A stretch of 64,000 nucleotides of DNA from a virus: IMG/VR virus record IMGVR_UViG_3300037297_000231, positions 1-64,000 of that record. One strand, 5' to 3'. The position numbers were made by a program, and so were the translations under genes. This document shows positions 1 through 64,000 of the stretch, piece by piece (within the stretch, counting starts at the first letter, position 1; the number at the start of each line of letters is the position of its first letter). The notes beneath the pieces were generated by a model, which searched no databases, had not been told where the DNA came from, and worked only from the letters and a program-made list of their open reading frames with translations.

Positions 1-127
1 TGATGCTGGTGAGATAGGGCGAACATTATTCATTAGTTTTACAATTTCTTGGTATATTTTTGGACTTATTTATTTTACTATTAAAATTATTAAATTATTT
101 AAAAAATTAAAGTTAAAGGAGAATAAA
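1..127. repeat. 127-bp exact direct repeat, copy 1 (window start)
   Basis: Bases 1-127 match 62256-62382 base for base; base 128 (t) differs from 62383 (g). The repeat covers the 3' part of a small membrane-protein gene and the ribosome binding site of the gene after it. The window begins exactly at the repeat edge and identity stops after exactly 127 bases, a common assembler k-mer size, so an assembly-graph branch is the simplest reading. A real population variant is also possible. Confidence 0.95.
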
Positions 128-130
128 TGA
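1..130 (+). CDS. C-terminal part of a small membrane protein (5' end missing)
   Basis: This is the partial reading frame 2-130, 42 codons plus TGA. It matches the C-terminal half of the 78-residue membrane protein at 62152-62388, including its second hydrophobic segment and lysine-rich tail. Here it ends one residue earlier (ENK then stop, against ENKE). Its stop overlaps the ATG of the next gene (ATGA). Function is unknown; the hydrophobic segment and basic tail suggest a single-pass inner-membrane protein. Confidence 0.7.
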   Translation, partial: DAGEIGRTLFISFTISWYIFGLIYFTIKIIKLFKKLKLKENK

Positions 131-279
131 AAAGGTTTATTATAAATAAATATTATAATTTTTTGATGTTTTTAGAAGATGTTTTTGACGGCATTTCAAC
201 TAAAATAAATAATCATCGAAAAAGAATAGACGATAAATATTGGGATAAATATTTAAAGGAGTTAAAAAATGGAAGCTAA
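127..279 (+). CDS. small hypothetical protein, 50 aa
   Basis: Begins at an ATG overlapping the preceding stop, behind a clean AAAGGAGAATAA ribosome binding site, and overlaps the start of the next gene by 11 bases. It is rich in charged and aromatic residues with no membrane segment. Not recognised. The tight overlaps and binding site support translation. It is the first gene unique to this branch of the 127-bp repeat. Confidence 0.6.
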   Translation: MKRFIINKYYNFLMFLEDVFDGISTKINNHRKRIDDKYWDKYLKELKNGS

Positions 280-778
280 AAAAGGTGATATATTATTTTA
301 TTCCGAAATAGGGCCTATAGCGAATATAATAAAAAATCGGACTACTGGGCCTTTCAACCATGTTGAAATCGTTATAGCTGATAATGTTGCATTAGAAATA
401 CGTCCAAGAAATATAGGATTAATTGATCTGACATTTAAAGAACAGGATTTAAAGTTAGGTGAATATATTTTAGTTAAGCGTCCTAAATGGAATAACATGG
501 AAAAAGGAATATATCGTGCATTACAAATATTAAGAGATACAAAAGGTTATAGTTTAGGCAATATTGAAGCCTGGTGGTCCGGGATAGAAAGATTACGAAG
601 AATAAAAGACAACAGATTTGAAAGTGACGAATGGGTTATTTGTAGTGAAGTGGTTGGTGATAGTTTATTGGCAGGCGGTATGAAATGCAAAGTTGACTAT
701 GATACCAGTTTGCAATCACCTAATGATATATTCTATAATTTTGAGTTCTATAAAGGATCTATTAAAATTGAGGGGTAA
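269..778 (+). CDS. permuted NlpC/P60 (YiiX-like) papain-fold hydrolase
   Basis: 169 aa. The N-terminus reads KGDILFY. A histidine in FNHVEIVI (H31) comes before a cysteine in VICSEVV (C125). That His-before-Cys order is the hallmark of circularly permuted NlpC/P60 or LRAT-like proteins, whose Cys/His pair cuts or transfers acyl or peptide bonds. Start chosen for the AAAGGAG site eight bases upstream. There is no signal peptide, so it is probably cytoplasmic or released at lysis. A cell-wall role is possible, but the genome has two better endolysin candidates, so the substrate is open. Confidence 0.7.
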   Translation: MEAKKGDILFYSEIGPIANIIKNRTTGPFNHVEIVIADNVALEIRPRNIGLIDLTFKEQDLKLGEYILVKRPKWNNMEKGIYRALQILRDTKGYSLGNIEAWWSGIERLRRIKDNRFESDEWVICSEVVGDSLLAGGMKCKVDYDTSLQSPNDIFYNFEFYKGSIKIEG

Positions 779-781
779 AAA

Positions 782-949
782 ATGAAAGGAAAGGGTAAAA
801 TTGTAGTTCAGGTCGAAGTTACTTGTAAAGTCATTGGCGCTAGATTTAAAAAAGTGCGCTGGTTTATCGCTAAGTGGATATGTATAATCGTAAGTAAGCT
901 TCTTAAAGTCAAATTTAAAATGGATATTAAACAGGTTAGGAAGAAATAA
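782..949 (+). CDS. small basic protein, 55 aa
   Basis: Starts three bases after the preceding stop and ends one base before the next ATG. It is lysine/arginine rich with a central aromatic and aliphatic stretch (WFIAKWICIIVSKLL) that could be a short amphipathic or membrane helix. Not recognised. The start is weakly supported (GAGGGG lies inside the previous gene's end). Confidence 0.5.
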   Translation: MKGKGKIVVQVEVTCKVIGARFKKVRWFIAKWICIIVSKLLKVKFKMDIKQVRKK

Positions 950-950
950 A

Positions 951-1100
951 ATGCCAACAATTTGGGATGCATTTTTAAATGATATAAAGAAAAATAAAAT
1001 CGATTTATCATATTATTCATTAAGGGAAATACTTGAAATATTTTGGAATTATAATAATAATCCGTTTAAATATGAAAAATGGCTTTCTGAACATAAATAG
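951..1100 (+). CDS. small hypothetical protein, 49 aa
   Basis: Packed directly behind the previous stop (TAAAATG). It is acidic and aromatic with no obvious motif. Not recognised; supported by position in a run of co-directional, tightly spaced frames. Confidence 0.5.
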   Translation: MPTIWDAFLNDIKKNKIDLSYYSLREILEIFWNYNNNPFKYEKWLSEHK

Positions 1101-1118
1101 TTATCAGGAGGAATAATA

Positions 1119-1430
1119 ATGAAATTTAATGAACTCGAAGATAATATTATTATCAATAATAGAAAAATTTGTTGTAGATATAATGAGCAGAAAGAAGAGA
1201 TAATTATTTTCGATGGAATAAAACATATAGATTTTATAAAAGAATTATATTATAAACGAGAACCTCTTAAAATATATATTCTAAAGACTGATATAGAAAG
1301 GAAAATAATTATAAATGATTTTAATTTTGTTAAGCATCGTATAGAAGGGTATAATTTCTATATATATGTTAATTTTAGAACATTATCAGATATTAAATTA
1401 AGTTTTAATGATTTACCAGCTAAACATTAA
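1119..1430 (+). CDS. hypothetical protein, 103 aa
   Basis: Good ribosome binding site (CAGGAGGAATAAT) before the ATG. The sequence alternates charged and beta-branched residues, suggesting a small alpha/beta protein. No family recognised. It is the last gene before the promoter that drives terminase. Confidence 0.65.
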   Translation: MKFNELEDNIIINNRKICCRYNEQKEEIIIFDGIKHIDFIKELYYKREPLKIYILKTDIERKIIINDFNFVKHRIEGYNFYIYVNFRTLSDIKLSFNDLPAKH

Positions 1431-1432
1431 GG

Positions 1433-1461
1433 TTGACAAACCATAACAAAAGGGCTAATAT
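1433..1461 (+). promoter_or_regulatory. consensus sigma70-type promoter placing +1 at the terminase start codon
   Basis: TTGACA (1433-1438), 17-bp spacer, TAATAT (1456-1461). The terminase small subunit ATG begins at 1468, six bases after the -10 box, so transcription should start on or next to the A of the ATG. No Shine-Dalgarno sequence fits in that gap, so the mRNA is predicted to be leaderless. Confidence 0.75.
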
Positions 1462-1467
1462 TTAATT

Positions 1468-1914
1468 ATGAGTGATATAATAGAAAAAGCTAAAGTAGGG
1501 AAACCATTGGCCTTTAAATCAGTTGAGGAACTTCAATTAAAAATAGATGATTATTTTAAACACTGTGATGAAAATGATAAACCTTATACTATATGTGGAT
1601 TGGCTAATCATTTAGGTGTAACACGTCAAACTTTATTGAATTATCAAGGTAAAGAAGAATATTTTGACACAATTAAAAAAAGTAAGAATAGATGTGAACA
1701 ATATGCAGAAGAATTCTTATTTAGTGGTAGACAGGTGGCAGGTGCTATATTCAATCTTAAGAATAATTATGGATGGCATGACGAACAAAAACTAAATGTA
1801 GTAACCAGGGGAATAAATATAAGTATTAGCAAAATGAATGAATTATCTGAAGAAGACGCTGAAAAGATATATAAACAAGTGCAAGCCAATATAAATGATG
1901 AAAATAACGTATAA
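1468..1914 (+). CDS. terS: terminase small subunit
   Basis: 148 aa. The N-terminal half carries a helix-turn-helix (LANHLGVTRQTLLNY, about residues 46-60), and the middle reads AGAIFNLKNNYGWHDE, both typical of the gp3-like DNA-packaging small-subunit family. It binds the packaging site and feeds DNA to the large subunit, whose gene overlaps its 3' end by 20 bases. The predicted promoter implies a leaderless message. Confidence 0.85.
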   Translation: MSDIIEKAKVGKPLAFKSVEELQLKIDDYFKHCDENDKPYTICGLANHLGVTRQTLLNYQGKEEYFDTIKKSKNRCEQYAEEFLFSGRQVAGAIFNLKNNYGWHDEQKLNVVTRGINISISKMNELSEEDAEKIYKQVQANINDENNV

Positions 1915-3442
1915 AGAACGGCTTAAGACAATATCCAATCTAGAACTACTTAAACATTATAAAATGTTATATTCAATAAGATACAATGAGGTTGATTCCT
2001 GTATTGATTTTATAAATCGTTTTTGCTTTACCTATGATCCTAGACTCCCTGATAGCAAAGTAATACCCTTTGAATTATATCCAAAACAAATAGATTTTAT
2101 TAAATGGTTATTTACCCGATATCAAAACCAGGAAGACGGATGCGTTGATAAATGCCGTGATGTAGGAGCTACCTGGTGTTTTATTGCATTTTCTATTTTT
2201 TTATTATTATTTAGGAATAATGTATCTATAGCTTTTTTTACATATAAGGCAAGTGAATGTCATACTATTGGGAAGATGGGAACTTTATTTGAAAAAGCTG
2301 TTTTTATAATAGATAATCTTCCAAATATGTATAAACAATCAGTCGAAACTAAATTAATGCTTATAACTAATTATGAAACTAAATCTGTAATCGTAGGGGC
2401 ATCAGGAGATAACCCATTAAGAGGTGATAGGCAAACAATAATCTTTAAGGACGAATCGGCTTTTTATGAGCAAGCTGAATCAATAGAAGCTGCAATGTCA
2501 AAGTCTAGTGATTGTAAAATAGATATATCAACACATGCAGGAACAGCGACATTATTTTATCAAAAAATTGTATCCGGAGAATTACCTATATTTACGTTTG
2601 ATTGGTGGGAGAATCCTAGACATACTCAGGAATGGTTTGAGTCTGAACGGAAAAAGTATTATGCAAGTGGGCTTATTCATATTTTTAGAAGAGAGATAGA
2701 AAGAAATCCTTTGGCCAGTGTTGAGAATATATTGATACCTGCGGAATGGACGCATTCAGCAAAAGTTTGTAATGTGGGTATAACAGGTAAAAGGATTGCT
2801 AGCCTTGATGTCGCAGATGAAGGGACTGATACTAACGCTTTATGTATTATGAATGGCAATACTTTATTGCATTTAGAAGAATGGTCTAGTCCAGATCCTA
2901 ATGAAACGGCACGTAAGGCTTTCTATAGAGCAATAGAATTTGATTGTGATGAATTCCGTTATGATAATATAGGCGTGGGGACCGGGATAAAAGCCGGATT
3001 AAATGTAATTTTAGATGAATTAAGGAAAGATGAACTAAATAACAAAAAAGCTTTAAGTATAAGGATTATTGGCTGGGCTGCGTCTGGAAAAGTTATTAGG
3101 CCTGACGATTATGATTTTGATGAGAAAAGGCCAAATAAAGACTTTTTCGAAAACGCTAAGTCTCAAGCTTATTATAAAATAAGAGACGAATTTCTTCAAA
3201 CATATCATTATATGAACAAAGAACAACATGATGCTACGAAATTAATAGATTTTAGTCAAATGATTGACCATCCACTATTTAATAAATTTATGAGTGAATT
3301 ATCTCAGCCTTTACAAAAATTAACAGCAAGTGGAAAGATAATTATTGATAAAAAAGCTAAAAGTAAATCTCCAAATATAGCTGAAGCTTATATGATAGGC
3401 AGGGCTGAGGTTAATCTTAATTTATCTATCTGGGATGTTTAA
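1895..3442 (+). CDS. terL: terminase large subunit (packaging ATPase/nuclease)
   Basis: 515 aa, normal length for the family. The ATPase domain has a Walker A variant CRDVGATW (about 87-94) and Walker B IIFKDESA (about 182-189). The RNase H-like nuclease domain begins at SLDVADEG (about 303-310), whose first Asp is a metal ligand. Two adjacent ATGs (1895 and 1898) are possible starts, both inside the small-subunit gene, so translation is probably coupled. It pumps DNA into the prohead and cuts it. Confidence 0.93.
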   Translation: MMKITYKERLKTISNLELLKHYKMLYSIRYNEVDSCIDFINRFCFTYDPRLPDSKVIPFELYPKQIDFIKWLFTRYQNQEDGCVDKCRDVGATWCFIAFSIFLLLFRNNVSIAFFTYKASECHTIGKMGTLFEKAVFIIDNLPNMYKQSVETKLMLITNYETKSVIVGASGDNPLRGDRQTIIFKDESAFYEQAESIEAAMSKSSDCKIDISTHAGTATLFYQKIVSGELPIFTFDWWENPRHTQEWFESERKKYYASGLIHIFRREIERNPLASVENILIPAEWTHSAKVCNVGITGKRIASLDVADEGTDTNALCIMNGNTLLHLEEWSSPDPNETARKAFYRAIEFDCDEFRYDNIGVGTGIKAGLNVILDELRKDELNNKKALSIRIIGWAASGKVIRPDDYDFDEKRPNKDFFENAKSQAYYKIRDEFLQTYHYMNKEQHDATKLIDFSQMIDHPLFNKFMSELSQPLQKLTASGKIIIDKKAKSKSPNIAEAYMIGRAEVNLNLSIWDV

Positions 3443-3448
3443 ATTTTA

Positions 3449-3478
3449 TTGACAAATAATCCTTAATTATTGTATAGT
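3449..3478 (+). promoter_or_regulatory. sigma70-type promoter with start codon five bases after the -10 box
   Basis: TTGACA (3449-3454), 18-bp spacer, TATAGT (3473-3478). The ATG of the following gene is at 3484, so the predicted transcript again begins at or beside the start codon without room for a ribosome binding site. Confidence 0.6.
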
Positions 3479-3483
3479 GAATT

Positions 3484-3699
3484 ATGGCAAAAAAGAAAAA
3501 AGCACCAAAAAAGACTAAAAGAATAAGAAAGAAAAGAAAAAAGATTGAAGAAAAAGTCATAACATATCCATTAATATGTGAAGCATGTGGAAAAGAAAAG
3601 AAATCATTTCGTAAAATAGTAGCAAGTCATATTTATTGTTCTATATGCATTAACAAAAATAATCGGAGAAATCAGAAAAACGTTTTATATTTTAGATAA
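3484..3699 (+). CDS. basic zinc-ribbon-like protein, 71 aa
   Basis: The first 25 residues are almost all Lys/Arg, then CEAC and CSIC pairs form a four-cysteine zinc-binding motif. Nucleic-acid binding is the natural inference. No Shine-Dalgarno sequence precedes the ATG and a promoter lies directly upstream, so leaderless expression is predicted. It sits between terminase and portal. Family not recognised. Confidence 0.65.
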   Translation: MAKKKKAPKKTKRIRKKRKKIEEKVITYPLICEACGKEKKSFRKIVASHIYCSICINKNNRRNQKNVLYFR

Positions 3700-3708
3700 G
3701 GGGATTAT

Positions 3709-5160
3709 ATGTCTAAAAATAGATCAACCAGTAAAATTATAGCCAACAGTTTAGCTGACCTGGCTACTACAATAAATCAGTGGCAATCATTCACAGGTGG
3801 CGGATCGACTTTGTCAACATATGCAACAATTCAAGGTGATAATAATTATGCATTACTTACTTTAAATTGGATAGTATTGTCTTATTTATTTGCAGGTAAC
3901 GGTATATTCCAGAGAGTTATTAGATTACCAGTTTGTGATGCATTGTCAAAGGGTTTTGAAATAGATTCTGATGAAGCATCGAAAGAAGATATTGATAAAG
4001 TATTCAAATGGTTTAGAAAGTATAAGTTATTTTTTAATACCAGACAGTTTTTAATTTGGAAGCGATTATTCGGTGGGAGTGCTTTGATAATAAATACAAA
4101 TCAGAATCCTGAAGAAGAATTAAATATAAAAGAGCTTAAGAATGGGCCATTAAGATTTTATGCAGTTGACAGATGGCAGTTATCTTCAACAAAGATGCCC
4201 TTTGATTATCTTGATAATATTTCTTATGATGTTGGAGATTTGGAACATTTCTTTATATTTGGAAGAAAAATACATAAATCAAGGGTATTAATAGGCAGAG
4301 GAGAAGAAGCCCCTCATTATCTTGCAAGACAACTTAGAGGATGGGGAATGTCTGAAGGTGAAAGGATTATAAGAGATCTTAACTTATATCTTAAGACTCA
4401 GGATGTTTTATATGAAATATTAGACGAGAGTAAAATTGATGTTTATTATATCCAGGGGCTTGCAAATAAACTTGCTACTGTCGGTGGGACCAGAAATATA
4501 CAAACAAGAATACAGGCGGTTAATGAAATCAAGAGTTATCTTAATGCTTTATTATTAGATGCTCAGGATAAATTTGATCAAAAGAGTTTGTCTTTTGCCG
4601 GGTTAGCTGAAGTAATGAATCAAAATAGAATGGGTATAGCAGCTGCAATAAATTTCCCTATGACTAAATTATTTGGTATGTCGGCAGCTGGGTTTAATTC
4701 GGGTGAAGATGATCTTGAAAATTACAACAGTATGGTTGAAAGTGAAATCAGAGAACCGTTAAAATATGATACTTTGCCTATATTGATTGATATGGCATTT
4801 CAGATAGTTCATGGTGATGTACCTCAATATGAGATTACTTTTCCACCTTTAAGGATAATGTCGGCAGAACAGGAAGAACAGATTGCCACCAGTAAAACTC
4901 AAAGAATTTGGGGGTGGTATGATAGAGGCGCTATTGGTATGGATAAAGCGGTTTCATGGGGACAGAAAGAAGGTATAATAGGAATAGATGTCGGATATGT
5001 ACCAGAGAAGCCAGAGCCTAATTTTCAGGAAGGTGTTGATCAGGAACAACAGAATACAGTCAGTGTTTATCGAAAAAAGCAGCAAACACCTGAAGTTCCA
5101 GATATGCCTAATTCAAAGGTAAAGAAGTTTTTTAATAATATTTTTAATAAGGAGAAATAA
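3709..5160 (+). CDS. portal protein (DUF1073-type)
   Basis: 483 aa. The stretches around RQLRGWGMSEGERI, LSFAGLAEVMNQNRM and AAAINFPMTKLFGMSAAGFNSGEDD are typical of the DUF1073 phage portal family. It forms the twelve-fold ring through which DNA enters and leaves and on which the neck is built. AAGGGGATTAT precedes the ATG. The C-terminal tail (about 430-483) is Pro/Gln/Lys rich and probably disordered. Confidence 0.88.
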   Translation: MSKNRSTSKIIANSLADLATTINQWQSFTGGGSTLSTYATIQGDNNYALLTLNWIVLSYLFAGNGIFQRVIRLPVCDALSKGFEIDSDEASKEDIDKVFKWFRKYKLFFNTRQFLIWKRLFGGSALIINTNQNPEEELNIKELKNGPLRFYAVDRWQLSSTKMPFDYLDNISYDVGDLEHFFIFGRKIHKSRVLIGRGEEAPHYLARQLRGWGMSEGERIIRDLNLYLKTQDVLYEILDESKIDVYYIQGLANKLATVGGTRNIQTRIQAVNEIKSYLNALLLDAQDKFDQKSLSFAGLAEVMNQNRMGIAAAINFPMTKLFGMSAAGFNSGEDDLENYNSMVESEIREPLKYDTLPILIDMAFQIVHGDVPQYEITFPPLRIMSAEQEEQIATSKTQRIWGWYDRGAIGMDKAVSWGQKEGIIGIDVGYVPEKPEPNFQEGVDQEQQNTVSVYRKKQQTPEVPDMPNSKVKKFFNNIFNKEK

Positions 5161-5161
5161 A

Positions 5162-5413
5162 ATGAAACTAATTTTAGACGATGGACAAGAGATAGACTTA
5201 GATTCTGTTAAAGTTACAGAGGTTTATCCTCATTCTACGGTTATATTAAAGGTTGAAAGATTATCCGAGATTAAAAGGGAGAATTTAGAAATGATAAGAT
5301 CTAATTTAAAGATGATATTCTTTCCAGCCAGGATATTAATATTTGATAAAACCGCAGATATAGAGATAACCGAAATGACAAAACCAGAGGAAGAGAAAAA
5401 GATTGTTCATTAA
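5162..5413 (+). CDS. hypothetical protein, 83 aa
   Basis: Follows portal by one base with a GGAGAAATAAA site. Acidic, with a regular alternation suggesting beta strands then a helix (about residues 35-60). Not recognised. Its position between portal and virion genes suggests a head-assembly role. Confidence 0.6.
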   Translation: MKLILDDGQEIDLDSVKVTEVYPHSTVILKVERLSEIKRENLEMIRSNLKMIFFPARILIFDKTADIEITEMTKPEEEKKIVH

Positions 5414-5425
5414 AAGGAGTTAATT

Positions 5426-5638
5426 TTGGCACAATCTATTGTAGTTGAGAATGATATGCAGACAACAGTTGATTTTTCTACTGTTGAAAAAGGGGTTTTT
5501 ATTTATAATGGTAACATCTGTGTAAGGATTGATAAAAATAATCCTAATTATGTTGTTTTGCAGACAGGGGTAAATGGAAAATTAGATGATAATGATCAAG
5601 TCTTAATTCCAAATTCAGTTTTAGTGAAGGTAGAATAA
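5426..5638 (+). CDS. small beta-rich virion-associated protein, 70 aa
   Basis: TTG start chosen because AAAAGGAGT lies just upstream and no ATG fits before the conserved-looking body. Short beta-prone segments with the pattern GVFIYNGNICVRID resemble small head-decoration or fibre-base proteins, but no family is assigned. The TAATG junction with the next gene indicates translational coupling. Confidence 0.6.
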   Translation: MAQSIVVENDMQTTVDFSTVEKGVFIYNGNICVRIDKNNPNYVVLQTGVNGKLDDNDQVLIPNSVLVKVE

Positions 5639-7449
5639 TGAGCATACCGATAGTTTTAAATTATAATGATGAAAATGATTACTATTTTGAAAACACTGAT
5701 ATCGAAGTTACTGGCGGAAAAGGACAACTAAAACTTCAGCAAAGTGATATCGATTTTATAGAAGATTTTGCAGATGATACTGATTTTACTTATGATTCAG
5801 ATTTAGTAGAATTTATTAGCAGTATGGTAAGGCAAATTGATAAACGACCTGCTAATACTATTTTTTATGCAAGCTATACAAATAATGAAAATGGAAGTTG
5901 GGGCAATGGTACGTTAACTGGAACTTTAGGTGGAAGTGCAAGTGTGCATGATGGTTATTTAGATGCATTAGACGGATATGTTGAATACCCTATTGATAAT
6001 TTTTCTTCTATGAGTAATAATGCAGGATGTATAAGAAAAAGAATATCTTTTAATTATACAGGTGCAGCATCTAATGTTCAATATATAATCCAAACAAGTC
6101 CAAATACAGCAAGTAGAGTTTATCTAGTTCACAATGATGTATATATACAATGTTATATTTTTAATAATGTAGGAGCATTAATTTATAATATGACTTTTGG
6201 TTGGACACCATCATCTACGTCAACTATTTATGAATTTGAGATAAACTGGAATTCAACAAACGGATATATTTTTATCAATGGTAATTTAGAGGACTCTGAT
6301 ATAGGTTCTTTAACAATAGGAACACCATCATTATTTAGAATAGGTGGAGGTACAAATACTGCTTTTAAAATATATGATATTGCAGTTTTTAACACATTAC
6401 AGCATTCATCAAATTATACGCCTGATTGGTCTAATTTTTATGAAAGTGCATATTTAGGAAGTTCAATTATTTTACCTGAAATGGAACATACAGGCGATGG
6501 GAGTATAAAATTATTTAATTCATTGACTATGATTTATTCAGGTTTGCCAAGAATATTATTGGAGATTGGAAGATCAGGAGATAAATTATATTGGGATGGT
6601 GATTCATGGGAAGTTTCAGATGAAACCTATGATCAGGCTACGGATCCGGTAACATTTAATACTAATTGTGGAAGTTTAGAAGTAGATGGAGAAAAATATG
6701 GCCAATTTACTTTGATCTTTCCTGATTCAAATATAATAAGTTTTGTAAGCAATTTAACAGTTAATATGAATGTTGACATAGGATATCTGACAACTAATCC
6801 AAAAATAAGGCCCAAACTAGCAACAAAAATAGATGGATTGGAAAATTGGTTGGAAATAGTTGAAAAATCAGGCAGTGATGATGTAAAAGCAACATGTGAA
6901 TTAAATAGTATAGAATATTATTATAATGGGTCAGCATGGGCCGTAAGCAGTGGATATTCTCAATCTAATACAATAGCTGAGATATTGGCACAAAAAGAAA
7001 GTTTATTGACAGAAGGAGATGGCAAATATTTTAGGCCAGTTCGATATTTACATAGTGCTGATGGGTCAACCACTCCTAAAATAGATACAGATACATTAAG
7101 TGTCAATTTTTCAGGAATAGCGCCAACAATAAAAGAAATATTTATTTATGGTAATTTAAGAGATTCCCTTGAGGGAATAGATGATGATATAATCTATTAT
7201 AGGGAAACATGGACACATGGATTAAAAACTATAATTGTTGAGGAATATGAGGAATATACTGTTTTAACTGATGGATATATTGAAATACCTTTGAGATATG
7301 AAGAAGGATATAAACCAAGTTACATTGAAATGAAAATTAAAAATAAATATATTAAATTTAATTTCCCTTCTGATGAATTGCTAGAAAGTGGTGATTATAT
7401 TGAGATAGGAAATTTAGAAATCGCAGTTATTCAAAATATAAATTTATAA
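5638..7449 (+). CDS. large virion protein with LamG/concanavalin-like domain
   Basis: 603 aa. About residues 78-225 look like a LamG jelly roll (NGSWGNGTLTG, DGYVEYPIDNF, YEFEINWNSTNGYIFINGNLED). The rest is beta-rich with repeated D-G-W/Y turns. LamG-type domains bind carbohydrate, so a head-fibre or decoration role is likely. The position among head genes rather than tail genes argues for display on the capsid. Confidence 0.65.
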   Translation: MSIPIVLNYNDENDYYFENTDIEVTGGKGQLKLQQSDIDFIEDFADDTDFTYDSDLVEFISSMVRQIDKRPANTIFYASYTNNENGSWGNGTLTGTLGGSASVHDGYLDALDGYVEYPIDNFSSMSNNAGCIRKRISFNYTGAASNVQYIIQTSPNTASRVYLVHNDVYIQCYIFNNVGALIYNMTFGWTPSSTSTIYEFEINWNSTNGYIFINGNLEDSDIGSLTIGTPSLFRIGGGTNTAFKIYDIAVFNTLQHSSNYTPDWSNFYESAYLGSSIILPEMEHTGDGSIKLFNSLTMIYSGLPRILLEIGRSGDKLYWDGDSWEVSDETYDQATDPVTFNTNCGSLEVDGEKYGQFTLIFPDSNIISFVSNLTVNMNVDIGYLTTNPKIRPKLATKIDGLENWLEIVEKSGSDDVKATCELNSIEYYYNGSAWAVSSGYSQSNTIAEILAQKESLLTEGDGKYFRPVRYLHSADGSTTPKIDTDTLSVNFSGIAPTIKEIFIYGNLRDSLEGIDDDIIYYRETWTHGLKTIIVEEYEEYTVLTDGYIEIPLRYEEGYKPSYIEMKIKNKYIKFNFPSDELLESGDYIEIGNLEIAVIQNINL

Positions 7450-7459
7450 AGGGGTTGTT

Positions 7460-8038
7460 ATGCCAAAGGTGAAACCAGGAGAAAGTAAAGAAGATTATGT
7501 ATCAAGAGCAATACCTATTTTAAAGAAAGAAGGGCTAACAGATAAACAGGCTCAGGGTAAGGCTTTTGGTATGTTTGAAACACAGACTAAAAAAAATGAA
7601 GTGACAGTCTATAGACATAAGAAAACTATTTATAGGTATGCGGATAATGCTAAAACAGTGAAAGGTTTTGAGAGTCCAGAACCAGGGGATCTTCCAAAAG
7701 AAAAAGCTGATTTATTGGCTGATGTTTATGCCCAATATCGTAAGAAGGGAATGAGTAAAGAAGAAGCAGTCAAAAGAGCTTGGGGTGCGGTTAATAAACA
7801 AAATCAAGAAATTGATTATAAAAAATTCTATGATACTATTATGCAGGGTGGTTTGTCTGTTGGGAAAGAGGATTTTCCTGAAGATCAATTACGTAAGGGT
7901 GTAGAAATAGAGAAAGAACACATTGACGTTAACAGTCCTTATGCTGATATGATTGCAGAGAAAATCGCAAAGGATCATTTGTCGGAAATGTCCGATTATT
8001 ATGATAAGCTAGAAATGATAGAAAAAGGAGGGAAATAA
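7460..8038 (+). CDS. DUF5661-containing phage protein
   Basis: 192 aa. The C-terminal third (EIEKEHIDV...AEKIAKDHLSE...YYDKL, about residues 148-187) matches the DUF5661 pattern of an EHT-like segment, KDHL and YYxKL. The N-terminus has the phage motif PGESKEDYVSRAIPILKKEG. A central block (KEKADLLADVYAQYRKKGMSKEEAVKRAWG) resembles ChaB-like helices. Function in the family is unknown; it is commonly found beside portal and head-morphogenesis genes. Confidence 0.7.
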   Translation: MPKVKPGESKEDYVSRAIPILKKEGLTDKQAQGKAFGMFETQTKKNEVTVYRHKKTIYRYADNAKTVKGFESPEPGDLPKEKADLLADVYAQYRKKGMSKEEAVKRAWGAVNKQNQEIDYKKFYDTIMQGGLSVGKEDFPEDQLRKGVEIEKEHIDVNSPYADMIAEKIAKDHLSEMSDYYDKLEMIEKGGK

Positions 8039-8343
8039 TGAAAAAATGTAAATTTAATTTATGTCAAGCATGTATTATAAAAGAATACAATATTGAAGGT
8101 ATTGTTTCAAGAATTCTTTTCGATTCCAGAAATATAAATATTCAAATTGAAGTTGAATATCTTGATAATACAGGAGTAATTAGGAAAGAATGGGTAAATG
8201 AATGTGAATTAGATTTTATAACTTTACCAACTACTGAAGATCAAGATGTGCCTTCGGCTGAAGATATCCCAACTACTGAGGATAAAGATTGTTTACTGAC
8301 AAAAAAAGAAATGGATGATATTTTAAACATGGAAGAAATATAA
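8038..8343 (+). CDS. hypothetical protein, 101 aa
   Basis: Overlaps the preceding stop (AATAATG). Cysteines near the N-terminus (CKFNLCQAC) could bind metal. About residues 62-83 contain two copies of a short acidic Thr/Glu/Asp motif (TTEDQDVPSAEDIP, TTEDKD). Not recognised. Confidence 0.6.
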   Translation: MKKCKFNLCQACIIKEYNIEGIVSRILFDSRNINIQIEVEYLDNTGVIRKEWVNECELDFITLPTTEDQDVPSAEDIPTTEDKDCLLTKKEMDDILNMEEI

Positions 8344-8480
8344 TGGCAATAAAAAAACGAATATTAGTTTATCGGAAGAAAAAACCGAAAGTGAATTCTG
8401 ATTCAAATAAGATGAAATTGACAGATGCAAAAAACTTTGACAAAGAAAGTGATAATATTTATAATAAGAAATGCGAATAA
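8343..8480 (+). CDS. small basic protein, 45 aa
   Basis: Starts on the TAATG of the previous stop and overlaps the following head-morphogenesis ATG by ten bases. The N-terminus is Lys/Arg rich. Not recognised; supported by the coupled overlaps on both sides. Confidence 0.5.
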   Translation: MAIKKRILVYRKKKPKVNSDSNKMKLTDAKNFDKESDNIYNKKCE

Positions 8481-9493
8481 AACAATCATGGTATTCAGAT
8501 ATTGAAGAACAACTTAAGGATTATTTTTATAAAACATACTTTGAACCAATCTTAGAACTATTCAAAGAACCGCTTTATAATTCCACTAATGATGTAATAA
8601 ATGCTATTAATAAAGGACGTGTAGTATTTCAGGGTGATGAAATATACGGCGTCTTTAATATGAAGGTATCTAATGAGTTAAGAAAGTTTGCTAAGTTTAA
8701 TAAATATACTAAACGATGGAAGATCAAGGATAAGACATTAATCCCAAAAGATATATTATCAGCTTCTATTATTGCTAATGAAAAAGCCAGGCAATTACAT
8801 TCTAGGATGAAAACTGTTATCGATAATATTGCGAATACATCAAAAGATAAAATAGGAAGTATCGATTTTAATATTGATGGCGTATCAAAAGAAATGGATG
8901 CAGCTTTAAATAAAGAACGAATTGATCTAGGAGTTCGATATACTCCTAATGATTATGTCAGGCAGCAAATGGTTGATCAATATAACGAGAATATGAAATT
9001 ATCAATTGTTAATGAATTAGATCCGGGTTGTTGGGATACCAAGCAGGTTGAGAGGCTGAGAGAAATGGTGTCTAAAATGACATATGAGGGCTATAATAGA
9101 CAAAAGATGATTGAAGCTATACAGACAGAGTTTGAGACGAGTAAGTCAAAGGCTAGATTCTTGGCCAGGCAGGAAACAACGCTTTTCTATTCTGATTTAT
9201 CGACTTCCAGATTTACAGATGCAGGTATTCATGTTTATCAGTGGCTGACAATGGATGATTACCGTGTAGTGGGTGATCCATCCGGGAAATATCCTGATCC
9301 AAGCAAGGGGCATGGGAATCATTACGTGCTTCATAAGAAGTTTTGTAAGTTTAATGATGATTCGGTTTATGCCGACACTTTGGAAGATGTTAAGAATAAT
9401 AAATGGAAAAGTAGGGCTGCTATAGGTGCGCCAGTGACAAAACCAGGATTAGAGTTTTTTTGCAGGTGTGTTAAAAAACCGATTATTTTATAA
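8471..9493 (+). CDS. minor head / head-morphogenesis protein (Mu gpF, SPP1 gp7-type)
   Basis: 340 aa. The C-terminal half has RFLARQETTLFYSDL, YQWLTMDDYRVV, GNHYVLHKKFCKF and a final EFFCRCVKKPI, the usual pattern of the Mu F-like head-morphogenesis family (ARTET-like segment, then D-R and H, then CRC). A few copies of such proteins sit inside the portal vertex. It ends the first head-gene block; accessory DNA follows. Confidence 0.85.
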   Translation: MRIKQSWYSDIEEQLKDYFYKTYFEPILELFKEPLYNSTNDVINAINKGRVVFQGDEIYGVFNMKVSNELRKFAKFNKYTKRWKIKDKTLIPKDILSASIIANEKARQLHSRMKTVIDNIANTSKDKIGSIDFNIDGVSKEMDAALNKERIDLGVRYTPNDYVRQQMVDQYNENMKLSIVNELDPGCWDTKQVERLREMVSKMTYEGYNRQKMIEAIQTEFETSKSKARFLARQETTLFYSDLSTSRFTDAGIHVYQWLTMDDYRVVGDPSGKYPDPSKGHGNHYVLHKKFCKFNDDSVYADTLEDVKNNKWKSRAAIGAPVTKPGLEFFCRCVKKPIIL

Positions 9494-9500
9494 AAAATAT

Positions 9501-9528
9501 TTGACAAATAAAAATATTGCAGTATAAT
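9501..9528 (+). promoter_or_regulatory. consensus promoter for pseudoknot RNA 1
   Basis: TTGACA (9501-9506), 16-bp spacer, TATAAT (9523-9528). The first strand of the RNA element begins at 9536, seven bases after the -10 box, i.e. at the expected transcription start. Confidence 0.8.
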
Positions 9529-9535
9529 CTATATT

Positions 9536-9609
9536 AACTGCGAGAAAAAGACTTTTTGACAGGGTTAAATGGGCAGCTCGCAGTTCCCATCCTTCAGAAA
9601 GTCTTTTTT
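9536..9609 (+). ncRNA. pseudoknot-layout terminator RNA, copy 1
   Basis: Stem 1 pairs AACTGCGAG (9536-9544) with CTCGCAGTT (9577-9585), nine perfect pairs. Stem 2 pairs 9545-9559 (AAAAAGACTTTTTGA) with 9594-9608, fifteen pairs with one T-G. An inner helix brackets the second stem-1 strand: AGG/CCT and TGGG (9570-9573)/CCCA (9586-9589). The strands are interleaved, so this is a pseudoknot layout. A six-T run (9604-9609) makes stem 2 a terminator. It has its own promoter and ends five bases before a tRNA-like gene. Confidence 0.75.
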
Positions 9610-9614
9610 ATTAT

Positions 9615-9716
9615 GGGCTTTTAGTAATAATGGTCGAACGCTTTATAAAACATGAAGGGTGATTCATGATAAACCTGTTATATAAAGAGATGTGGGTTCG
9701 ATTCCCACGGAGCCCG
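9615..9716 (+). tRNA. tRNA-like RNA with 33-nt loop in place of an anticodon loop
   Basis: Acceptor strands GGGCTTT (9615-9621) and GGAGCCC (9709-9715), a perfect T arm GTGGG-TTCGATT-CCCAC (9692-9708) and GG in the D loop. A seven-pair stem CTTTATA (9641-9647)/TATAAAG (9681-9687) occupies the anticodon-stem position, but its loop is 33 nt. That loop holds its own hairpin CATGAA/TTCATG, with no 7-nt anticodon loop. Either an aberrant tRNA or a tRNA mimic; no bacterial intron type fits. Confidence 0.6.
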
Positions 9717-9734
9717 ATTTTAAGGAGAGGTAGA

Positions 9735-10151
9735 ATGGAAAGGGAGATTAAATTTAAATATTATTATAAACTCTGCCATCCCCATACAGGATGGGGAGAT
9801 ATTCATATTGCAATAATAACATTAGAAGATTTAGAAAAAGGTAAATATAAAGATATTATAGGAAAATTAGAAGAATCTTTTGTGGTTGAAATTATAGGTA
9901 AATGTCAATATACAGGATTAAAAGATGAAAATAAAAAAGAAGTATTTGCAGGAGATATAATTGAATTTATAACTGAGGATGAAGGATATGAAGAAAATAT
10001 AAAAAGATTTAATGGATGGTTTATAGATTATGATATTCATGAAAAATGCTTAGTATTGAGAGATAGAAAAGAAAATGATTTAATTCCTTTATCTCATTTT
10101 GACTATCATGCAAATTTTAATGTCATAGGCAATATATCTGAGAGTTTATAA
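9735..10151 (+). CDS. YopX family protein
   Basis: 138 aa from the ATG behind AAGGAGAGG; longer in-frame starts run into the tRNA-like gene. It carries the YopX hallmarks: an N-terminal REIKFKYY, a central CQYTGLKDENKKEVFAGDII and a C-terminal NVIGNI. The family is common in phages of low-GC bacteria and has no firmly known role. A second copy is at 60971-61342. Confidence 0.8.
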   Translation: MEREIKFKYYYKLCHPHTGWGDIHIAIITLEDLEKGKYKDIIGKLEESFVVEIIGKCQYTGLKDENKKEVFAGDIIEFITEDEGYEENIKRFNGWFIDYDIHEKCLVLRDRKENDLIPLSHFDYHANFNVIGNISESL

Positions 10152-10166
10152 TTAAGGAGAAATAAA

Positions 10167-10325
10167 ATGGATCATGAACAAATAAGTGAAGAAGAAATAA
10201 GAGATAAATTAGAAGTAAATGAAAATTGTATAACTAAACTTTTAAATGAATTAATAATATGTTTTGAAAAAAATAAAGAATTAAGAGAAGAGCTTATTGA
10301 AATATTAGATAACAAGGAGAAATAA
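10167..10325 (+). CDS. small acidic helical protein, 52 aa
   Basis: AAGGAGAAATAAA site before the ATG. Nearly all Glu/Lys/Ile/Leu with heptad-like spacing, probably one long helix or coiled coil. Not recognised. Confidence 0.6.
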   Translation: MDHEQISEEEIRDKLEVNENCITKLLNELIICFEKNKELREELIEILDNKEK

Positions 10326-10326
10326 A

Positions 10327-10509
10327 ATGAGTAAATGGTACACTGCACAAAAAGATTTTATTGAACTTAATGATGATAATATAGATATATATGTTTGTAA
10401 TGACTATGATGGAAGCATATATATACAAGTGCCAATGAAAATATTAAAAGAAGTTTTGCAAGAAAGAAATAAAATAACAAAAGAACTTTTAGAGGAGTTA
10501 AAAAAATGA
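10327..10509 (+). CDS. small hypothetical protein, 60 aa
   Basis: AAGGAGAAATAAA site; overlaps the next ATG by four bases. Acidic N-terminal half, charged helical C-terminus. Not recognised. Confidence 0.6.
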   Translation: MSKWYTAQKDFIELNDDNIDIYVCNDYDGSIYIQVPMKILKEVLQERNKITKELLEELKK

Positions 10510-10718
10510 AATCACAAAAACAAATATTTGACGAGCTTAATAAAGACTGGGAAGATGCGAAAGAAAAAAATAGACAGCTTAAATCTATTATGCTATTTAA
10601 TTCACCCTTTGAAGAAATATTAAAGGAACATCGGAAAGTGTTATCTGTTTATTTGGCAGAGATACATAAGGATATCACAGCTTTAAGAAAAAGAATTGAG
10701 GGCATTAATAATGAATAA
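10506..10718 (+). CDS. small coiled-coil protein, 70 aa
   Basis: ATGA overlap with the preceding gene and GAGGAG upstream. Predominantly helical, charged, and ends four codons into the next frame. Not recognised. Confidence 0.6.
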   Translation: MKSQKQIFDELNKDWEDAKEKNRQLKSIMLFNSPFEEILKEHRKVLSVYLAEIHKDITALRKRIEGINNE

Positions 10719-10863
10719 TGTTAAAGGCAATGAATATCAATGTCAGATGTGCGAAGTTATATTCAAAAAAGATCGATTAACTAAAAATAATTATTTACCA
10801 TCAACAGGTAATAAAATAATAATATGCGATGGTTGTCATGATATGATTTCAGGTGGGCTATGA
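10711..10863 (+). CDS. small CxxC zinc-binding protein, 50 aa
   Basis: CQMC (residues 11-14) and CDGC (39-42) make a treble-clef-like four-cysteine site, a layout shared by many small phage regulators and HNH remnants, but no HNH histidines are present. Overlaps the preceding gene by eight bases. Confidence 0.6.
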   Translation: MNNVKGNEYQCQMCEVIFKKDRLTKNNYLPSTGNKIIICDGCHDMISGGL

Positions 10864-10881
10864 ATAAAAAGGGGAAAAAGG

Positions 10882-11208
10882 ATGAAAGAAGACAAAGAAC
10901 AAACAAGTGAAGAGTTTGCAGATAAATTATTAGAAGAAAATTATTTTGATTCAAAAGCATGGGCAAATTATTTGATGCCTTCTCAAAATGAAATAGGCAT
11001 ATCAAAGATGAATCCGATTGTACAAAAAGACATATCAGAATATATTCAAAAAACATATATAAAGAATGACAAGGGCTTTATTAGGATACCAAATTATAAT
11101 AAAATACCTTGCGATGATAAACAGGCAACGATTGATTTTGCTATTGAAAATATAAACCGTAGTCAATTATGTTTATTTGTAAATTTAAAACAAAAGGTAG
11201 TACAATAA
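10882..11208 (+). CDS. hypothetical protein, 108 aa
   Basis: AAAAAGGATG-type site. Acidic N-terminus, then a mixed body with repeated Asp/Lys. Ends two bases before the homing endonuclease. Not recognised. It appears intact rather than split by the endonuclease. Confidence 0.6.
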   Translation: MKEDKEQTSEEFADKLLEENYFDSKAWANYLMPSQNEIGISKMNPIVQKDISEYIQKTYIKNDKGFIRIPNYNKIPCDDKQATIDFAIENINRSQLCLFVNLKQKVVQ

Positions 11209-11209
11209 G

Positions 11210-12229
11210 ATGCAAATATATAAAATTACTAATTTAATTAATAATAAAATATATATAGGTCAAGATGCTTATGATAATAAAAATTATTATGGTTCAGGAA
11301 GAATAATTAAACGTGCAATTAAGAAATATGGAAAACATAATTTTATAAAAGACATATTAAATCAATGTAATTCTAAACAAGAGATGAATGAATTAGAAAT
11401 CTATTGGATCAAATATTTTAAAGATTGTGGGTATATACTTTATAATTTAACAAAAGGCGGTGGAGGAAGTTTAGGATATAGACATTTAAATGAATCAAAA
11501 CAAAAGATGAAAGGAAGAAAAGCATGGAACAAAGGTTTAACGAAAGATATAGATAATAGGGTAAAAAAAATAAGTTTATCTATGAAAGGTAAAATTTTTT
11601 CTGATAGCCATAAGAAAAAAATAAGCATGTCAAAAAAAGGTAGAAATTATGAAGAAAAATATGGAATTTATAGGGCTATAGAAATTAAAAATAAAATACG
11701 ATTAAAGACAAAATTAACTTTTAATCAAAAAACAATAAAAGAAAAAAGAAGTAAAGATAAAAAAGGTAAAAGTTATGAAGAAATATATAAAATAGAAAAT
11801 ATAGAAAGAATGAAAAATATGGCAAGAAAAAGAATGTTAGGAGAAAATAATCCTGCTAAGAGACCTGAAGTAAGAGAAAAAATGAGTAAAATGCGTAAAG
11901 GCATACCAAATAAATATAAAGGTACAAATAAAGAAAATAATGAAATTTATAGGAGATTAAGTGATTCTAAGAAAGGTAAAAAATTTACAGAGGGACATAA
12001 AAGAAATTTAAGTATTGCTAAAAAAGGATTATATACTGAAGATAAAAGTCATTCGGCAAAGACATTTATATTCTATTCACCTTGTGGAATAAGAAATGTT
12101 GTAAAAGGGATATATTATAAATTTTGTGAAGAAAACAATTTATGTGGAAAAACGATAAGAGAACATTTAAATAAAAACAATCATAATTATAAAGGATGGG
12201 CTATTTATAGATATGAAAATAATAGATAA
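11210..12229 (+). CDS. GIY-YIG homing endonuclease with NUMOD-type repeats
   Basis: 339 aa. The N-terminal KIYIGQDA...NYYGSG, conserved Arg and the ELEIYWIKYF Glu segment are the GIY-YIG nuclease core (about residues 1-85). Then come several KGRKAWNKGLT / KGKIFSDSHKKKISMSKKG type repeats (NUMOD3), which bind DNA. It is free-standing: it sits between two intact genes and overlaps the next start by 17 bases. Such genes spread by cutting alleles that lack them. Confidence 0.88.
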   Translation: MQIYKITNLINNKIYIGQDAYDNKNYYGSGRIIKRAIKKYGKHNFIKDILNQCNSKQEMNELEIYWIKYFKDCGYILYNLTKGGGGSLGYRHLNESKQKMKGRKAWNKGLTKDIDNRVKKISLSMKGKIFSDSHKKKISMSKKGRNYEEKYGIYRAIEIKNKIRLKTKLTFNQKTIKEKRSKDKKGKSYEEIYKIENIERMKNMARKRMLGENNPAKRPEVREKMSKMRKGIPNKYKGTNKENNEIYRRLSDSKKGKKFTEGHKRNLSIAKKGLYTEDKSHSAKTFIFYSPCGIRNVVKGIYYKFCEENNLCGKTIREHLNKNNHNYKGWAIYRYENNR

Positions 12230-12920
12230 TATTTCTCTTATAATTTTAAGTTGCAAACGATTTTCACTTTTTAAAAGGACGATAGAATCTCTTCAAAAAA
12301 ACTGCCTCGACTTAGATTTAATTAGCCAAATAATCTTAGTTGACGATAATAGCGAATTACATGATTTAATCTTAATGCAGGATTTAGCAAAAAAACTCGG
12401 TAAGCCTTTATTGTTGGTAAGCAAGCATCAAAATAAAGGACACGCAATTTCAATGAATATTGCATGGGATCTGGTTAAGACTGAATATTGCCTATTATTA
12501 GAGGACGATTGGGAGTGCGTTAAGTCTGATAATTTCATTAAAACTGCGTTTCAGATATTTAATAAGCATGATAATGTTGTCCAGGTCCAATACCACCGTA
12601 AAGCTGATATAACAGCAATAGGGCAAAAGACTTTAAAATTAGGCAATAAAAAATATATAAAATATGACTATAATGTCAAATCAGTTGATAGTCTAGGCAG
12701 ACCAGCATTTCCAGGGTTCACTTTGAATCCTAGCTTAATCAATGTCAAAAAGCTAAAAGAAAATAATTTGCGCTTTAGAGAGGATATATTCGGCTTTGAG
12801 TTTAATTATGCTTGTCAGGTTGCAGGAAAAGGACTTAAGATTGCTTATTTTACCGATAATTATTTTCAGCATATAGGCAAGAATAATTCGGCGTATAAGT
12901 TGAATGAAACTCAGAGGTAA
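12213..12920 (+). CDS. glycosyltransferase family 2-like
   Basis: 235 aa. GT-A fold markers: ISLIILSCKR at the N-terminus, ILVDDNSE (42-49) for nucleotide binding, the K-G-H-A-I-S-M-N segment and a LLEDDWE metal-binding block (96-102). First of four glycosyltransferases in the accessory block. Sugar donor and acceptor cannot be told from sequence. Confidence 0.82.
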   Translation: MKIIDNISLIILSCKRFSLFKRTIESLQKNCLDLDLISQIILVDDNSELHDLILMQDLAKKLGKPLLLVSKHQNKGHAISMNIAWDLVKTEYCLLLEDDWECVKSDNFIKTAFQIFNKHDNVVQVQYHRKADITAIGQKTLKLGNKKYIKYDYNVKSVDSLGRPAFPGFTLNPSLINVKKLKENNLRFREDIFGFEFNYACQVAGKGLKIAYFTDNYFQHIGKNNSAYKLNETQR

Positions 12921-12921
12921 T

Positions 12922-13077
12922 ATGTGTTTGCATGTTTGGAGTAAAAAGATTAACGAGATCAAATATTTTTCGAAAGATATTATAGGTATAGAAGAATCTA
13001 AGATATGTAAAAATTGTGGACGGCTTAAATATATTAAGTTTAAATCAATACGGAGAAAAAAGAATGTTCAATTTTAA
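12922..13077 (+). CDS. small Cys-containing protein, 51 aa
   Basis: Begins two bases after the glycosyltransferase stop, AGAGGTAAT upstream. Contains CKNCGR near residue 29, perhaps half a zinc site with C2 and H4. Overlaps the next gene's start. Many small phage frames share the MCLHxW...CKxC pattern; function unknown. Confidence 0.5.
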   Translation: MCLHVWSKKINEIKYFSKDIIGIEESKICKNCGRLKYIKFKSIRRKKNVQF

Positions 13078-13699
13078 TCAATTATTTCCAGTTGTATATT
13101 TGATCAATCTCCCTGAACATGCTGAACGCCTTGAACATGCAAAAAAACAACTTGCTAAAATTGGGATATCCGATTATATTATATTTGAAGGCATTAAAGT
13201 AAATAACGGTCAAACATTACAAGATCGTGAGGCTGGATGTAAATTATCACATTTGGCTATTATTGAACAATGCAAAGAGAACGGCATTGATAGAGTATGT
13301 ATATTTGAAGATGATATAAATATAAAAGATACTTTTTTAGAAAAATTGGGAATGGTAAAAGATTTTATATTGAATGAAGATTGGCATTTATTTTATTTTG
13401 GTGGCAACTTAAATGTTAATTCAGGGCATCATTACGATATTTTTAACAAAGATATAATGCGTGTTTATAGATGCTATACTACACATGCTTATTGTGTTAA
13501 TTCTAGCATTTATAATCAGATATTGCAGTTTAAGGAGGTTAATACTCAATATGATATATTATTGAGCTTTTTAATCCAGGAACAATATAAAAAGAGTTTT
13601 TGCATGAATCCTCGTCAAATAACACAGAGGACAGGCTTTTCTTATATAATGCAAAAGAGCCTTGATTATTCTATAGTCTTAGAAGATAGAAAAATATAA
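13064..13699 (+). CDS. glycosyltransferase family 25 (LPS galactosyltransferase-like)
   Basis: 211 aa from the ATG behind ACGGAGAAAAAAG; longer frames have no binding site. VYLINLPEHAERL at the N-terminus, GCKLSHLAII (58-67) and CIFEDDINI (79-87) are the classic GT25 signature. Family members add galactose or glucose to lipooligosaccharide or proteins. Confidence 0.85.
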   Translation: MFNFNQLFPVVYLINLPEHAERLEHAKKQLAKIGISDYIIFEGIKVNNGQTLQDREAGCKLSHLAIIEQCKENGIDRVCIFEDDINIKDTFLEKLGMVKDFILNEDWHLFYFGGNLNVNSGHHYDIFNKDIMRVYRCYTTHAYCVNSSIYNQILQFKEVNTQYDILLSFLIQEQYKKSFCMNPRQITQRTGFSYIMQKSLDYSIVLEDRKI

Positions 13700-13766
13700 T
13701 TTTGTCGACTTACTTTATATTAAATTATATTGTGTTAAATTAAATTATTTTTTTAGGAGAAAAAAA
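13700..13766 (+). other. T-rich leader with ATTAAATTAAATT-type repeat
   Basis: Non-coding, mostly T and A, ending in a run of seven T followed by AGGAGAAAA, the binding site of the next gene. It shares the TTAAATTAAATT core with leaders at about 14400, 14600 and 15200. No clear promoter boxes seen. Confidence 0.5.
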
Positions 13767-14354
13767 ATGAAACAAGAGCAAAAAGAAGAAAAAATCGTGA
13801 TTCCAACAATAAATATGGAATCATACATCATTACTATTGAAGGCGAATCTCCATTAATCACAGGTCGATTTTCTTCAGACTTATCAAACAATCCAAAAGA
13901 TAATTCACCTGCCCAACAGATAAAAAATTCTATTCATTATTTATCTGATGGGAGTTATGGGTATCCAGCAAGAGCAATACAAAAAGCAATCATAAATGCT
14001 TGTCGTATAAAACAGAAAGATGTAAAGACTTATAAAATGACAGAATTACGTGGTGTTTTTTCTGTTATTGCCGAAGATGAAACTGGATTATTGAAGCTAG
14101 ATTGTAAAGATCATACTACTTTTGAAAGGATAGTATATAATAAAAATAATGCAATAAAAAGCCATTATGCTAAGTATGATAAATGGAAATTAACTTTTGA
14201 ATTGATATTTAATCCATCCGTTAAATCATTGAAAGATTTTTTATATTTATTGACTTTAGCAGGGCAATTTGTAGGGCTTGGAGTTTTAAGGCCTCAAGCG
14301 CAGGATTCAGGGGAATATGGAAGATTTAAAATAATTAAAGTTGAACATAAATAA
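13767..14354 (+). CDS. conserved phage protein of unknown function, 195 aa
   Basis: Shows a pattern seen in many phage proteins: an early GESPLITGRF segment, a middle GSYGYPARAIQKAIINACR segment and a C-terminal GLGVLRPQAQDSGEYGRF segment. I cannot name a function for this family. Beta-rich. Unusually, it lies between glycosyltransferase genes, with long T-rich leaders on both sides. Confidence 0.65.
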   Translation: MKQEQKEEKIVIPTINMESYIITIEGESPLITGRFSSDLSNNPKDNSPAQQIKNSIHYLSDGSYGYPARAIQKAIINACRIKQKDVKTYKMTELRGVFSVIAEDETGLLKLDCKDHTTFERIVYNKNNAIKSHYAKYDKWKLTFELIFNPSVKSLKDFLYLLTLAGQFVGLGVLRPQAQDSGEYGRFKIIKVEHK

Positions 14355-14672
14355 TTTGTTTTTTGTTCGTTTGATTTGGATTAATATGGATTACTTTTGA
14401 TTGATTTACTTTAAATTAAATTTTTTATTGATATTTGAAAAAAATGAGTTAAAATATAATATATAGGTTTTATTATATTACCTTTGATTAGGTTTCGTTT
14501 AATTGCATTAAATTATTTATAGGGGAGAATTGAAATAGGTAATTATGGATTGTAATTATTCTTTGTATTGTATTTTTTTATGTTTGATTAAGGTTAATTA
14601 CGATTTAATCATTTAAATTAAATTGCCTTCGTTTTAGTTTTGTTGCATTAAATTTATTTTTAAGGATTATTT
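14355..14672 (+). other. 318-bp non-coding T-rich region with repeated motifs
   Basis: No frame of useful length on either strand. It holds repeated GATTA/GGATTA units (14378-14400), two TTTAAATTAAATT boxes and two near-copies of TTGCATTAAATT (about 14500 and 14642), each just upstream of a purine-rich GGGGAG or AAGGA site. The middle (14520-14535) has a GGGGAGAA site with no frame behind it. Could be duplicated leader sequence, a promoter region or an AT-rich origin. Confidence 0.5.
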
Positions 14673-15179
14673 ATGGAAAAAAAGATTATTTTTTATAGCA
14701 AGAAAAGTTTTTTGCCTAATACTTCATTACAAAAGATAGGGGAAGAAATATATAATCTGAAAGATAGAAGTATATCTAATATCTATGATACTGTTGCCAA
14801 AAATGAGAAATCAGAGCTTCATAAACATTTGACATGGGATAATAAAATTGCGGGTAAAAACTGGCGTAAATATGAAATTAAAAAAATAGTTTCGACAATT
14901 GTATATAAAATTATAGAAATAGATAAAGACAAAAAAGAAGATATACTTATTGAAGATCAAAGGGCTTTTGACACTATAGGAAAAGACGACAAGAAAAAAG
15001 AAGTTATATTCGTTGTAGAAGATATCAAAAAGAAAGACAAAAGAACTATATTATTTGAAAAACTTCAGGAGGAATTCGAAAGTATTCAAAATAGAATTAA
15101 AGAGTATAATAGAATCGTTGATTTTATTCTGGATTTAAATAATAAATGGAATGATTTAAATAATAAATTAAATAAATAA
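14673..15179 (+). CDS. conserved phage protein of unknown function, 168 aa
   Basis: Contains SELHKHLTWDNKIAGKNWRKYEIKKIV (about residues 49-75), a recurrent phage pattern of the type L-H-x-x-x-x-W-D-x-x-x-A-x-x-x-R-x-x-x. I recognise the pattern but know no function. The C-terminus (about 120-168) is a coiled coil. Possibly functionally paired with the gene at 13767. Confidence 0.6.
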   Translation: MEKKIIFYSKKSFLPNTSLQKIGEEIYNLKDRSISNIYDTVAKNEKSELHKHLTWDNKIAGKNWRKYEIKKIVSTIVYKIIEIDKDKKEDILIEDQRAFDTIGKDDKKKEVIFVVEDIKKKDKRTILFEKLQEEFESIQNRIKEYNRIVDFILDLNNKWNDLNNKLNK

Positions 15180-15246
15180 TCGTTTTTATTACATTAAGAT
15201 CGTTTAAATTGAATTTTATTAAATTAAATTTTTTTGGAGTTGTATA
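15180..15246 (+). other. T-rich leader with TTAAATTAAATT repeat
   Basis: Same composition and core as the leader at 13700, ending TTTTTTTGGAG before the next ATG. No protein-coding content. Confidence 0.5.
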
Positions 15247-16062
15247 ATGAATAAAGCAAATATAATAATTTTTAGTTTTAATAGGCCTTGTCAATTAGAA
15301 TTGTTATTAAGATCCATGAAAATGCATTGGAATGATTTTGATAACCAGGAGATTAAGGTTATTTATACTTATTCTAATGATAGTTTTGAAGCTGGATATA
15401 ATAAGCTTAAAAATGAATGTAAGGGTAATATTGAGTTTGTCAAACAAGTGACATTTAGACAGAATGTTATTAATTGCATAGATACAAGTAAAGAACTTGT
15501 TATATTTGGGACTGATGATGATGTTTTTATTCGTGATTTTGATTTGCAATGTAAAGAGGTTGATTTCTTTAAGCAACGCCCTGAGATAATTACTTTGTCA
15601 TTAAGGCTCGGTAAGAATATTTCTTATTGTTATACACAGAATAGATTTATATCCCGGCCGCTTTTAATCAAGGGTGCGGATTATAATTTGTGGAATTGGA
15701 CTGAGGGAGAAGAAGGGGACTGGACTTATCCATTCAGTTTAGATTTTAATTTATATGAGACGGACTTTATTTTGCCTTATATTAAGAAGTTTGAGTTTAG
15801 ATCACCGAATACACTTGAGGGCTTTTTTGCTCGTATAATGCCTTATGCTAGATATTTAATGATGGGTTTTGATGAACCTAAAATTGTAAATTTGCCTATA
15901 AATCGGGTGCAAATGGATAATAAGAATAGGCACGGAAGAATACCTGCGGAGTTTTTAAATAATAAGTATTTAGATGGCTATGTTATTGATTATAGTAAAC
16001 TTGAAATATTCAACGGCAACTCTTGCCATATTGAGAGTAAAGTTGAGTTTATTGAGGGATAA
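15247..16062 (+). CDS. glycosyltransferase-like protein
   Basis: 271 aa. IIIFSFNRPCQLELLLRSM at the N-terminus and FGTDDDVFI (87-95) are typical of GT-A nucleotide-sugar transferases with a DxD-type metal site. Third sugar transferase of the block; donor unknown. GGAGTTGTATA precedes the ATG. Confidence 0.75.
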   Translation: MNKANIIIFSFNRPCQLELLLRSMKMHWNDFDNQEIKVIYTYSNDSFEAGYNKLKNECKGNIEFVKQVTFRQNVINCIDTSKELVIFGTDDDVFIRDFDLQCKEVDFFKQRPEIITLSLRLGKNISYCYTQNRFISRPLLIKGADYNLWNWTEGEEGDWTYPFSLDFNLYETDFILPYIKKFEFRSPNTLEGFFARIMPYARYLMMGFDEPKIVNLPINRVQMDNKNRHGRIPAEFLNNKYLDGYVIDYSKLEIFNGNSCHIESKVEFIEG

Positions 16063-16095
16063 ACCATTGTTAATGGTTAAAAATATATTTTTTTT
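16062..16095 (+). terminator. weak hairpin followed by T-run
   Basis: AACCATT (16062-16068)/AATGGTT (16072-16078) with a 3-nt loop, then nine A/T bases and an eight-T run leading into the next ribosome binding site. Terminator or mRNA-processing hairpin; the gap between hairpin and T-run makes it weak. Confidence 0.35.
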
Positions 16096-16107
16096 AGGAG
16101 ATTAAAT

Positions 16108-16389
16108 ATGTATGAGTTAGAAAAAACTGATGAGAAAGAACGAATAGAATATGAAATAGGGCGTGAGGTGCGTTTAATTGGTGAGCATTTAGAAAAATTG
16201 GATCATGCTATTAATTCTTTAAGAAAACGATGTGCTGATATTATTGAAGAATATCCAACTGAAAAATTAGACTCCAAATTATCAGAAGGATGTGGAACTG
16301 TTTTAGGTGACAAATTAAAGAATTTTAACGGATCGTTAGAGTCTTGTATTAATAATTTGAATAACTTAAAAGAAAATATAAGGCTATAG
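16108..16389 (+). CDS. small helical protein, 93 aa
   Basis: Acidic, helical throughout, with three cysteines. TTTAGGAGATTAAAT precedes the ATG. Not recognised; neighbours are glycan-modification genes. Confidence 0.55.
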   Translation: MYELEKTDEKERIEYEIGREVRLIGEHLEKLDHAINSLRKRCADIIEEYPTEKLDSKLSEGCGTVLGDKLKNFNGSLESCINNLNNLKENIRL

Positions 16390-16399
16390 GCAATTTAAG

Positions 16400-17005
16400 A
16401 TGTGCAATAAAGATACTAAAAAATGCGATATACAGAAAGGATTCCCATTAAATGAATGCTGCAAAAACAATCTTATGAAACTATTATCTGTTATAGATAT
16501 CATGTTTAAAAAGCATAATATATTATATTGGATTGATTATGGTACGTTGCTTGGGAGTGTAAGGCAAGGGCAAATAATACCCTATGACGATGATTGCGAT
16601 ATTGGTATACTAAGGCAGGATTTAGATAAACTATTATGCTTAAGCGATGAATTTCGTTTGATGGGATTCCATCTAGTAAGTTGGTTCTATCCTAATTTTT
16701 TAAGATTAGATTATAGCAGAATAAATGAACTTCATGTGGATATCTTTGCATGGGATGTTCAAATAATGCCATTTAAAGAGATCTGGCAAGAGGATAGATG
16801 GCAATATAATACAGCTTGTTTATACCGGAAACAATATATTCAGGGCAAAGATGAAAATAAAGGAAAGCATTTTCCAGTTGAATATTTATTCCCTCTGAAT
16901 AAATCTAAAATAGGCAATTTGTCTTTACCGTGTCCGCACAAACCAGATCGATTTTGTGGGTTTAGATATGGGCATGATTGGAGAATTGAGAAAAAGGAAA
17001 ATTAA
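16400..17005 (+). CDS. LicD family phosphotransferase
   Basis: 201 aa. YWIDYGTLLGSVRQG (43-57) and IPYDDDCDIGI (60-70) are the LicD nucleotidyltransferase-fold signature. LicD enzymes move phosphocholine or a related phospho-polyol from its CDP carrier to a surface glycan. The next gene encodes a cytidylyltransferase that would make such a CDP donor, so the two probably act in sequence. Confidence 0.88.
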   Translation: MCNKDTKKCDIQKGFPLNECCKNNLMKLLSVIDIMFKKHNILYWIDYGTLLGSVRQGQIIPYDDDCDIGILRQDLDKLLCLSDEFRLMGFHLVSWFYPNFLRLDYSRINELHVDIFAWDVQIMPFKEIWQEDRWQYNTACLYRKQYIQGKDENKGKHFPVEYLFPLNKSKIGNLSLPCPHKPDRFCGFRYGHDWRIEKKEN

Positions 17006-17007
17006 TA

Positions 17008-17400
17008 ATGAATAAGGAAAAAATTAATATAGGGTTTACAGTTGGCATTTGGGATTGTTTTCATGAAGCACATATTATTTTTTTAAAGAAATGCCATAAA
17101 TATTGTGATTATTTAATAGTTGGTATCATGACAGATTATTGGTGTAAAGTCCAAAAAGGTAAAACTAGACCTGAAGATGGGTTACAAACCAGACATGCTA
17201 ATTTACAAAATAGTAACCTTTGTGATAAGATCGTCATACTTGATACTTTAGATATGACAGAATATTTGAAAATTGCTGATATATGGATTAAGGGAGTTGG
17301 GCAAAATAAAATGAAGCCAGAATTTTTTAAAAATACTGTTTTCATACCTAGAACACCTGATATATCAACGACAAAAATTTTAGAGGAGAAAAAATGGTAA
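17008..17400 (+). CDS. cytidylyltransferase (glycerol-3-phosphate or phosphocholine type)
   Basis: 130 aa, the size of TagD/GCT. GFTVGIWDCFHEAH (9-22) carries the nucleotide-binding HxxH motif (HEAH where HxGH is usual), and RTPDISTTKI (115-124) matches the RTxGISTTKI signature. It would join CTP to a phospho-alcohol and release pyrophosphate. Placed two bases after licD-like; overlaps the following gene. Confidence 0.88.
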   Translation: MNKEKINIGFTVGIWDCFHEAHIIFLKKCHKYCDYLIVGIMTDYWCKVQKGKTRPEDGLQTRHANLQNSNLCDKIVILDTLDMTEYLKIADIWIKGVGQNKMKPEFFKNTVFIPRTPDISTTKILEEKKW

Positions 17401-17768
17401 AATTTTTAAAAAAAATCATTAAAAAATTATTTTTTAAATATTTTGATATAAAAATAAATAACATTGAGGTTTATACTTTTTGTAAAGATGAAATTTTATC
17501 TAATAATTTTAATGAAAAATTTAATTCAAAATTCTGCACTATATATAATATAGCATATTTTGTATTGGTTCAATATTGGTTTGATTCAATAACTATTGTT
17601 GTCAATAGGGATACATCTACTATTTTTTTAATACTAGAAGATATAAATTTTGAATTAGAAAAAGAAATTATTGGATATTTAAAAGATAAATTACCGGCTA
17701 ATGTATTAATTAAAATATCTGAAAATATAGTAGAAAATATTATTGGCTATGAAATAAAAGAAAAATAA
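17394..17768 (+). CDS. hypothetical protein, 124 aa
   Basis: Overlaps the cytidylyltransferase end and the next start. Basic N-terminus (KKIIKKLFFKYF), then alternating hydrophobic strands. Not recognised. Position suggests a role in the glycan-modification operon. Confidence 0.55.
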   Translation: MVKFLKKIIKKLFFKYFDIKINNIEVYTFCKDEILSNNFNEKFNSKFCTIYNIAYFVLVQYWFDSITIVVNRDTSTIFLILEDINFELEKEIIGYLKDKLPANVLIKISENIVENIIGYEIKEK

Positions 17769-18415
17769 TGGATAATAGACAAAAATATATTAATATAAAC
17801 CCAAAATATTTTGAATTATTATCATTAAGCTATTTTGATAAATATATGCATGATGCTTTAATATATAGGGATTTCATGGGATGTGAAGGCTTTAAAGAGG
17901 ATTATTTGGCTTTACATGGAATAATTAGGGAAGTAAATCCTCAGTCATTTTGTGAGATTGGAACTCACTTAGGAGAGGGGACTAGAATTATTTGTAATGC
18001 TATGCAAGGTAAACAAGTATATTCACTTGATTTACCGGTCAGATATGATGAAACTAAAGATGTCTATTTAAATTGGAATAGTGAAAAACCAGAAGGAAAA
18101 GTAGGTGAACGATGCGAATTTACTTATACTCAATTATTTGGAAACTCAAAATATTTTGACTTTTCACCATATTACCCAATTGATGCCTGGTATATTGACG
18201 GTAGGCATAATTATGAGTTTTGTTATGCGGATTCTATAAACGCCTTAAAATCTAACCCAAAAGTCATTATATGGCATGATACATTGATGGATGGTGTTCA
18301 AAAAGCTATTTATCAGATAATAGAAGAAAACAAGGCTTTATATGAGGCTTATTATATAAGAGGTACGAGAGTATCATTTATTTTAAGAAAGGAGAAAAAT
18401 AATGCCAATAAATAG
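17768..18415 (+). CDS. class I SAM-dependent methyltransferase (Methyltransf_24-like)
   Basis: 215 aa. FCEIGTHLGEGTRI (about 60-73) is the SAM-binding motif I, and WYIDGRHNYEFCYADSINAL plus IIWHDT match the D-G-x-H-x-Y ... H-D pattern of sugar or polyol O-methyltransferases. The TAATG start is coupled to the preceding gene. Confidence 0.82.
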   Translation: MDNRQKYININPKYFELLSLSYFDKYMHDALIYRDFMGCEGFKEDYLALHGIIREVNPQSFCEIGTHLGEGTRIICNAMQGKQVYSLDLPVRYDETKDVYLNWNSEKPEGKVGERCEFTYTQLFGNSKYFDFSPYYPIDAWYIDGRHNYEFCYADSINALKSNPKVIIWHDTLMDGVQKAIYQIIEENKALYEAYYIRGTRVSFILRKEKNNANK

Positions 18416-18941
18416 TGAAATATTAAGTAAGTATAAAAATGATGTGTTTGTGGAGACTGGAACACATATTGGGCGTGGTATAGATGCAGCTTTGAAAGCT
18501 GGTTTCAAGGAAATCCACTCTGTTGAATTATCAGCAAAACATTATATTTTTTGTATGAAAAAGTACAAAGATAATAAAAATGTATTTCTTTATCATGGAG
18601 ATTCAGGAAAATTGCTTAGTGTTATTTTAGGAAAAGTAAAACGTAGAAATAAAACTGTGTGGTTGGATTCACATTTTTCAGGAGGCGATACAGCTTGCGG
18701 AGAGAAATATTCACCGCTTATGGAAGAACTAAGTGTAATTAAATATTTCTATGGTAAAAGGGATGTAATTTTAATTGATGATATTCGGGATTATAAGGTT
18801 AAATCAGAGCATTATGATTTTGACCTGGAAGATATTAAGGATAAACTTTTAGAGATTAATGCTGATTTTACTTTTAGCTATGAGGACTCATATCAGGGTG
18901 ATACTTTTATGTTTCCAAAAGATATTTTAGTGGCTAAATAG
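18402..18941 (+). CDS. SAM-dependent methyltransferase-like protein
   Basis: 179 aa. VFVETGTHIGRGIDAAL (motif I, about 12-28), HSVELS, then VWLDSHFSGGDT and VILIDDIRDY. It resembles glycan methyltransferases with weak similarity to FkbM proteins. Overlaps the preceding gene by 14 bases. Confidence 0.72.
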   Translation: MPINSEILSKYKNDVFVETGTHIGRGIDAALKAGFKEIHSVELSAKHYIFCMKKYKDNKNVFLYHGDSGKLLSVILGKVKRRNKTVWLDSHFSGGDTACGEKYSPLMEELSVIKYFYGKRDVILIDDIRDYKVKSEHYDFDLEDIKDKLLEINADFTFSYEDSYQGDTFMFPKDILVAK

Positions 18942-18949
18942 GAGTAAGC

Positions 18950-19333
18950 ATGATTGATATTAAGAAAAAACCAAATAAAATATATATTGAAATATATAAT
19001 TATAAAACCAAAAAAAAGATAGTCACATTAGCTTTTTCGAAAGAATCATTAAAATTTGCTAATCATATACATAAATATTTTAAACATATAATAAAAACTT
19101 CAATAGAATCAGGATGGATAAATAGATCAGATTGGACAAACGCAGAAATAAAATTAAGATTTCCTGGAATAAATAAAGTTGAAATTATATTGCCTTCGGT
19201 AATACATAATGTAAATATCAATATTAAACCCTCAAAATTGAGCATACAAGCAAATAAAATATTTAGAAGAATATTTAAAAATAATATTAATTATGTAAAA
19301 GATATAAAAGTTATTCCAAAATATAAAAAATGA
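18950..19333 (+). CDS. hypothetical protein with GWINRSDW motif, 127 aa
   Basis: Basic protein. Its central GWINRSDWTNAEI (about 55-67) recurs in the tail-fibre protein at 36072 (GWMNRADWTNVNI) and in the small protein at 63645 (GWVNRSDW). Not recognised otherwise. Located among glycan genes. Confidence 0.6.
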   Translation: MIDIKKKPNKIYIEIYNYKTKKKIVTLAFSKESLKFANHIHKYFKHIIKTSIESGWINRSDWTNAEIKLRFPGINKVEIILPSVIHNVNINIKPSKLSIQANKIFRRIFKNNINYVKDIKVIPKYKK

Positions 19334-20046
19334 TACCAATACTTTATGCTATAAACTTTAAAATAGATTCTCTTCCTAATGCAATGAGACGCTTCAATTG
19401 CTCATTAAATTCTATTTTATTGCAAGCTGATAAGATATTTATTTTAAATGCATCGAAAGAAGATATTGATATTATTGATCATGATAAGATTGTTTATATT
19501 CATAAGCCTTATAATAAGTACTTTAATAAATCACTTTTAATGAACTATATGGTGAAGCATTTTTTAAAGGATTATGACTATTTTTGTTTTTCAGATATAG
19601 ACCTCGTTTATCCAAAGGATTATATTAAACGAATTACTTCACATATACAGAATAAACCAGTTCGGGTGATTCCTCGCAATATAGCAATGCCTATGGAATA
19701 TTACTCAGGTAATTATGATGATTTGTTAATCATTGCTGATAAGTTTAAACAGCATCCAACAGGTGAAGCTCATGGAATAGGTTTATTTCATACTCAGTCT
19801 GTTATTGATATAAAAGGATGGAATGAATATTATTTGGGGTATGCTGCGGAAGATAAAAGTATAAATTTGAGATTGGAAAAATATGGCAATAAGATTATAT
19901 TTGATCGTTCAATAAATCATATTCATTTGTGGCATTATCCAATAAATCGGGAATATCATGCACAAAATAAGTTTTTATGGAATCAAGAGCAAGAATTTAT
20001 CAGGAAAGGGAAACTTATATTTAATGATAAGTGGGGTGAATATTAA
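19330..20046 (+). CDS. glycosyltransferase (galactosyltransferase-like, GT-A)
   Basis: 238 aa. FCFSDIDLVYPKDYI (86-100) is a DxD metal-binding motif, and GWNEYYLGYAAEDKSINLRLEKYG matches the acceptor-side segment (G-x-D/E-x-E-D-x-x-x-R/L) of galactosyltransferase C-terminal domains. Fourth transferase of the block; four-base overlap with the preceding gene. Confidence 0.8.
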   Translation: MIPILYAINFKIDSLPNAMRRFNCSLNSILLQADKIFILNASKEDIDIIDHDKIVYIHKPYNKYFNKSLLMNYMVKHFLKDYDYFCFSDIDLVYPKDYIKRITSHIQNKPVRVIPRNIAMPMEYYSGNYDDLLIIADKFKQHPTGEAHGIGLFHTQSVIDIKGWNEYYLGYAAEDKSINLRLEKYGNKIIFDRSINHIHLWHYPINREYHAQNKFLWNQEQEFIRKGKLIFNDKWGEY

Positions 20047-20849
20047 TGGGCAAATTTTATATATGGAATGATATTTTTGATGGAAATAACACATTAAGAC
20101 TTGATTATCCATTGAATGAAGATTCCATTGTTTTTGATGTAGGGGCGTATAAAGGTGAATTTATTGAAAAAATATATAGTAAATATAAATGTAATATTTA
20201 TGCTTTTGAGCCTATTCCAGATTTTTTTAACTTATTATGTGATAAGTTTGCAGAGAATAATAAAATCCATTTATATAATTTTGGATTACATAATAAAGAA
20301 GAGTTGACACCTATACAATTAAAAGATGATTCTTCATCAATCTTTCGAGTAGACTTAGAGAGTGCTTCCTATGTGGAAATGAAAAAATTAAGTGGATTCT
20401 TTAAAGAAAATGAGATTACAAAAATAGATCTGCTTAAACTTAATGTGGAAGGGGCTGAATATTATATTTTAGACGATATAATTAAAAATAACTTACAGTT
20501 AGTAATTGATAATATCCAGGTTCAATTCCATCATATTGATAAAAAGTTTGATAAATATAAGGATAAATTCTGTAATGTTTTAAGTGAAACACATCAACTT
20601 ACTTATAAGATAGATTGGATTTGGGAGAATTGGCAAATTAAGACAATCCCATTTTACCATGATTTTGAGTTACTCAATAAACTGATAGATGATTATTTAT
20701 GTTTAGAAAAAAAGCATGAAATACTTTCTCAGGATTTCAGAAATTTTAGAGAAAAGCAGCATAATTTAAAACATGCAGTTGATACTTATATTTCAACTGA
20801 AGGCACAAATATATCAAATCTTAAGCACCAAATGGAGTTAAATAAATGA
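20046..20849 (+). CDS. FkbM family methyltransferase
   Basis: 267 aa. IVFDVGAYKGEF (28-39), YAFEPIPDFFN and IDLLKLNVEGAEYYIL are FkbM hallmarks; family members O-methylate sugars. The C-terminal 60 residues are an added coiled-coil-like extension. The TAATG start is coupled to the glycosyltransferase. Confidence 0.85.
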   Translation: MGKFYIWNDIFDGNNTLRLDYPLNEDSIVFDVGAYKGEFIEKIYSKYKCNIYAFEPIPDFFNLLCDKFAENNKIHLYNFGLHNKEELTPIQLKDDSSSIFRVDLESASYVEMKKLSGFFKENEITKIDLLKLNVEGAEYYILDDIIKNNLQLVIDNIQVQFHHIDKKFDKYKDKFCNVLSETHQLTYKIDWIWENWQIKTIPFYHDFELLNKLIDDYLCLEKKHEILSQDFRNFREKQHNLKHAVDTYISTEGTNISNLKHQMELNK

Positions 20850-21535
20850 AATTATCAGATTTTGGATTTAATGTTTATTCTCAATTCGGGGAAGATGGCA
20901 TAATCGCCAAGATATTTCAAATTATAAAAATAAGGCATAATGTATGTATTGATCTTGGTTCATGGGATGGCGTTCATTATTCTAATGTTTGTAATTTATA
21001 TCGTAATGGATGGAAAGCCATTCTGATAGAAGGCAATAAAAAAAAGTTTGACGAATTGGAACGTAATATTAGATGGTATGATTGTATTGCTATTAATGAA
21101 TGGGTCAAGAATGCGGATATTATCAACAGATACACTAAAATTGACCTTCTAAGCGTTGATATAGACGGAAATGATTATTTTATACTAAAGGACTTAAAAT
21201 CACGCCCCAGAGTGCTTATTTGTGAATATAACCCTACAATTCCACCCTTCATGAACATGATAGCCAAGAAAAATAGTAATTTTGGTTGCTCTGCTTTGGC
21301 ATTAAAAACCATGGCTAAATCTAAAGGGTATACTTTAATCGCAATGACTGAGAGTAATTGCATATTCGTATTAGATGAATTAGTTCATAAGTTTAATGAT
21401 TTTGATATAGAATATGAGTCTATTTTTTGCTATAAGAATCTTTCTTATGTGATTACAGATTATTCAGGGAATTATATGTTTTCTAGAAGGCCAGTCTATG
21501 GATTTGAAAAACCTTTGAAAGTTAGATTTATTTAA
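20846..21535 (+). CDS. FkbM-like methyltransferase
   Basis: 229 aa. YSQFGEDGIIAKIF, CIDLGSWDGVHYSN (34-47), AILIEGN and IDLLSVDIDGNDYFIL form the FkbM-type SAM fold. It overlaps its neighbour by four bases and is the last plus-strand gene before a minus-strand cluster. Confidence 0.82.
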   Translation: MKLSDFGFNVYSQFGEDGIIAKIFQIIKIRHNVCIDLGSWDGVHYSNVCNLYRNGWKAILIEGNKKKFDELERNIRWYDCIAINEWVKNADIINRYTKIDLLSVDIDGNDYFILKDLKSRPRVLICEYNPTIPPFMNMIAKKNSNFGCSALALKTMAKSKGYTLIAMTESNCIFVLDELVHKFNDFDIEYESIFCYKNLSYVITDYSGNYMFSRRPVYGFEKPLKVRFI

Positions 21536-21833
21536 TATTAATATCTTTAGTTGATAAGCCTTTTTCTAATTTTTCAGCTAATTTCAATTCTGAATCATTA
21601 TTAATTACTTGTCCAGATTTTGTAAATTTTAGATTAGAAGTATCAACTCTATTGACATTATGATAAATATTTGTTTTTTTAGGTTTTGCCTTATGTTCTT
21701 TAGCATCTAAAAGATTATAAATGCCGGCGATACGTAATTTTACGGCTAGCCAAAATGTTAACTTTACATTAAGTTTTATTGAATATTCCAAATCACCTAC
21801 TTTTTGATATTTATCAATTTTGATTGCTTTCAT
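21528..21833 (-). CDS. hypothetical protein, 101 aa (minus strand)
   Basis: Last gene of the minus-strand cluster; AAGGAAAAAAC precedes the ATG on its strand. Basic, with an N-terminal beta-rich half and a Lys/Asn-rich C-terminus. Not recognised. Its 3' end overlaps the convergent FkbM-like gene by eight bases with no terminator seen between them. Confidence 0.65.
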   Translation of the reverse strand: MKAIKIDKYQKVGDLEYSIKLNVKLTFWLAVKLRIAGIYNLLDAKEHKAKPKKTNIYHNVNRVDTSNLKFTKSGQVINNDSELKLAEKLEKGLSTKDINIK

Positions 21834-21842
21834 GTTTTTTCC

Positions 21843-21932
21843 TTAAAATAATATTTTTGCTAAAAATAATAATAAAACAGCTATGATAAACATAACTATA
21901 ATAAAAATTGCAAAGGCGGTGTTATCTTTCAT
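21843..21932 (-). CDS. 29-aa single-pass membrane peptide (minus strand)
   Basis: A very short frame with a hydrophobic run (AIFIIVMFIIAVLLLFL) after an N-terminal MKDNTAF and ending near a basic residue. An AAAGGAAAT site lies upstream. The ATGA overlap with the previous minus-strand gene supports translation. Small hydrophobic phage peptides can be holin-like or toxin-like; no family recognised. Confidence 0.6.
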   Translation of the reverse strand: MKDNTAFAIFIIVMFIIAVLLLFLAKILF

Positions 21933-22102
21933 TTTTTAATTTCCTTTGCCTGACCTGATATATTTTGGTCTCTATCATGAAAGCTATGTAATATCATGTT
22001 GCCAACATAATATCCAGCTTGTTTTTGATGATGAAGATATTCAGATCTGGCAACTTCCTTAAATTCAGGATCGTTTTGCCTTTTTAAAAAATATTTGATC
22101 AT
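21929..22102 (-). CDS. hypothetical protein, 57 aa (minus strand)
   Basis: Coupled by ATGA overlaps to the genes on both sides. Charged, with several His residues (YLHHQKQAGYYVGNMILHSFHD). Not recognised. Confidence 0.6.
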   Translation of the reverse strand: MIKYFLKRQNDPEFKEVARSEYLHHQKQAGYYVGNMILHSFHDRDQNISGQAKEIKK

Positions 22103-22287
22103 TTTCTTATCATTCCTTTTTTATATCTTAACATGGCATTTTCTTGAGATAGTCGGATTATTACTCTTATAAGTTGATTTTTGGAAAATCCTTTATAAAT
22201 CTCTTTTACTTCTTTGACAGATACTAATTTTTTTTTAGATTTTGGAGTAGTTATTTTTTTAATAAATGTTTTAATTTTATTTATCAT
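22099..22287 (-). CDS. small basic protein, 62 aa (minus strand)
   Basis: The start overlaps the end of the upstream RHH-like gene, and the stop overlaps the next start. Lys-rich, helical second half (KNQLIRVIIRLSQENAMLRYKK). Could bind nucleic acid; not recognised. Confidence 0.6.
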   Translation of the reverse strand: MINKIKTFIKKITTPKSKKKLVSVKEVKEIYKGFSKNQLIRVIIRLSQENAMLRYKKGMIRK

Positions 22288-22435
22288 TTAATCCTCTCCA
22301 TAAAAGTCTTTCTACTAAAGATTTTAATGTAGTTTTTAATCCTTGCTCTTTTTCTTCAATAACTTTTTTCTTTAGCGCTATATATAATTTTTCATCTTCA
22401 GTAGCATAAGTAATAGGAACTTTGTTTTCTGGCAT
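22277..22435 (-). CDS. 52-aa ribbon-helix-helix-like regulator (minus strand)
   Basis: First gene of the minus-strand operon, behind AAGGAAAAATT and a consensus promoter. A short strand region (VPITYATEDEKLYIAL) is followed by two helices ending LKSLVERLLWRGL, the size and outline of small MetJ/Arc-like proteins. Such first genes often repress their own promoter. The family assignment is from shape only. Confidence 0.5.
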   Translation of the reverse strand: MPENKVPITYATEDEKLYIALKKKVIEEKEQGLKTTLKSLVERLLWRGLNDK

Positions 22436-22467
22436 AATTTTTCCTTATAAAAATATTTATTTATAAA

Positions 22468-22496
22468 AGTATAAATCTATAAAAATGTTTTGTCAA
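22468..22496 (-). promoter_or_regulatory. minus-strand consensus promoter for the five-gene cluster
   Basis: On the minus strand TTGACA (22496-22491), 17-bp spacer, TATACT (22473-22468). It drives the 22435-21528 cluster, the only minus-strand genes in the window. Confidence 0.75.
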
Positions 22497-22561
22497 TAGT
22501 TTTGTTTTATTAAGCGTAAAATATATTATATATTGAAATTATAAAATAAAGAGAGGCGAAA

Positions 22562-23629
22562 ATGCCAGATTTAGACAAATACCCCAATAGATATAGGATT
22601 GAATTTATTGAGCCAGGTATAATTAGTTATGAGGACGTTGATCAAGGCACGGTGTTTGTGTCAAGAGACGCATTAGATCGAATGATGTCTTCTTTCATTG
22701 GTAAACCTGTTATTAACAGGTTGCACAAAGATTTAGAGCCTGAAGAAGCTTTTAAATTGTCCGATGCAGAGAAGCAAGCCTTAGCAGACGGCGTTGTTTA
22801 TAACTATGGATGGCTAGATAATGGAAGGGGTTATGCAGATGTTATTATTTGGGATTTAGACACAAAAAAGAATATCAAACAAGGTTATTCTGCTTCATGT
22901 GCATACATGCCAACAAAGACTGATAGGGGCGATGTATGGCATGGAATACCCTACGATGAAGAAGTTATTGATGGCGTATATACACATATGGCAATTGTTG
23001 AAAAACCTAGATATGAGTTTGCAAAAATCTATGAATTAGATTCCAGCTTCCATAATTCTATGTCAGAGAAGGTATTGAGTATTTATCAGAATTCAAAGGA
23101 GGATTCGATGAAAAAAAAGAAAAAGATCTTTCACCTTTTTAAAAACAATATAGACGCTGAAACTGGAAAAAAGCCTGAAGATGAAATCGTTGAGGAAGAA
23201 AAAGTAAATATGGATGATGCTATTCTTGAAATAGAAGGCGAGCAAGTTCCTCTTTCTGAAGTCATTACTGCTTATAAAGAGGAAAAAGTTAAAGATGAAA
23301 CAGGCGAAGAAGGCAATAATGTGATTAATCCTGAAGATGAAATTGATATTGGCGATGGTGAAAAAGTTCTAGCAAGTGAATTGATTGCGTCTTATCAAAG
23401 ACGAGCATCAAAGGCTAATGCTGAGCTTCCAACAGATACAACAATGGAAGAGACTGTTGATGAAAAGGCACAGAAAGAAAATTCAAAAAAACCTAATGAT
23501 AATTTTAAAGCTTTGAATAACTCTATTAAAGAATCCTTTGCAAATGTGAAGTTAATAGTAAATTCAAAAGTTGACAGAATTAACAAAGGTAAACAAAAAT
23601 ACGGATCAGGCAAGGAGGTAAAAGAATGA
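22562..23629 (+). CDS. head maturation protease with C-terminal scaffold (DUF2213-type)
   Basis: 355 aa. The first about 175 residues (VSRDALDRMMSSFIGKPVINRLHK, GYSASCAY, HMAIVEKPRY) match DUF2213-type prohead proteases. Residues from about 183 are Lys/Glu rich, helical and low-complexity, as expected of a scaffold. A strong internal ribosome binding site divides the two parts. It precedes the decoration and capsid genes. Confidence 0.78.
   Translation: MPDLDKYPNRYRIEFIEPGIISYEDVDQGTVFVSRDALDRMMSSFIGKPVINRLHKDLEPEEAFKLSDAEKQALADGVVYNYGWLDNGRGYADVIIWDLDTKKNIKQGYSASCAYMPTKTDRGDVWHGIPYDEEVIDGVYTHMAIVEKPRYEFAKIYELDSSFHNSMSEKVLSIYQNSKEDSMKKKKKIFHLFKNNIDAETGKKPEDEIVEEEKVNMDDAILEIEGEQVPLSEVITAYKEEKVKDETGEEGNNVINPEDEIDIGDGEKVLASELIASYQRRASKANAELPTDTTMEETVDEKAQKENSKKPNDNFKALNNSIKESFANVKLIVNSKVDRINKGKQKYGSGKEVKE
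23108..23629 (+). CDS. nested in-frame scaffold protein
   Basis: An ATG in the same frame as the protease, preceded five bases upstream by AAAGGAGG, a better site than the protease's own. The product would be the last 173 residues (starting MKKKKKIFHLF), highly charged and helical. This matches the protease/scaffold nesting of lambda C/Nu3 and many other heads. Confidence 0.7.
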   Translation: MKKKKKIFHLFKNNIDAETGKKPEDEIVEEEKVNMDDAILEIEGEQVPLSEVITAYKEEKVKDETGEEGNNVINPEDEIDIGDGEKVLASELIASYQRRASKANAELPTDTTMEETVDEKAQKENSKKPNDNFKALNNSIKESFANVKLIVNSKVDRINKGKQKYGSGKEVKE

Positions 23630-24108
23630 GTTTATACACAAATCAATTCAGTCCAACCGCTTATCCTGGTCAATTAGACCTTCAAACAAATCCTAACCCA
23701 TTTGTATTATCTTGTAGGTATGATCCACAGGACACCGAAGGGAATACATTACTGGCAGGTGAAGGTGTATTATTAAAAGACTTGGGTGCGAATGATGCAG
23801 CTGGTTTACCTATCATAGGTAAAAGAATTGGAAATAACGATATTATTTTTGGTGCTAAGGTTGCAAGAACAAAAAACAATACCTCAGCCGTTGGTGATGT
23901 TGTTGAGATAGCAGGTGAAGGAGCAGTCATATATATGGAATGCTCTGGTGCGGTATTAAGAGGTGCAAGAGTAGCTCTTGTATTAGCGACACCTGGACAG
24001 GTAATGACAAAGGTTGATGGTTATCAAGAATTCGGATTTGCTCTCGATAAGGGATCTAATGGACAGCTTATCCGTGTAAGAATCACAGATGCAGGTACAG
24101 GAACTTAA
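23626..24108 (+). CDS. head decoration / cement-like protein
   Basis: 160 aa. Beta-rich with many Gly and Val; LLAGEGVLLKDLGAND, GDVVEIAGEGAVIYMEC and GFALDKGSNGQLIRVRI resemble capsid cement proteins. It sits between scaffold and major capsid, the standard place. ATGA overlap with the protease gene. Confidence 0.72.
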   Translation: MSLYTNQFSPTAYPGQLDLQTNPNPFVLSCRYDPQDTEGNTLLAGEGVLLKDLGANDAAGLPIIGKRIGNNDIIFGAKVARTKNNTSAVGDVVEIAGEGAVIYMECSGAVLRGARVALVLATPGQVMTKVDGYQEFGFALDKGSNGQLIRVRITDAGTGT

Positions 24109-24119
24109 GGAGGTAAGAT

Positions 24120-25112
24120 ATGAGTAAAACTATTTTAGACAGCATACTTTATAATGCGAACGGTGCAGTAGATCCTAATAGCACTGGTTTCAAAATTATA
24201 ATTGATACTCTGACTTATCTTAGAGATAAGGTTCTTGAGCAAAAATTCTATAAGATTGCCCCTGCGGATTATGTTCCAGTTGATGTTGGGGATGCTGCAT
24301 ATGCAGACGAGATCGTTCAGAATTTAACTTTCACCACAGATGGTGGATTTTTTCAGGGTGATATCAATAATGCAAATGCTAACACAAAAATCTCTAATGT
24401 TGACACAGCTTTAAGTCCATTAAGAATGCCAACACAATTTTGGGCTAAATCTACAAACTGGACAATTCTTGAAATTAAACAGGCAGCAATGCTTAATAAA
24501 TGGGATGTAGTTGAGTCAAAACTTAAATCACTTAAGGAAGTTTGGGATATTGGTATTCAGGAAGTCTGCTTTTTAGGACATCCGATTATAAGTACAATGA
24601 CAGGATTACTTAATGATAGTGAAATTACTAATAATGAAACTTTAATCACAAAGGCGATTAATACAATGAGTGCTTCAGAATTTGCAACTTTTGTTGGTGG
24701 AATACTGGCAGCTTATAATACTAATTGTAATGAAACCGCAGTTCCAGACACTTTTGTAATGCCAACAAGTGATTATTTAGGTCTTGTTGTTCCTGTAAGT
24801 TCAACTTATCCTAATATTTCTCAAATAGAGTATTTACTTAATGCTTTTAAGAAAGCTACCAGAAATGAGAACTTTAAAATATTGCCTTTAGCATATTGTG
24901 AGGCTGCTAGAAATACAGCAAGAGGTATAAACAAACAGAGATATATTCTTTATAGAAATGATCCTGATACTTTAAGTATGTCAATTCCAGTTGATTTGAC
25001 TATGCTTAGACCTCAAACTATGAATGAACTTCAGTGGTCTCAGGCTGCTTATGGACAATATTCAGGTGTTCTTATTAGTAGAAAGCCAGAAGTATTATAT
25101 TTCTCGTATTAA
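24120..25112 (+). CDS. major capsid protein (DUF2184-type)
   Basis: 330 aa. FYKIAPADYVPVDVG, FWAKSTNWTILEIKQA, KEVWDIGIQEVCFLGH and AYGQYSGVLISRKPEVLYFSY agree with the DUF2184 capsid family of contractile-tailed phages. Strong AAGGAGGTAAGAT site; followed by a good terminator, as expected for a highly expressed gene. Confidence 0.85.
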   Translation: MSKTILDSILYNANGAVDPNSTGFKIIIDTLTYLRDKVLEQKFYKIAPADYVPVDVGDAAYADEIVQNLTFTTDGGFFQGDINNANANTKISNVDTALSPLRMPTQFWAKSTNWTILEIKQAAMLNKWDVVESKLKSLKEVWDIGIQEVCFLGHPIISTMTGLLNDSEITNNETLITKAINTMSASEFATFVGGILAAYNTNCNETAVPDTFVMPTSDYLGLVVPVSSTYPNISQIEYLLNAFKKATRNENFKILPLAYCEAARNTARGINKQRYILYRNDPDTLSMSIPVDLTMLRPQTMNELQWSQAAYGQYSGVLISRKPEVLYFSY

Positions 25113-25133
25113 ATGAGATAAATATTTTTATAC

Positions 25134-25159
25134 AAGAGGGGACAAAATCCCCTCTTTTT
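25134..25159 (+). terminator. intrinsic terminator after the capsid gene
   Basis: AAGAGGGGA (25134-25142), loop CAAAA, TCCCCTCTT (25148-25156), nine perfect pairs, ending in a five-T run (25155-25159). Confidence 0.88.
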
Positions 25160-25177
25160 GAAATAAGGAGATATTAA

Positions 25178-25606
25178 GTGACTACCATAACTGTTGAAGA
25201 ATTCAAAACCAGATTTACAAAAAACTTCATATTTGGCAATGAAACTGACCAGGTATCAGATACAGATGTTCAAAATGCCATAAATGACGCACTTACAGTT
25301 TTTAATCAAGACTTACTTCCTACAGATGAAAATGGCATTAATCCTTCAGAAATAGCATTTTATTATCTGTCCGCACATTTTTGTCAACTTAATTATGATG
25401 AACAGGGAATGGGACCACAGGCGAATTTTATTCAAAGTAGTAGATCTGTTGGTGGAATGAGTGAAAGCCTACAAATTCCAGATTGGGTGAGCAACTCGGA
25501 ATTGTCTATATATGCTACTACTTCCTTTGGATTAAAATATCTTCAAATGATTAAACCATATTGTATAGGCGCTGCTTATGCAGTTGAGGGGAAAACTACT
25601 CCATGA
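25178..25606 (+). CDS. head-tail connector (DUF4054-like)
   Basis: 142 aa, GTG start behind AAGGAGATATTAA. The VSDTDVQNAINDAL helix, FYYLSAHFCQLN and the late LKYLQMIKPYCIGAAY fit DUF4054-type adaptor proteins, which bridge portal and neck. Confidence 0.7.
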   Translation: MTTITVEEFKTRFTKNFIFGNETDQVSDTDVQNAINDALTVFNQDLLPTDENGINPSEIAFYYLSAHFCQLNYDEQGMGPQANFIQSSRSVGGMSESLQIPDWVSNSELSIYATTSFGLKYLQMIKPYCIGAAYAVEGKTTP

Positions 25607-26157
25607 AAAATGTTAATATTAAAGCTGATTTTACAAAATTAGAAAATCTGATTAAATGTTTAAATAGTAAACTTTTTTGTGATGTAGGCATTTTAGGTGA
25701 TGAAAAAGGAGAAAAAACAACAGAGGGCAAAAGTAAAGATATATCTATTGCATCTATAGGGGCAGTTCATGAATTCGGTGCGGATATAGAAGTAACTCCA
25801 AAAATGAGATCATTTTTGCATTATATAGGAATAAATTTAAACCCAAAAACAAAATATGTGCATATACCACAAAGAAGTTTTATTTTGATGCCTATTGAGG
25901 TAAATGAGAAAAAGATTACTAAACAGTTAAAGGCTAGATTTCCTTTACTTGTTAATGAAAAAACGGCAGTTAAGTTTATGCAGGAAGTAGGGATTACGTG
26001 TGAAGGGGTTATTCAAGAGGCTTTTGATACCGCAGGTTTTGGAAACTGGCAACCTTTACATCCTGCAACAATTGCTAATAAAGAAGGTGAAGGGATACTT
26101 AAAGATCAGGGTGATTTGAGGCGAGCGATAACTTCAAAAGTAGGAGGAAAATATTAA
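25603..26157 (+). CDS. virion morphogenesis / neck protein (Mu gpG, HK97 gp10-like)
   Basis: 184 aa. VGILGDEKGEK, IGAVHEFGA, HIPQRSFILMPI and W-Q-P-L-H-P-A-T-I...ILKDQGDLRRAITSK are typical of this tail-completion family. ATGA overlap with the connector. Confidence 0.8.
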   Translation: MKNVNIKADFTKLENLIKCLNSKLFCDVGILGDEKGEKTTEGKSKDISIASIGAVHEFGADIEVTPKMRSFLHYIGINLNPKTKYVHIPQRSFILMPIEVNEKKITKQLKARFPLLVNEKTAVKFMQEVGITCEGVIQEAFDTAGFGNWQPLHPATIANKEGEGILKDQGDLRRAITSKVGGKY

Positions 26158-26504
26158 TGTTTCCTCAAATGGCGGGGGTTTTGCGTGGCTGGACACGTAA
26201 AAAAACAGTTATTTCTTATTCGGAAACAATTGTTGATTTTGAAACTGTTTTGACTGCTAATGATCCGGTAACAGCCAGAGTAAATTATCAACCGACTCCG
26301 CCTCAGAGAGTTGATAAAAAACCAGAAGAAGATAGGCAATGGATATGGTGGGATATATGGGTTGATAGTTCCTTGAAATTAAAAATAAAAGATTGGATTG
26401 TTATTGATGATAAAAATTTTCAGGTTATGGTTATACATGATTGGAAAGTATCAGGTTTTTATCATTATGAGTGCGTTGAGGCTTTTATGCCTTCAACTGC
26501 TTAA
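26157..26504 (+). CDS. head-tail joining protein, 115 aa
   Basis: Starts on the stop of the previous gene (TAATG). About six beta strands and two Trp-rich segments (RQWIWWDIWVD). Position and size fit a neck or stopper protein; family not assigned. Confidence 0.6.
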   Translation: MFPQMAGVLRGWTRKKTVISYSETIVDFETVLTANDPVTARVNYQPTPPQRVDKKPEEDRQWIWWDIWVDSSLKLKIKDWIVIDDKNFQVMVIHDWKVSGFYHYECVEAFMPSTA

Positions 26505-26513
26505 AGAGGTTAT

Positions 26514-26999
26514 ATGGAAGTAGATAAATTAGTTTGTAATGTGATACAGCATGAAATGGGTACTCCAAATGGTCGTATGGTGGTTGGAAATCAAAACTGG
26601 ACACCACCTTCAGATAGCAGTTATTATATTACTGTTAGAATAAGAAGTCCAAAAATAGTGGCAAGTACAAACAAATTTGATCATGAAAACGATGTTGAAA
26701 TAAAAAGAGTTGTTACTCATACTACTGTTGATATAAATATAACATCTAAAAATAGAGAGGCGGTTGAAAGGAAAGAAGAAGTTGTAATGGCTTTAACTTC
26801 AACTTATTCAATTCAACAACAGGAATTATATCAAATGAAGATATTTAGAATGACTGATATCCTGGATTTAAGCCTGGTTGAGGCGAGTTCAGGTTTAAAT
26901 AGATTTAGAATTTCTTGTGTTGTTTCGAGCATACGTGAAAAACAGACAAGTATAGATTATTACGATAAATTCAGACGGCAGGAGGTTATAGAACAATGA
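26514..26999 (+). CDS. neck/tail terminator protein (LIC_12616-like)
   Basis: 161 aa. WTPPSDSSYYITVRIRSPKIV followed by THTTVDINITSKNREAVERKEEVVMALTS matches the phage neck terminator family that caps tube and sheath. It directly precedes the sheath gene with a four-base overlap. Confidence 0.7.
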   Translation: MEVDKLVCNVIQHEMGTPNGRMVVGNQNWTPPSDSSYYITVRIRSPKIVASTNKFDHENDVEIKRVVTHTTVDINITSKNREAVERKEEVVMALTSTYSIQQQELYQMKIFRMTDILDLSLVEASSGLNRFRISCVVSSIREKQTSIDYYDKFRRQEVIEQ

Positions 27000-28486
27000 G
27001 TTTAAGTATTGCAAATGTAATTAGAGTTTTTATTTTAGCAGCCTTAAGAGGTCTTGCAAATGCTAATACATCCGCTTTGGCATTATTTACAGATGAAGAG
27101 CCTTTATCTGCTACATATGGGGATTATGGGATATATCTTGATCCTACAGGTGTAGCAAGTGATTTTGGGAGTACTTCAAAGACTTATAGGCTGGCAGTAA
27201 AGGTATTTCAGCAAGTACCTAATATTCTTACAGGTAGTGGTTTCCTTGTAATCATACCTAGAAATCAAACAGCGGCAGCTCAACCAGCAACTATTGTTGG
27301 TACAAGTGTTGTTAATTTTACTTCTTTAACTGCGGATGATTATTATATTAAAGTAGCAGTTGACGGAGGGGCAGTTACTAGTCTTGATATTGGTGAAATT
27401 GATACTACTGATATGACAACTATTTTAACGAGCCTTAATAGTACGGCAGTTACAGCAGCAGGATTGGTTTTTACCATAAGTGGTGATAAATCTTCAGCAG
27501 TTGTCACATTAAAAACTATTGCAACAGGTGCAAGTAAAAGTATTGCGATTGATTCAGGTGTAAGCACATATGATGGAACAGAATTAAGTCCACTGGTATT
27601 TATATCAGGAAGTGCGACAGGTTCGGATGCAGGTGTTGAAAGGGTAAAAGATGCAGTTTTAAGAACTGTAAATTTTTTAGAATATTTTGGAATTATCCTT
27701 AATAAAAAACAGACAGATGATAATTTAACAGAATTGGCAGCATTAATACAATGTTATGACAAAATGCTTTTTGTAGGATCTAATTTAACTGCGGATATTA
27801 CAGGGATTTTTTCTACTCTTATGGGTTCAGGTTATACTCATACCAGATGTTTATTTTATAGTAACTCTGAAAATGATGCGCTAGATTTTGCAGCTGCTTA
27901 TGCATCAAGAGGATTAAGCATAAACTTTGATGCATCGAATTCAGTTCATACCATGCATCTTAAAGATATCACAGGGTTAGATGCTGATCCTATATTTGCA
28001 GGAAGTACAGGACAGACTTATCTTGATTCTGCAAAAAATAACGGTGTTGATGTATTAGCTGATTTTGGAATTGCTAAGGTTTTTACATCCGGGCAGAATG
28101 GTTATTTTGACGCTATTTATATTCAGCTTGCATTAAGATTAAGATTACAGGTGGCAGGGTTTAATTATCTTGCACAGACTAATACTAAAATACCACAAAC
28201 TGAAGAAGGTATGGACGGATTAAAAGGTGCTTATCGAAAGGTTATGGGATTATTTGTGACTAATGGTGCTTTCGCACCTGGTACATGGAATAGCTCTACA
28301 ACTTTTGGAGATCCTGAGGACCATATAAGAAATATTTCAGATTATGGATATTTTATATATTCAAGTCCAGTAGCATTACAGAGTCAAACTGTAAGAGAAG
28401 CCAGGGTAGCCCCTATAGCTCAAATAGCAGCGAAATCAAGCGGTGCTATTCATTCTTCAGATGTTATAGTACTAATTGAAGCGTAA
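26996..28486 (+). CDS. contractile tail sheath (DUF3383-type)
   Basis: 496 aa. Long Thr/Ala/Gly-rich central domain (about 110-215), and a C-terminal half with QTEEGMDGLKGAYRKVMGLFVTNGAFAPG and YFIYSSPVALQSQTVREARVAPIAQIAAK, matching DUF3383 sheath proteins. This is the main evidence that the phage has a contractile tail. Confidence 0.88.
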   Translation: MSLSIANVIRVFILAALRGLANANTSALALFTDEEPLSATYGDYGIYLDPTGVASDFGSTSKTYRLAVKVFQQVPNILTGSGFLVIIPRNQTAAAQPATIVGTSVVNFTSLTADDYYIKVAVDGGAVTSLDIGEIDTTDMTTILTSLNSTAVTAAGLVFTISGDKSSAVVTLKTIATGASKSIAIDSGVSTYDGTELSPLVFISGSATGSDAGVERVKDAVLRTVNFLEYFGIILNKKQTDDNLTELAALIQCYDKMLFVGSNLTADITGIFSTLMGSGYTHTRCLFYSNSENDALDFAAAYASRGLSINFDASNSVHTMHLKDITGLDADPIFAGSTGQTYLDSAKNNGVDVLADFGIAKVFTSGQNGYFDAIYIQLALRLRLQVAGFNYLAQTNTKIPQTEEGMDGLKGAYRKVMGLFVTNGAFAPGTWNSSTTFGDPEDHIRNISDYGYFIYSSPVALQSQTVREARVAPIAQIAAKSSGAIHSSDVIVLIEA

Positions 28487-28498
28487 GGAGGTAATTAA

Positions 28499-28951
28499 AT
28501 GAGTGTTGTTTTAACAGGTAAAGATACCAGCATAATTGATGATAGAGTTTTAAAAGATTTAGGGGATGGTGATGTTGTAAGCATTGACTTTCCTAATAAT
28601 CTAGTAGAAGGAAAAGTCGGTAAAAATGGCAATGTGCTATATGCATATAATTCAACTGGAAGTCAGGCAATCGCTACTGTAAGAGTCTTAAGGGGATCGC
28701 CTGATGATAAGTTTTTTAATTCAAAACTTATTTTGTATAAACAAGATCCAGCATCTTTTGTCCTAATGGAATCTGAATTCATTAAAAATGTCGGTGATGG
28801 GAAAGGGAACGTCACCAAAGATATTTATAAATTTAATGGTGGAATAATTCAAAAATATCCAGTTGTAACTGAAAATGTAGAAGGAAATATAGATCAGGCG
28901 ATATGCGTGTGGACAATATTATTTGCTAATACTGACAGGATAGAATCATAA
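28499..28951 (+). CDS. tail tube protein (DUF3277-type)
   Basis: 150 aa, GGAGGTAATTAA site. ISIDFPNNLVEGKVGKNGN-like beta strands, GSPDDKFFNSKL and a final WTILFAN fit the DUF3277 tube family. Placed straight after the sheath. Confidence 0.8.
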   Translation: MSVVLTGKDTSIIDDRVLKDLGDGDVVSIDFPNNLVEGKVGKNGNVLYAYNSTGSQAIATVRVLRGSPDDKFFNSKLILYKQDPASFVLMESEFIKNVGDGKGNVTKDIYKFNGGIIQKYPVVTENVEGNIDQAICVWTILFANTDRIES

Positions 28952-28972
28952 TTATTTTAGAGGAGAATAAAA

Positions 28973-29395
28973 ATGAATATTGCAGGTAAAGAGTTAAAAA
29001 TAACTCCGGCATCTTTTGATGAGGCTATGGATTTGAAAGATGCCATCGAGATAGCGGTAAGAGAGGGTAAAATAAGCCTATCCGGAGAACTATTGGAAGG
29101 GGATGTGTTTAAAAAAGAACTGGCAAGTGAAGACTTAACAGGTGTTTTAAATGCAATTTTGTCAATTGATAGTTCAAAGGATATAAGGAATTGTCTTTTT
29201 ATATGTGCGGAAAGGGCAGTTTTGGGAACGGATAAAATTAATAGAGATTTTTTTGATGATGTTAATAATAGACAATATTATTATCCTATTATGTTTGAAG
29301 TCTTAAGGGTTAATCTTACCCCTTTTTTCGCAAAAGTCTTTTCCTCGTTCATGGGAATCGGGGAGAAGATAGAAAACTTCCTAAAGTCGAAATAA
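28973..29395 (+). CDS. tail assembly chaperone, short form (gpG-like)
   Basis: 140 aa, mostly helical, between tube and tape-measure genes where the tape-measure chaperone lies. The stop at 29393-29395 can be bypassed by a -1 frameshift near 29320-29329 (separate entry). Confidence 0.78.
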   Translation: MNIAGKELKITPASFDEAMDLKDAIEIAVREGKISLSGELLEGDVFKKELASEDLTGVLNAILSIDSSKDIRNCLFICAERAVLGTDKINRDFFDDVNNRQYYYPIMFEVLRVNLTPFFAKVFSSFMGIGEKIENFLKSK

Positions 29396-29571
29396 ATGCC
29401 AGTGATAGAATGGTAGTTGCTTTAAGAGTATCAAAAACCGGCTTTTATGAAGGCAATCCCGAAAAAGTCCTGAAAGGACGTGTTGACTATGTATTAGCAG
29501 CACTTGAATATAATAAGTTCTTAATCGATTATGAGGACGTTTATATAGAAATAAACAGGAAAACAAAGTGA
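28973..29571 (+). CDS. tail assembly chaperone, -1 frameshift form (gpGT-like)
   Basis: The zero frame is read to about codon 118, then a -1 slip gives 81 more residues (includes VVALRVSKTGFYEGN, KGRVDYVLAALEYNKFLIDYEDVY), total about 199 aa, ending at TGA 29569-29571. The downstream frame has no ribosome binding site of its own and stays open through the slippery site. Its stop overlaps the tape-measure GTG. This is the arrangement of lambda G/GT. Confidence 0.75.
29320..29329 (+). promoter_or_regulatory. programmed -1 frameshift site
   Basis: Two overlapping slippery heptamers in the zero frame: C CCT TTT (29320-29326) and T TTT TTC (29323-29329). Both fit X-XXY-YYZ. Confidence 0.72.
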
Positions 29572-30977
29572 ATATAGCGACATTATTTGCCAGAATAGGC
29601 TTAGATACTGGTGGTAGTTCAAAAAAAGCTCAATCTTTTCTAGACCAATTAAAAGGCATTAAAATAGGTTTAGGTGTCGCTTCTATCGGAGTGGCAGCTT
29701 TTTCTTATGGCATTAAAAAACTTATGGATAGTGCTATTCAAACCTCGTTTGCCTTAAAACAATTTAATACTGAGACTGGGTTATCTATTGAAAAACTTCA
29801 AAGATGGCAAAGTGTAGCGGACGAAACTAATAATTCAGGTAAAGCAGTCGCAGAGTCTATAAAGGCCATTGTAAGCAATCAGGAAAAACTTAAACTTGGT
29901 CAAGGCAATATTTCAGGTTATCAATTATTAGGGATAGATCCAAGACAAAATGCTTTTGATATTCTAGAACAGTTAAGAGAGAAAACAAAAGGTTTATCTC
30001 AAGGGATGAAAAAAAATGTCCTTGAGCAAATGGGTGTAAGTAAAGATTTAATCCAGGTATTAGAGTTATCCAAAACAAAATTCGATGCCCTTGCAAAAGG
30101 GGCGTTTATTATTCCAAAAGGTGCAGTTGATATGATTGATAAAGCCAGAGCTTCGTCAAAACAATTGGGAAGTGCGATTAATTATCTTAAAGGCATGATT
30201 GCTGCTAATTTAGCACCAAGTATAATCAAGATTAATAAACAGATAATGATATGGATACGGCAAAATAAACAGGGATTAATTGAAGGTATAAAAAAACTAT
30301 TTGATTGGGTGACAAGAATTATAAGAGCAATAATAAGAACTGCGGAAGCAATTGATAAGATTGTGAGATCTACTATTGGATGGAAAAATGCAATGTTAAT
30401 ATTATTAGGTGTTTTTACTTTGATGAATTTGCCTCTTATGACAATAGTTGCAGGAGTTATTTTACTTATAGCGGTTATTGAGGACTTATATAGATTTTCC
30501 CAAGGGAAAAAATCTTTATTTGGAATTATGTTAAAACAATTTCCTGAATTAGAAAAATTAATGAAAAAATTTACCAGTGGCATATATGAGGGATTTAATG
30601 ACCTTAAAACTTTATTTGAGCTTATAAGGGATGCGATTGATGCTATTATTAAATTAACAAAACATGATTTTAAAGGTGCTTTTAAATCTATGAAGGAAGG
30701 ATTAAAAGATTTTTTTGGAAGTGACCCTAAAGAAATATTTGAAAATTATATAAAATGGATGAAAAAGAATCCTTTTATGCTTAGTTTACAGGGTATTGAA
30801 GGATTAGGAAATTTATTAATAGAAAAAAAGCAGAAAGGAAATATAGAAAATAATTATAATACAAAAGTTGATGTATATACTAATGAGAAAATGGATGAAG
30901 AAAAATTAGCCAAGAAAATAACAGAAAAACAACAAAAAGCTATTAATCAGGCAGATGATGAATTAGGAGGTGAATAA
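29568..30977 (+). CDS. tail tape measure protein
   Basis: 469 aa from a GTG that overlaps the frameshift-product stop. Gly/Ala N-terminus, long helices, and one strong hydrophobic segment (about 270-305, AMLILLGVFTLMNLPLMTIVAGVILLIAVIEDLY). At the usual 1.5 Angstrom per residue the tail would be roughly 70 nm. The C-terminal 60 residues are Lys/Gln rich. Confidence 0.85.
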   Translation: MNIATLFARIGLDTGGSSKKAQSFLDQLKGIKIGLGVASIGVAAFSYGIKKLMDSAIQTSFALKQFNTETGLSIEKLQRWQSVADETNNSGKAVAESIKAIVSNQEKLKLGQGNISGYQLLGIDPRQNAFDILEQLREKTKGLSQGMKKNVLEQMGVSKDLIQVLELSKTKFDALAKGAFIIPKGAVDMIDKARASSKQLGSAINYLKGMIAANLAPSIIKINKQIMIWIRQNKQGLIEGIKKLFDWVTRIIRAIIRTAEAIDKIVRSTIGWKNAMLILLGVFTLMNLPLMTIVAGVILLIAVIEDLYRFSQGKKSLFGIMLKQFPELEKLMKKFTSGIYEGFNDLKTLFELIRDAIDAIIKLTKHDFKGAFKSMKEGLKDFFGSDPKEIFENYIKWMKKNPFMLSLQGIEGLGNLLIEKKQKGNIENNYNTKVDVYTNEKMDEEKLAKKITEKQQKAINQADDELGGE

Positions 30978-31793
30978 TTGAGTCTTGGATTGATAACACC
31001 TGAAAGAGTTCAAATGTCACTTAATGCAGGATCATACCTTAATAGCAAGGTTGCTGCAATTGTATCACCTAAACATGCTGAGGGAATAAATGGATGGGTT
31101 TTTGATATACCTAAAAGCGAACAGGTAAGATTATCAAGTGATATTACAGATCATTATATGGAGAATAATTCTTTTGTCAATGATCATATTGTTGATAGAC
31201 CTATTGAAATTACTTTAAGTGGTTTTGTAGGTGAATTAGTATGGAAAAAACCTACAGGATTTGGAGCAGATCTAAACTTTTTTTCAGGTTCTTTATCAGT
31301 CGTTGATGCTTATTTAGGAGATTATTCACCACAGGAATTACAAAAACAACAGAACTTATTAGGAGAGATACAGAAAAATAATAATTTTGTTAAACAGATA
31401 GTTCAAAAGACTACTAATATTGTGAAGTCATTTTCAGGGGATGGACAATCAAAGACTTTACAGCAAGTGGCATATAATGAATTAAAAGCATTGAAAGACA
31501 ATAGAAGTTTGTTAAAAGTGCAAACGCCTTTTGCATATTTTGAGAATATGCTTATCCAGGAAATTACATTTGTTCAGGGTGAGGATTCTAATTCTTATTG
31601 TGATATTTCTATAACTTTGAAAGAAGCCAGATTTGCTGAAATTTCAGTTGTAAGTTTTGATGAAGATTTATTGCCATCAAGAAATCAGCAACAGGATACA
31701 GAGGAATCTGATAATGGAACAATTAAAGGCACAGATGATGATGATGATTTATTAATAAATCTTTATGAAGGCGTTACAGGAACAAATTTATGA
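30978..31793 (+). CDS. tail/baseplate protein (Dit- or hub-adaptor-like)
   Basis: 271 aa, TTG start behind TTAGGAGGTGAATAA. The N-terminal half has NDHIVDRPIEITLSGFVGEL, a pattern common in baseplate adaptor proteins downstream of tape measure. The C-terminus is acidic (DDDDD). Exact family not certain. Confidence 0.65.
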   Translation: MSLGLITPERVQMSLNAGSYLNSKVAAIVSPKHAEGINGWVFDIPKSEQVRLSSDITDHYMENNSFVNDHIVDRPIEITLSGFVGELVWKKPTGFGADLNFFSGSLSVVDAYLGDYSPQELQKQQNLLGEIQKNNNFVKQIVQKTTNIVKSFSGDGQSKTLQQVAYNELKALKDNRSLLKVQTPFAYFENMLIQEITFVQGEDSNSYCDISITLKEARFAEISVVSFDEDLLPSRNQQQDTEESDNGTIKGTDDDDDLLINLYEGVTGTNL

Positions 31794-32152
31794 AAAAGAT
31801 TAGTGGATTACAAAAAATTGCTTCTCAAAAATGGAGAACTCCAATTAATGATGGCATAATTGAATTCCGGTTAATCTATAGGCCGGCAATACAAATGTGG
31901 TTCATTGACATTACTTTTAATAATTTTACCGTCAAAGGAATGAGAGTTTGCCAGAGTTTAAATTTGTTGCATCAATATAAAAAACTTTTGCCTTTTGGGT
32001 TATTTATTTATATTGCAGATGGTGTTGAGCCATTTCTAATAAGTGATTTTTCATCAGAAAGAGTAATTATATATATTCTTGATGATACTGAAAAAGATTC
32101 GATAGATAGTTATTATCAGGATAGAAAAGAATTTTTAGAATTGGGAGAATAA
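31790..32152 (+). CDS. small baseplate protein (Pam3 gp18-like plug)
   Basis: 120 aa. Beta-rich; WFIDITFNNFTVKGMRVCQSLNLLHQYK fits the small baseplate protein family that follows the tape measure and adaptor in this gene order. ATGA overlap. Confidence 0.62.
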   Translation: MKKISGLQKIASQKWRTPINDGIIEFRLIYRPAIQMWFIDITFNNFTVKGMRVCQSLNLLHQYKKLLPFGLFIYIADGVEPFLISDFSSERVIIYILDDTEKDSIDSYYQDRKEFLELGE

Positions 32153-32153
32153 A

Positions 32154-32999
32154 TTGGCAAGATTCATGAGAAATTATGAGATACAAATATTAACTCCTCA
32201 GAATGAATTGATCACAATAAAACCGCCTTTTAGTATGAGGTGTAATATAAAAAGGAATACTCTGGCTTCGACTAACACTACAAGTTTAACTTTAATAAAT
32301 TTATCAGAACTAAATAGAGCAAAATTATATAAAGATAGATATACTTTTACTGAATATTGGCAAATGACCATAAAAGCAGGTTATGAAAAAATGATAACTT
32401 TATTTCAGGGAAACTTGTATGAAGTTTATAGTTATAAAGAAGGCACAGAATGGTACACACAAATTGAAGCATATGACGGCCAATATGCTATTCAAAATGG
32501 GTTTATTTCGGAAACTGTCCAGAAGGAAACACCTCAAGAAAATGTGATTAATACTGTAATAAAAGCATTCCCACAGATGATTAAAGGTAAAATAGGCATA
32601 CCGGGTGAAGGTGAAAATAAAAGAGGAAAGGTTTTGTTTGGACCGGTTAAGGGAGTCATGGATCAGGAAACTAATGGTAAATGGTTTATTGATAAAGAGA
32701 CTATACATGCAATAGATAATGATGAAGTTATTTCAAATGAGGTAGTAGTTTTGGATTCTCAATTACTGAAAACTACACCAAAAAGAAGGGATACTTTTCT
32801 TGATTGTGATTGTTTATTTTTTCCTGAAGCTGAAATAGGTTATTATTGTCAATTAGAAAGTAAATTTACTATTTATAATGGGCAGTATAAGATAATTGGA
32901 TTTGAACATGATATTAATATTTCAGGGGCAGAATGTGGGGAGTCTAATACTAAAATTAGCCTTTATGCAGGGGCTAGAAATTTACAGGTGGTACAATGA
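32154..32999 (+). CDS. baseplate hub protein
   Basis: 281 aa, TTG start behind GGGAGAATAAA. NTTSLTLINLSELNRAKLYKD and ITLFQGNLYEVYSYKEGTEWYTQIEA are typical of hub proteins that carry the central spike. Followed with overlap by the spike gene. Confidence 0.72.
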   Translation: MARFMRNYEIQILTPQNELITIKPPFSMRCNIKRNTLASTNTTSLTLINLSELNRAKLYKDRYTFTEYWQMTIKAGYEKMITLFQGNLYEVYSYKEGTEWYTQIEAYDGQYAIQNGFISETVQKETPQENVINTVIKAFPQMIKGKIGIPGEGENKRGKVLFGPVKGVMDQETNGKWFIDKETIHAIDNDEVISNEVVVLDSQLLKTTPKRRDTFLDCDCLFFPEAEIGYYCQLESKFTIYNGQYKIIGFEHDINISGAECGESNTKISLYAGARNLQVVQ

Positions 33000-33799
33000 G
33001 TGATACAACAATAAAAAAAACAGTGTCGCCTCCTAATTTAAGTACATTGTTATCAAATTTGAAAAAAGATATATTTTCCAATATAAATTGTATCCAGGTA
33101 GGAAAAATTGATAGTTATGATACAGCCAGCCAGAGTTGTACTATTAAGATCCAGATGAAAAGGAAAATAAGTGATACTGAATCAAAGGAATATCCGTTAT
33201 TAATTGATTGCCCGGTTTTTGTTTTACAGGGCGGAGGTGCTTATATTGATTTTCCTATACAACAAGATGATTATTGCCTGGTATTATTTAATGATAGGGA
33301 TATAGATACATGGTGGGATTCTGAGAATTTAGCCGAGCCGAATACTACTAGAAAACATTCATTGTCAGATGGCTTTGCATTGGTAGGGATTAATCCGAAA
33401 AATAGTGTTTTAGATTTGGATGGTGATAAAGTAAGAATTATCACAAATGATTATCCTTTTGAATTATATACTAAAAGTAAAGAGTCTAAAATTTATAATG
33501 ATAATGCTTCAGTAATAATGAAAGATACAGGAGAATTCTTGATAGAAAATAATTCAGGTAAATTTAAGATAGATGCATCCGGAAATATTACATTTAATGA
33601 TGGGACAGAGGCTTATGTATTAGGCACAAGCCTTGAAACAGCAATGGGAGTTCTTTTGGCATTAATTAAGGCTCATACTCATGATGTTGCAGGGGTTCAG
33701 GCAGGAAGTAGCACAATAACATCTTCAACATCAACATCATTGCAAAGTGCTAGTAATCCGGTTACAAATAACTTAAGTACGCAAATAAAGGGTAAATGA
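32996..33799 (+). CDS. baseplate spike (gp138 N-terminal domain type)
   Basis: 267 aa. IQVGKIDSYDTASQSCTIKIQMKR then LIDCPVFVLQGGGAYIDFPIQQDDYCLVLFNDRDID is the OB-fold of gp138-like membrane-puncturing proteins. A His-containing KAHTHDVAG segment near 222 and a Ser/Thr-rich tail follow. Confidence 0.82.
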   Translation: MSDTTIKKTVSPPNLSTLLSNLKKDIFSNINCIQVGKIDSYDTASQSCTIKIQMKRKISDTESKEYPLLIDCPVFVLQGGGAYIDFPIQQDDYCLVLFNDRDIDTWWDSENLAEPNTTRKHSLSDGFALVGINPKNSVLDLDGDKVRIITNDYPFELYTKSKESKIYNDNASVIMKDTGEFLIENNSGKFKIDASGNITFNDGTEAYVLGTSLETAMGVLLALIKAHTHDVAGVQAGSSTITSSTSTSLQSASNPVTNNLSTQIKGK

Positions 33800-34134
33800 T
33801 GATAATTAGAAGAAATGATGATAATGGAGATTGGCAATATGGAAGAGGTAAAGCTGATTATCTAAAAGACGAAGACGCTTTAAAGCAAAATCTAAAAACC
33901 AGATTGGCTTCATGGCTAAGAGATTGTTTTTTTGATTTAAATGCAGGTGTTGATTATAATAATTATTTAGATATAGGATCTAAAAGCTTTTTAGATCTAA
34001 ATGTAAAACAAGTTATTTTGCAGACTGCGGATGTTATTAAAATAAATACTTATGAAAGCACTATTGAAGAAAGAGAGCTTACAATAACAGCTAATATTTA
34101 TACTATATATGGAAATATAGATTTTATTTATTAA
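33796..34134 (+). CDS. gp25-like baseplate wedge protein
   Basis: 112 aa. ALKQNLKTRLASWLRDCFFDLNAGVDYNNYL is the gp25/GpW wedge pattern. ATGA-type overlap with the spike. Confidence 0.82.
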   Translation: MMIIRRNDDNGDWQYGRGKADYLKDEDALKQNLKTRLASWLRDCFFDLNAGVDYNNYLDIGSKSFLDLNVKQVILQTADVIKINTYESTIEERELTITANIYTIYGNIDFIY

Positions 34135-34145
34135 GGAGATACAAA

Positions 34146-35336
34146 ATGTCAGATGTTTTAGATGCTACCGGATTAACCTTAAAAACATTAAGCGAATTAA
34201 GGGAAGAATTAGTAGGTGATTTAAAGGACATCTATGGTGATGATATAAATGTTGATCAGAATTCTCAAGATGGACAGTCTATAAATATATATTGCCAGGG
34301 TGGTATAGATATTAGAGAAGTAGTTCAGAAAGTATATACTTCTTTTGATCCAGACGAAGCAGAAGGAAGAATTTTAGACCAAAGAGTAGGTATAAATGGA
34401 ATTGAAAGAAATTCAGGTACTTATACTTATGTTGATATTACATTTACAATAGATAGATCATTAAATTTGGTGGGGCTTGACGATCAGGCAGACGAACTTG
34501 AACCTACTGTAACAAATTTATACACAGCAAAAGATGATGCAGGGAATGAATTTTATTTGCTTGAGAGTCAAAATATTATTTATCCTACAACTGAGGAGTT
34601 GACTTTTACATTTAGAGCAAAAGAAATCGGAATTATTGAGGTTACTCCTTTAACTATTACAACGCCAGTAACAATAGTTGCAGGAGTATTATCAATAACC
34701 AATACAAGCTCAGCTAATAGTGTTGGAGTCGATGAAGAAAGCGATTTTGATTTAAAACGCCGCAGGAGAGGCTCGGTTGCATTGTCAGCATCAGGATATC
34801 TGGATTCTATTGAAGCAGCGATTCTCAATGTCGATGATGTGACAGATGCAGTGGTTCATGAAAATGATACAGATTCAGTTGATGGCGATGGAATTCCAGC
34901 ACACTCTATATGGTGTATTGTCGAAGGTGGAGACGATGACGAAGTGGCCTTAGCAATTTATAAGAAAAAATCTAGTGGATCTGGAATGAAAGGAGACGAA
35001 GAAATTTATGTCCCTAGAACCAGAAATAGAACATTTTTGATTAAATTTGATAGAGTTGTAAGCCAGGATCTATATATTAGATTTTCTATCTCGTATGTAG
35101 GTGGTGTTTATGACGCTACTTATATAAAACAACAAATAGTACAATATGTATTATGGGAAATGGGTAAAGATGCATCCAGTGATGCCGTTACTTGTTTTGT
35201 AAAATCTTTAAATTCAGAATACATAATTACTGGGTGCCAGGTATCAGATGATGGGGTAAGCTGGGCCGAAACTGTTAGTACAACAGATAAAAAAAGCAAG
35301 TTTCAAAATGATGTAACACGGATTACGATTACTTAA
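34146..35336 (+). CDS. baseplate J-like protein
   Basis: 396 aa. GLTLKTLSELREELVGDLKDIYGDDINVDQNSQDGQ at the N-terminus, a central VGVDEESDFDLKRRRRGSVA and IEAAILNVDDVTDAVVHEN are baseplate J hallmarks. It forms the wedge arms that trigger sheath contraction. Confidence 0.88.
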   Translation: MSDVLDATGLTLKTLSELREELVGDLKDIYGDDINVDQNSQDGQSINIYCQGGIDIREVVQKVYTSFDPDEAEGRILDQRVGINGIERNSGTYTYVDITFTIDRSLNLVGLDDQADELEPTVTNLYTAKDDAGNEFYLLESQNIIYPTTEELTFTFRAKEIGIIEVTPLTITTPVTIVAGVLSITNTSSANSVGVDEESDFDLKRRRRGSVALSASGYLDSIEAAILNVDDVTDAVVHENDTDSVDGDGIPAHSIWCIVEGGDDDEVALAIYKKKSSGSGMKGDEEIYVPRTRNRTFLIKFDRVVSQDLYIRFSISYVGGVYDATYIKQQIVQYVLWEMGKDASSDAVTCFVKSLNSEYIITGCQVSDDGVSWAETVSTTDKKSKFQNDVTRITIT

Positions 35337-35344
35337 GAGGGAAT

Positions 35345-36088
35345 ATGACAAACGAAGAGTTGATTTTATATTATGCTAACCGTTTAATTTTACAGTATCG
35401 CAATCAGGAAAAAGCACCTGAACATATAAAGGCTTTATTAAAAATAGTTGTTTTATTAGAGCTTTTAGTTGATATTGAAAATGGTTTTAGCATATATAAT
35501 TCGGAAGGATTTCAACAGGATATCGTTGGGAAATATCTTGGTGTTGATAGAATCATTAAAGCCACAGCATTTACAAGGGATTATTGGGGTTATTGTGAAT
35601 ATGGCGATACAAGTCCTTTTGATTTTTTCCCTTATTGTAAATATGGCCAGATTGCACCTGATGTTCAGATTAGATCTTATAAGGAATCTCAGCAGTCATT
35701 ATACGAATTAACGGATGAAGAATTCAGATTTGTAATGAAAATGAAGATTATACAAAATAATTCTAATCATTCAGCATATGAAATAGATCGGTTTATTTAT
35801 AGATATTTTCCTTCAGAGGCAATTTTTAGTGATTTTATTGATCGTGGGAATATGTCTATAGCATATATTTTTAATGAGTCTTCAGAGAGAATGGTAACTA
35901 TCTTAGTCTCTGAGAATTTATTACCGAAACCGGCCGGCGTTGCCGTCACTGTTAGTTTTGTACCAGATATAAATCATTTATTTGGTTATGCAACATATAG
36001 CGGTGTTTATCCGGATTTCATTTATGGTTATATAAAATATGGGGATGTTCCCCAGGGAGGTTGGTTACAATATGGCACAATTATCTAG
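35345..36088 (+). CDS. baseplate-to-fibre adaptor (DUF2612-like)
   Basis: 247 aa. ENGFSIYNSEGFQQDIVGKYLGVDRI and the LTDEEFRFVMKMKIIQNNSNHSAYEID segment match DUF2612-type proteins that follow baseplate J. YG-rich repeats near residue 80 and at the C-terminus (YCEYGDTSP, YCKYGQIAP, YGYIKYGDVP, LQYGT) look like tandem strand units. Confidence 0.72.
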   Translation: MTNEELILYYANRLILQYRNQEKAPEHIKALLKIVVLLELLVDIENGFSIYNSEGFQQDIVGKYLGVDRIIKATAFTRDYWGYCEYGDTSPFDFFPYCKYGQIAPDVQIRSYKESQQSLYELTDEEFRFVMKMKIIQNNSNHSAYEIDRFIYRYFPSEAIFSDFIDRGNMSIAYIFNESSERMVTILVSENLLPKPAGVAVTVSFVPDINHLFGYATYSGVYPDFIYGYIKYGDVPQGGWLQYGTII

Positions 36089-37532
36089 AGCTTTACAAAA
36101 AATTTTTGGTAATACAGGGGGAACTAGTGAATTCGGTAAAATAGGATCTGAGGCAGCCGGTTCTCCGTCGACTACTAAAGATTTGGATCTAATTCAAAGT
36201 TTATCGCAATATTTACAAGGGTTATATGCTATCACGGCATCGGCAAATGAGCCGCCTAGAATAGAGGATATTAACGCTTTATATTTTTTAATTACAAGTC
36301 AATTAAGTTATATTTTTCAGAATGGTATTGCAAAATATCTTTCAACCGAAGAATATTATGTGGGATCTGTAATTGTTGATTTTAATAATGATTTGTATAT
36401 CTCAATCTATGGGACGGATGGGGATCCTAATCAGGGAAATACTCCTTCATCAAGTCCGACTTATTGGCGGTTATTAGTTGATTATGCAGGAGCTCTGAAT
36501 AAAGCAGTTGCAGCTGAAATAAATGCAATGAGTGAAAAGACGACGCTGGTAAGTGATGATGAATTTGTTATTGAAGATTCGGCTGCTAGTTATGGGAAGA
36601 AAAAAACTAAATATTCAAGCTTATTAAGTGGAATTCAGTCAGGCGTATCTCATTCTTCAAGTGCAGATTATACTATTCAAGATACAGATTTATATAGTAG
36701 GTATAATATAGTACATTCAGATACCACACCTTTGATAAATAGGAATCTTCCTACATTGGCGGATAATATTGGAAAAGAATTTGTTCTTCAAAATATAGGG
36801 TATTCTGGATTAACATATATTAATTCAGAAGAAGGAGCAAATATATATTTTGGAGAAAATACTTTATCAATATTAAAATTATTTATGCAGGGTGATTATG
36901 CTATATTAAGAGCAGAAAGTTCAGGGTGGATAGTAACCCATTGTCATATTTCTATGCTAACAGGATGGATGAATCGAGCAGATTGGACAAATGTTAATAT
37001 TAGTTCTGCGTTCACTTACGATAATAAGAGTGCTGCGGTTGATCTTACAGGGCAAAAATTTACGGAAGCTGATACAGGAAACACGGGATTAATAATTTAC
37101 GATAGCGGTGGAACGGGCGCAAGTGGAATTGTCTATATTGCAAATTGGACAGGTACAGGATATGCAACAAATAATAAAGTATGTACTTGTGGAAGTGGTG
37201 GATATACATTTGATGTGGATGAAGGGACTGGAAGTTCAAAAAATGTTGATTATAATTTCTATCATAATATTGGATTAAATTTAGATTATTTTCAAACAAA
37301 TATATTTATCAATTCCTCTGCATCTTTTACGGACGCAATAAGGCCATTGTTAAATCAAACAGTCGCAGGAGCTCAATACGGGTGGAATTTTATTCAAAAA
37401 AGTACTTCTTATATAGAATTAAGAACAGCAATACAAGGACTGTGTGGTTATGTCCCAAGTGGAGGAGGCGCGGTAGTTGGTATTGATACAAATGATTGGT
37501 ACATAAATATAAATTTAGTGATAATAGGTTAA
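36072..37532 (+). CDS. tail fibre / receptor-binding protein
   Basis: 486 aa from an ATG overlapping the adaptor's end; AGGGAGG lies twelve bases upstream. N-terminal attachment helix and beta-rich body with Gly/Ser/Asp turns. It contains GWMNRADWTNVNI at about 309-321, shared with two small proteins elsewhere. No catalytic motif seen, so recognition rather than degradation is inferred. Confidence 0.72.
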   Translation: MAQLSRALQKIFGNTGGTSEFGKIGSEAAGSPSTTKDLDLIQSLSQYLQGLYAITASANEPPRIEDINALYFLITSQLSYIFQNGIAKYLSTEEYYVGSVIVDFNNDLYISIYGTDGDPNQGNTPSSSPTYWRLLVDYAGALNKAVAAEINAMSEKTTLVSDDEFVIEDSAASYGKKKTKYSSLLSGIQSGVSHSSSADYTIQDTDLYSRYNIVHSDTTPLINRNLPTLADNIGKEFVLQNIGYSGLTYINSEEGANIYFGENTLSILKLFMQGDYAILRAESSGWIVTHCHISMLTGWMNRADWTNVNISSAFTYDNKSAAVDLTGQKFTEADTGNTGLIIYDSGGTGASGIVYIANWTGTGYATNNKVCTCGSGGYTFDVDEGTGSSKNVDYNFYHNIGLNLDYFQTNIFINSSASFTDAIRPLLNQTVAGAQYGWNFIQKSTSYIELRTAIQGLCGYVPSGGGAVVGIDTNDWYININLVIIG

Positions 37533-37543
37533 GGAGTAAAATT

Positions 37544-38044
37544 ATGATAAAAGAAAAAATAAAAAATGGTGAAGGGTTTATAGAAGTTGAGGGAGTTATT
37601 TATACTGCTAAAGAATGGGATGAAATGACAGACCCTAAATGGAATAAAACTGCGAAAGATTATCAGAAAAAATCTGATCAAGCAAAAATTGATTTTGCTG
37701 ATAACCCAGTAGGATTAGAGGAAAGAATGCAAGAACTTAGTAATAATTTGAAGAAAACAAGAAAAGCTATGAATCCGGATTATTTAGAAAATCAAAAGAA
37801 GAAAATAACTAAGATATTTTCACAGCATGATTACAAAATTGTTGACAATAAACTTGTCTTGTTGACAGAACCAGAAAAACTTGATATTGCAAAAGAAAGA
37901 AAGAAAAAAGATATTGCTTTACAGTTAACACAGCTATATCCAGAAAAGGTAATAGATGGTACTCTGAAAGTTTTAAGCGAAGAAAAAAATGCTGAAATTG
38001 ATCTACTTAAAGAAATAAAATATGTTGAAGAATATAGAATATAA
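37544..38044 (+). CDS. tail-fibre-associated protein, 166 aa
   Basis: AAGGAGTAAAATT site. Helical and highly charged (Lys/Glu), with a central coiled coil. Immediately follows the fibre gene, so a fibre chaperone or tail attachment is possible. Not recognised. Confidence 0.6.
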   Translation: MIKEKIKNGEGFIEVEGVIYTAKEWDEMTDPKWNKTAKDYQKKSDQAKIDFADNPVGLEERMQELSNNLKKTRKAMNPDYLENQKKKITKIFSQHDYKIVDNKLVLLTEPEKLDIAKERKKKDIALQLTQLYPEKVIDGTLKVLSEEKNAEIDLLKEIKYVEEYRI

Positions 38045-38065
38045 TAAGAAAAAAGAGGTAAAAGA

Positions 38066-38674
38066 ATGTTAAAAATTATAAAAAATATCGAAACCTGGAA
38101 AATTATATTGATGGGAATAATAATTTTATCAGTTGCATTTAGTGGGATTAATGTAAAAACAAAATGGATATCATTTTCAAGGGCGAATAAGGAAATGACA
38201 AAAGTTAAAGCACAGACTAATAATGCAATTGACATGAAGAATGCAATGGTAGTAGAACTATGTAATTTATATGAAATTGTATTAAGAGAATTTATTAAAG
38301 ATAAAAATTTAGATATTCCCTATTCTAAAATAAAATCTGATGTGAAATACTATAAACTGATTGCAATTGCTATGAGTGATGCATGTGAAGATATAACCAT
38401 TGATCGATATATTCATAATAATGATTTATACCGATATCAAAATCAAAATGATTGGATAGCGTTCAAGCAAAATGTTGTTAATGTGTATATGCGAAAAGGA
38501 ACAGAGATAATAGAGAACCTATATGATAATTCAAAAGTTATTCTCCCATTAAATGAATGGCATCAACGAGGAGGCTTGAGAATATATAATACATTATCAA
38601 AAAATTCTAATGAAATGCTGGAATTCCTTAAAAAAGAAAGTTGTATTTTTCACAAACAAGGTAATGGAGGATAA
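38066..38674 (+). CDS. membrane-anchored hypothetical protein, 202 aa
   Basis: AAAAGAGGTAAAAGA site. One N-terminal membrane helix (WKIILMGIIILSVAFSGI, about 11-28), then a soluble helical domain, probably outside the inner membrane. Placed just before the endolysin, so a lysis role is possible. Confidence 0.6.
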   Translation: MLKIIKNIETWKIILMGIIILSVAFSGINVKTKWISFSRANKEMTKVKAQTNNAIDMKNAMVVELCNLYEIVLREFIKDKNLDIPYSKIKSDVKYYKLIAIAMSDACEDITIDRYIHNNDLYRYQNQNDWIAFKQNVVNVYMRKGTEIIENLYDNSKVILPLNEWHQRGGLRIYNTLSKNSNEMLEFLKKESCIFHKQGNGG

Positions 38675-38675
38675 G

Positions 38676-38837
38676 ATGAAATGCCCTGACTGTAAGATAG
38701 GTGATATTAATACTGAAATTGAGTTAATAGATGAAAAAAAATATCTTATAGAATCTTGCAGTAATTGTGATAAATATGATAAAATATATTTACATAAGGA
38801 GATAGAAGATGAAATTATTGAAACAAAGATTGACTAG
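38676..38837 (+). CDS. small zinc-ribbon-like protein, 53 aa
   Basis: ATG behind ATGGAGGATAAG. CPDC and CSNC pairs form a four-cysteine zinc site with an acidic C-terminus. Overlaps the endolysin start by 29 bases. Confidence 0.6.
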   Translation: MKCPDCKIGDINTEIELIDEKKYLIESCSNCDKYDKIYLHKEIEDEIIETKID

Positions 38838-39288
38838 CCCTTTTGGTCCAAGACTACATCCTAAATATGGAGGTAAAGAATTTCATACTGGTGTTGATTT
38901 AGTTGATGATAAATCACATCATGTATATTGTGCATATGAAGGAATTATACGAAGATCTAAATTTGGGAATTTTGGCGAAGGGAATTATATTCAAATGGTG
39001 TCTAATATAAAAGGTATTTCTTTATATCATAATTATTTTCATAATGAAGAAAATTTGGTTAAGGGATATGAAGATATAAAAAGAGATCAATTAATTGCTA
39101 TCCAGGGAATGACTGGAACTGCAACTGGGATACATACTCATTATGAAATTTTTATGATGGATAATCAGCTTAATGAAGATTTTGCAAAAGATTTAATCAA
39201 GTTCGTGAAAAATGAAAAAGTAGGGCATCGTATATTTTTTGAACCTTTCATGTTAGATAGATATTTTGAAAAGAGAGGGATAGTATGA
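38809..39288 (+). CDS. M23 metallopeptidase endolysin
   Basis: 159 aa. FGPRLHP...FHTGVDL gives the first zinc ligands (H26, D30), H74 lies in LYHNYF, and GIHTHYE gives the HxH pair (109-111): the complete LytM/M23 set. It cleaves peptidoglycan cross-links. No signal peptide, so it needs a holin; several membrane genes follow. Confidence 0.88.
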   Translation: MKLLKQRLTSPFGPRLHPKYGGKEFHTGVDLVDDKSHHVYCAYEGIIRRSKFGNFGEGNYIQMVSNIKGISLYHNYFHNEENLVKGYEDIKRDQLIAIQGMTGTATGIHTHYEIFMMDNQLNEDFAKDLIKFVKNEKVGHRIFFEPFMLDRYFEKRGIV

Positions 39289-39728
39289 TAATTATTTTAT
39301 TTATTATTTATGGACTTTTGGGTTATTGCTTAGAAGGTATATTTAATCGCATTACAATGGGAGCTATAGTTGAAAATGAACTAAATAAACCAAGTAAAGC
39401 AATGTTTTGTTATAGCTCAATTTATATGATTCCTATTTTCGGAATATCTGGAGTTTGTATTTCTTTGATATATAATTATGTACCTTTTTTTCAAAGATAT
39501 ATAGCAATACCTATTATGATGTTAATAGGTGCAATTATAATAGATTTAATTGAATTAGGCAGCGGGATGTTATTGAATAAAGTCTTAAAACTAAGTATTT
39601 GGGATTATTCTAATAGTAAGCTTAATTTGTTTGGACAAATAGACTTACTGCATTCAATCGGATGGGCAGCGATAACAATTCCAATATGTTTTAAAAATGA
39701 TTTAATTCGCTTATTAGCGAAAATGTAA
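39285..39728 (+). CDS. CmpB-like four-helix membrane protein (PF06541 type)
   Basis: 147 aa. GYCLEGIFNRI near the start and IELGSGMLLNKVLKLSIWDYSNSKLNLFGQIDLLHSIGW match the family annotated as putative ABC transporter permease CmpB. About four membrane helices. ATGA overlap with endolysin suggests a holin-like or envelope role here. Confidence 0.65.
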   Translation: MIIILFIIYGLLGYCLEGIFNRITMGAIVENELNKPSKAMFCYSSIYMIPIFGISGVCISLIYNYVPFFQRYIAIPIMMLIGAIIIDLIELGSGMLLNKVLKLSIWDYSNSKLNLFGQIDLLHSIGWAAITIPICFKNDLIRLLAKM

Positions 39729-39739
39729 GGAGTAAAGTA

Positions 39740-40174
39740 ATGAAAAAATTTTTAGCAATTTGCAGTATTTTATTTATGTTATTAACACCGCTTTTTAGCG
39801 GGCTTAATCAACATACTTATCCAATATTCAATGATTGGGTATATGATGGGTATAATAATGAGGGAGACTGGGTTGCCTTTGATCTTGGAACTCTTGACGG
39901 CCAATTAAATAATAAGCAATCTTTTGTAAGAATAACACTTGAAGTAACTGAAATAGATACTGATGGGTCAGAATATGTTCATCTATATCTTCGAGAACAT
40001 GGTGGAGGATATTCAACTGTTAGACAAGTATCGGTTAATTACAATAATGGGCTTAAAGGTGAAATTGAATGCTGGACAGATTCTGAGGGATGGATTGATT
40101 ATAAAATAGATTATGGATGGTGGGAATCTAAAAAAGTCAAAGTAATGATAAGGATAGTAAATAGTATAAACTGA
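39740..40174 (+). CDS. exported protein, 144 aa
   Basis: N-terminal signal peptide (KKFLAICSILFMLLTPLFSG, cleavage about residue 20-21). The mature part is beta-rich with many Gly/Trp/Tyr. No lipobox. Likely periplasmic or surface. Not recognised. Confidence 0.62.
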   Translation: MKKFLAICSILFMLLTPLFSGLNQHTYPIFNDWVYDGYNNEGDWVAFDLGTLDGQLNNKQSFVRITLEVTEIDTDGSEYVHLYLREHGGGYSTVRQVSVNYNNGLKGEIECWTDSEGWIDYKIDYGWWESKKVKVMIRIVNSIN

Positions 40175-40503
40175 TGGAAAAAATACGAATTATTATATCT
40201 ATAATATTCACAATGGCAAGTGTAACAATTATAAAACTTATTGTTATATGGATAGAAGCACAGATAAAAGAACAATTTGAAAATCACGAAAAAATAATTA
40301 AAATTGTAAATAATTTTTATCCATTATTAACCATAGGCTTTTCTATCTTATTGGCTTTTACTTATCCTGCTATTCTTTTAGATAAATATAGTTTTGTATT
40401 GAATTTTATACTCTATTGCGGTGGTATATTGCTTGTTTATCATTGGCTGTTTAAAACAATTGTGGATAGAATAATTAAATATATCCAGAATAAAACACTA
40501 TAA
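40174..40503 (+). CDS. three-helix membrane protein, 109 aa (holin candidate)
   Basis: Hydrophobic segments at about 5-25, 48-70 and 74-96 with a basic C-terminus. Size, topology and location in the lysis block make it a reasonable holin candidate. TGATGG coupling with the preceding gene. Confidence 0.55.
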   Translation: MEKIRIIISIIFTMASVTIIKLIVIWIEAQIKEQFENHEKIIKIVNNFYPLLTIGFSILLAFTYPAILLDKYSFVLNFILYCGGILLVYHWLFKTIVDRIIKYIQNKTL

Positions 40504-40514
40504 GGAGAATAAAC

Positions 40515-40628
40515 ATGGTTCAATTTTTAATTTTTTCAGGGATTTTTTTAATTTGTTTTATAGGTGGTTGTTTTGTAGGTTATAAATTTAAAGATAAAAT
40601 AAAAGGATTTATATCAAAATTTAAATAA
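40515..40628 (+). CDS. 37-aa single-pass membrane peptide
   Basis: AAGGAGAATAAAC site. A hydrophobic N-terminal run (FLIFSGIFLICFIGGCFVGY) and a Lys-rich C-terminus (FKDKIKGFISKFK): inside-positive single-span peptide typical of small holin or antiholin proteins. Confidence 0.6.
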   Translation: MVQFLIFSGIFLICFIGGCFVGYKFKDKIKGFISKFK

Positions 40629-40658
40629 TGAATATCCCTCTTTTATGAGGGTAAAGAT

Positions 40659-40811
40659 ATGAAAACCTTGAAAATTATCAGGGATTTATTTTTTACAACT
40701 ATTATTCTTTTTGCTTGTATGGCAATATTATTCTTCAGGTTGAACTTAACTGAAGAACAAACTGATGATATTATAAGGAAATATTTTGAGAAAAATAATA
40801 TTAAGAAGTAG
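40659..40811 (+). CDS. 50-aa single-pass membrane protein
   Basis: N-terminal MKTLKIIRDLFFTTIILFAC then a charged tail. The upstream GAGGGTAAAGAT includes the 3' arm of a small CCCTC/GAGGG hairpin (40635-40651). Overlaps the next gene by 26 bases. Possible i-spanin by size and position. Confidence 0.5.
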   Translation: MKTLKIIRDLFFTTIILFACMAILFFRLNLTEEQTDDIIRKYFEKNNIKK

Positions 40812-41388
40812 TATCGTAGTAATTATTATTATTTTTATTATTCTTGTTTATAGCCTCATTACAGGCAAAATACAACAATGTAAAGCCAGATATTTGTTGA
40901 AGGCTAATTCTCAATTGTTAATGGGGATTGATTATAAAAAACGTATTGAAAAAGCAATGGAAGAACGTCAAAAACAAGTTGAAATTATAAATGAAACTAT
41001 AAAATTGATAGAAAATAAAGAACTTGCAAAGAAATTGCAAAAACAGTTTAATGATTTAGAAAATAAAACAAATGAAATATTTCAAGAGAAAGATCATAGA
41101 ATAACAGTACTTGAAAATCAACTTACAAAAACCAGTAAAATGCTAAATGAAATTAATAGGCCTTTCGGGTTTGGCATTTATGCAATGGGTGGGTTTACAG
41201 ATATATTATCTTATAATACTTTTGAGGATATATCTTTTGATCTTGTTATTGGTATGGATGTAGCATTAAGTTTTTTTAACAATAGGATAATATTTTTGGT
41301 CGGTCCTTATATAAAGCCATTTGAGGATCTGGGAATTGGCGTAAAAGCCGAAATGATATTTATGTTTGGTAAAAGAAAAATTCTTTAA
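40786..41388 (+). CDS. membrane-anchored coiled-coil protein with beta-rich C-terminus (spanin-like)
   Basis: TTG start chosen because ATAAGGAAATATT lies just upstream; it is in a different frame from the gene it overlaps. N-terminal membrane helix (VVIIIIFIILVYSLI), coiled coil at about 45-120, then a Gly/Phe beta-rich domain (GFGIYAMGGFTDI...GIGVKAEMIFMFGKR) that resembles outer-membrane strands. An envelope-spanning lysis protein is one reading. Confidence 0.55.
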   Translation: MRKIILRSSIVVIIIIFIILVYSLITGKIQQCKARYLLKANSQLLMGIDYKKRIEKAMEERQKQVEIINETIKLIENKELAKKLQKQFNDLENKTNEIFQEKDHRITVLENQLTKTSKMLNEINRPFGFGIYAMGGFTDILSYNTFEDISFDLVIGMDVALSFFNNRIIFLVGPYIKPFEDLGIGVKAEMIFMFGKRKIL

Positions 41389-41654
41389 AAAAATGAGATA
41401 GTCACTTAAATGTCAAGTTATTGGCATTCATGTTTTTCATTTTTTATTTCTCCGAGCGTCTTTGTTAATTCAAGGACGCTTTTTTTTATCCCAGCTATCT
41501 TTTTAAAATGCTCTCAGCGTTAAATTTTAGGGGTCATTTTAAACGAAATATATGTTTATATAGAATGAAAGGTAAAACAATATTTTGGACGCTTAGAATG
41601 TTCATTTTAAGCAAATTTATTTTTTATTAAAATTTTTAAAAAATATTAAAAAAA
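41389..41654 (+). other. structured intergenic region between late and early genes
   Basis: Non-coding. It holds hairpin AATGTCAA/TTGGCATT (about 41409-41428), an intrinsic terminator (separate entry), a long-range AGATAG (41396-41401)/CTATCT (41495-41500) pair enclosing both, and a ten-pair hairpin GCTTAGAATG/CATTTTAAGC (about 41591-41612). GCGT/ACGC-type motifs occur four times, giving several alternative pairings. Confidence 0.6.
41455..41487 (+). terminator. intrinsic terminator of the late operon
   Basis: AGCGTCTTTG (41455-41464) and CAAGGACGCT (41471-41480), ten pairs with one T-G, loop TTAATT, then eight T. Confidence 0.88.
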
Positions 41655-41677
41655 TTGACAAAATATATAAAAAAACA

Positions 41678-41705
41678 TTGACAAAATAAAAAAGTGTGTT
41701 ATAAT
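41678..41705 (+). promoter_or_regulatory. promoter of the early (replication) operon
   Basis: TTGACA (41678-41683), 16-bp spacer ending GTGTGT, TATAAT (41700-41705). The 28-base promoter matches the one at 51834-51861 at 24 positions. A second TTGACA lies at 41655-41660. Confidence 0.82.
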
Positions 41706-41728
41706 TAATAACAGTTAGGAGGTCGAAG

Positions 41729-41938
41729 ATGCTAACAAGACAACATATTGCAAAACGTTATATTGAACATCTTAAGGATGCTTTTTATAACAACTTACCT
41801 TTAAAATTCAAATTATTTATAAGTGATGAAATCAAAAATCCTGTTTTTTATGAAGTTGAAAAAGATAAAGTTCTATTAGATGATTTTATGTTTTTCGTAA
41901 GTGAAGGCATAAAAAAATTTAATTTAGGTGTAAAATAA
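41729..41938 (+). CDS. first early-operon protein, 69 aa
   Basis: TTAGGAGGTCGAAG site behind the early promoter. Mixed charge, no motif recognised. As first gene of the operon it may be regulatory. Confidence 0.62.
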   Translation: MLTRQHIAKRYIEHLKDAFYNNLPLKFKLFISDEIKNPVFYEVEKDKVLLDDFMFFVSEGIKKFNLGVK

Positions 41939-41949
41939 GGAGGCTATTT

Positions 41950-42054
41950 ATGTCAAACCAAACATTAAATCGTAAATGGGTTATTAAAGGGAAAGAGTTC
42001 GAAAAAGACGAGCTCATAGTAATATATGCACAAAGAAAAATGTATGCACTTTAG
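41950..42054 (+). CDS. small protein, 34 aa
   Basis: AAGGAGGCTATTT site and short frame ending at TAG 42052-42054. Charged. Not recognised; a short non-coding gap (42055-42113) follows. Confidence 0.5.
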   Translation: MSNQTLNRKWVIKGKEFEKDELIVIYAQRKMYAL

Positions 42055-42113
42055 GGAGTGCAAAATGAATGAAAAGAAATAAAGAATAATTTTGTAATTA
42101 AGGAGGATTGATT

Positions 42114-42722
42114 ATGAAAACAATAGACATACTACATTGTAGTATAGGGCATTTTAATTGGGCTAATAGTTCAGAAAAAAGTTTACATTTTAGTTTGGGT
42201 ATAAAAGAAAATAATAAAATTATTGAAAGGGATGGGATCAAATGTATTTTATACATTATTAAATATGATGATTTAGAATATTATAGAGATTATTTTCAGG
42301 AGCTAGTAACAACGGAAGAATATTTGGATTTGATAAATTTGGGGTTAGAATATGGCAATAGTGTTTTAAGTTCAACAGATTATATTGCGCAATGCTTTGC
42401 CTTTGCTGGGGAATATATTAATTCATTTGAAGAAATAGAAAAGAGCATGATAAAGCGGAATGAAGACGATTTGAAAAAAGAAATAAAACAATTAGAAGAT
42501 AGGCTAGTGCAATTAAGAAAAACAAAAATATATTTTACTGACTTACGAGAAGATATAAAAGACGGCATAGAAGAAGGATTAAAAAAATATAAAAATTGGA
42601 TTGAACTAAACAATGAAGAAATTAAACAATTAAAGAAAGATTCAGATAAAAGAAAGTTATTAGAGGATGATAACAAAAAATATAAAGATAAAATAAAAGG
42701 ATATTTATCTTTATTAAATTAA
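42114..42722 (+). CDS. coiled-coil protein, 202 aa
   Basis: ATG chosen over the in-frame TTG six bases upstream because AAGGAGGATTG then has normal spacing. The second half (about 115-202) is a long Lys/Glu coiled coil. Not recognised. Confidence 0.62.
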   Translation: MKTIDILHCSIGHFNWANSSEKSLHFSLGIKENNKIIERDGIKCILYIIKYDDLEYYRDYFQELVTTEEYLDLINLGLEYGNSVLSSTDYIAQCFAFAGEYINSFEEIEKSMIKRNEDDLKKEIKQLEDRLVQLRKTKIYFTDLREDIKDGIEEGLKKYKNWIELNNEEIKQLKKDSDKRKLLEDDNKKYKDKIKGYLSLLN

Positions 42723-42733
42723 GGAGGGTTATT

Positions 42734-43120
42734 ATGAAAAAAATGACTTTTACTGTTGGAGAAAAAGATTTTGAATTAAATGATCAAATGTCAGAAGTGG
42801 AAAAAACTCATATTTATGATGAAGCCATGAAAGAACATCCCCGAAATAAAAAAGATTATAAAGTAATTGATGTTGTAACAGAAGTCAAAAGAATACTTGT
42901 AAAAGATCAGAAGGTAAAAGAAAAAATAAAAAAACTTAAAAGAGAAATTTATGTTATGGACCAGGAAATAGTCGCATTAGAACATTTAATTGCAAAAAGA
43001 GATCAGTTAGTCGGTGAGTTGAAAAAACTTGAAGAAGATAAATGTCTAATTGACGATAGACAACTTTCGGAATACGAAGGCAAAAGAACTTTAGGCGAAG
43101 GTTTGTTAAACCTGCCTTAA
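42734..43120 (+). CDS. coiled-coil protein, 128 aa
   Basis: AAGGAGGGTTATT site. Central coiled coil (about 55-108). Not recognised; early-operon gene before the recombination module. Confidence 0.6.
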   Translation: MKKMTFTVGEKDFELNDQMSEVEKTHIYDEAMKEHPRNKKDYKVIDVVTEVKRILVKDQKVKEKIKKLKREIYVMDQEIVALEHLIAKRDQLVGELKKLEEDKCLIDDRQLSEYEGKRTLGEGLLNLP

Positions 43121-43133
43121 GTCATAGAGTCTT

Positions 43134-43172
43134 GTTAGTCCCTTGCACTCTTGAAAGAGAGTGCTTGGGAAT
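43134..43172 (+). other. long hairpin upstream of a TTG-start gene
   Basis: TCCC...GCACTCT (43139-43152) pairs with AGAGTGC...GGGA (43158-43170), about eleven pairs with a TT/TT internal loop. It ends just before AAGGAGAA. No T-run, so likely an mRNA stability or translational element rather than a terminator. Confidence 0.5.
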
Positions 43173-43185
43173 AAGGAGAACATTT

Positions 43186-43362
43186 TTGTTTTTGCAGACT
43201 TTTAAAACTATTTGTTGGTATATTGAGCATGCCTTTGAAGGACATAATAAACATGATATTTTAACAATAATCGATAGACTTATTGATTATTTGAAAAATA
43301 AAAAAAAAGAAATAAGGAGAGATAAAAAATGGACGAGCAAAAAAACATTGTTAAAGAAATGA
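43186..43362 (+). CDS. small protein, 58 aa (TTG start)
   Basis: TTG chosen because AAGGAG (43173-43178) sits seven bases upstream; the longer frame would translate the hairpin. Basic C-terminus. Overlaps the next gene. Not recognised. Confidence 0.55.
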   Translation: MFLQTFKTICWYIEHAFEGHNKHDILTIIDRLIDYLKNKKKEIRRDKKWTSKKTLLKK

Positions 43363-44195
43363 ATTTGCCACCCATACCAAAGAATCTTTGGGATATGTAT
43401 AAAGAAAGATTAGATCTGTATAATAAGCAACGGCAAGAAATTCAAACTTTTATCAAAGACAATTTAAAAAAGGACTATGACTTTGGTAAAAGTTATGCAG
43501 ATTCGAAAAGGGATACTCTTTTAAAACCAGGTGCGGAAAAAATTGCCAGCTTAATTGAATGCCGTATTAAACTCTATCCGGATTATGATTCATGGAATAT
43601 GTTAGGCAAAAAGCCTTCAGTTTGTTATGTTGGCTATTTAATTAATCAGGAATTATTGAAGATGATACTTCAATATTTAATGAAAGTTGGCATGCAATAT
43701 GAGCAACAGGTGGTAAAATTATTTGCATGGGGAGAAGGTCGAGGTGCTTATGAATTTGACGAAAAAACTTATAGCACAACTAATAAACCACTTAAAGGAA
43801 GTGCAAATCGTGCGGTAAAAATGGCAGAGAAAAGATGTAAAATCGATTTGATTATTGGAACATTAGGACTTGACTTTTCAAATGATGGTGAAGAATATGG
43901 TAAAGATGGGCAACTAAGGGGAGATCAAAAATATGAAGATGATAAAAAGTCTAATATGGAAGATATAACCAAATTGCCTGAAGCAAATAAAGCTATCTAT
44001 CAACAAATTATGATGGTCCTTAATAATAGGCATAATAAGGTCAGTTTATTTGAAGAAAAAGAAAAAGTTGATTATGTTAAAAATGCTAATATCATTAAAA
44101 ATGATTTACCTAAATTACAAGACTTTCATGAAACTTTACATAGCCTGGCTATGCAGAGAATAAAAAAATTAGAAGATGGAGGACAAAATGAATAA
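43329..44195 (+). CDS. single-strand annealing-type recombination protein (putative)
   Basis: 288 aa. LLKPGAEKIASLIECR near residue 55 and NRAVKMAEKRCKIDLIIGTLGL near 155 match a phage family that pairs with RecB/Cas4-like nucleases. Two genes downstream lies such a nuclease. Inferred to anneal or coat single strands in phage recombination; it is not a standard RecT or Erf by sequence. Confidence 0.6.
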   Translation: MDEQKNIVKEMNLPPIPKNLWDMYKERLDLYNKQRQEIQTFIKDNLKKDYDFGKSYADSKRDTLLKPGAEKIASLIECRIKLYPDYDSWNMLGKKPSVCYVGYLINQELLKMILQYLMKVGMQYEQQVVKLFAWGEGRGAYEFDEKTYSTTNKPLKGSANRAVKMAEKRCKIDLIIGTLGLDFSNDGEEYGKDGQLRGDQKYEDDKKSNMEDITKLPEANKAIYQQIMMVLNNRHNKVSLFEEKEKVDYVKNANIIKNDLPKLQDFHETLHSLAMQRIKKLEDGGQNE

Positions 44196-44625
44196 CATTA
44201 GATTTGATGATTTATTTAAAGAAATTAAAGAGGCTAAAGGAAAATTAGATTGTTTGGAATCTATTGTAGAAAAAATAGAAAATTATACTACTGAGAATGA
44301 ATTAAAATTCTCAGTGTATTTTTTGAGTAAAAGACAACTAGAAATTTGTAGTCATAATCCAAAAAATTTGACAAAAATAAGAAAAATGCTGCGAGAAATC
44401 TTTGGAGAATGGAAAGATCACATTACTTATATTGGATCATATTTTGAAGGTGCTATAATTAAATATAGATCTAAAAGTATTGATATAAGGGATTTAATTG
44501 TTATCAGTGTTGTTTATTCTAAGATAGAAGATCTCCCTAAAAGCATTACAAAAGATGGTCAATGTGGTTTCCAGGAGGAAACATTTACAATTAAAAATTT
44601 TGTTTGTAAGGAGATAAAAAAATGA
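44188..44625 (+). CDS. hypothetical protein, 145 aa
   Basis: ATG behind ATGGAGGACAAA, overlapping the annealing-protein stop; ends four bases into the nuclease gene. Mixed alpha/beta. Between two recombination genes; not recognised. Confidence 0.6.
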   Translation: MNNIRFDDLFKEIKEAKGKLDCLESIVEKIENYTTENELKFSVYFLSKRQLEICSHNPKNLTKIRKMLREIFGEWKDHITYIGSYFEGAIIKYRSKSIDIRDLIVISVVYSKIEDLPKSITKDGQCGFQEETFTIKNFVCKEIKK

Positions 44626-45587
44626 TAAAATGGTTTTTGCATCCGAAAACAAAAGAAAAATTATTAGTTAAAGATTGTCTTGATAAAGGCTTACTTTCTG
44701 ATTTTTTTCCATTAGCTTATCTGCATATATGCGCTGAAGAAAGGGAATGGAAAGGAAAGGCGTCTACCACACAGTTATTAGATGGCTCAAGAATGAGTTA
44801 TTTAAAATTATTGACTCCTTATGCAATCGATCCAAATGATTCAGCTTTTAGAGTTCTTGGTACTAAGAGTCATGCAAAATTAGAAAAATTAACTCCCAAG
44901 AAATCATTTACAGAATTGAGTATTCCTGAAACCGATATATCAGGTATTGCAGATCTGTTGGAACAACAATCTAACGGCGAATGGTGGTTGACAGATTATA
45001 AAACATCGGGGGCATATGTGGTAAGAAAGGCTTTGGGACTTGTTAAAAAGAAAAGACCGGCTTTTGATGAAAACGGCAATCCGATTTTATATGTTAAAGG
45101 CGGTAAATGGGGAAAAGTCGGTGATCAAAAGTTAGAAGACTACTGGGAAGTAGACGAGAATCAGAAAGACATTAAGAATTATAAATTACAACTTAATAAA
45201 TATCGAAAAGAGATAGAGGAATATTTCGGTATAATTATTTCAGGACTAAAGATATTCTTTATCGTTAGGGACGGTGGCATCAAAGCTTCTCTTGATAACG
45301 GCATTAGCCAAAAGACTTATTTTATTGACATCTCTTTTATGGATAACGAGGAAGTTGACAAATATTTTAATACGAAAAACGACTTATTATTAAAAGCATT
45401 AGATAATTATAATAATGCTGAAGAGGAAATTAACCCTGAGCTTGAATATAAAGAAAAAGCTTTATTTAAATTCATGCCGGATCCATGCAACGCTGAAGAA
45501 TCATGGCAAGGCAGACGATGTAATGGTTATTGTCCAGTATCAGAAGTTTGTCAGAAAACCGGGTGTCCATATTTGAAGGGGGATTAA
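44622..45587 (+). CDS. PD-(D/E)XK exonuclease (Cas4/RecB-like)
   Basis: 321 aa. GIADLLEQ (108-115) and WWLTDYKTSG (121-130) supply the D...DxK catalytic set of PD-(D/E)XK nucleases. Four cysteines near the C-terminus (C-N-A-E, C-N-G-Y-C-P, V-C-Q-K-T-G-C-P, about 288-318) resemble the iron-sulfur clamp of Cas4/AddB-type enzymes. It would resect DNA ends for the annealing protein. Confidence 0.82.
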   Translation: MIKWFLHPKTKEKLLVKDCLDKGLLSDFFPLAYLHICAEEREWKGKASTTQLLDGSRMSYLKLLTPYAIDPNDSAFRVLGTKSHAKLEKLTPKKSFTELSIPETDISGIADLLEQQSNGEWWLTDYKTSGAYVVRKALGLVKKKRPAFDENGNPILYVKGGKWGKVGDQKLEDYWEVDENQKDIKNYKLQLNKYRKEIEEYFGIIISGLKIFFIVRDGGIKASLDNGISQKTYFIDISFMDNEEVDKYFNTKNDLLLKALDNYNNAEEEINPELEYKEKALFKFMPDPCNAEESWQGRRCNGYCPVSEVCQKTGCPYLKGD

Positions 45588-45589
45588 TT

Positions 45590-46264
45590 ATGAACATAAA
45601 CGAAGCCTTAAATTGTGATGTTATTGCCGAAACTGAAAAGATTTTTAATAAATCATGGAAAGATTTTAACGAATTAGAACAAGCTGTTTGTATTTTAAAT
45701 GCAAGTAGATTAAGTAATGAGAAAAAAGAAATTTTAAAAAATGCAGCAGATACTTATCATTCTATGAAATGGAAAGATTTTAAGGAATTGTTATTTTCAA
45801 ATGGTTTTGTAAGAGCTTATTCGTATAAATTTAATAGTGAAGACAGAAAAGAAGAGGCTATTATCTTATATAAAAAAGAAAAAGGATTAATTGTTTTTGC
45901 GACTTCTTTTTGGAATATGGATGTTGTTAATGATGGTCATCTATATGGAGAGATAAAGGAAAAATATAAAAAAGTTCATGGAAATTTGTTTAGGCATATA
46001 TCAACCGGTGGATGTATAGATTCAGAAAAAAGGATTTACTCAACTCAACAAGATGTAAGAGAGGGCTTGTTTTATAAATTAGCGATGTTAGAATGTTATG
46101 GAGATTTCTTGCCCTATTGGATTGAGAAAAATAAATTTTTATGGTTTTTAGATTACACAGAAACAGAAGACGATAAATACGATTATAAAAAAATAACAAA
46201 AAGAAAAATTGATAAATGTCCTCAAGAATTTAAAGATATAATTTATAAAAATAAGGGGGATTAA
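45590..46264 (+). CDS. hypothetical protein, 224 aa
   Basis: ATG behind AAGGGGGATTAATT; the longer frame lies inside the nuclease. Acidic, alpha/beta. Not recognised. Confidence 0.62.
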   Translation: MNINEALNCDVIAETEKIFNKSWKDFNELEQAVCILNASRLSNEKKEILKNAADTYHSMKWKDFKELLFSNGFVRAYSYKFNSEDRKEEAIILYKKEKGLIVFATSFWNMDVVNDGHLYGEIKEKYKKVHGNLFRHISTGGCIDSEKRIYSTQQDVREGLFYKLAMLECYGDFLPYWIEKNKFLWFLDYTETEDDKYDYKKITKRKIDKCPQEFKDIIYKNKGD

Positions 46265-46287
46265 ATTATATTCAAAGGAGTAATATC

Positions 46288-46488
46288 ATGATAGACTTAA
46301 AAACATTAACTGATAATGATGTGGGTAAATTTGTTTTATATAAAACTCCTTTCAAAAGGGAAAGGGGAAGAATTAAATCATGGAATGATAAATGGGTATT
46401 TGTCGTCTATAAATGCGGAGGTGAATGGCATAATTATAAAAGCTATACCGCAGCTGCAACAGACCCTAAAGATCTATCTTTTTTATAG
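46288..46488 (+). CDS. small SH3-like protein, 66 aa
   Basis: AAAGGAGTAATATC site. GRIKSWNDKWVFVVYKCGGEWHNY suggests a small beta barrel like those in many phage early genes. Function unknown. Confidence 0.6.
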   Translation: MIDLKTLTDNDVGKFVLYKTPFKRERGRIKSWNDKWVFVVYKCGGEWHNYKSYTAAATDPKDLSFL

Positions 46489-46498
46489 GAGGCATGTT

Positions 46499-46618
46499 AT
46501 GAAAGATAAAAATAAAATATTATTGTTTATTTTTTTATCATCAGTAATATATTATATTTTTGGTGTCGTCACTGGTTTTATTTGTGCCTGGATAATTTTG
46601 GGGGCATTATGGCATTAA
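46499..46618 (+). CDS. 39-aa membrane peptide
   Basis: TAGGAGGCATGTT site. Nearly all hydrophobic after MKDKNK (ILLFIFLSSVIYYIFGVV...). Overlaps the next ATG by ten bases. Unknown; single-span or hairpin membrane peptide. Confidence 0.58.
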   Translation: MKDKNKILLFIFLSSVIYYIFGVVTGFICAWIILGALWH

Positions 46619-47574
46619 TTAAATTTGTTGCAAATTGGTCGAAGGACTGGCAATCCAATATACCAAAAGGATATTTACTATTAAAACCAAAAGAAAGCTA
46701 CTATAAAAAGATGGCTATTGTATTAAATAAATTAGACCAGATACAGAATAAAAAAGAAGAATTAAAAGATATCGATGTTTCAATAGAAATACATTATAAA
46801 AAACGAACACTTGATCAAAATAATCTTATGTGGGCATTATACGAGATAGAATCAAATGAGCTAAATGCTGGTATGAAAGGGAGTAAGGAGCATATGTTTA
46901 CCAGTCAGGAACTTTACGAAAATGATCTAGAAAGTGAAGCACCTAGGTTTGAAATGAGAATTAAAAGTGAGCTTCTTAATATGTTTAAGTCGGAATATAG
47001 AGTAATAGATGTCAAGGATTATAAAGAAGGCGAAAAAATAATTACGTGTATTTTAACTACCAGTAAGTTTAATACAAAACAAATGGCAGAATGGGTTGAT
47101 ATGATATTTAACCGGATGTCAGTCAATGGTGTTACAGTTACAAATCCAGGTGAAATACATGATTATTGGCTAAAGTGGAAACAATCATTAAATGATAATA
47201 AGATTATATTACATGATGATGTTCTTACAGGGGCAGAATATAAATCATTAAATCCTATTTGTGAAGCTACTGGCGATTTTATAGGTGATGGATCTGGACA
47301 ACTGTGTCATATTAAGGCACGTGGCATGGGTGGCAATCCTGAAGAAGAAAAAGACTATGCATCTAATTGGTTGCACTTGACTAATGAAGCTCATATTGAA
47401 ACACAACACCAAAAGGGTTGGCAGCATTTTTTAAAGATTTATCCACATTTACGCTATAAAGTTGAAACAGCTTTAAGACGTGAATATCCAGAGATTAAAG
47501 ATGATAACAAGACTATTGATACAATAAAAAACATGTTTGAAGGTGAAGAAGTTAAGGAGGAAGTTAATGGATAA
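46609..47574 (+). CDS. NinB-like recombination protein fused to HNH nuclease
   Basis: 321 aa from the ATG after TTTTGGGGGCATT. The N-terminal half has KKRTLDQNNLMWALYEIES, the NinB-like pattern. The C-terminal third (LNPICEATGDFIG...CHIKARGMGGN...NWLHLTNEAHIETQHQKGWQHF) is a putative HNHc nuclease of the kind found fused in low-GC phages. It would process recombination intermediates. Confidence 0.78.
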   Translation: MALIKFVANWSKDWQSNIPKGYLLLKPKESYYKKMAIVLNKLDQIQNKKEELKDIDVSIEIHYKKRTLDQNNLMWALYEIESNELNAGMKGSKEHMFTSQELYENDLESEAPRFEMRIKSELLNMFKSEYRVIDVKDYKEGEKIITCILTTSKFNTKQMAEWVDMIFNRMSVNGVTVTNPGEIHDYWLKWKQSLNDNKIILHDDVLTGAEYKSLNPICEATGDFIGDGSGQLCHIKARGMGGNPEEEKDYASNWLHLTNEAHIETQHQKGWQHFLKIYPHLRYKVETALRREYPEIKDDNKTIDTIKNMFEGEEVKEEVNG

Positions 47575-47764
47575 TAATATAAATCAACCTAGAGGTATTT
47601 TATTACGAAAAAAACCTTATGTCATTTCTCAGGACGGCATAAGGGGAAAGAAAGTTCACATAAATGAAATGTCGGGTTTCGAAATTGGAGATAAAGTTTT
47701 CCAGATCAGGCGTGATGATGGGATTCTAATGTTGGTCCCTGAAGATATTTATAACGAATCATAA
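47567..47764 (+). CDS. small protein, 65 aa
   Basis: ATG behind AAGGAGGAAGTTA, overlapping the NinB-HNH stop. Beta-rich. Not recognised. Confidence 0.58.
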   Translation: MDNNINQPRGILLRKKPYVISQDGIRGKKVHINEMSGFEIGDKVFQIRRDDGILMLVPEDIYNES

Positions 47765-47775
47765 GGAGGTATTTT

Positions 47776-48390
47776 ATGCCAACAGCATATACAAATTTTA
47801 TTAAAGATAAGAATTGTACTTTTCAGAAATTTGCTCTATTATGTGCTAGAAATTTTGGTGCAACTATTTCAATGAGGGATGAAAGTCTTTCGTCCCCAAT
47901 TCCAGATAAATTTGAACCATCTTCATATCACAAAGATAGAATTAAGGAGATAGAAAAATCAATAAAAAATTTAAAGAATACATCTAATAGAGAACTTCAA
48001 AAAGAAATAGATCAAGAATATGAAAATGCTACTAAATATAATAAAAAAATTATAGAAAAATGTTTAAAATTAAAAAAAAGATATGAAAATATGTTAAAGC
48101 AAGTTGAAAAATGGAATCCGCCATCCAAAAACCATCAGGGATTAAAAGATTTTATGATTCAACAAATAACTAGCTCTATCGAATTTGATTGTGATATATC
48201 TTATTATGAAAATAACATCCCAATAAAACTACCATTAGATTTATATAAGAATAAAAAATTCAAAGAACTTGAGAAAGATTATAAATATCATATGTTAAAA
48301 TGGGAAGAAGAAATTAAGCGTGTTAATGATAGAAATTATTGGATTTTTCAATTAAAAGAGAGTTTAGGTATAAAAAATTTAAAAAAATAG
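47776..48390 (+). CDS. coiled-coil protein, 204 aa
   Basis: AAGGAGGTATTTT site. Central coiled coil (about 55-115) and a helical C-terminus. Last protein gene before the tRNA cluster promoter. Not recognised. Confidence 0.6.
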   Translation: MPTAYTNFIKDKNCTFQKFALLCARNFGATISMRDESLSSPIPDKFEPSSYHKDRIKEIEKSIKNLKNTSNRELQKEIDQEYENATKYNKKIIEKCLKLKKRYENMLKQVEKWNPPSKNHQGLKDFMIQQITSSIEFDCDISYYENNIPIKLPLDLYKNKKFKELEKDYKYHMLKWEEEIKRVNDRNYWIFQLKESLGIKNLKK

Positions 48391-48420
48391 TTGACAAATA
48401 TTCAACGGTTTTAGTATGAT
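48391..48420 (+). promoter_or_regulatory. promoter of the tRNA / pseudoknot cluster
   Basis: TTGACA (48391-48396), 18-bp spacer, TATGAT (48415-48420). The first tRNA begins seven bases downstream. Confidence 0.7.
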
Positions 48421-48426
48421 GTCATT

Positions 48427-48499
48427 TGTAGGTGAGTGAAACGGTTTACACGCTAGTCTCATAAGCTAGAAATATTGGGTTCGACTCCCATACCCGCAA
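48427..48499 (+). tRNA. tRNA with CAT anticodon (Met or Ile2)
   Basis: 73 nt. Acceptor TGTAGGT/ACCCGCA with one A-C mismatch, D stem GTG/CAC with GG in the loop, anticodon stem CTAGT/GCTAG with loop CTCATAA, T loop TTCGACT. Position 8 is G, not the usual T, and the first T-stem pair is T-T. Could be elongator Met, initiator or lysidine-dependent Ile. Confidence 0.78.
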
Positions 48500-48504
48500 A
48501 TAAA

Positions 48505-48585
48505 GATCGGCAGGATAAGGCTTTTATTAATTTGTGTGTAAGTTTTCTGCCGATCACTTATACCTTTTTGATAAAAGCCTTTTTT
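48505..48585 (+). ncRNA. pseudoknot-layout terminator RNA, copy 2 (inside tRNA cluster)
   Basis: Stem 1: GATCGGCAG (48505-48513)/CTGCCGATC (48547-48555), nine perfect pairs. Stem 2: AAGGCTTTTATTAA (48517-48530)/TTGATAAAAGCCTT (48568-48581), one wobble. Inner helix: GTGTAAGT (48536-48543)/ACTTATAC (48556-48563). T-run 48580-48585. It lies between tRNA(CAT) and the next tRNA, which starts three bases after the T-run. Confidence 0.78.
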
Positions 48586-48587
48586 AT

Positions 48588-48660
48588 GCTCGAGTAATCC
48601 AACGGCAGAGATAGTGGACTTAAAATCCATCAAGTGTGAGTTCGAATCTCACCTCGAGTA
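48588..48660 (+). tRNA. tRNA with TAA anticodon (Leu codon UUA) but short variable loop
   Basis: 73 nt. Acceptor GCTCGAG/CTCGAGT, D stem ATC/GAT, anticodon stem GTGGA/TCCAT with loop CTTAAAA, variable loop only CAAGT, perfect T arm GTGAG-TTCGAAT-CTCAC, discriminator A. By anticodon it is Leu, yet bacterial tRNA-Leu has a long variable arm and this does not. Confidence 0.78.
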
Positions 48661-48662
48661 AT

Positions 48663-48736
48663 GGCTCTCTGGGCTAACTGGCAAAGCCGTGAGTTTTAGA
48701 AATTCATGAATCTCAGTTCGAATCTGAGGGGGGCTA
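48663..48736 (+). tRNA. tRNA with TAG anticodon (Leu codon CUA) but short variable loop
   Basis: 74 nt. Acceptor GGCTCTC/GGGGGCT (wobbles at three positions), D stem GGCT/AGCC, anticodon stem TGAGT/ATTCA with loop TTTAGAA, variable loop TGAAT, T arm CTCAG-TTCGAAT-CTGAG, discriminator A. Same mismatch of Leu anticodon and class I body as its neighbour. Confidence 0.78.
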
Positions 48737-48753
48737 ATTTATTTTAAGGAGAA

Positions 48754-49185
48754 ATGATGCAGATATTTTGTCCAAATAAAAATACTATATATATTGCGGA
48801 TATACTTGATAAAAAAAGGAGGAATAAACAAATATTAGAAATATGTCAATTATTATCAACTATATTAAATATAGATATAGGCTGGAAAATACCTAAATAC
48901 ATTAAAAACCATCCTACAACTAAATTATATAATAGTAGCGAAGGTATTATGTATTTAGTTGATTTTTTATTTTATTTATTATATGCATATAAAAAAAATA
49001 ATAAAAAATATAGAAGTCATAAATGTGAAAAAATATTTATAAAATATTTTAATAAATATCATGTATTATTCATATCTTTTGAAAATGATTGGAGACCTAA
49101 ACATTTAAATAATAATTTTTATAAAAAACATCAACAACTATTACTAGAAAAAGATTACGAATATTACAGTAAATATTTTTGTTGA
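48754..49185 (+). CDS. basic hypothetical protein, 143 aa
   Basis: AAGGAGAA before two adjacent ATGs (48754, 48757). Lys/Tyr/Asn rich, helical. Its last codons overlap the -35 box of the next RNA promoter. Not recognised. Confidence 0.58.
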   Translation: MMQIFCPNKNTIYIADILDKKRRNKQILEICQLLSTILNIDIGWKIPKYIKNHPTTKLYNSSEGIMYLVDFLFYLLYAYKKNNKKYRSHKCEKIFIKYFNKYHVLFISFENDWRPKHLNNNFYKKHQQLLLEKDYEYYSKYFC

Positions 49186-49209
49186 CAAATTGAAAAAATA
49201 TTATAATAT
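49182..49209 (+). promoter_or_regulatory. promoter for pseudoknot RNA 3
   Basis: TTGACA (49182-49187), 16-bp spacer, TAATAT (49204-49209); TATAAT overlaps at 49202-49207. Stem 1 starts eight bases after the -10 box. Confidence 0.75.
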
Positions 49210-49217
49210 GTTTGGTA

Positions 49218-49299
49218 TCGGACAGAATGAAAAGCCTCTTATTAGGGGGTGTTAGGTCTCTGTCCGAGCCTTTCATCTCTCTAATAAGGGGCTTTTTTT
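49218..49299 (+). ncRNA. pseudoknot-layout terminator RNA, copy 3
   Basis: Stem 1: TCGGACAGA (49218-49226)/TCTGTCCGA (49259-49267), nine perfect pairs. Stem 2: AAAAGCCTCTTATTAG (49230-49245)/CTAATAAGGGGCTTTT (49281-49296), one wobble. Inner helix: GGGTG/CATCT and AGG/CCT around a TT/TT loop. Seven T (49293-49299), then the ribosome binding site of the replication gene. Own promoter. Confidence 0.78.
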
Positions 49300-49318
49300 A
49301 TTTTTAAGGAGTTAAAAA

Positions 49319-50188
49319 GTGGAAGTAAATAAACAAACTGAATTTCAGAAAACAAATAATGAAACATTCAAAATTGAGACTTATGAGCCAATTAAACAAG
49401 AAATAGATCAATTTGATTTTTTAGAGAATCAATTAGTTATATTAAGTAAGGAAACAATAGAAAAGTTTTTACAATATAGCAATGCTTCAGATTTGATAGG
49501 TCTTTATACTTTTTATTATTATACTGCAAAATGGCAAAAAACAAATCAACCTAAATGTACGGATACTTATTGTGTGAAAGGCTTAAAATGGAGTAAAACA
49601 AAATTTTATAAAGCAAAAAAAATTTTAAAAGATATAGGTCTTATACAAAATATTAAACGGATAAATAAAGAAAATAAAGTTGTTGGTTGGTATGTAAGAA
49701 TTAATTATATATGGTCAAAAAATAAAACAGATATTATCCAGAGTCCCAAAATCAAGACAGTGGAAAATCAAGACAGTGGAAAATTAGACACAAATGCTTT
49801 AAGTGTTAATACTATAAATGCTTTAAGTGTTAATAAAAAAACAATTAAAAATAATTATAATGATTATAAAATTATTTATAATAATGTTTTATTAAAAATT
49901 TATACACAAGAACAAATAAATAACTTGATATATAAATCAAATAAACAACTTAAACAGCTATCTTTATTGTTAAATAAATTTAAATCTATTGAAGAATGTA
50001 AATTATTTTTTTATATTGCATTTAAAAATAAATGGTTAAAAGATAATGGTTTTTTACCTGCTTTAATAAATGGGAGTTATGATAACATAAAAGCACAACA
50101 AATTTTAAATAAAAAAAATATCAATAGTTATGAAAAAGTTATTATCCCTGACGAAGTTAAAAAATCATTCCAGGAGTCATGGCTTTGA
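49319..50188 (+). CDS. replication initiator-like protein (winged helix)
   Basis: 289 aa, GTG start behind AAGGAGTTAAAAA. Residues about 50-130 (SNASDLIGLYTFYYYTAKWQ...LKWSKTKFYKAKKILKDIGLIQNI) resemble winged-helix DNA-binding domains of phage initiators and DnaD-like proteins. The next gene, overlapping by ten bases, is the helicase it would load. Confidence 0.7.
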   Translation: MEVNKQTEFQKTNNETFKIETYEPIKQEIDQFDFLENQLVILSKETIEKFLQYSNASDLIGLYTFYYYTAKWQKTNQPKCTDTYCVKGLKWSKTKFYKAKKILKDIGLIQNIKRINKENKVVGWYVRINYIWSKNKTDIIQSPKIKTVENQDSGKLDTNALSVNTINALSVNKKTIKNNYNDYKIIYNNVLLKIYTQEQINNLIYKSNKQLKQLSLLLNKFKSIEECKLFFYIAFKNKWLKDNGFLPALINGSYDNIKAQQILNKKNINSYEKVIIPDEVKKSFQESWL

Positions 50189-51411
50189 ATAGTGAATATT
50201 GTTTATTAGGTATAGTTTTAAACAATCAAGAATTATTTCCAAAGATAATAAAAAATATATTTCTTAATACCAAATGTAACGAACTTTATAATATTTTGAG
50301 TATGGAATGGAAACGGTCAAAAGGTTTTACAAAAGAGAACGTATTAGAATTAATTAAAAATAATACAAAGATTAATGAAGATGATTTTTATGAAATTTAT
50401 GACAGTGCTTTATATTATGATCAATTTGATCAATATTATAATTTTGTAATGTCTAATTGGGCAGTTATATATTCGGACAAAAAGATAAAAGAATTAAGAT
50501 TATCTAAATATACATCTATTGTGGATGTTAAGATAGAATTACAAAAAATTATACATGATCTTTCTATCGATGATGAAAAAGAGATTAAACATAGCCAAGA
50601 TACAGCGTTGAAAATAATAACAGATATTGGCCAAGGGAAACAGATAAAATTAATAAAAAGCCATATCAAATATATAGATAATTATGGAGGGCTAGAAAAT
50701 GGAGATTTAATTATAATTGCCGCTAGGCCTGCAATTGGTAAAAGTAGCAGAATATATAATATGATGATTAAGGATATTAATTTTAATATTTTTTCAGTAT
50801 TATTCACATTAGAAGCATCAAAAGAAAAGGTTTTACGATTGATGGGGTGTATTGCAAGTGGTGTTGATAGTACAAAATTAAGATTAAATAAATTGAATGA
50901 TCAAGAAAAAAAAACATATATTGAAGGATATAATAAAATATATGATAATCTCCCAATTATTGATGATAGTGTTACAATGTTAGAAAGCATTAAAATAAGA
51001 TCAAAAATAATGAAAGATAAATATGATATTAAAAAAATATATATAGATTATCTAGGTCTTATTGAAACTAATGAAGGCAGAAATAGGTATGAGAAAGTAT
51101 CATTTATAAGCCGGGAATTGAAAAAACTTGCAATGGATTTAGGAATTCCGATTATAGCGTTACATCAGCTTAACAGGGCTTCAGAATCAAGATCAGATAA
51201 TAGACCTCGCATGTCAGATTTAAGAGATAGTGGAAGTATAGAGCAAGACGCAGACGGAATTATTTTATTAAATCAAATTATTAATGATATGAATACTAAA
51301 GACGAAGTTGTTTTAGAACATATTATTGAGAAATTCAGAGAAGGGGCAACAGGGATCTCTAAAAGTATTTTTCAAAAAAATACACGGAGGATTAAAGATT
51401 GGACAGACTAA
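50179..51411 (+). CDS. dnaB: replicative DNA helicase (DnaB-like)
   Basis: 410 aa. RecA-like core: GGLENGDLIIIAARPAIGKSS (Walker A about 182-190), IYIDYLGLI (Walker B), ALHQLNRASE and LRDSGSIEQDADGIILL. The N-terminal domain is shorter than usual. Unwinds DNA at the fork; polymerase must come from the host. Confidence 0.92.
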   Translation: MALNSEYCLLGIVLNNQELFPKIIKNIFLNTKCNELYNILSMEWKRSKGFTKENVLELIKNNTKINEDDFYEIYDSALYYDQFDQYYNFVMSNWAVIYSDKKIKELRLSKYTSIVDVKIELQKIIHDLSIDDEKEIKHSQDTALKIITDIGQGKQIKLIKSHIKYIDNYGGLENGDLIIIAARPAIGKSSRIYNMMIKDINFNIFSVLFTLEASKEKVLRLMGCIASGVDSTKLRLNKLNDQEKKTYIEGYNKIYDNLPIIDDSVTMLESIKIRSKIMKDKYDIKKIYIDYLGLIETNEGRNRYEKVSFISRELKKLAMDLGIPIIALHQLNRASESRSDNRPRMSDLRDSGSIEQDADGIILLNQIINDMNTKDEVVLEHIIEKFREGATGISKSIFQKNTRRIKDWTD

Positions 51412-51695
51412 CATATTTAAAAAATAAAGTTATATATTATGGTTCATTAATGAAATTAGAATGTCCCTATTGCAAAAAGAAATATTTAGTAGAAAATAAA
51501 ACACAAAATATGATTTGTGGAAGATGTAAAAAAAAGATATATTTTTATAAAAAGACTATTTCAGGATATGGTAACAGTATTGCCGGAATGGTTATGAATT
51601 GCAATGATGAAATGATACATGTACGAGCAATTAAATTGATAAAAAAAATGAAATTGATGAATGATAAAGAAAGGCAAGATTTTTTTAGTAGTTAA
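51399..51695 (+). CDS. zinc-ribbon protein, 98 aa
   Basis: TTG start overlapping the helicase end, ACGGAGGATTAAAG upstream. CPYC and CGRC pairs in a ribbon-like setting. Possibly primase-like zinc binding or a transcription regulator; not assigned. Confidence 0.6.
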   Translation: MDRLTYLKNKVIYYGSLMKLECPYCKKKYLVENKTQNMICGRCKKKIYFYKKTISGYGNSIAGMVMNCNDEMIHVRAIKLIKKMKLMNDKERQDFFSS

Positions 51696-51700
51696 TAAAT

Positions 51701-51787
51701 AGATATAGCAGGTTTCCTCCTCAAAGATTTAACTGCTATTATCTAATTTTATAAGTGAGGGGGTTTTTTAAAGACTTTCCCCCTCAC
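51701..51787 (+). ncRNA. pseudoknot-layout terminator RNA, copy 4, with alternative hairpin
   Basis: Stem 1: AGATATAGCAG (51701-51711)/CTGCTAT-T-ATCT (51733-51744), eleven pairs with one bulge. Stem 2: CCTCCTCA (51716-51723)/TGAGGGGG (51756-51763), followed by six T. The same GTGAGGGGG (51755-51763) can pair instead with CCCCCTCAC (51779-51787), nine perfect pairs. The two uses of the G-run exclude each other. No clear promoter upstream. Confidence 0.62.
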
Positions 51788-51833
51788 AATTTTAATTAAG
51801 GATTCCAGCTAGGCATTTAACAAAAGGGATAAG

Positions 51834-51861
51834 TTGAAAAATAAAAAAAGTGTATTATAAT
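51834..51861 (+). promoter_or_regulatory. promoter nearly identical to the early promoter
   Basis: TTGAAA (51834-51839), 16-bp spacer, TATAAT (51856-51861). Shares 24 of 28 bases with 41678-41705, including the spacer end AAAAAAGTGT. Confidence 0.75.
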
Positions 51862-51880
51862 ATTATATAAGGAGTGATAT

Positions 51881-51994
51881 ATGAAAAACAGAAAAATATA
51901 TTATAAAGGTATTTGGATGGATGAATTTCCTTCATTAAAAGTAATGAAATTATTTAACAAGATAATAAAAAAATATTTTAAAAATAAATTATAA
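51881..51994 (+). CDS. small basic protein, 37 aa
   Basis: AAGGAGTGATAT site directly behind a strong promoter; ends eight bases before the tRNA-like RNA. Lys-rich. Not recognised. Confidence 0.55.
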   Translation: MKNRKIYYKGIWMDEFPSLKVMKLFNKIIKKYFKNKL

Positions 51995-52001
51995 TTAAAT
52001 A

Positions 52002-52153
52002 GGCAGAGTGGCGGAATAGGTAGACGCTTAGTTGGGAACTGCATATGATTGGCTATCTTTAAATGCAAGTGTCATGCAAGGTGACTATACGAATTACAGG
52101 AAACGCCACGCTATCGTGGAGCAGTTACTTTCGGCAAATCCTTGCCTCTGCCT
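52002..52153 (+). ncRNA. 152-nt tRNA-Leu-like RNA with expanded body
   Basis: GGCAGAG (52002-52008) pairs with CTCTGCC (52146-52152). Then TG and a perfect Leu-type D arm GCG-GAATAGGTAGA-CGC. There is no anticodon arm. AACTGC and GCAGTT pair at long range, with CCACG-CTAT-CGTGG inside. The T-arm position has GGCAA-ATCC-TTGCC, a tetraloop, so the T loop is missing. A normal tRNA-Leu is about 85 nt. Confidence 0.6.
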
Positions 52154-52174
52154 ATTATATAAAAAGGATATAGT

Positions 52175-52453
52175 ATGTTAAGATGGGTAAAAATATTTTT
52201 TAGAAGATTATTTAAAAGGCTTATAAATGCATTTAATTTAAAAGAAATTTGGACTTGGGAATATGAATCTTGTGTTGATTGTGGAAAATGTTATAGATTA
52301 TTTTATCATTTACAGAATGAAATATGGAATAAAATAGCTCCAGATAACATATGTTTATGCATAGACTGCTTAATAAAGAGAGCTAATAAAAGTAAAATAA
52401 TACTTAAGTTAGAATATTTTGAAAGTATAGATATTTTGTATATTAAGGAGTAA
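52175..52453 (+). CDS. Cys-rich hypothetical protein, 92 aa
   Basis: CVDCGKC and CLCIDC clusters suggest metal binding. Basic N-terminus. Weak upstream site (AAAAGGATATAGT). Not recognised. Confidence 0.58.
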   Translation: MLRWVKIFFRRLFKRLINAFNLKEIWTWEYESCVDCGKCYRLFYHLQNEIWNKIAPDNICLCIDCLIKRANKSKIILKLEYFESIDILYIKE

Positions 52454-52457
52454 TAGT

Positions 52458-52805
52458 ATGTTAAAAAATATAATCGAAAAAAGGATAGATCATTTAAGGA
52501 ATTTATTTTATAAAAATGAAGAATTAAGTGATTATGAAGTAAGAAAAAATGAAGAAATAGACATTAGAATAAATGAATGTCAGCAATTATGGTTAATGCT
52601 CAAAAAAGAAGCAGAATTACAGGAAGAAATGGCTGAGGCTTTGATTTTTTTTATTAATTCAGCTTGTTTTGAATGCCCAAAAGAAGAAGACAATGAAGGT
52701 AATGAAATTAAAAATTGTAAAGATTGCAATATATTAAAGTATATTGATTTAATCGAAAAATATTACAATAAAAAATGGGAAGAAATAATAAAGGATGGTG
52801 AATAA
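52458..52805 (+). CDS. hypothetical protein, 115 aa
   Basis: AAGGAGTAATAGT site. Helical and acidic with a late CFECP...CKDC pair of cysteine motifs (about 73-95), perhaps zinc binding. Not recognised. Confidence 0.58.
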   Translation: MLKNIIEKRIDHLRNLFYKNEELSDYEVRKNEEIDIRINECQQLWLMLKKEAELQEEMAEALIFFINSACFECPKEEDNEGNEIKNCKDCNILKYIDLIEKYYNKKWEEIIKDGE

Positions 52806-52806
52806 T

Positions 52807-53124
52807 ATGGAAATAAAGATCAATTATAAATATAAAATAGGACAAGTAATTTTTTTTATGTATGAAAATGAAATTAGAAGGGGAATTATATCGCAGAGAA
52901 ATATATGGGTCAATTCTAAACAATTAGAAACACATCTTACTAGAAAAATAATAAATAAACTTATAAAGATATTTGATAAAGATTATCCGAATGACATTTC
53001 TATTAAGTATGAGGTTGATTTGGTGTCAAGAGGAGGAGATTTTGAATCTTCTCCACATATATTGAAAGAATATGAAATATTTTCAGATATGGAATCTATT
53101 TTAGAATTTTTGAGAAATAATTAA
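52807..53124 (+). CDS. hypothetical protein, 105 aa
   Basis: ATG 52807 follows AAAGGATGGTGAATAAT; an in-frame ATG at 52795 is the alternative start. Begins like a small beta barrel (YKYKIGQVIFFMYENEIRRGIISQR), a pattern common in phage early proteins. Function unknown. Confidence 0.58.
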   Translation: MEIKINYKYKIGQVIFFMYENEIRRGIISQRNIWVNSKQLETHLTRKIINKLIKIFDKDYPNDISIKYEVDLVSRGGDFESSPHILKEYEIFSDMESILEFLRNN

Positions 53125-53196
53125 ATGAAAGAAAAAGAAGGTCATTATTATATATGTGCAAAATGCGAGTGTTATTTGGAGAGAAAAAATGGGTAG
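53125..53196 (+). CDS. 23-aa CxxCxC peptide
   Basis: A short frame starting on TAAATG of the preceding stop and overlapping the methyltransferase start. CAKCEC could bind metal. It may serve mainly to couple translation. Confidence 0.35.
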   Translation: MKEKEGHYYICAKCECYLERKNG

Positions 53197-54049
53197 AGAT
53201 TATATGGCTAGAAAATCAAAAGATGATATGTATGAGACTCCTTATATTTTAACTAGAAAATTGATGGAATTAGAAATATTTAATCTTGATAAATATGTAG
53301 GCGAGGTCGCATGTGGCAAGGGTGCTATAGTTGATATTTTGAAAGAATATTTTTCTGTTGTTGATTTCTATGATAAATATATTTCATTCTCGGATGGCAT
53401 AACAAAAGATTTTTTAAAAGAAAATAAAAAATATGATATAATAATTACAAATCCACCCTTCAGTTTATTTGATGCTTTCGTAATGAAAGCAAAGGAAGTA
53501 GTAAAAGATAAATTCGCCTTTATTGCAAGAACTAATTATTTCGGGGCCTACAAAAGAAATAAAAACGGAATATGGAAGCATTTAAGAGAAATACATATTT
53601 TTAACAGAATGGTTGATTATAGATATCCTTTACGAGAGGACGGAAAGTTTTATTGCGGTGGGATTGTAACTGGGTGGTTTATATGGGATATGTCCTGGAA
53701 TAAAAATTATTGGAAAACTTATATTATGGATGTCCAGGAATATGCAATAAGTGGGAAACAGGAAAAAATTATGGAGGATGAAATGAAAATTAATTACGAT
53801 AAAATAAACATAGAAGCTCATAGAATGGGTATATCACCTTTTTTACTGGTAAAAAGAAAATATCATTATCGATTAGCAAAAAATGAAAATAAATGCTATA
53901 ATTGCGTTAATATGCAACATATGAACTTTCATGATGGAGAGAAAGTAAAAATGCAATGTGCTTTTATTGGTGAAAGTAAAACAGATAGGCATGCAGATAT
54001 AGATTATAATCATACCTGTGATGCCTTTAAAAAGCAATTAACCGAATAA
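53189..54049 (+). CDS. N6-adenine DNA methyltransferase with Cys-rich tail
   Basis: 286 aa from the ATG behind TTGGAGAGAAAAA. GEVACGKGAIVDIL (SAM motif, about 38-51) and IIITNPPFSLFD (about 84-95, catalytic NPPF). The last 60 residues hold CYNC, CAFI and HTCDAF, likely a zinc finger. No restriction partner nearby, so an orphan enzyme that probably protects phage DNA. Confidence 0.82.
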   Translation: MGRDYMARKSKDDMYETPYILTRKLMELEIFNLDKYVGEVACGKGAIVDILKEYFSVVDFYDKYISFSDGITKDFLKENKKYDIIITNPPFSLFDAFVMKAKEVVKDKFAFIARTNYFGAYKRNKNGIWKHLREIHIFNRMVDYRYPLREDGKFYCGGIVTGWFIWDMSWNKNYWKTYIMDVQEYAISGKQEKIMEDEMKINYDKINIEAHRMGISPFLLVKRKYHYRLAKNENKCYNCVNMQHMNFHDGEKVKMQCAFIGESKTDRHADIDYNHTCDAFKKQLTE

Positions 54050-54076
54050 GGTTAAAATAAATAAACGGAGGAATAT

Positions 54077-54400
54077 ATGAAATATTTTTTAATGGGATTG
54101 GGAATTTTAATATTTTTGATTATTTTAGGTTTTGGATTAGATTTATTAGGGTTACATTGGTATAAATTTATTCAACCTAAAAAAGAAGCTGCAAGGCGTG
54201 AAGTATTTTTAAATACCAGATCATATAATGAAGGCATGATTCAAAATTTAATAAAATATAAACATGAATATGATTTAGGTAATGATGATGAAAAAAAGAT
54301 TATAACAAATACTATACGTCATATGTATGCAGAGTTTGATGAAAGTAAATTAAATCCTGAGTTGAGGGATTTTTTAAAAAAAATAAAATATGGAGAATAA
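54077..54400 (+). CDS. single-pass membrane protein, 107 aa
   Basis: ACGGAGGAATAT site. N-terminal membrane helix (FLMGLGILIFLIILGFGLDLLGL), then a charged cytoplasmic domain. Ends just before the lipoprotein. Function unknown. Confidence 0.6.
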   Translation: MKYFLMGLGILIFLIILGFGLDLLGLHWYKFIQPKKEAARREVFLNTRSYNEGMIQNLIKYKHEYDLGNDDEKKIITNTIRHMYAEFDESKLNPELRDFLKKIKYGE

Positions 54401-54401
54401 A

Positions 54402-54911
54402 ATGAAAAAGATTTTATTTTTATTAGTTATTATTGGAGTTTTATTATTTAGTTTTAATTGTAAAGAGAGCACTCCTGACGCAGAGAAAGATCAACAAGAT
54501 AAAACAAAAGACCTTTTAAAAGAAGCGAATGCTCAATTAGGGTTACCAGCGATTAAAAATTTTCAGGAGAAAAAATTAGCAAAAATGATATTTGAATTAA
54601 GAGATCAAGAAGATTTGATATGTTATGCTTATCTTGTAAATAAAATGACAGGAAGATTAGTATTTTTAGGAAAATGTGTTGGTTTTGGATTGCCTTATAG
54701 TGTGCAATATACAAATCCAGAACAACAAATAGATGATCCTAATGGTAATTATGAAGCTGGAAGTAATGTTTTACCTCAAGCAGATCCAAATGGTTTATAT
54801 ATGCCAGAAGGTTTAAGTGCTACATGGTTAATGATGATTGATTCTAGAGGAGAAGCAAGACCCGTTTATGTAGAACCAGAAATTGTTGTTTCTCCATTTC
54901 CATTACATTAA
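54402..54911 (+). CDS. predicted lipoprotein, 169 aa
   Basis: ATG chosen behind TGGAGAATAAA. Signal peptide KKILFLLVIIGVLLFSFNC with the lipid-modified cysteine at residue 20; the SFNC lipobox is relaxed and fits spirochaete-type rules better than the classic LAGC. The mature part has no recognised domain. A phage lipoprotein may alter the host surface or block superinfection. Confidence 0.68.
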   Translation: MKKILFLLVIIGVLLFSFNCKESTPDAEKDQQDKTKDLLKEANAQLGLPAIKNFQEKKLAKMIFELRDQEDLICYAYLVNKMTGRLVFLGKCVGFGLPYSVQYTNPEQQIDDPNGNYEAGSNVLPQADPNGLYMPEGLSATWLMMIDSRGEARPVYVEPEIVVSPFPLH

Positions 54912-54950
54912 TTAACTTTTTAAGTTAAAATAAATTTAAGGAGAAAAAAA

Positions 54951-55373
54951 ATGAATACATTTGATGGAGTTTTTGAATTATTTGATTTATCTGTAAGACG
55001 GCTTGCAAATGGGAATAAATTAAGAGTAGTCTTAGAATGCCAGGAAGACTTAGACGTTGAAAGAGAGTTGATTGAATTTAGGGGTGACAATGTAAAAGTT
55101 AAGATTACACAAAAAATACCACCAGAAAATCAAAAAGATATAATAGTTGTAGATAGTGTGTTTGAAGTATTTGATATTAAATTCAGACGCTTAAGAAATG
55201 GCGATAAGTTAAGTTTGATCTTGGAACAATTGTATGATAAAGAAAAAGAAATTGATTTAGTTAAACTTAGATATAATGATGTAAGTCTTTTCATGGAAAA
55301 AATCAATGAAGAATTATTTGATGGTAAAGATGATGTCGGGCCAGAAATTGAAGATCCTGAAGGAGAAAAATAA
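54951..55373 (+). CDS. tandem-repeat protein of unknown function, 140 aa
   Basis: Two copies of one module: DGVFELFDLSVRRLANGNKLRVVLE (about 4-28) and DSVFEVFDIKFRRLRNGDKLSLILE (about 64-88), each followed by an acidic segment and a V-K/S strand. AAGGAGAAAAAAA site. Directly upstream of ssb with an overlapping stop, so a replication-associated role is likely. Confidence 0.68.
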   Translation: MNTFDGVFELFDLSVRRLANGNKLRVVLECQEDLDVERELIEFRGDNVKVKITQKIPPENQKDIIVVDSVFEVFDIKFRRLRNGDKLSLILEQLYDKEKEIDLVKLRYNDVSLFMEKINEELFDGKDDVGPEIEDPEGEK

Positions 55374-55762
55374 TGGCTAAAGATTTGAATCATGTTGTTT
55401 TAATCGGAAGATTAGTTAAACCACCAGAAATTAAGTACACCAGCTCAGGTAAGGCAGTTGCAAAGTTTTCTATAGCAAATAATGACAGTTATACTCAAGG
55501 GGATGAAAGAAAAGAATATGCTAACTTTTTTGATATTACTGTATGGAATAATCAAGCAATCAATTGTGAGAAATACCTTAAAAAAGGTAGCCAGGTTGCT
55601 ATTAATGGAGTTCTAAGACAAAATAGATGGCAGGATAAAACATCCGGGCAGACAAGATCAAAGATTGAAATAACAGCAAATTCAGTGCAATTTTTATCGT
55701 CAGCATCTAAAAGCAAAGATGTGGAAGATTCATCTTCAAATGATGATGATGTCCCATTTTAA
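55373..55762 (+). CDS. ssb: single-stranded DNA-binding protein
   Basis: 129 aa. NHVVLIGRLVKPPEIKYTSSGKAVAKFSIA is the OB-fold signature, and it ends with the acidic DDDVPF tip that recruits partners. Starts on the stop of the repeat protein. Confidence 0.95.
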   Translation: MAKDLNHVVLIGRLVKPPEIKYTSSGKAVAKFSIANNDSYTQGDERKEYANFFDITVWNNQAINCEKYLKKGSQVAINGVLRQNRWQDKTSGQTRSKIEITANSVQFLSSASKSKDVEDSSSNDDDVPF

Positions 55763-55774
55763 TAGGAGGCAACT

Positions 55775-56296
55775 TTGAATATAATAAGCATTGATAGTGC
55801 GAAGGCACATATAGGCATTTATATTAAGACTAATAAAGAATATCATGAGACGATTACAACTACAAAATTGAATAATGATAATGAGAAGTATCAACATATT
55901 TATATTAGAATAACTGATTTATGCTTGGACAATAAAATTGAAGTTGCCTTTTTAGAGGATTATCCTTTTTCAATTGGTAATTCCAGATCAATAACTGCAT
56001 TGGCTGAAGTAAAAGGAATTATATTGTTAGCTTTATATAATCAGAATATTAAAATCATTAAGGTTAATCCTTCGACCTGGCAGGCAATGGTTAAATTAGA
56101 ACTGCCAAAAAAACAAAAGGCGAAGGTCTACATTGAAGCAGTTAATAAGTTCTATAATAAATCTTTTGAATCGACCGATGAATGCGATGCCTATATGATG
56201 TTAATATCAATGTATTATATTTATAAAGGAGTTGTTAAAACCGATAGCCATTTGAAACTTCAAAAGAAAATGATGGCTGTCGGTGATATTTTTTAG
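55775..56296 (+). CDS. RuvC-like Holliday junction resolvase
   Basis: 173 aa, TTG start behind TAGGAGGCAACT. RNase H-like acidic residues D7 (IISIDSAK), E61 (AFLEDYPFS) and D135/D138 (STDECDAY) are in RuvC positions. It would resolve branched replication DNA before packaging. Confidence 0.82.
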   Translation: MNIISIDSAKAHIGIYIKTNKEYHETITTTKLNNDNEKYQHIYIRITDLCLDNKIEVAFLEDYPFSIGNSRSITALAEVKGIILLALYNQNIKIIKVNPSTWQAMVKLELPKKQKAKVYIEAVNKFYNKSFESTDECDAYMMLISMYYIYKGVVKTDSHLKLQKKMMAVGDIF

Positions 56297-56304
56297 AAGA
56301 TGGA

Positions 56305-56451
56305 ATGAATGATATGAAACTTAATTTAGTGAAATGCAAAGAGTGTTCAAAGGAAATTCCAGATACTTTTATAAAAGATACTGATGGTTTATGTTTTGAA
56401 TGTATCAGAAAAAAATTTGAAAAAAATGAAAAAAAAGAAGAAAATAATTGA
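56305..56451 (+). CDS. small four-cysteine protein, 48 aa
   Basis: CKEC and CFEC pairs, Lys/Glu tail. Start either 56305 or 56314; its end overlaps the -35 of the next RNA promoter. Not recognised. Confidence 0.5.
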   Translation: MNDMKLNLVKCKECSKEIPDTFIKDTDGLCFECIRKKFEKNEKKEENN

Positions 56452-56475
56452 AAAATTTGAAAATTGAGTTATACT
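56448..56475 (+). promoter_or_regulatory. promoter for pseudoknot RNA 5
   Basis: TTGAAA (56448-56453), 16-bp spacer, TATACT (56470-56475). Stem 1 begins eight bases after the -10 box, as in copies 1 and 3. Confidence 0.6.
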
Positions 56476-56483
56476 TATTAATA

Positions 56484-56563
56484 GATCGAAGATAAGGAAG
56501 GCTTTAGTAAAAGAGTTTAAACCGGCTTACTTCGATCGGCCGGCTCTTTTATTAAAGCCTTTC
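56484..56563 (+). ncRNA. pseudoknot-layout terminator RNA, copy 5
   Basis: Stem 1: GATCGAAG (56484-56491)/CTTCGATC (56530-56537), eight pairs. Stem 2: 56498-56515 (AAGGCTTTAGTAAAAGAG) with 56544-56561, eighteen pairs with one G-T, extendable by two. Inner helix: CCGGC (56522-56526)/GCCGG (56539-56543) stacked on stem 2. Only three T follow. Stem 1 differs from copy 2 (GATCGGCAG/CTGCCGATC) by paired changes on both strands. Confidence 0.75.
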
Positions 56564-56610
56564 ATTGTCTGTAATGGACGGCAGGGGGATATTAAGAAAG
56601 AGGAGTAATT

Positions 56611-56937
56611 ATGAATATTAATTTGCAAGAAATAAAAGAAAAATATCCAAAATGTTATAATAAATTATTAAATGAGATAAATCAAGACAAGGTAGGTTGT
56701 AAGAATGGCGTAAAATATATTTTTGATACTATTTGCTATTGTGATCTTGAAAAGTTCTTTGATGATAATGGGTATAGAATATATTATACCTCAGATAATC
56801 GATACGATATATCAAAATATAATGAGTATGATATATTAAAAAGTATTTTTATAAGTGAAGTAATAGACAAGTTAATTATAAAACAACAAGCAATTCTAAA
56901 AGCCTTTGAAATATTAGAACAACAAATTAAGGAGTAA
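56611..56937 (+). CDS. hypothetical protein, 108 aa
   Basis: AGAGGAGTAATT site. Mixed alpha/beta with three Cys; not recognised. First protein gene after RNA copy 5. Confidence 0.58.
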   Translation: MNINLQEIKEKYPKCYNKLLNEINQDKVGCKNGVKYIFDTICYCDLEKFFDDNGYRIYYTSDNRYDISKYNEYDILKSIFISEVIDKLIIKQQAILKAFEILEQQIKE

Positions 56938-56939
56938 TT

Positions 56940-57164
56940 ATGACATTAAAAGAAAAAATTGAAGAAGAAATAAAAAAAATAAATAAGCCTCATATTGATG
57001 GTGGTTATATTCAGGGTAAAGTTGATGCTTTACGATGGGTATTATCCGAACTTAAAAATATGACCTGTGAGAATTGTAAAGATAATAATATTTGCGGAAG
57101 ATATATTAGACAAAAATATGGAACTTGTAAAGTGACCTATTGTAGTGAATGGGAAGAGAAATGA
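56940..57164 (+). CDS. small Cys-rich protein, 74 aa
   Basis: AAGGAGTAATT site. C-terminal CENCKDNNICGRYI...CKVTYC resembles the four- or five-cysteine tail of several phage early proteins. ATGA overlap with the next gene. Confidence 0.6.
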   Translation: MTLKEKIEEEIKKINKPHIDGGYIQGKVDALRWVLSELKNMTCENCKDNNICGRYIRQKYGTCKVTYCSEWEEK

Positions 57165-57763
57165 TAAACTTAGAAGTAAAGAATATCATGTTTTTTATTG
57201 ATGAAGTATTAGATCATCACTATAAGCATACAAAAATAGAAATAATAGACAAGGTAATTATAACCCTTAGCAATATAAAGGGGGAAGAAATGAAATTAAA
57301 TGAAGAAATGGGGAAAGAATTTAATAGAATAGATAATTATATATTTAACTGTAATCAAGCGATTGAATATAAAATTTTTTGTGAAAAATATATTCCTAAA
57401 GTCGAGATATTAGAAAAACAAAACAAAAACACAACAGAAAATCTTATAAGAGCCAAACAAATATTATCAGAGTTAAGAGAACAACTGGAGTATGAACAAA
57501 AACAAAACGAACAATTACAAAAAGAGAAAAATAGATATAAAGAAGGCATGTTAAATTATAAGTCAATAGGGAAAGATTATATTAAGCAAAATAAAAAGCT
57601 CCACCAAGAAAAAAAGGAATTGATACTATATAAGAAGATAGTAACTATTTTAGAAGGAAGTTATTATAATTGTCAGGGTTGTAGTATAAATACACCAGAT
57701 ATATTATTAAAAGATTTAATTTTAGATATTAAAAAACAATTATTATCAAAAATTAAGGAGTAA
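57161..57763 (+). CDS. coiled-coil protein, 200 aa
   Basis: ATG overlapping the previous stop. Long coiled coil (about 80-165), then CQGC near the C-terminus. Not recognised. Confidence 0.6.
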   Translation: MINLEVKNIMFFIDEVLDHHYKHTKIEIIDKVIITLSNIKGEEMKLNEEMGKEFNRIDNYIFNCNQAIEYKIFCEKYIPKVEILEKQNKNTTENLIRAKQILSELREQLEYEQKQNEQLQKEKNRYKEGMLNYKSIGKDYIKQNKKLHQEKKELILYKKIVTILEGSYYNCQGCSINTPDILLKDLILDIKKQLLSKIKE

Positions 57764-57767
57764 ATAA

Positions 57768-58424
57768 ATGATAGAAAAATTAGAAATAAATATATGGGAT
57801 AACAATGATTATAAAATTACAAAACAAAGAATAAACAAAATAATAGACTGGATACAAGAACATAATTTAGATAATTGCCATGTAAATAATGGAGTAATAT
57901 TAGGAGAATTCTCTGGTTTTAATAATGAACAGCAAGATTCGAAACTTAAAGAATGCTTAGATTGCAATAACCATAATACTATAATTTGCGAGTCTTGTCA
58001 GAATAATGCAATGTTCAAGAAAATTCAAAAACCAAAAGTAGAAAACATAAACGTTGATGACATGTATATTGCAGAAAAGAAAATTGATAAGTTGAAAGAG
58101 GCTTACGCTTATCAATATATAGTTTATAAAGCAAAAGCTTTACCTCTTAATGAAGAAGTTGTATTATTTGAAAAATATAAAGAAGAAATTGATTTATTTA
58201 AACAGGCAATCGAACAAGTAATAAAAGAGAAAGAAAAGGAAATTGAAGACTATAAACAACAAAAATATGATTTAATTGATGATAATTATGAATTGAATAG
58301 AAAAAATATTGAATTGAAACAATTAAAACAAAAAAAGCCACCTAGAAAATGTATTGAATGGCTAAAAAGATATGATTGCAGCGAATGTGCAAATGAATTA
58401 CTTAATTTTTTTGGAGAAAATTAA
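57768..58424 (+). CDS. coiled-coil protein with Cys cluster, 218 aa
   Basis: AAGGAGTAAATA site. CLDCNN...CESC near residues 65-85 and CSEC at the C-terminus bracket a coiled coil. Not recognised. Confidence 0.58.
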   Translation: MIEKLEINIWDNNDYKITKQRINKIIDWIQEHNLDNCHVNNGVILGEFSGFNNEQQDSKLKECLDCNNHNTIICESCQNNAMFKKIQKPKVENINVDDMYIAEKKIDKLKEAYAYQYIVYKAKALPLNEEVVLFEKYKEEIDLFKQAIEQVIKEKEKEIEDYKQQKYDLIDDNYELNRKNIELKQLKQKKPPRKCIEWLKRYDCSECANELLNFFGEN

Positions 58425-58589
58425 ATGAAAAAAATTGTAATATGTTTGATTTTATTGCTTATTTTTTGTATAATTATATTAGGAATGTATTTAAAACATG
58501 ATTTTAAAGTTATATTGGGATGTTTAATTATTGGCAATATTTTAATTGCTGGTATATATTTATATAGAATAATAGGAGGTACAAAATGA
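58425..58589 (+). CDS. two-span membrane protein, 54 aa
   Basis: TTGGAGAAAATTAA site. Two hydrophobic segments (IVICLILLLIFCIIILGMYL and VILGCLIIGNILIAGIYLY) separated by a short charged turn, typical of small phage membrane proteins. ATGA overlap with the lipoprotein. Confidence 0.6.
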   Translation: MKKIVICLILLLIFCIIILGMYLKHDFKVILGCLIIGNILIAGIYLYRIIGGTK

Positions 58590-59275
58590 GAAAACTTTTT
58601 ATTCTATTAGTTATTATTTTTACTGTGTTTTCATGCACAGAAAACGGAACTTCAGGTGGTGGGACTGGTAGTTCTGGAAGTTCAAAAAGTAGTGAAGTTA
58701 TTGATGAAAATATAGTTTGTGATAAGTCTTTGAAAGTATTGCCTATCGACAAGCCAATAGCAATGATTATCAAAGAACACTTATCATTCGGAAGAAAACT
58801 TTACGCTGTATATCCAGCAAGGGTTGATCCTGTAACTGCATTAGAAAATTATACTTACGATGGTGTTTATTACGCACAGAATACACATGATTATGAAACA
58901 TCAGTTAAGTATGATGTAATTGAAACATTTGATACTATTACAGAAATGGCAAAGAAAGGCGTAATTGTTGCGCCTCAAATACTAACAGCAAAATTTAGAG
59001 TAACTCTTACTCATTATTCAGAAAATAGTAATGCACTGTATGTTTATGTGAGAGCAAAAGGAAGCTCTGATGAATGGAAAACTATAATCTTAGGCGGTGT
59101 TGGTACTAATTACGTGTATGTTGAAACTAATGCAACTGGTGAACTTGAGTATTATGTAGAGGAAAGTTCGTTCAGAGATTGGATAGATGACGAAACAGCA
59201 GAGCCGGGAGTTCATGTGTGGGGGTTCGTAGAAGCTAATATTGAAATCGAACAAGTATATTTACCTTTTAAATAA
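58586..59275 (+). CDS. predicted lipoprotein, 229 aa
   Basis: ATAGGAGGTACAAA site. Signal peptide RKLFILLVIIFTVFSC, lipidated Cys at 17, then a Gly/Ser linker (about 22-36) and a beta-rich domain of about 190 residues. Surface or periplasm-facing lipoprotein; function unknown. Confidence 0.72.
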   Translation: MRKLFILLVIIFTVFSCTENGTSGGGTGSSGSSKSSEVIDENIVCDKSLKVLPIDKPIAMIIKEHLSFGRKLYAVYPARVDPVTALENYTYDGVYYAQNTHDYETSVKYDVIETFDTITEMAKKGVIVAPQILTAKFRVTLTHYSENSNALYVYVRAKGSSDEWKTIILGGVGTNYVYVETNATGELEYYVEESSFRDWIDDETAEPGVHVWGFVEANIEIEQVYLPFK

Positions 59276-59287
59276 TAATTAAATTTT

Positions 59288-59312
59288 AGCCTGTTGAAAG
59301 ATACAGGCTTTT
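59288..59312 (+). terminator. intrinsic terminator after the lipoprotein gene
   Basis: AGCCTGT (59288-59294)/ACAGGCT (59303-59309), seven pairs, loop TGAAAGAT, T-run 59309-59312. Confidence 0.72.
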
Positions 59313-59327
59313 ATTGAAGGATTATTT

Positions 59328-59882
59328 ATGGAAGCATGGAAAGATATTGATTTAACTAATTTTGGTGGTGAAGATTATACTGGATTATATGAATTAAGTA
59401 ATTCTGGTAAAATTAGAAGCTTAGAAAGAATGCAATGGAATGAATTAACAAAAAGAGTTATTGTTTTGAAAGAAAGAATATTAAAAAATAAATTATCACA
59501 TGAATATCATAGAATTCAATTATGTAAGAATGGGGATATAAAAAACTATCAGGTTCATAGATTAGTAGGGTTTTTATTTGTGCCTAATCTAGAAAATAAA
59601 CCTCAAATAAATCATAAAGATGGCGTTAAGTTAAATAATTGGGATTGGAATCTTGAATGGTCTACGGGTAGTGAAAATCAAAAACATGCTTTTAAAACAG
59701 GGTTACGAAATAATAGAGGTGAAAATCATTCACAGCATAAATTAAAAGAAAAGGATATTTTAAAAATTAGGGAATTATATAAAACTGGTAAATATAGATA
59801 TATAGATTTAGCAGATATATTTAAAATTAGTTGGGCTAATATCGCTTGTATTGTTACTAAGCGATCTTGGAAACATATTTAA
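59328..59882 (+). CDS. HNH homing endonuclease (NUMOD4-HNH-HTH)
   Basis: 184 aa. WKDIDLTNFGGEDYTGLYELSNSGKIRSL is NUMOD4. HRLVGFLFVPN...QINHKDGVKLNNWDWNLEWSTGSENQKHA is the HNH core. The C-terminal segment (LKIRELYKTGKYRYIDLADIFKIS) is a helix-turn-helix. Free-standing selfish element. Confidence 0.87.
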   Translation: MEAWKDIDLTNFGGEDYTGLYELSNSGKIRSLERMQWNELTKRVIVLKERILKNKLSHEYHRIQLCKNGDIKNYQVHRLVGFLFVPNLENKPQINHKDGVKLNNWDWNLEWSTGSENQKHAFKTGLRNNRGENHSQHKLKEKDILKIRELYKTGKYRYIDLADIFKISWANIACIVTKRSWKHI

Positions 59883-59983
59883 AAACAAGGGATAAGGAGT
59901 TCCAAGATGGCATTTATTTTATTACTTATTTTTAGCAATTTTTTTATGATAATTCCTTTTAATAATTTTTCTCCTTATCCCTT
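59864..59983 (+). ncRNA. pseudoknot-layout element, copy 6 (candidate)
   Basis: Stem 1: ATCTTGGAA (59864-59872, inside the HNH gene end)/TTCCAAGAT (59900-59908). Stem 2: AAGGGATAAGGAG (59887-59899)/CTCCTTATCCCTT (59971-59983), thirteen perfect pairs. The interleaved order is the same as in the other five copies, but loops are longer, no inner helix is clear and no promoter is seen. It ends five bases before a tRNA-like RNA. Confidence 0.55.
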
Positions 59984-60044
59984 TTGTTATACAAGCAGAA
60001 TGGCGGTGATGGCGATGTTAATTCCGTTATATTATGATATCTAA
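59907..60044 (+). CDS. 45-aa hydrophobic peptide with sequestered start
   Basis: ATG seven bases after AAGGAG. The frame codes for a hydrophobic N-terminal half (AFILLLIFSNFFMIIPF) and ends inside the tRNA-like RNA. The AAGGAG lies in the 5' arm of stem 2 of copy 6 and the ATG in stem 1, so both would be masked when the RNA folds. Small hydrophobic peptides with masked starts recall type I toxins; this is inference. Confidence 0.4.
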   Translation: MAFILLLIFSNFFMIIPFNNFSPYPFCYTSRMAVMAMLIPLYYDI

Positions 60045-60137
60045 TTATAAACATGCTAAATGACATCCAAAATTATATGTTGAGTCGACTAGGCATATAT
60101 AGAGCTATAAGTCTTCGGGCTTATATCTGCTTGTATA
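59988..60137 (+). ncRNA. 150-nt tRNA-like RNA with 12-bp end stem and UUCG arm
   Basis: TATACAAGCAGA (59988-59999) pairs with TCTGCTTGTATA (60126-60137), twelve perfect pairs. AT and a D-arm-like GGCGGTGATGGCG follow, as in tRNA-Leu/Ser. The T-arm position has TATAAGTC-TTCG-GGCTTATA (60106-60125), an eight-pair stem with a UUCG tetraloop instead of a T loop. About 85 nt between them contain no anticodon arm. Confidence 0.6.
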
Positions 60138-60158
60138 ATTTATATAAGGAGTTGAATT

Positions 60159-60434
60159 ATGAAGGCAAAATATGAAGAAAAATTTATTGTTATAAATAAA
60201 AAAATATTTGAGGAGATTAACTCTAGTAATGGCAATAATCCTAAGAATATATTTGATGAAGATTTTTTATCAGTAAAACTTTTTAAAATTGCTTTAGAAA
60301 ATTTAGTGGATGATTATGAAAGAAGAATGAAAAAGCCCTTATTAAATAAATATTATGTATGTAATCAAGATGAGCCGTATGCAAAAAAAGTTATTGATAT
60401 TATTTTAAAGGGTGAAGCTGAAAAGCAAAAATAA
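60159..60434 (+). CDS. hypothetical protein, 91 aa
   Basis: AAGGAGTTGAATT site. Charged, helical. Not recognised. Confidence 0.58.
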   Translation: MKAKYEEKFIVINKKIFEEINSSNGNNPKNIFDEDFLSVKLFKIALENLVDDYERRMKKPLLNKYYVCNQDEPYAKKVIDIILKGEAEKQK

Positions 60435-60437
60435 AAC

Positions 60438-60466
60438 TTGTAATAAAAACAAAATTAACGTATAAT
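60438..60466 (+). promoter_or_regulatory. promoter with start codon eight bases after the -10 box
   Basis: TTGTAA (60438-60443), 17-bp spacer, TATAAT (60461-60466). The next ATG is at 60475 and no Shine-Dalgarno sequence precedes it, so a leader of only one or two bases is predicted. Confidence 0.62.
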
Positions 60467-60474
60467 AAACAACA

Positions 60475-60666
60475 ATGTTAGAACAACTAGCACATATCAA
60501 ACAAAATAATCAAATCACAAATATAAGTAAAGAAGTTTGTTTCAATTGCTATAAAGATATTTTATCTTTTTATAGTATTCTTTTAAAAAGAATGAGTAAA
60601 GGTGAAAGTGTTTATAATAATTGCCACAAATGTGGTAAATATGAAAAAACAATTATTGAGGATTAA
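60475..60666 (+). CDS. four-cysteine protein, 63 aa (leaderless candidate)
   Basis: CFNC and CHKC pairs suggest a zinc site. Third gene in the window whose start codon directly follows a promoter. Not recognised. Confidence 0.58.
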   Translation: MLEQLAHIKQNNQITNISKEVCFNCYKDILSFYSILLKRMSKGESVYNNCHKCGKYEKTIIED

Positions 60667-60667
60667 A

Positions 60668-60937
60668 ATGGAAATAAAAGATTTATATCCTGGTAAAGAA
60701 GTTATGGTAAGAAGGCATGAAAATGAAACATGGTTTTTACATTGGTATAAATATACATCAAAAAAGGGTTTTCATACAGAAGAATACGGGAAAATACCTT
60801 TTAGATATATTGCAGATAAAGATAAATATAAAAATTGGGGAAAGTTAGGGCATGTTGAAGGCGAAATAGATTTTAAAAGTAAGGAATGTAAGAATCAAAT
60901 AAAAGAATTAAAAAAGGCATTTAAAGATTTATGGTAA
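60668..60937 (+). CDS. small beta-rich protein, 89 aa
   Basis: ATG behind TTGAGGATTAAA; the longer frame lies in the upstream gene. LYPGKEVMVRRHENETWFLHWY is followed by charged segments. Not recognised. Confidence 0.58.
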   Translation: MEIKDLYPGKEVMVRRHENETWFLHWYKYTSKKGFHTEEYGKIPFRYIADKDKYKNWGKLGHVEGEIDFKSKECKNQIKELKKAFKDLW

Positions 60938-60970
60938 AATTAAATCACAATACATTTTTAGAGGGAATAA

Positions 60971-61342
60971 ATGAGAGAAATTAAATTTAGATGTTGGCAT
61001 AAATCAACAAAAGATATGATATATCCTGATAGATTGAGAGAATTAACAATGAATATGATGTCAGAAGATGACGAAGATATTTTAATGCAATACATTGATT
61101 TAAAAGATAAAAACGGCAAAGAAATATATGAAGGCGATATTATAAAATATTATAATTCAATTGGAGAATATGGTATAGGAATAATTGAATCATTTTTTGA
61201 TACTGTAAATTTACATTGCAGGTGGATTGAACAAAAAACAGAAAATCCCAGTCTTTTTACTTCTATTGATTATTTAGGCTGTTCTGAAGAAATTGAATTA
61301 ATCGGCAATATATATGAAAATTCAGAATTATTAAGGAGTTAA
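60971..61342 (+). CDS. YopX family protein
   Basis: 123 aa. MREIKFRCW start, MQYIDLKDKNGKEIYEGDIIKYY and a C-terminal IELIGNIYENSELL are textbook YopX. Paralogue of 9735-10151; role unknown. Confidence 0.85.
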   Translation: MREIKFRCWHKSTKDMIYPDRLRELTMNMMSEDDEDILMQYIDLKDKNGKEIYEGDIIKYYNSIGEYGIGIIESFFDTVNLHCRWIEQKTENPSLFTSIDYLGCSEEIELIGNIYENSELLRS

Positions 61343-61345
61343 GCC

Positions 61346-62116
61346 ATGACATTAAAGTATTATTTAACGTTAAGTAAAATGTTATTTATGATATTTGTAC
61401 TTGTATTGATCTTTCAGTTTGATGTAAGCGTTGGGAATTATAAGTATAGATTAACGCAAGTGCAGAAAGAGAATAGGAAAATGCGAGAAGAAATACTTGT
61501 AATAGGCGGACAGGGTTTGAAAATGACTGAGGAAGAACGCCTAAATATAAATGAATTAGTTGAAAAATATCAGAAAAAAAGGGCATTAAATCAATATGAC
61601 TGGCGATATAAAGAAATTGGTTATCCAGTAATTGATCCTAAATTAGCTTATATTACATGTGAGGCAGGATGGAGAAAGATAAATAATGAATGGGAAAACG
61701 TAAAAAGCATTGATATAAAACAGGTGAATACCTTAAAAATTCCAGCTTCTATTAGTGGCTTTGCAAGAGTAAGCAAACATAAAGTATATGGTTATAATGT
61801 CCTTATTGAAGGCTTAGTTATAATGGCTAATGAACTTAATAAAAAAGAGATAAAAAGAGTGAAAATTAGAGTCTCTCATTTAAGTAAAATATATATAAAT
61901 GATGGCCAGTGGATAAAAAAGGGTGATATTGTTGGATTACAGGGTTGTTCTGGAAGGGTGGCTATATATGATTATAGAAAAGATTGTTATAGAGAGATAA
62001 CAGAATATGAAAGAAATATTGGGATGGGAATTCATCTTGATTTTGAATTATATATTGATGGATATTTAAGGAATCCTTTGGCTTCTAGCAAGAGAGGGCA
62101 ATCAGTACCATTATAA
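61346..62116 (+). CDS. membrane-anchored M23-like peptidase
   Basis: 256 aa, AAGGAGTTAAGCC site. N-terminal membrane helix (KMLFMIFVLVLIFQFDVSV, about 12-30), coiled coil (about 34-78), then an M23-like C-terminal half: VSHLSKIYINDGQWIKKGDIVGLQGCSGRV and GIHLDFELYIDG, where HLDFEL stands for HxHFEL (one of the two usual His replaced by Asp). A periplasmic, possibly weakened, peptidoglycan peptidase. Confidence 0.7.
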   Translation: MTLKYYLTLSKMLFMIFVLVLIFQFDVSVGNYKYRLTQVQKENRKMREEILVIGGQGLKMTEEERLNINELVEKYQKKRALNQYDWRYKEIGYPVIDPKLAYITCEAGWRKINNEWENVKSIDIKQVNTLKIPASISGFARVSKHKVYGYNVLIEGLVIMANELNKKEIKRVKIRVSHLSKIYINDGQWIKKGDIVGLQGCSGRVAIYDYRKDCYREITEYERNIGMGIHLDFELYIDGYLRNPLASSKRGQSVPL

Positions 62117-62151
62117 TTTTATAAAACAATTAAAGTATTAAAGGAGAATAA

Positions 62152-62388
62152 ATGAAGAAAAAGGATTTTATGATTATTTGTATTCTTTATGTTTTAGTAG
62201 GAATAGCATATTTAATTCTTTTATTCATGTTTATGTGGATTCTCAAGATTACTATTGATGCTGGTGAGATAGGGCGAACATTATTCATTAGTTTTACAAT
62301 TTCTTGGTATATTTTTGGACTTATTTATTTTACTATTAAAATTATTAAATTATTTAAAAAATTAAAGTTAAAGGAGAATAAAGAATGA
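62152..62388 (+). CDS. two-span membrane protein, 78 aa (full copy)
   Basis: AAAGGAGAATAA site. Two hydrophobic segments (FMIICILYVLVGIAYLILLFMFMWIL and LFISFTISWYIFGLIYFTIKII) and a Lys-rich tail. Its last 127 bases before divergence are the repeat also found at the window start. Confidence 0.68.
   Translation: MKKKDFMIICILYVLVGIAYLILLFMFMWILKITIDAGEIGRTLFISFTISWYIFGLIYFTIKIIKLFKKLKLKENKE
62256..62382. repeat. 127-bp exact direct repeat, copy 2
   Basis: Identical to 1-127. Upstream context exists only here; downstream sequence differs after 62382 (gaatgaaag against tgaaaagg). Confidence 0.95.
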
Positions 62389-62576
62389 AAGTATATGATA
62401 TAGAAACTATATATACTTATGGCCAAAGACATAGTGTAGTCGCTGAAAATATGGCAGAAGCCGAAAGAATATTTTTAGCTAAATATTGGCCTACTGAAAT
62501 TAAAAGTATTGCGTTGCATAGTTCTTATGTTCAAATACAAAAATATGATGAACAGGCAAAGGAGAAGGATAAATGA
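62385..62576 (+). CDS. small protein, 63 aa
   Basis: Overlaps the previous stop (GAATGA), AAAGGAGAATAAAG upstream. YDIETIYTYGQRHSVVAENMAEAERIFLAKYWPTEI resembles small phage proteins with a beta-beta-alpha fold. Function unknown. Confidence 0.6.
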   Translation: MKVYDIETIYTYGQRHSVVAENMAEAERIFLAKYWPTEIKSIALHSSYVQIQKYDEQAKEKDK

Positions 62577-62971
62577 AGTATTTTATTTTAATTTTACTAA
62601 GTATTATGTTAATAAGTTGCCCTTTACAGCAAAGTGAGGACGGTGACGATGGCAAAGATGGTAAAACAATTATTCAAGAGAAAGAATTAACAACAGTATT
62701 GATTTATGAAGGTGAAGTACCTGCAGAAGAGCAAATTATTGATTTATCTCAATATATATCAGAAGATCAAGAAATTTATTTAATTGTATACAACTTAGAT
62801 GAAAAGAAATTATGCTGTTGCCCATTTGTATTTAATTTCCAGGTGGACAATTTCGACAAAGAGAGCTTTAAAATTAAGAATAGTCAACAGTTTAATCGAA
62901 TAGTTACAAAGGATTCTAAAATTGGTTGGTCGGCATATGGACAAAGAATAAAAATTGAATTAAAATATTAA
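62573..62971 (+). CDS. predicted lipoprotein, 132 aa
   Basis: AAGGAGAAGGATAA site. Signal peptide KYFILILLSIMLISC, lipidated Cys at 16, then an acidic collagen-like GDDGKDGK linker and a beta-rich domain. Such Gly-Asp linkers after lipobox cysteines are common in bacterial surface lipoproteins. Confidence 0.72.
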   Translation: MKYFILILLSIMLISCPLQQSEDGDDGKDGKTIIQEKELTTVLIYEGEVPAEEQIIDLSQYISEDQEIYLIVYNLDEKKLCCCPFVFNFQVDNFDKESFKIKNSQQFNRIVTKDSKIGWSAYGQRIKIELKY

Positions 62972-62978
62972 ATAAATA

Positions 62979-63092
62979 GTTGCTATGTGGTGGAATAGAG
63001 ACACACTTTAATTAAATTTTCGAATACGAAAACGGGGGCTGATGGGTGGAGACTAATCAGCCGTGCAAGTATCGAATCTTGCCATAGCAACT
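62979..63092 (+). ncRNA. 114-nt tRNA-like RNA with nine-pair acceptor stem
   Basis: GTTGCTATG (62979-62987) pairs with CATAGCAAC (63083-63091), nine pairs where tRNAs have seven. A Leu-like D region TGGTGGAATAGAGACACA follows, then hairpin TTTTCG-AATA-CGAAAA at the anticodon-arm position and a seven-pair variable-arm-like hairpin GGCTGAT/ATCAGCC. The T arm is GCAAG-TATCGAAT-CTTGC with an eight-base loop. No 7-nt anticodon loop. Confidence 0.6.
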
Positions 63093-63115
63093 ATTATTAT
63101 ATATGAGGTGAAAGA

Positions 63116-63328
63116 ATGAATGATAAAAAATATAATTTATTAAAAGAAAAATTTAATAATGCTAAAACTTCTAATGAATTATCTTTTGAAGAATTATTAC
63201 AATATAATATTGAATATAATAAAAGAAATAAAAAGGTTATAAAAAAAGAAATTTTAGAGAATAAACCATTAATGAAGAAGATAAATAAAGCATGTAAAGA
63301 GTATATAAATATGTTGTATATTATATGA
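63116..63328 (+). CDS. small basic protein, 70 aa
   Basis: TGAGGTGAAAGA site. Lys/Asn/Glu rich, helical. Not recognised. Confidence 0.55.
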   Translation: MNDKKYNLLKEKFNNAKTSNELSFEELLQYNIEYNKRNKKVIKKEILENKPLMKKINKACKEYINMLYII

Positions 63329-63336
63329 GGTGATAT

Positions 63337-63627
63337 ATGGATATAAGCATTAAATTTAGGATAGAAGAAGACGAAAATATACCTGCATTTGCTGGTTTTG
63401 TAAAAGACTCTGTAAATAAAGGTGAAGCTATTTTTAAGGTTGCAATAAAGGCAACTTTATTAGCATGTGCAGAGCATGATATTGATTTCTACGAAATATT
63501 ATCTGAAAATTGTGTACATGAATTATTACATGCTTTTCAAGAATATTTTCATAAAACTTTTAATGAAAAAGAAATAGAAAATGCTATTTTACAAGCAAGG
63601 GAATTCTTAAAAGATGAATCAAATTAA
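63337..63627 (+). CDS. small HExxH protein (putative metallopeptidase)
   Basis: 96 aa, TGAGGTGATAT site. VHELLHAFQEYF (about 66-77) contains HELLH, the zinc-binding motif of gluzincin-like peptidases. Far smaller than most; similar short HExxH proteins occur in phages with unknown substrates. Confidence 0.62.
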   Translation: MDISIKFRIEEDENIPAFAGFVKDSVNKGEAIFKVAIKATLLACAEHDIDFYEILSENCVHELLHAFQEYFHKTFNEKEIENAILQAREFLKDESN

Positions 63628-63644
63628 ATGATAAGGATTAAATA

Positions 63645-63809
63645 ATGATAAGAGATATACAAATAATAGGTAAAAATGGCCATGTAACAAAGATGTTCTA
63701 TTCAGAAGAAAATAAGAAATGGGCTTGTAATTTAGCAGAATGTTTTGATAAAGTTGTTTTTATTACTATTTCAACTGGATGGGTAAATAGAAGCGATTGG
63801 AGAAAATAA
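63645..63809 (+). CDS. 54-aa protein ending in GWVNRSDW
   Basis: ATG behind AAGGATTAAATA. Ends STGWVNRSDWRK, sharing its last segment with the proteins at 18950 and 36072. TAATG coupling to the next gene. Function unknown. Confidence 0.58.
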   Translation: MIRDIQIIGKNGHVTKMFYSEENKKWACNLAECFDKVVFITISTGWVNRSDWRK

Positions 63810-64000
63810 TGTCAGATGATAGTTATTTGACTAAAGAAGTTTTAAAGGAGTTAAAATCAATGGAAAAAAGAAAAGAGCTTGAAATTAATTCTCAAGACGA
63901 GAAAATAATAAATAATTTTAAGGAAAATATAAATTTTGTATTAATAGAGAGGGATTTAAAAAAAATAGCATCCTTGACAAATAGCTTTGCATTGTATATA
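63809..64000 (+). CDS. hypothetical protein, 3' end outside window
   Basis: 64 codons present, still open at the window end. Starts on the previous stop. Charged, helical. A TTGACA occurs at 63973-63978 inside the frame. Not recognised. Confidence 0.5.
   Translation, partial: MSDDSYLTKEVLKELKSMEKRKELEINSQDEKIINNFKENINFVLIERDLKKIASLTNSFALYI

Follow-up and report, generated by a model that had tools for sequence, protein, structure and literature searches.

The window (the whole stretch of 64,000 nt analysed here, from a virus record in IMG/VR that is 64,043 bases long and carries portal, head, tail sheath and DnaB genes) contains several copies of an RNA element in which a leader segment is complementary to the loop of a terminator hairpin downstream. 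Judged from its sequence and placement, the element probably acts as a promoter-proximal conditional terminator, that is, an attenuator gated by pairing between the leader and the loop. The original prediction, an RNA repeated in the genome in which a 5' pairing would rival an intrinsic terminator, is supported by the analysis, and an attenuator is the best reading of it. The window also holds an exact direct repeat of 127 bp (1-127 and 62256-62382), located near both ends of the record and not at the very end.

The copy at 9536-9609 is built from three helices: S1, which forms a pseudoknot; S2, the terminator stem; and an inner hairpin, S3 (Table 1). A consensus promoter, a nine-pair helix with its partner in the loop of the terminator, a fifteen-pair stem ending in six T and a 0-nt linker between the two 5' strands (S1 ends at 9544 and S2 begins at 9545) had all been described beforehand, and all were found as described. 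That two-helix account was nonetheless incomplete, as it lacked S3, whose 12-nt apical loop carries the 3' strand of S1. The third helix matters because the 3' strand of S1 is displayed within a hairpin loop at every site in the window.

Table 1. Elements, promoters and tRNA-like genes in the window
Feature	Coordinates	Strand	Details
sigma70-type promoter	9501..9528	+	TTGACA-16-TATAAT; scores 12/12; expected start 9535/9536
9536 element, S1 5' strand	9536..9544	+	AACTGCGAG; at expected RNA 5' end
9536 element, S2 5' strand (terminator stem)	9545..9559	+	AAAAAGACTTTTTGA
9536 element, S3 inner hairpin	9569..9590	+	ATGGG-[CAGCTCGCAGTT]-CCCAT; ATGGG 9569-9573 / CCCAT 9586-9590
9536 element, S1 3' strand	9577..9585	+	CTCGCAGTT; 9 bp with AACTGCGAG (pseudoknot)
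9536 element, S2 3' strand and T run	9594..9609	+	TCAGAAAGTCTTTTT 9594-9608; six T at 9604-9609
tRNA-Asn(GTT)-like gene	9614..9717	+	28-nt insert in anticodon loop; missing from relative
Promoter of tRNA operon	48391..48420	+	TTGACA-18-TATGAT
tRNA-Met(CAT)-like gene, upstream of 48505 element	48426..48500	+	
Second element	48505..48585	+	S1 GATCGGCAG 48505-48513 / CTGCCGATC 48547-48555; S2 48517-48530 / 48568-48581; S3 48536-48543 / 48556-48563; T tract
Promoter of third element	49182..49209	+	TTGACA-16-TAATAT; TATAAT at spacing 14; from sequence
Third element	49218..49299	+	S1 TCGGACAGA 49218-49226 / TCTGTCCGA 49259-49267; S2 49229-49249 / 49277-49297; S3 AGGT/GCCT; T tract
Weaker fifth element, end of helicase operon	51705..51769	+	S1 ATAGCAG 51705-51711 / CTGCTAT 51733-51739; S2 51716-51723 / 51756-51763; S3 AGAT/ATCT
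Fourth element	56484..56563	+	S1 GATCGAAG 56484-56491 / CTTCGATC 56530-56537; S2 56498-56515 / 56544-56561; S3 56522-56527 / 56538-56543

The full design is present at four sites (9536, 48505, 49218 and 56484), each of which precedes genes or tRNAs with no intervening promoter, and the expected +1 approximately coincides with the start of S1 at three sites in the window. At 9536 and 49218, the terminator hairpin and its U tract lie between a promoter and the first gene. The 49218 copy sits before a replication gene pair, an ORF without assignment at 49319 followed by DnaB at 50179, and the 56484 copy, which has all three helices, a weak T tract (TTTC) and a -10 box TATACT at 56470-56475, also precedes an ORF. 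The 48505 copy lies inside a tRNA operon, just before a tRNA-Leu that begins at 48587; downstream of this element, a relative read on the reverse strand (L006) carries about 220 extra bases with more tRNA genes between two tRNA-Leu genes. No promoter was seen for the weaker 51705 copy, and its location fits an ordinary terminator. Of the six loci proposed at first, these five hold, and 59863 was dropped: its 9-bp S1 gave p=0.014 when linkers of up to 40 nt were allowed (p=0.86 when the permitted linker was too short), but the pairing is lost in a relative. The sequence of S1 differs at every site in the window, and a common DNA-binding site was rejected on that basis. Separately, -10 boxes stand 5-8 nt before an ATG at 1433-1468, 3449-3484, 8437-8471 and 60438-60476, an arrangement that suggests leaderless mRNAs, one of them from the Mu F-like gene at 8471; elsewhere this phage relies on AAGGAG sites.

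The pairing exceeds what chance produces. In a scan of the window for S1, S2 and a U tract together, the combined scores were -53.1 (49218), -42.0 (48505) and -39.7 (9536), compared with -33.8 for the best of ten shuffled windows. When S1 alone was scored given each terminator, p was 0.0004 (48505), 0.00085 (49218), 0.0014 (9536), 0.005 (56484) and 0.024 (51705). A separate test asked for a U-rich tail behind a hairpin whose loop, 6-13 nt long, is matched upstream by a perfect complement of 7 nt; the + strand of the window returned eight such places, including all five elements, compared with 4 on the minus strand and 0-4 in shuffles. Each S1 pairs with its own loop at -12 to -22 kcal/mol, versus about -4 to -11 for other combinations.

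We found one near relative of the window sequence, IMGVR_UViG_3300035138_000104, in which the copies of the 9536, 48505, 49218 and 56484 elements show 0-1 changes inside the element (at 9536, one substitution, in a loop), against a divergence of a few per cent in the sequence around them. The relative's 51705 copy has one mismatch in S2. After the 9536 element the relative lacks both the tRNA-like gene and a YopX gene and continues immediately with an ORF that starts near window position 10327, and after the 56484 copy it has another ORF; as far as the two sequences can tell, the genes behind the element change and the element itself stays. The tRNA-like gene is therefore best placed outside the element, its fusion to the 9536 copy being incidental, since the gene is absent from the relative while the element persists. 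The idea that the attenuator specifically gates the tRNA-like RNA did not survive this comparison, the more so as the 49218 and 56484 copies precede ORFs. The gene itself scores 29.2 bits against the Rfam tRNA model (cut-off 29), does not fold into a cloverleaf with a normal anticodon loop, and is called tRNA-Asn(GTT) by ARAGORN only when the 28-nt anticodon-loop insert is allowed (intron mode); this insert can itself fold into a hairpin. Three other tRNA-like segments (52003-52155, 59990-60140 and 62980-63095) have complementary ends and oversized middles and are rejected by both ARAGORN and Rfam; where the window has 59990-60140, the relative carries a tRNA of ordinary appearance.

As the 49218 copy lies between a promoter and the ORF-DnaB pair, we examined the regions upstream of DnaB in other phages. 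In L019, whose portal is 48% identical, a promoter and a terminator with S1 CCAGCTA/TAGCTGG are followed by a Lin1244-type initiator and DnaB; L133 has the same layout with S1 AAACACGCA/TGTGTGTTT; and L172 has a TAnnTTTG-type promoter and S1 AGCCACCA/TGGTGGCT (p=0.0016). In L301, which came from a blind search, S1 (GGGTTGACA) lies at about +1 with a 3-nt linker and a 17-bp terminator (p=0.001), as in the window form. Thus in L019, L133, L172 and L301 the layout recurs, in unrelated sequence, before an initiator and DnaB. For several of these distant sites, which were picked by score, S1 alone is weak (L019, p=0.037; L133, p=0.025; L187, p=0.026-0.028). With short linkers, the S1 test reached no overall significance when every terminator upstream of DnaB was included, and among portal relatives only L019 stood clearly above chance; the signal emerged only with longer linkers and the loop criterion. 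Under these, a terminator-type loop complementary to the leader was present upstream of DnaB in 31 of 79 loci (6.0 expected), and a leader segment complementary to a hairpin loop with a U-rich tail was found before the initiator in 46 matches versus 19 in shuffles. With a stricter hairpin cut-off, the + strand gave 18 in 78 loci upstream and 3 in 80 downstream; on the opposite strand the numbers were 11 in 80 downstream and 11 in 78 upstream, five of the latter being the same elements read backwards. A scan with S3 and no U tract was uninformative in GC-rich contigs (2359 matches versus about 1860 by chance). Among genome contigs there were only five MAG-binned portal relatives, none with an accepted element. 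The matches in L192 are repeats in a GC-rich contig, and those in L163, L131 and similar single matches were left out as likely chance.

A larger family came from a search with one initiator protein, blind to RNA, that yielded 75 contigs. By our own count, leader and loop are complementary over 7 nt or more in 68 of these, representing ~22 distinct leaders, and seven lack the pairing. In the commonest form, the 7-nt loop of a 5' hairpin kisses a complementary 7-nt terminator loop: in an example from the best group, the 5' hairpin TGAGT-GTCGGAT-ACTCA faces CCCCCA-ATCCGAC-TGGGGG, the latter inside a short terminator stem (GCCC/GGGC) with a U tract, and the ATG of the initiator follows within a few bases. 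Across ten distinct leaders, 99.1% of cells are paired, a percentage inflated by rows that were cut by hand to the structure and chosen because they pair; the real evidence is the double-sided changes at homologous positions. Of 22 pairs, 19 have changed on both sides (62 such cells), among them six of the seven pairs of the kissing helix; none of 500 shuffles scored as high, and slid structures were near background. An earlier set of five leaders gave the same picture. In L125 and L154 the leader-loop pair shows a compensatory change from TACGACC/GGTCGTA to TGAGACC/GGTCTCA. Rather than homologues that keep the primary sequence and neither stem, we thus see the opposite: in many phages the layout persists although the sequence has turned over completely. 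The sites in the window do not have the 5' hairpin used for loop-loop kissing in the covarying set. The L301 element directly precedes an initiator of the L107 type and so links the window and kissing forms by gene context, not by sequence; common descent of the two is left as putative. That all of these are ordinary terminators combined with chance or DNA-level inverted repeats is barely credible: such terminators are common before genes and some of the p values at distant sites are modest, but the combined p of the window sites, the covariation in ten leaders, for which slid controls stayed close to background, and the presence of the pairing in 68 of 75 sequences fetched regardless of it all argue otherwise.

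Among cultured phages, Polaribacter phage P12002L apparently carries the design too, by inspection of its fold: GTAG-[GGTCGTAG]-CTAC is followed by CCTATTCT-TGA-AGAG-[CCTACGAC]-CTCT-GAT-AGAATAGG, nine T and a primosomal gene. The element occupies about 34462-34389 on the minus strand of NC_028924.1. This fold was read by eye; when S1 was tested automatically, a pairing that differs a little from it scored p=0.019. A comparable candidate is present in Danklef_1 (p=0.03). Of ten initiator loci from cultured phages or plasmids, most leave no space before the initiator, and the two Polaribacter phages alone show candidates; no DNA similarity to the L107 leader was found among cultured phages.

These observations suggest how the element may work. 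Polymerase would start at or just before S1 and make in order the 5' strand of S1, the 5' strand of S2, the S3 hairpin, the 3' strand of S2 and the U tract. With its 3' strand presented in the loop of S3, S1 could form before S2 is complete, and this would set how often the terminator wins. Expression downstream would need read-through, because no promoter separates the U tract from the gene or tRNA that starts right behind it; this need favours attenuation rather than a plain terminator or a free-standing small RNA. It is plausible on geometric grounds that S1 and the full S2 are hard to hold together in the window elements, in which linkers are 0-4 nt or so and S2 covers 14-21 positions. We infer that termination does occur and that in the window form S1 holds the base of S2 open and favours read-through, so that anything occupying S1 would favour stopping. 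In the kissing form, in which the linker is longer and S2 shorter, S1 and S2 could coexist, and the pairing might stabilise the terminator.

Two other readings of the same anatomy seem to us less convincing than attenuation. If S1 masked the 5' end of a stable small RNA and shielded it from decay, the short RNA would be the product and read-through incidental; the strong terminators and the position of S1 at about +1 in three window sites would suit this, but it is very unlikely, given that the paired segment of the kissing form lies inside the 5' hairpin, some nucleotides past the -7 box and not at the extreme 5' end, that the 48505 copy comes after a tRNA, and that the next gene lies directly past the U tract in nearly all cases. 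Control by a ribosome translating a leader peptide is suggested by short ORFs that run through the terminator in some members, including an open frame across the terminator at 49228 (MKSLLLGGVRSLSEPFISLIRGFFYF) and another in L172 (translated by eye). Similar 31-aa peptides (MK..PFGQYL.A..AG....RMGFLFL, likewise translated by eye) in L125 (2490-2585) and L154 (1428-1523) run through the terminator and end at the next start codon, with an ATGA overlap. This mode of control is nevertheless highly improbable, as no ATG precedes the terminator at 48505 or 56484, and many kissing-loop leaders have only an in-frame extension and no leader ORF of their own.

What would control the attenuator is a further question of interpretation. 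In a version that senses RNA, the terminated RNA or a further leader copy would offer its S1 5' strand and loop in trans, bind the nascent leader, block S1 in cis and raise termination, and replication operons would shut as the RNA accumulates, amounting to copy-number control or superinfection exclusion. Consistent with this, the leader-loop complementarity is exact and covarying, the pairs are specific to each element, and the elements are placed before replication genes. The kissing-form relatives also have fully complementary hairpin loops of seven nucleotides, as do RNAI and RNAII of ColE1, two RNAs from opposite strands that kiss via 7-nt loops and block the plasmid primer; here, by contrast, a single transcript carries the two loops ahead of a terminator. 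The logic is also like that of P4 CI, in which leader segments complementary within the transcript (seqA upstream, seqB in the CI RNA) cause premature termination upstream of replication genes (PMC4825925). We located the complementary segments in the P4 sequence, and here too a leader segment upstream of replication genes pairs with a downstream segment of the same transcript. P4 differs in that its antisense RNA is processed and has a target on either side, the downstream one being seqC, and in that some 190 nt separate the partners; here the distance is about 20-75 nt, and the only partner identified for the leader is the terminator hairpin's own loop; we claim no membership in the P4/C4 group. 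We consider RNA sensing doubtful, as pairing in cis accounts for the same covariation, the trans-acting small RNA and processing signal are putative, and several copies in the window precede tRNAs or small ORFs.

Pseudoknots that compete with a terminator are also a feature of preQ1-I and fluoride riboswitches and other leader attenuators. The element differs from these in that no ligand pocket or conserved core bases are seen and only the pairing is conserved; Rfam searches of the window, L133, L125, L019 and nine leader loci returned no match to C4 or any other relevant family. HK022 put is likewise a structured RNA; it lies close to an early phage promoter and alters terminator read-through, but it is described as suppressing pausing and termination and not as itself a terminator (PMC9378689), whereas the element here contains one. 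In the open-access literature that was searched, we found no description of kissing between a terminator loop and a leader in phage replication operons. The design thus appears to be a variant of transcription attenuators, an RNA switch of phage replication genes that has not been described before.

Comparably doubtful is the broader proposal of a widespread and undescribed cis-acting RNA class in phage replication operons whose terminator loop kisses the leader, counts transcripts or genomes in trans and stops the replication genes when the short RNA has built up far enough; if true, it would be an RNA copy-number or superinfection sensor. To our knowledge, detailed accounts of how phages control their replication genes exist for only a few model phages. 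The compact and strongly covarying switch seen here occurs with both sigma70-type and Bacteroidota-type promoters, and a cultured Polaribacter phage apparently has it as well; it offers a mechanism for the timing of phage DNA replication that is general and can be tested, together with a set of natural, element-specific RNA attenuators.
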